From Phycisphaeraceae bacterium (GTDB taxonomy: Bacteria; Planctomycetota; Phycisphaerae; Phycisphaerales; Phycisphaeraceae), in assembly GCA_007119405.1 (NCBI GenBank), contig SKPT01000263.1:1-6508 (forward strand): DNA of 6,508 nucleotides, in the 5' to 3' direction. Below the pieces are notes generated by a model that saw nothing but the letters and a program-made list of their open reading frames with translations, ran no database searches and had not been told where the DNA came from. The translations under genes and the position numbers were made by a program. Below, piece after piece: positions 1 through 6,508 of the stretch. Numbering within the stretch: the stretch's first letter is position 1; each line of letters starts with the position of its first letter.

Positions 1-1332
1 AAGCGGTGGGTGCGGTATCGCTACTACGTCGATGGCGGCTACTACCGCAGCGGCAAGGCCGTGTGCAAGCCGACGAACGTACCTGCCGACGGCCTCGACG
101 CGTTCGTCATCGAGCAGGTGGGCCAGGTGCTGATGGGCGACCACGCCGGCCGGGAGCAGGCGGTGGAATCGTTCGTGCAGGCGGCGATGGCCGGCGACGA
201 GCGGAACGATGCCGACGACGCCGCCGAGCTTGAGAAGCAGGTTGTGGCGCTGGACAAGCGCATCCAGACCACCGTGGCCATGCTGGCTGACCCGGACTTC
301 GAGGGCCTTGACGAGCTGAAAGCCACGCTGGCGGGCCTGAAGCGGCGACGCGATGGGCTACGTGAGCGCCTGGAGCAGCAACAGCCCGAGCAGGTGGCGC
401 CGTACACGGAGGCGGACCTGCGCGAATGGGCCGACGACCGCTTCCGCCGCTTCGAGCAGATCACCAAAGGCAAGGCCAGCTTCGACGAGACCCGTCAGCT
501 CGTGCAGGCGTATTGCGATCGCATCGTCATCGACCCGCACGCCCGTCGCGGCACGCTCTACCTGCCCGCCGACGCCTTCGCGTGTCTGGAACGTGAATTT
601 ACCCCTCGCGTGGCGCTCGGGGAGTGGATCGCGGCGCGCAAGACCCTGCTTGCCAAGGAAAAGGCGCACATGCGTCAGGGCGACGCGATCGCCGCCGAGC
701 GACGCGCCCTCCCATGGGTCAAAGTCGAGAAGGACTACCTCTTTGAGGCGGAAGACGGGAAACGGACGCTCGCCGAGCTGTTTGATGGGTGCAGCCAACT
801 CATCGTTCACCATCTCATGTATGCGCCGGACTGGGACGCCGCCTGCTCCGGCTGCTCCTTCCAGGCGGAGCATATTGACGGCCCCGCGCAACACCTCGAG
901 CATCACAACGTGCGGATCGTGGCCGTCTCCCGCGCGCCGATCGACAAGCTCCTGGCCTACCGCAGGCGCATGGGCTGGCGCTTCGCATGGGTGTCCTCCC
1001 TCGGCAGCGAGTTCAACTACGACTTCCATGTCTCCTTCACACAGGAGCAATTGGCTGAAGGGAGAGTGAACTACAATTTCGGGACGATCGACATCGCTCC
1101 ACGCTATCGAAGTGAAGAGCTACCCGGCATCAGTGTGTTCTTCAAGGACACCGCGGGGCAGGTCTTTCACACCTACTCAACCTATGCCCGCGGGCTCGAC
1201 ATCGTTCTGGACGCCAATCACTATCTCGATCTCACCCCGGAAGGTCGGAATGACGCCGTGTATCCGAACTGGCCCCGCCGTCACGATGAGTACGGAGACC
1301 GGGACGCCGCGACGTCCTGCGGCGGCTCGTGA
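1..1332 (+). CDS. Serine recombinase C-terminal region fused in frame to a DUF899 (thioredoxin-like) protein; 5' end outside window
   Basis: The frame is open from base 1, and the GTG at 10 lies inside a domain, so the true start is upstream of the window. Numbering from that GTG, residues 1-40 resemble the end of the zinc-ribbon domain of large serine recombinases (RYRYYVDGGYYRSGKAVC, then a VPADGLDAFVIEQV-type segment). One position that is usually Cys (YYVC) is Asp here. Residues ~70-127 are a charged coiled coil, and ~160-195 match the usual recombinase tail (QAYCDRIVIDP, LYLPADAF). From ~199 the protein becomes DUF899: EWIAARKTLLAKEK, ERRALPWVKVEKDYLFE, CSGCSF (Cys279/Cys282), VSRAPIDKL, GWRFAWVSS, FNYDF, VFHTYSTYARGLD and WPRRHDEY, then an 11-residue tail. 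DUF899 proteins have a thioredoxin-like fold and no firmly established reaction. The DUF899 part looks complete and undamaged. The join has no stop or frameshift. Whether one fused protein is made, or DUF899 starts internally (GTG at 610), cannot be settled here. Confidence 0.9.
   Translation, partial: KRWVRYRYYVDGGYYRSGKAVCKPTNVPADGLDAFVIEQVGQVLMGDHAGREQAVESFVQAAMAGDERNDADDAAELEKQVVALDKRIQTTVAMLADPDFEGLDELKATLAGLKRRRDGLRERLEQQQPEQVAPYTEADLREWADDRFRRFEQITKGKASFDETRQLVQAYCDRIVIDPHARRGTLYLPADAFACLEREFTPRVALGEWIAARKTLLAKEKAHMRQGDAIAAERRALPWVKVEKDYLFEAEDGKRTLAELFDGCSQLIVHHLMYAPDWDAACSGCSFQAEHIDGPAQHLEHHNVRIVAVSRAPIDKLLAYRRRMGWRFAWVSSLGSEFNYDFHVSFTQEQLAEGRVNYNFGTIDIAPRYRSEELPGISVFFKDTAGQVFHTYSTYARGLDIVLDANHYLDLTPEGRNDAVYPNWPRRHDEYGDRDAATSCGGS
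586..622 (+). other. Recombinase/DUF899 junction with imperfect dyad and possible internal GTG start
   Basis: Recombinase-like sequence fades out at about 590 and DUF899-like sequence begins at about 604-620. An imperfect inverted repeat spans 602-622: CCCCTCGCG and CGCTCGGGG around a 3-base centre, with 7 of 9 positions paired. A GTG codon at 610 is in frame and would give a DUF899 protein of normal-looking N-terminus (VALGEWIAARK). No good Shine-Dalgarno sequence precedes it. The junction could be an element boundary or attachment-site scar, because large serine recombinase genes often lie next to their own attachment site. That role is inference; the dyad also falls in GC-rich coding sequence where such matches arise by chance. 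Confidence 0.35.
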
Positions 1333-1382
1333 GTCAGGGGCGCAGCGTACCGATTAACAACCCTTGCTGAAAGAAAGCAACC

Positions 1383-1835
1383 ATGGGAACCACAACAACC
1401 CAATCCGCAGCCGAAACCGAGATTCGCGACCTGGTGGACCGCTATTTGGATGCGATCCGCGCCTCTGACCCGGAGCGCATCGCCTCGCACTACGCGCCCG
1501 ACATTCTCGCGTTCGACGCCATCGCACAATTGCAGTTCAAAGGGGTGCAAGCATACAGGAAGCACTGGGAAGCATGCATCGCCATGTGCCCGTCGTCGGG
1601 GATGACCTTCGAGCTGCACCAGCCGAGCATTGCGGTCAGCGGCGACGTCGCCTTCGGGCACTGGCTCTGCCGGTGCGGCCCGGGGCCGGATGAGTCCGGC
1701 AAAGCACAAGCCTGTTGGATGCGCAGCACCATCGGCTTCCGCAGAACGGGGGGCAAGTGGGTCATCGTGCATGAGCACTGGTCGGCGCCGTTCGATCCGG
1801 AAACCAGCAAGGCGCTGTTCGATCTTCAGCCGTGA
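1383..1835 (+). CDS. SnoaL/NTF2-like (DUF4440/SnoaL_3-type) small protein
   Basis: The 150-residue product has the pattern of a single NTF2-like/SnoaL-like domain. An N-terminal helix pair (EIRDLVDRYLDAIRASDPERIASHYAPD, residues ~13-40) is followed by the FKGVQAYRKHW helix (~52-62). Strands then end in GFRRTGGKWVIVHEHWSAPFD (118-138), the usual hallmark of the SnoaL_3/DUF4440 group. These cone-shaped folds act as polyketide cyclases, isomerases, dehydratases or simple ligand-binding domains. Nothing in the sequence fixes the reaction. No signal peptide is visible, so it is probably cytoplasmic. The ATG at 1383 leaves a 50-base gap after the DUF899 frame and has only a weak purine-rich leader (GAAAG). 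It leads a co-directional run of small proteins ending in an ECF42-type sigma gene. Free-standing SnoaL domains beside ECF sigma genes are noteworthy because ECF41 sigma factors carry such a domain fused at their C-terminus. Confidence 0.88.
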   Translation: MGTTTTQSAAETEIRDLVDRYLDAIRASDPERIASHYAPDILAFDAIAQLQFKGVQAYRKHWEACIAMCPSSGMTFELHQPSIAVSGDVAFGHWLCRCGPGPDESGKAQACWMRSTIGFRRTGGKWVIVHEHWSAPFDPETSKALFDLQP

Positions 1836-1845
1836 TGGTGTGTTC

Positions 1846-1851
1846 AAGGAG
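1846..1851 (+). promoter_or_regulatory. Strong Shine-Dalgarno (AAGGAG) in the SnoaL-VOC gap
   Basis: AAGGAG lies 8 bases before a GTG at 1860 that is in frame with the downstream VOC gene. It lies only 1 base before an ATG at 1853 in another frame. Use of GTG 1860 would add 28 residues rich in Arg, Gln, Pro and Cys to the VOC protein, and these do not look like part of that family. The site is the best ribosome-binding sequence in the 1836-1943 gap. It may be a relic, may serve a 43-codon reading frame (1853-1984), or may mark the true VOC start. Confidence 0.35.
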
Positions 1852-1943
1852 TATGATCGGTGTCGCAAGGGCGACCGTCGCGGTGTCGGCCGACCCAGTT
1901 GTGCCAGGCGAGGTTTCCTCAACTCGACGCAAGCAGAAACAAC

Positions 1944-2435
1944 ATGGAAAACATTCAAACGATCACCCCCTGTTTGTGGTTTGATGGCCAGGCTGAAGAG
2001 GCGGCAACGTTCTACACCGCCATCTTCAAGAACTCCAGCATCGGCCATGTCACGCGCGTCAACGAAGTCTCGGCCAGGGCCTCCGGACAACCGGTGGGAT
2101 CGGTGCTGACCATTGACTTCCAGCTCGACGGGCGGCCGTTCACGGGGCTCAACGGCGGCCCGATGTTCAAGTTCAACGAGGCCATCTCGTTGCAGATCAA
2201 CTGCCAGACGCAGGACGAAGTCGACGATTACTGGGCCAAGCTCTCCGCCGATCCGGAAGCGGAACGCTGTGGCTGGATCAAGGACAAGTTCGGCGTGTCG
2301 TGGCAGGTCGTTCCCATCGTGCTGTTCAAGATGCTCGCGGACCATGATTCCGCAAGATCACAGCGGGTCATGCAGGCCATGCTGCAAATGAGAAAGCTCG
2401 ACATCGGCGAGCTTGAGCGGGCGTACGCGGGATAA
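1944..2435 (+). CDS. VOC-family protein, PhnB / 3-dmu-9_3-mt type (first of two)
   Basis: The 163-residue product matches the PhnB-like subgroup of the vicinal oxygen chelate superfamily, often labelled '3-demethylubiquinone-9 3-methyltransferase' in Pfam although that activity is doubtful for most members. Hallmarks in order are ITPCLWFDGQAEEAATFYTAIF (7-28), GSVLTIDFQLDGRPFTGLNGGP (52-73), FNEAISLQINCQTQDEVDDYW (77-97), CGWIKDKFGVSWQVVP (109-124) and a C-terminal helix SQRVMQAMLQMRKLDI (139-154). The length is normal for the group. I chose ATG 1944 because family similarity begins at once; its leader is poor in Shine-Dalgarno sequence. A GTG at 1860 with a good AAGGAG is the alternative and would add 28 non-family residues. 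The gene sits 108 bases after the SnoaL-like gene and 34 before the second VOC gene. Substrate unknown; probably cytoplasmic. Confidence 0.9.
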   Translation: MENIQTITPCLWFDGQAEEAATFYTAIFKNSSIGHVTRVNEVSARASGQPVGSVLTIDFQLDGRPFTGLNGGPMFKFNEAISLQINCQTQDEVDDYWAKLSADPEAERCGWIKDKFGVSWQVVPIVLFKMLADHDSARSQRVMQAMLQMRKLDIGELERAYAG

Positions 2436-2458
2436 CCGCCATCCCGATCACCACTGAC

Positions 2459-2464
2459 AAGGAG
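2459..2464 (+). promoter_or_regulatory. Ribosome-binding site fixing a GTG start for the second VOC gene
   Basis: AAGGAG is followed by a 5-base spacer (ACATC) and GTG at 2470. The site supports the non-ATG start, as does the family-typical N-terminus that follows at once (QVQPYLFFNGNCEEAVAFY). Confidence 0.75.
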
Positions 2465-2469
2465 ACATC

Positions 2470-2901
2470 GTGCAAGTTCAACCCTATCTGTTCTTCAACG
2501 GCAACTGCGAAGAGGCGGTCGCGTTCTACCGCGAAGCGCTCGGCGCCGAGGTGGAATCGTTCATGCACTATCGCGACAGCCCCGACCCCGGCATGTGTCC
2601 GTCCGGCGTGCCCGGCGTCGCCGACAAGGTGATGCACGCGAGCTTTCGCATCGGCCAGACGATAATGATGGCGTCGGACGACCCAACGGGGCAGACGACA
2701 GGATATTCGGGGTGTTCGCTGTCGCTCACCGCGGCGGACGAGGCCGAGGCCGACCGCCTGTTCGCCGCGCTGAGCGACGGCGGGCAGGTGCAGATACCGC
2801 TGGACGAGACCTTTTTCTCACCGCGCTTCGGCATGGTCGCGGACCGCTTCGGCGTCTCGTGGATGGTCGTCGTGGTGACGGAGAATGCTTCCGCCGGATG
2901 A
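2470..2901 (+). CDS. VOC-family protein, PhnB/glyoxalase-like (second of two)
   Basis: The 143-residue product is a second VOC/PhnB-like protein. Visible signatures are VQPYLFFNGNCEEAVAFYREALGAEV (3-28), DKVMHASFRIGQTIMMASDD (52-71), SLSLTAADEAEADRLFAALSDGG (83-105) and FFSPRFGMVADRFGVSWMVV (115-134). This is the common small 'VOC family' or 'glyoxalase/bleomycin resistance' layout of two beta-alpha-beta-beta-beta modules. It differs clearly from its upstream neighbour: it lacks the C-terminal helix block and has a different linker, so the two are not a recent duplication. The start is GTG with a strong ribosome-binding site. The 34-base gap to the upstream VOC gene suggests co-transcription. 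PhnB itself has no proven phosphonate role and none should be inferred here. Confidence 0.92.
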   Translation: MQVQPYLFFNGNCEEAVAFYREALGAEVESFMHYRDSPDPGMCPSGVPGVADKVMHASFRIGQTIMMASDDPTGQTTGYSGCSLSLTAADEAEADRLFAALSDGGQVQIPLDETFFSPRFGMVADRFGVSWMVVVVTENASAG

Positions 2902-2928
2902 TGTGTGACACGATGGACGTTCGCCTTT

Positions 2929-2949
2929 TCACCGACGCGTGGTCGGTGA
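2929..2949 (+). repeat. Perfect 8-bp inverted repeat (hairpin) ahead of the YCII/DGPF gene
   Basis: TCACCGAC (2929-2936) and GTCGGTGA (2942-2949) are exact inverted copies around a 5-base loop GCGTG, with one further T-G wobble pair outside. The hairpin lies in the 79-base gap between the second VOC gene and the YCII gene, 19 bases before the latter's AGGGGAG ribosome-binding site. No T-run follows it on either strand, so a simple intrinsic terminator is unlikely. It could be an operator dyad, an mRNA processing or stabilising hairpin, or chance. Confidence 0.5.
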
Positions 2950-2980
2950 GCCCGATGCCGCATTCAACAGGGGAGCAGTT

Positions 2981-3403
2981 ATGAAAGTCATGGTCCTGGT
3001 CAAGGCCAGCCCCAAGTCCGAAGCGGGCGAGATGCCCAGCGAGCAACTGTTCGCGGAGATGGGGAAGTTCAACGAGGAACTGGAGCGTGCCGGCATCCTG
3101 CTCGCGGCGGAAGGGCTGAAGCCCAGCTCCAAAGGCGTGCGCGTCCACTTTTCGGGGACAAGCCGCACCGTCATCGACGGCCCGTTCGTCGAGACGAAGG
3201 AACTCGTCGCCGGTTTCTGGCTCTGGCAGGTGAGCTCGATGCAGGAGGCGATCGACTGGGTCAAGCGCTGCCCCAATCCGATGCCAGACGATTCCGAGAT
3301 CGAGATCCGGCCCGTCTTCGAGTGTGAAGATCTCGCCGAGCTTTTGACGCCGGAGCTGCGCGAGCAGGAGGAGCGCCTGCGCGCGAAGATCGAGAAGCGG
3401 TAG
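2981..3403 (+). CDS. YCII-related DGPF-domain protein (ECF42-associated type)
   Basis: The 140-residue product carries the YCII-related/DGPF signature: MKVMVLVKASPKSEAGEMPS at the N-terminus, LAAEGLKPSSKGVRV (41-55), then VIDGPFVETKELVAGFWLWQV (64-84) with D66-G67-P68-F69. The MQEAIDWVKRCPNPM segment and an EIRPVFECEDL end follow, also typical. The start is ATG 2981, behind AGGGGAG (2969-2975); an in-frame GTG upstream at 2939 would add 14 non-family residues. DGPF proteins have a ferredoxin-like alpha/beta fold. Their biochemical activity is unknown, although YciI relatives have a proposed hydrolase-type His-Asp pair. They are the classic neighbours and reported targets of ECF42 sigma factors, and the next gene here is one, 85 bases downstream. 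The last 25 residues are a charged helix (ELREQEERLRAKIEKR). Confidence 0.95.
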   Translation: MKVMVLVKASPKSEAGEMPSEQLFAEMGKFNEELERAGILLAAEGLKPSSKGVRVHFSGTSRTVIDGPFVETKELVAGFWLWQVSSMQEAIDWVKRCPNPMPDDSEIEIRPVFECEDLAELLTPELREQEERLRAKIEKR

Positions 3404-3488
3404 GCCACGAACACATTCCCGATGTCCTGCTCGAAGCATTCGCGGTACCATCTGGCGTTCGCCCCAGTGATGCCCAGAGACCGACGCC

Positions 3489-4751
3489 ATGAGCCGCGAT
3501 GCCGCCGGAGCGATGCGCGAGAGGGTGGAGGCCGTCTACCGCGCCGAGTCGCGGCGGGTGTACGCGACGCTGGTGCGCCTGCTGGGCGACTTCGACCTGG
3601 CCGAGGAGGCGCTGCACGACGCCTTCACCGCGGCAATCGAACAGTGGCAGCGGGAGGGGATTCCCGCGAGCCCGCGGGGGTGGCTGGTCTCGACCGGCCG
3701 CTTCAAGGCCATCGACGCCCTGCGCCGCCGCGCACGCTTTGATGCGTCCCTGGCTCAGCTCGCTGAACGGCTGAACAGCTCCACGGACGCCCCCGCAATC
3801 GCGGAAGGCCAGGGCGTTGCCGATGATCGCCTGCGCCTGATCTTCACCTGCTGCCACCCCGCGCTGCCGCCCGATGCCCAGGTGGCGCTGACGCTGCGCG
3901 AGGTCTGCGGCCTGACAACCGAGCAGATCGCTCACGCCTTTCTCACCACCCCGCCCACCATCGCCCAGCGCATCGTGCGCGCCAAACGGAAGATCCGCGA
4001 CGCCCGCATCCCTTTCGAAGCACCGGCCCGTGACGAGTTGCCCGACCGGCTGGATGCCGTGCTTCGCGTGGTCTACCTGGTGTTCAACGAAGGGTACACA
4101 GCCTCATCCGGCGATTCGCTGACGCGGCCCGACCTCTGCGGCGAAGCGATCCGACTCGGCCGGCTGCTCGTCGACCTGCTGTCCGAGCCCACGGAGCCTG
4201 AGGCGATGGGCCTGCTCGCGCTCATGCTGCTGCACGAATCGCGCCGTGCCGCTCGCACCTCGTCGGCGGGCAAGCTGGTTCTGCTGGAAGATCAGGATCG
4301 CTCGCTCTGGGATCGCGAACGCATCGTCGAGGGGGTGACGCTGGTGGAGCGAGCCTTCGCCGCACGCCGCATCGGCCCGTACACGCTTCAGGCGGCGATC
4401 GTGGCCGTGCATGCCGAGGCGCCCACCGCCGCCGCGACCGATTGGACCCGCATCGTCGGCCTGTACGACGTGCTGCTGCGGGTGAACCCTTCACCCGTGA
4501 TCGAGCTGAACCGCGCCGTGGCCCTGGCGATGCGCGACGGCGCCGCGGCCGGCCTCGCCCTGATCGATGCCCTCCTGGCGCGAGGCAAGCTGACGGACTA
4601 CCACCCCGCCCATGCCGCCCGGGCCGACCTGTGCCGACGATTGGGCCGAACGGCGGACGCCCGTGCATCCTACGAACGGGCCCTCGCTCTGACACGGCAG
4701 GCTCCCGAGCGGCACTTCATCCAGCGGCGATTGGCCGAACTCTCCACGTGA
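3489..4751 (+). CDS. ECF42-type extracytoplasmic-function sigma factor with DUF6596/TPR-like C-terminal extension
   Basis: The 420-residue product is more than twice the size of a plain ECF sigma factor. Sigma region 2 spans ~12-82 (YRAESRRVYATLVRLLGD, DLAEEALHDAF, GWLVSTGRFKAIDALRRR). Region 4 spans ~117-172 (LIFTCCHPALPPDAQVALTLREV, then a helix-turn-helix GLTTEQIAHAFLTTPPTIAQRIVRAKRKI). The DUF6596 extension covers ~185-290 (VVYLVFNEGYTAS, GLLALMLLHESRRAAR, LLEDQDRSLW). A TPR-like helical region covers ~296-420 (IGPYTLQAAIVAVHAE, WTRIVGLYDVLL, PVIELNRAVALA, YHPAHAARADLCRRLGRTADARASYERALALT), ending in ERHFIQRRLAEL. This is the ECF42 layout. In that group the extension replaces an anti-sigma factor and is needed for activity. 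The DGPF gene just upstream fits the group. ATG 3489 was chosen over ATG 3513, which would remove only 8 poorly conserved residues and has a Shine-Dalgarno too close. All expected motifs are intact; no frameshift is seen. Confidence 0.96.
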   Translation: MSRDAAGAMRERVEAVYRAESRRVYATLVRLLGDFDLAEEALHDAFTAAIEQWQREGIPASPRGWLVSTGRFKAIDALRRRARFDASLAQLAERLNSSTDAPAIAEGQGVADDRLRLIFTCCHPALPPDAQVALTLREVCGLTTEQIAHAFLTTPPTIAQRIVRAKRKIRDARIPFEAPARDELPDRLDAVLRVVYLVFNEGYTASSGDSLTRPDLCGEAIRLGRLLVDLLSEPTEPEAMGLLALMLLHESRRAARTSSAGKLVLLEDQDRSLWDRERIVEGVTLVERAFAARRIGPYTLQAAIVAVHAEAPTAAATDWTRIVGLYDVLLRVNPSPVIELNRAVALAMRDGAAAGLALIDALLARGKLTDYHPAHAARADLCRRLGRTADARASYERALALTRQAPERHFIQRRLAELST

Positions 4752-4801
4752 GGCACCGTTTGATGCGCTGCGCGTCCGCTGCTGGAAGGGCCACGTCGTC
4801 A

Positions 4802-4837
4802 CCACCGCGGTGGCGCTGAAGGCCTTTCGTCAGGCCT
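4802..4837 (+). repeat. 12-bp perfect palindrome and adjacent 6-bp hairpin after the sigma gene
   Basis: CCACCGCGGTGG (4802-4813) is a perfect palindrome. Seven bases on, AGGCCT (4820-4825) and AGGCCT (4832-4837) enclose TTCGTC as a 6-bp stem. Both lie in the 130-base gap between the sigma gene (stop at 4751) and the metallophosphoesterase (start at 4882). No T-tract follows, so an intrinsic terminator is doubtful. The palindrome could be an operator for the downstream gene. The remainder of the gap shows no recognisable promoter. Confidence 0.35.
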
Positions 4838-4881
4838 GGCCCACGATGTGCTCGCAGGTTATGATGCTCGCTGGAGATCAC

Positions 4882-5691
4882 ATGAGCCCGATCCGCATCG
4901 CCATCCTCGGTGACGCCGAGCCCAAGCCCGAGCCGGTGTTCACCCACACCGCCGCGGCTGTCGAGGTGATCAACCGTCTTGATGAGCAGGCGCCGATCGC
5001 CTTCGTCGCAGGCACCGGCGACATCGCCCACAAGGGGGCGCTGGCCCAGTACGACGCGGTCAGCGAGCATCTGTGTGCCCTGCGCCCGCCGCTGCTGCCC
5101 ATCCTCGGCAACGAGGAGCTTATGGCCGAGAATGGCGCCGAGCGCCTGCTGCGTTACGCGGCGAAGTGGAACGGTGGCGGTCCTGAGGACGAAAGCGGGC
5201 GCGGCTTGTCGTATACCCGCCGCGCGGCGGGACACCTGTTCGTGTTCGCCTCGGCGATGGACGGCGGCAAGGAGCTCAACGACCACGAGATCGACTGGAT
5301 CGAAGCGCAGTTGATGCAGAGCCCCGGCCTTCCCGCCATTCTCTTCACGCACAACGCGCCGCCGGGGCTTTTCCACCCCCGCGGTGCGATGCAGCGGCCG
5401 GCGCTCAACGAGCGGATCCTGGCGCGGGAAGACGTCGTCGCCACCTTCTCCGGCCACCTGCACATGAATCTCGACGAGTGGCCGGGCCACGCCCGTTGTG
5501 ACCGCGGTGTGCACCACGTCCATGTCCCGGGACTGGAGCGGACGAAGCTCGGAAGCTGTCACGTGCCGCGCTTCCGCCTGCTGACGATCGAGGGGCATCG
5601 TTTGAGCGTCCAGACCTACAACCTGGCGGCGCACCGCTTCGAGCCTGAGCACGAGCTGACATTCGCTTCGGCGCCGGCGGTAAGCCGCTGA
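4882..5691 (+). CDS. Calcineurin-like metallophosphoesterase with non-canonical motifs
   Basis: The 269-residue product has the ordered motifs of the calcineurin-like phosphoesterase superfamily, dinuclear-metal hydrolases of phosphomono- or diesters. These are IAILGDAE (D11, motif I), GTGDIAHKG (G46-D47, H50, motif II), LPILGNEEL (G76-N77, motif III), ILFTHNAPPG (H157, motif IV) and FSGHLHMN (G191-H192-L193-H194, motif V). Two positions are unusual: motif I reads D-A-E where D-x-H is common, and motif III reads GNEE instead of GNHE/GNHD, so the usual catalytic His is Glu78. No signal peptide or membrane segment is seen, which suggests a cytoplasmic enzyme. Start ATG 4882 has GGAG 5 bases upstream (4873-4876). 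A longer in-frame GTG start at 4810 would run through the palindromes and add 24 non-family residues. It is separated from the sigma gene by 130 bases and may be an independent unit. Substrate unknown; altered motifs make activity uncertain. Confidence 0.9.
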   Translation: MSPIRIAILGDAEPKPEPVFTHTAAAVEVINRLDEQAPIAFVAGTGDIAHKGALAQYDAVSEHLCALRPPLLPILGNEELMAENGAERLLRYAAKWNGGGPEDESGRGLSYTRRAAGHLFVFASAMDGGKELNDHEIDWIEAQLMQSPGLPAILFTHNAPPGLFHPRGAMQRPALNERILAREDVVATFSGHLHMNLDEWPGHARCDRGVHHVHVPGLERTKLGSCHVPRFRLLTIEGHRLSVQTYNLAAHRFEPEHELTFASAPAVSR

Positions 5692-5919
5692 GGCTCGCGA
5701 ACTGCCCGGAGGCCCCCGGTCACCCGGAGCGCCACCGATACAGGCCGCACCCCGCACCCCGCCCGACGCCAGCCCGAACCGGGCAAGCTCACTCGGCGCC
5801 CCCCGTCAGGGCGCGATACACTCGTGCCGTCAAGCTGCCTGGGCCGTCACATCAGGTCTGTATCACCGGGCGTGAGCGTTGGCGCCATGTTGACGACTCG
5901 TACCATGGGAGCACCGATC
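5692..5919 (+). other. GC-rich noncoding gap with small hairpins
   Basis: This gap lies between the phosphoesterase and the lipoprotein gene. It contains a tandem pair GCACCCC GCACCCC (5747-5760), a hairpin GCCCG-AAC-CGGGC (5772-5784) and a second hairpin GCGCCC (5796-5801) with GGGCGC (5809-5814). Neither hairpin is followed by a T-run. The lipoprotein frame stays open upstream to 5824 with ATGs at 5887 and 5905, but I regard 5824-5919 as leader because the signal peptide and the ribosome-binding site (GGGAG, 5907-5911) both point to ATG 5920. A TACACT at 5817-5822 is a weak -10-like match without a -35 partner. Confidence 0.5.
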
Positions 5920-6315
5920 ATGTTGGGGAAATGCCAAGGCTTCGGGGTTGGGCTTACCGTAATCGCCGTGATGATGCTGGCCGGCTGCCAGGGGCCGGAG
6001 GATGTCGAGCGCCTGAGCGCGGAGCTGGAGATCGCGCAGCTAGAGCTGGAGGAGGCGCAGCGCGAGCTGGAGCAGAAGCGGGGAGCCCTGGAAGAGGGCG
6101 CGCAGCGCGTGGATGAGCTGACCGAGCGGGTCGAGCAGCTCGAAGCCGATTTGGCCGAGGCGCGTCAACAACGCGAGGCGATCGAGAGGCAATTGGCCGA
6201 GGCCCGCGAGCAGATCGAGGAGCTGCGCACGGAACGCGACGCGGCGCGCGGTCAACTCGCGGCGGCCATCGAAAGCATCGAGCGCCAGCTCGCGGAGCTG
6301 CGCGGCGAGGACTGA
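5920..6315 (+). CDS. Small lipoprotein, almost entirely coiled coil
   Basis: The 131-residue product begins with a lipoprotein signal peptide: a short n-region with Lys4, hydrophobic core FGVGLTVIAVMM, and lipobox L20-A21-G22-C23. Cleavage and lipidation at Cys23 would leave a mature chain of 109 residues anchored in a membrane. The next residue is Gln, not Asp, so by the enterobacterial rule it would go to the outer membrane; that rule may not apply in this organism. From ~29 to ~125 the chain is an uninterrupted heptad coiled coil. Positions 36, 43, 50, 57, 64, 71, 78, 92, 99, 113 and 120 are Leu, Val or Ile at seven-residue spacing, with partners at 67, 74, 81, 88, 95, 102, 109 and 116. 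Only two core breaks (Arg85, Arg106) occur. There is no C-terminal Lys as in Braun's lipoprotein and no peptidoglycan-binding domain. A structural, spacer or tethering role is inferred. GGGAG (5907-5911) with 8-base spacing supports ATG 5920. Confidence 0.85.
   Translation: MLGKCQGFGVGLTVIAVMMLAGCQGPEDVERLSAELEIAQLELEEAQRELEQKRGALEEGAQRVDELTERVEQLEADLAEARQQREAIERQLAEAREQIEELRTERDAARGQLAAAIESIERQLAELRGED
6022..6072 (+). repeat. 21-base periodic repeat encoding heptads in the lipoprotein gene
   Basis: GAGCTGGAG occurs at 6022-6030, 6043-6051 and 6064-6072, exactly 21 bases (seven codons) apart. GCGCAG recurs at 6034 and 6055 with the same spacing. Farther on, TTGGCCGAGGC occurs at 6151 and 6193, 42 bases (two heptads) apart. 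DNA-level identity at the heptad period suggests growth by unit duplication or strong codon convergence. Confidence 0.6.
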
Positions 6316-6329
6316 GCGCCGCCGGCGCT
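6315..6329 (+). terminator. Possible hairpin overlapping the lipoprotein stop codon
   Basis: AGCGCC and GGCGCT form a perfect 6-bp stem around GCC, starting at the last base of the TGA stop. No T-tract follows, so this is a weak candidate that may be chance in GC-rich sequence. Confidence 0.2.
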
Positions 6330-6508
6330 GGCCGGGATACGGAGCCCGGCGGGCCGGTTCGGTCGCCCGCTCGCCCTGGCGCCGTTGGACAGCGACCGGG
6401 CGAGGAGCAGCGATGGATTGGCCGGCGCGGCGCGGTGGTGGTCGGCGGTCGCGCGGGTACTGCGCGGCGGCAAGGACACAGCCGCACCAGACTGGCAGGC
6501 AGGCGAGC
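6316..6508 (+). other. Right-edge region; possible start of another gene
   Basis: No recognised gene is present. AGGAG at 6403-6407 precedes two possible starts that stay open to the window edge. One is ATG 6413 (spacing 5), giving an Arg/Gly-rich chain that looks like a wrong frame. The other is TTG 6418 (spacing 10), giving a more protein-like chain with GAARWWSAVARVL and DTAAPDWQAGE segments. The second frame is the same as the lipoprotein frame after its TGA and remains open for all 64 codons. The sequence to the right would be needed to tell whether either is real. Confidence 0.25.

What the first reader, a model, noticed from the sequence alone, without database searches (positions are those of the whole stretch)
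1..1332. Serine recombinase C-terminus fused in frame to a complete DUF899 protein
One uninterrupted frame links the zinc-ribbon/coiled-coil tail of a large serine recombinase to a full-length, well-preserved DUF899 thioredoxin-like domain. I know of no described family with this architecture. Explanations: (a) a working fusion, in which a redox-type CxxC domain could influence recombinase assembly; (b) an integrated element whose recombinase gene ends at the attachment site inside the 5' end of a DUF899 gene; (c) a deletion joining neighbouring genes, or an assembly chimera. The recombinase side is seen only in part.
Basis: partly seen in the sequence, partly recalled or inferred. Interest (0 to 1): 0.7.

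Follow-up and report, generated by a model that had tools for sequence, protein, structure and literature searches.

The report
Mobile-element recombinase joined to host gene
A mobile element, probably a small parasite of bacterial viruses that usually sits inside virus genes, has inserted into an ordinary bacterial gene so that its recombinase and the host protein read as one protein; its relatives look like an undescribed variety of virus-embedded satellites.

Summary
In detail: one frame (1-1332) joins 207 codons of a large serine recombinase (LSR) to DUF899. A 95%-identical complete LSR, P0004, agrees with the window up to that codon, then ends in a phage capsid-protein C-terminus. In this family the LSR frame runs across its own attachment site, so the interrupted target supplies the C-terminus: capsid, terminase, tail tube, tape measure, methylase or, here, DUF899. 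In five relatives with both ends held, the run shared by attL and attR starts exactly at GA; the window's join is at GA (622-623). Complete relatives are 10.1-11.3 kb, lie inside late genes of phage genomes, and in the best-studied ones carry methylase cargo, a regulator, their own protease-capsid gene, an AAA primase/helicase and the LSR; no terminase, portal or tail gene was found inside. They work like helper-embedded PICIs (PMC10111431) but use a serine recombinase. Downstream, the window matches a chromosomal cluster of a Phycisphaerales relative, so I read it as an off-target chromosomal insertion. The element itself lies outside the window; satellite and helper roles are inferred.

The parts
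1..621 (+). C-terminal 207 codons of a large serine recombinase (zinc ribbon, coiled coil, attP left arm); its N-terminal ~380 residues lie outside the window
   Evidence: PHROG 95; 95% identity to P0004
594..621 (+). Proposed attP left arm inside the recombinase coding sequence (28 bp, length assumed from relatives)
   Evidence: by analogy with the arms analysed in five relatives; not tested for the window itself, whose right arm is missing
622..623 (.). Proposed 2-bp GA crossover core, first two bases of the GAG codon
   Evidence: shared run of attL and attR starts at GA in 5 of 5 relatives; P0004 has Asp (GAY) and the window Glu (GAG) at this codon
622..1332 (+). DUF899 gene from about codon 12-17 of its relatives to its stop; native start codon absent
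   Evidence: Pfam PF05988; alignment
1383..1835 (+). SnoaL-like protein, next gene of the host cluster
   Evidence: Pfam; 84% identical and in the same order in L187
1944..2435 (+). 3-dmu-9_3-mt (PhnB-like) protein, host cluster
   Evidence: Pfam; 82% identical in L187
2470..2901 (+). Second 3-dmu-9_3-mt/glyoxalase protein; no match in L187
   Evidence: Pfam; not returned
2981..3403 (+). YCII-related protein, host cluster
   Evidence: Pfam; 86% identical in L187
3489..4751 (+). Sigma-70 factor with DUF6596, host cluster
   Evidence: Pfam; 82% identical in L187

Best explanation
The window starts inside the right end of an integrated mobile element. The element's LSR gene has no stop before its attachment site: its last codons form one arm of attP and the frame runs on through a GA core. 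The LSR recombined attP with a GA-containing site near codon 12-17 of a chromosomal DUF899 gene, so the LSR now continues in frame into DUF899, while the DUF899 start should lie at the far end of the element, in front of the LSR's native tail. Relatives show the usual targets: late genes of phage genomes, where 10-11 kb elements with their own protease-capsid gene, AAA primase/helicase, regulator and methylase cargo sit inside capsid, terminase, tail-tube or tape-measure genes. I read these as helper-embedded phage satellites and the window as an off-target chromosomal insertion of one. SHOWN: the join, the fixed break point in the family, GA at the ends of five relatives, split targets, element content, downstream synteny, and a database protein matching a predicted attP form. 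INFERRED: that the window's element is of this kind, that the core in the window is GA, that excision restores the helper gene, and that a helper packages the element.
For: P0004 and the window agree to ...RVALG and then differ. Near-identical LSRs with different tails break at the same point: P0172/P0175 97.9%, P0126/P0128 91.9%, window/P0004 94.1% over 202 columns. Interrupted targets continue beyond the far end of the element: terminase to and from residue 297 in L127, L128, L132; also tail tube L126/L133, tape measure L135, capsid L138. attL/attR share a run starting at GA in 5 of 5 elements. Predicted attP form of L128 matches P0174, 98.8% over 603 aa. Element genes. The window pairs with P0004 (100/100) in a set of 11 rows (99/86) that includes the complete capsid-inserted element L138. 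Downstream order DUF899-SnoaL-PhnB-YCII-sigma also in L187.
Against: The window holds one end only; upstream genes and attL are unseen. No DNA is held for P0004, so its agreement with the window is known for protein only. No second LSR-DUF899 join was seen. 43 of the 120 listed relatives have unclassified tails. The attP arms of L132 show no centred inverted repeat better than chance (1121 of 2000 random pairs as good). No experiment on excision, helper dependence or packaging exists for this family to my knowledge.
Confidence: 0.72

Rival explanations
1. The junction is a true LSR integration, but the element in the window is an ordinary prophage, an integrative element or a small LSR transposon, without satellite biology.
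For: The upstream part is not in the window and no genome is held. Wider LSR relatives lie at tRNA genes (9 of 10 loci that I chose for their tails).
Against: The nearest LSRs with DNA stand beside a protease-capsid gene: L138 and L185 next to capsid and AAA, L117 joined to capsid remnants.
Confidence: 0.17
2. Assembly chimera of an LSR contig and a DUF899 contig.
For: The contig begins inside the LSR, reads cannot be checked, and no second LSR-DUF899 join was listed.
Against: The break coincides with the break point of the family, with GA in the same codon phase as in the five relatives, and the frame is kept.
Confidence: 0.05
3. A selected, working fusion in which the DUF899 redox domain regulates the recombinase.
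For: The frame is intact and DUF899 is constrained (dN/dS 0.10 against L187).
Against: Related LSRs join many unrelated proteins or antisense sequence at the same point. Nearly all divergence from L187 may predate the insertion, so the constraint says little about the fused state.
Confidence: 0.02
4. The relatives are not satellites but phages or defective prophages nested in others, with the capsid gene a leftover.
For: Own capsid genes; no helper experiment; unknown small genes may hide packaging functions (3 of 10 proteins without Pfam match).
Against: Five precisely delimited elements of 10.1-11.3 kb share the capsid-LSR order and, where an AAA gene was seen, capsid-AAA-LSR; resident terminase, portal and tape-measure queries found nothing inside them.
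Confidence: 0.25

Closest known systems
Helper-embedded PICIs (HE-PICIs), Tommasini, Mageeney and Williams 2023, PMC10111431
   Same: 10-20 kb elements inside prophage late genes, repeated switching among late-gene sites, own capsid gene in the type element, and occasional off-target chromosomal copies (28 reported)
   Different: Tyrosine integrases only with a word search for serine giving 0 hits; here a serine recombinase with a GA core, its frame running through attP, and both sense and antisense insertions
Capsid-forming PICIs (cfPICI), mentioned in PMC11389934 (passages)
   Same: Element carries its own capsid gene
   Different: cfPICIs are recalled to carry a fuller packaging and head module; no terminase or portal was found inside the present elements
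PLE satellites of Vibrio cholerae (PMC6002521, listing only)
   Same: Satellite that uses a large serine recombinase
   Different: No embedding in a helper's late genes is known to me (recalled); chromosomal element against a lytic phage
Multi-targeting large serine recombinases, PMC10083194 (passages)
   Same: Near-identical LSRs at different target genes
   Different: [quoted passage not shown] window/P0004 shows two

Membership tests
Large serine recombinase | Resolvase, Recombinase and zinc-ribbon domains in one protein | tested here: inconclusive
   All three Pfam domains are listed for P0004, 95% identical to the window; the window holds only the C-terminal third, PHROG 95 E 8e-15, zinc ribbon below cut-off
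DUF899 | Match to PF05988 over the whole profile | tested here: met
   289.5 bits against a cut-off of 27, profile 8-224 of 224
HE-PICI | Element integrated inside a prophage late gene | tested here: met
   Met by relatives L126, L127, L128, L132, L135, L138; not met by the window, whose target is a chromosomal gene
HE-PICI | Integrase of the tyrosine clade described | tested here: not met
   The integrase is a serine recombinase; the paper says tyrosine integrases are the only type there
HE-PICI | AlpA beside the integrase and primase zone | tested here: inconclusive
   AAA_25/primase-like gene present in 3 of 3 examined; no AlpA match among the 10 proteins scanned; not all element genes were scanned
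HE-PICI | Excision on helper induction restores the late gene | not testable with these tools
   Only a database protein of the predicted attP form was seen, P0174
cfPICI | Own capsid plus packaging genes (recalled) | tested here: not met
   Capsid present; resident-type terminase and portal queries found nothing inside the elements, though distant ones could be missed
[quoted passage not shown]
   Window/P0004 94%: two targets; the sample is small

The most novel reading that the evidence does not exclude
A second, convergent class of helper-embedded satellites, built on a serine recombinase and found in Planctomycetota. Its attP is part of the recombinase gene, so each sense integration rewrites the recombinase's C-terminus with the target's own protein (about 460 residues of terminase in L127/L128) and excision gives back the native tail of about 22 residues. 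The recombinase thus records its integration state, and the interrupted late gene is withheld from the helper until the satellite leaves. The window is an off-target chromosomal copy.
Probability: 0.4. Interest if true: 0.85.

Novelty: new variant of a known kind. Interest (0 to 1): 0.68.

Why it matters
It would show that satellites sitting inside a helper's late genes arose at least twice with unrelated recombination chemistries, here in a phylum for which my paper searches found no described satellite. It offers natural serine recombinases that occur with very different C-terminal partners, with matched attL and attR (and by inference attB and attP). It also warns that fused recombinase genes in annotation can be integration junctions rather than new domain architectures.

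Tried and rejected
A redox-regulated fusion was considered and set low: no second LSR-DUF899 protein among the 120 best hits listed of 7,204 (only proteins of about 244-775 aa are candidates) or of 489 (about 330-1,051 aa). P0004 first looked like the empty form of the LSR; its tail is a capsid C-terminus. The recurrent tail SSSSHS... first looked native; it is the antisense of the start of a capsid-like gene, whose frame breaks at or just after HEW[LI]ED in 6 of 6 loci of this class examined (the name capsid for that gene is recalled, no family search was run on it). Selection for in-frame fusion is unproven: the seven sense sites that I recognised (capsid 3' end, two terminases, tail tube, tape measure, methylase, DUF899) are in frame, but recognition itself favours in-frame tails, 341 of 618 GA dinucleotides in five target genes have that phase, and out-of-frame sites may hide among the 43 unclassified tails. 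In one search my query for the C-terminal part of the tail tube was out of frame and told nothing; that part is seen in the LSR frame itself, and an unbroken tail tube matching both parts is in L181. In one search the query named portalL116 proved to be a portal-LSR hybrid frame and its LSR-side matches are not portal matches. PDB sequence search with DUF899: no match; with P0004: 8 serine-recombinase entries. A structure of the fusion was requested and was unfinished; no result is used. Phage and plasmid records: only matches under 60% identity (282 and 254 records).

Full report
What is in the window. ORF 1-1332 (+) is open from base 1 and codes 443 aa. Codons 1-207 are the C-terminal third of a large serine recombinase: PHROG 95 integrase E 8e-15, zinc ribbon weak (18.0 bits, cut-off 25.3). 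Residues 205-431 are DUF899, E 2e-86. No genome is held for the window. GC falls gradually, 0.68 at 1-300, 0.65 at 601-900, 0.56 at 1001-1300, which decides nothing.

The break point. A protein search with the fusion (7,204 proteins, best 120 listed) returned DUF899 proteins of ordinary length and one complete LSR, P0004 (601 aa, 95% identical over the LSR part). P0004 and the window agree to ...LEREFTPRVALG (with a few substitutions upstream); the window then reads EWIAARK..., P0004 reads DPRGGIKSKGEA and stops. DUF899 relatives read, for example, M...HPVVSRDEWTAARK. So the window is LSR up to codon 207 and DUF899 from the GAG codon at 622. With P0004 as query (489 proteins with E <= 0.001, best 120 listed), LSRs of this family carry quite different C-terminal tails after one point of the alignment: DNA methylase, two kinds of terminase, Sel1 repeats, HEPN and others (Pfam on 8 of them; 2 of the 8 had no domain in the tail).

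What the tails are. By tail patterns that I wrote, the 120 fall into: capsid 3' end 23, methylase 21, antisense of a capsid-like gene 13, terminase gpA 6, tail tube 6, native tail 4 (P0179 looks like a fifth but was left unclassified), antisense of another capsid 3, Terminase_6C 1, unclassified 43 (rows not proven one by one). P0004's own tail is of the capsid class: the intact resident capsid of G393 ends EPRGGVKAKGEA. Close pairs with different tails confirm a fixed break: P0172/P0175 97.9% identical, P0126/P0128 91.9%, window/P0004 94.1% over 202 columns.

The other end. IMG/VR scans gave 2 loci and 13 loci (one of them weak, 38% over 80 residues, and two the same records as). Genome searches found some LSR match at E <= 0.001 in 146 of 392 genomes of the phylum of the Isosphaeraceae genome G001 and a match at E <= 1e-60 in 32 of 397 genomes of the class of G338. 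Where both ends are held, the interrupted gene continues beyond the far end of the element: terminase to and from residue 297 in 3 of 3 such loci (L127, L128, L132), tail tube in L126/L133 (two records of one element), tape measure in L135, capsid in L138. Other terminase joins (L118, L130, L131, L136, L137) have only the C-terminal half in held DNA. Elements measure 10,066 bp (L135), 10,317 (L128), 10,407 (L132), 10,757 (L127) and 11,307 (L138), and about 11 kb in L126. The run shared by attL and attR starts at GA in 5 of 5 with no leftward extension and is GA alone in L127. The attP arms form an inverted repeat centred on GA that random pairs rarely equal in four (13, 34, 0 and 1 of 2000 for L128, L127, L138, L135) but not in the fifth, L132 (1121 of 2000). 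The window has GA at 622-623 at the corresponding codon. No DNA is held for P0004, so for the window the core is inferred from the protein break and the relatives. A database protein equal to the predicted attP form of L128 exists: P0174, 98.8% over 603 aa; it may come from excised circles or tandem copies.

What the elements carry. L128, between its ends: Eco57I-type methylase, an unknown minus-strand gene, an unknown gene, a sigma-70-like regulator, a protease-capsid fusion (Phage_capsid_4 E 8e-43; PHROG 4523 E 6e-76), an AAA_25 gene (PHROG DNA primase E 4e-38), an unknown gene and the LSR. L138 and L126 show the same capsid-AAA-LSR order. PADLOC finds a type II methylase in 3 of the 4 elements whose cargo I scanned (L128, L138, L126; none in the three L132 proteins). 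Queries with a resident terminase and portal and with a tape measure matched only outside the elements; distant versions could be missed. These facts fit phage satellites that live inside a helper's late gene.

The window's copy. In a tree of 128 LSR C-terminal regions the window pairs with P0004 (100/100), within 5 rows (98/90) and 11 rows (99/86); the 11 are 5 capsid-class, 4 unclassified, the window and the decayed chromosomal copy L117, and include L138. L185 (G643), whose LSR is 73% identical to P0004 over residues 1-350, has a capsid 85% identical to L138's and an AAA gene. Downstream, window SnoaL, PhnB, YCII and sigma-factor genes follow DUF899 in the same order as in L187 (G741), 82-86% identical; the window's glyoxalase (2470-2901) and metallophosphatase had no match there. 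L187 lies on a 562,678-bp contig, the length given for the contig of P0002, Phycisphaerales bacterium AB-hyl4. The target is thus a chromosomal cluster. DUF899 shows no relaxed constraint (dN/dS 0.10; neighbours 0.17, 0.25, 0.11, 0.17), which fits a recent insertion but is a weak test, since most of this divergence may be older than the insertion.

Known kinds. HE-PICIs (PMC10111431: outline, abstract, passages, and the sections on additional HE-PICIs and on attachment sites) lie in 14 sites of nine late genes, use tyrosine integrases only, and have 28 off-target chromosomal relatives. The present elements work like them but fail the integrase criterion. A serine recombinase in a satellite is not new in itself: PLE 1 has one (PMC6002521, start of abstract in a listing). 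Searches aimed at serine-recombinase, capsid-coding, helper-embedded or planctomycete satellites listed no description of this combination (searches list only the best 15); DUF899 with recombinase: no paper. The library holds open-licence PMC papers only. PMC11389934 and PMC10083194 were read in passages.

Limits. The window shows one end of one copy. Helper dependence, excision, packaging and any effect of the foreign C-terminus on the recombinase are inferred. Antisense insertions (L129; six loci) show that a protein fusion is not required for insertion. The more distant tRNA-targeting LSRs show that a recombinase frame running through its attachment site is a wider habit and not unique to these elements.

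Noticed in passing
window 844-855: The DUF899 cysteine motif reads CSGC; five of six DUF899 relatives aligned read CPGC and one CLGC.
   Followed up: no
L089, L090, L091, L093, L101, L103, L104, L105, L111: More distant LSRs end their frame in, or run through, a tRNA gene on the other strand: 9 of 10 loci chosen for their tails hold such a tRNA (7 of the 9 tRNA-Met); L088 had none found.
   Followed up: partly
protein P0188 (974 aa): An LSR-methylase join with an intein-like insert in the methylase part (Intein_splicing E 6.5e-5, below the curated cut-off).
   Followed up: partly
L116:4821-7118 (-) and L117:8190-11019: Apparent deletion remnants: a portal N-half joined in frame to LSR residues from about 162, and an element capsid (residues 1-498) abutting LSR residues from 148.
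   Followed up: no
L128, L138, L126, L132, left part of the elements: The left zone of the elements holds variable cargo: type II methylases in three, a protein with weak DrmC/ZacB-type matches in L138, unknown genes in L132.
   Followed up: partly
window 4810-5691 and 5824-6315: A Metallophos-domain protein and a small coiled-coil protein with a lipoprotein-like start (by eye) follow the sigma factor; the first had no match in L187.
   Followed up: no
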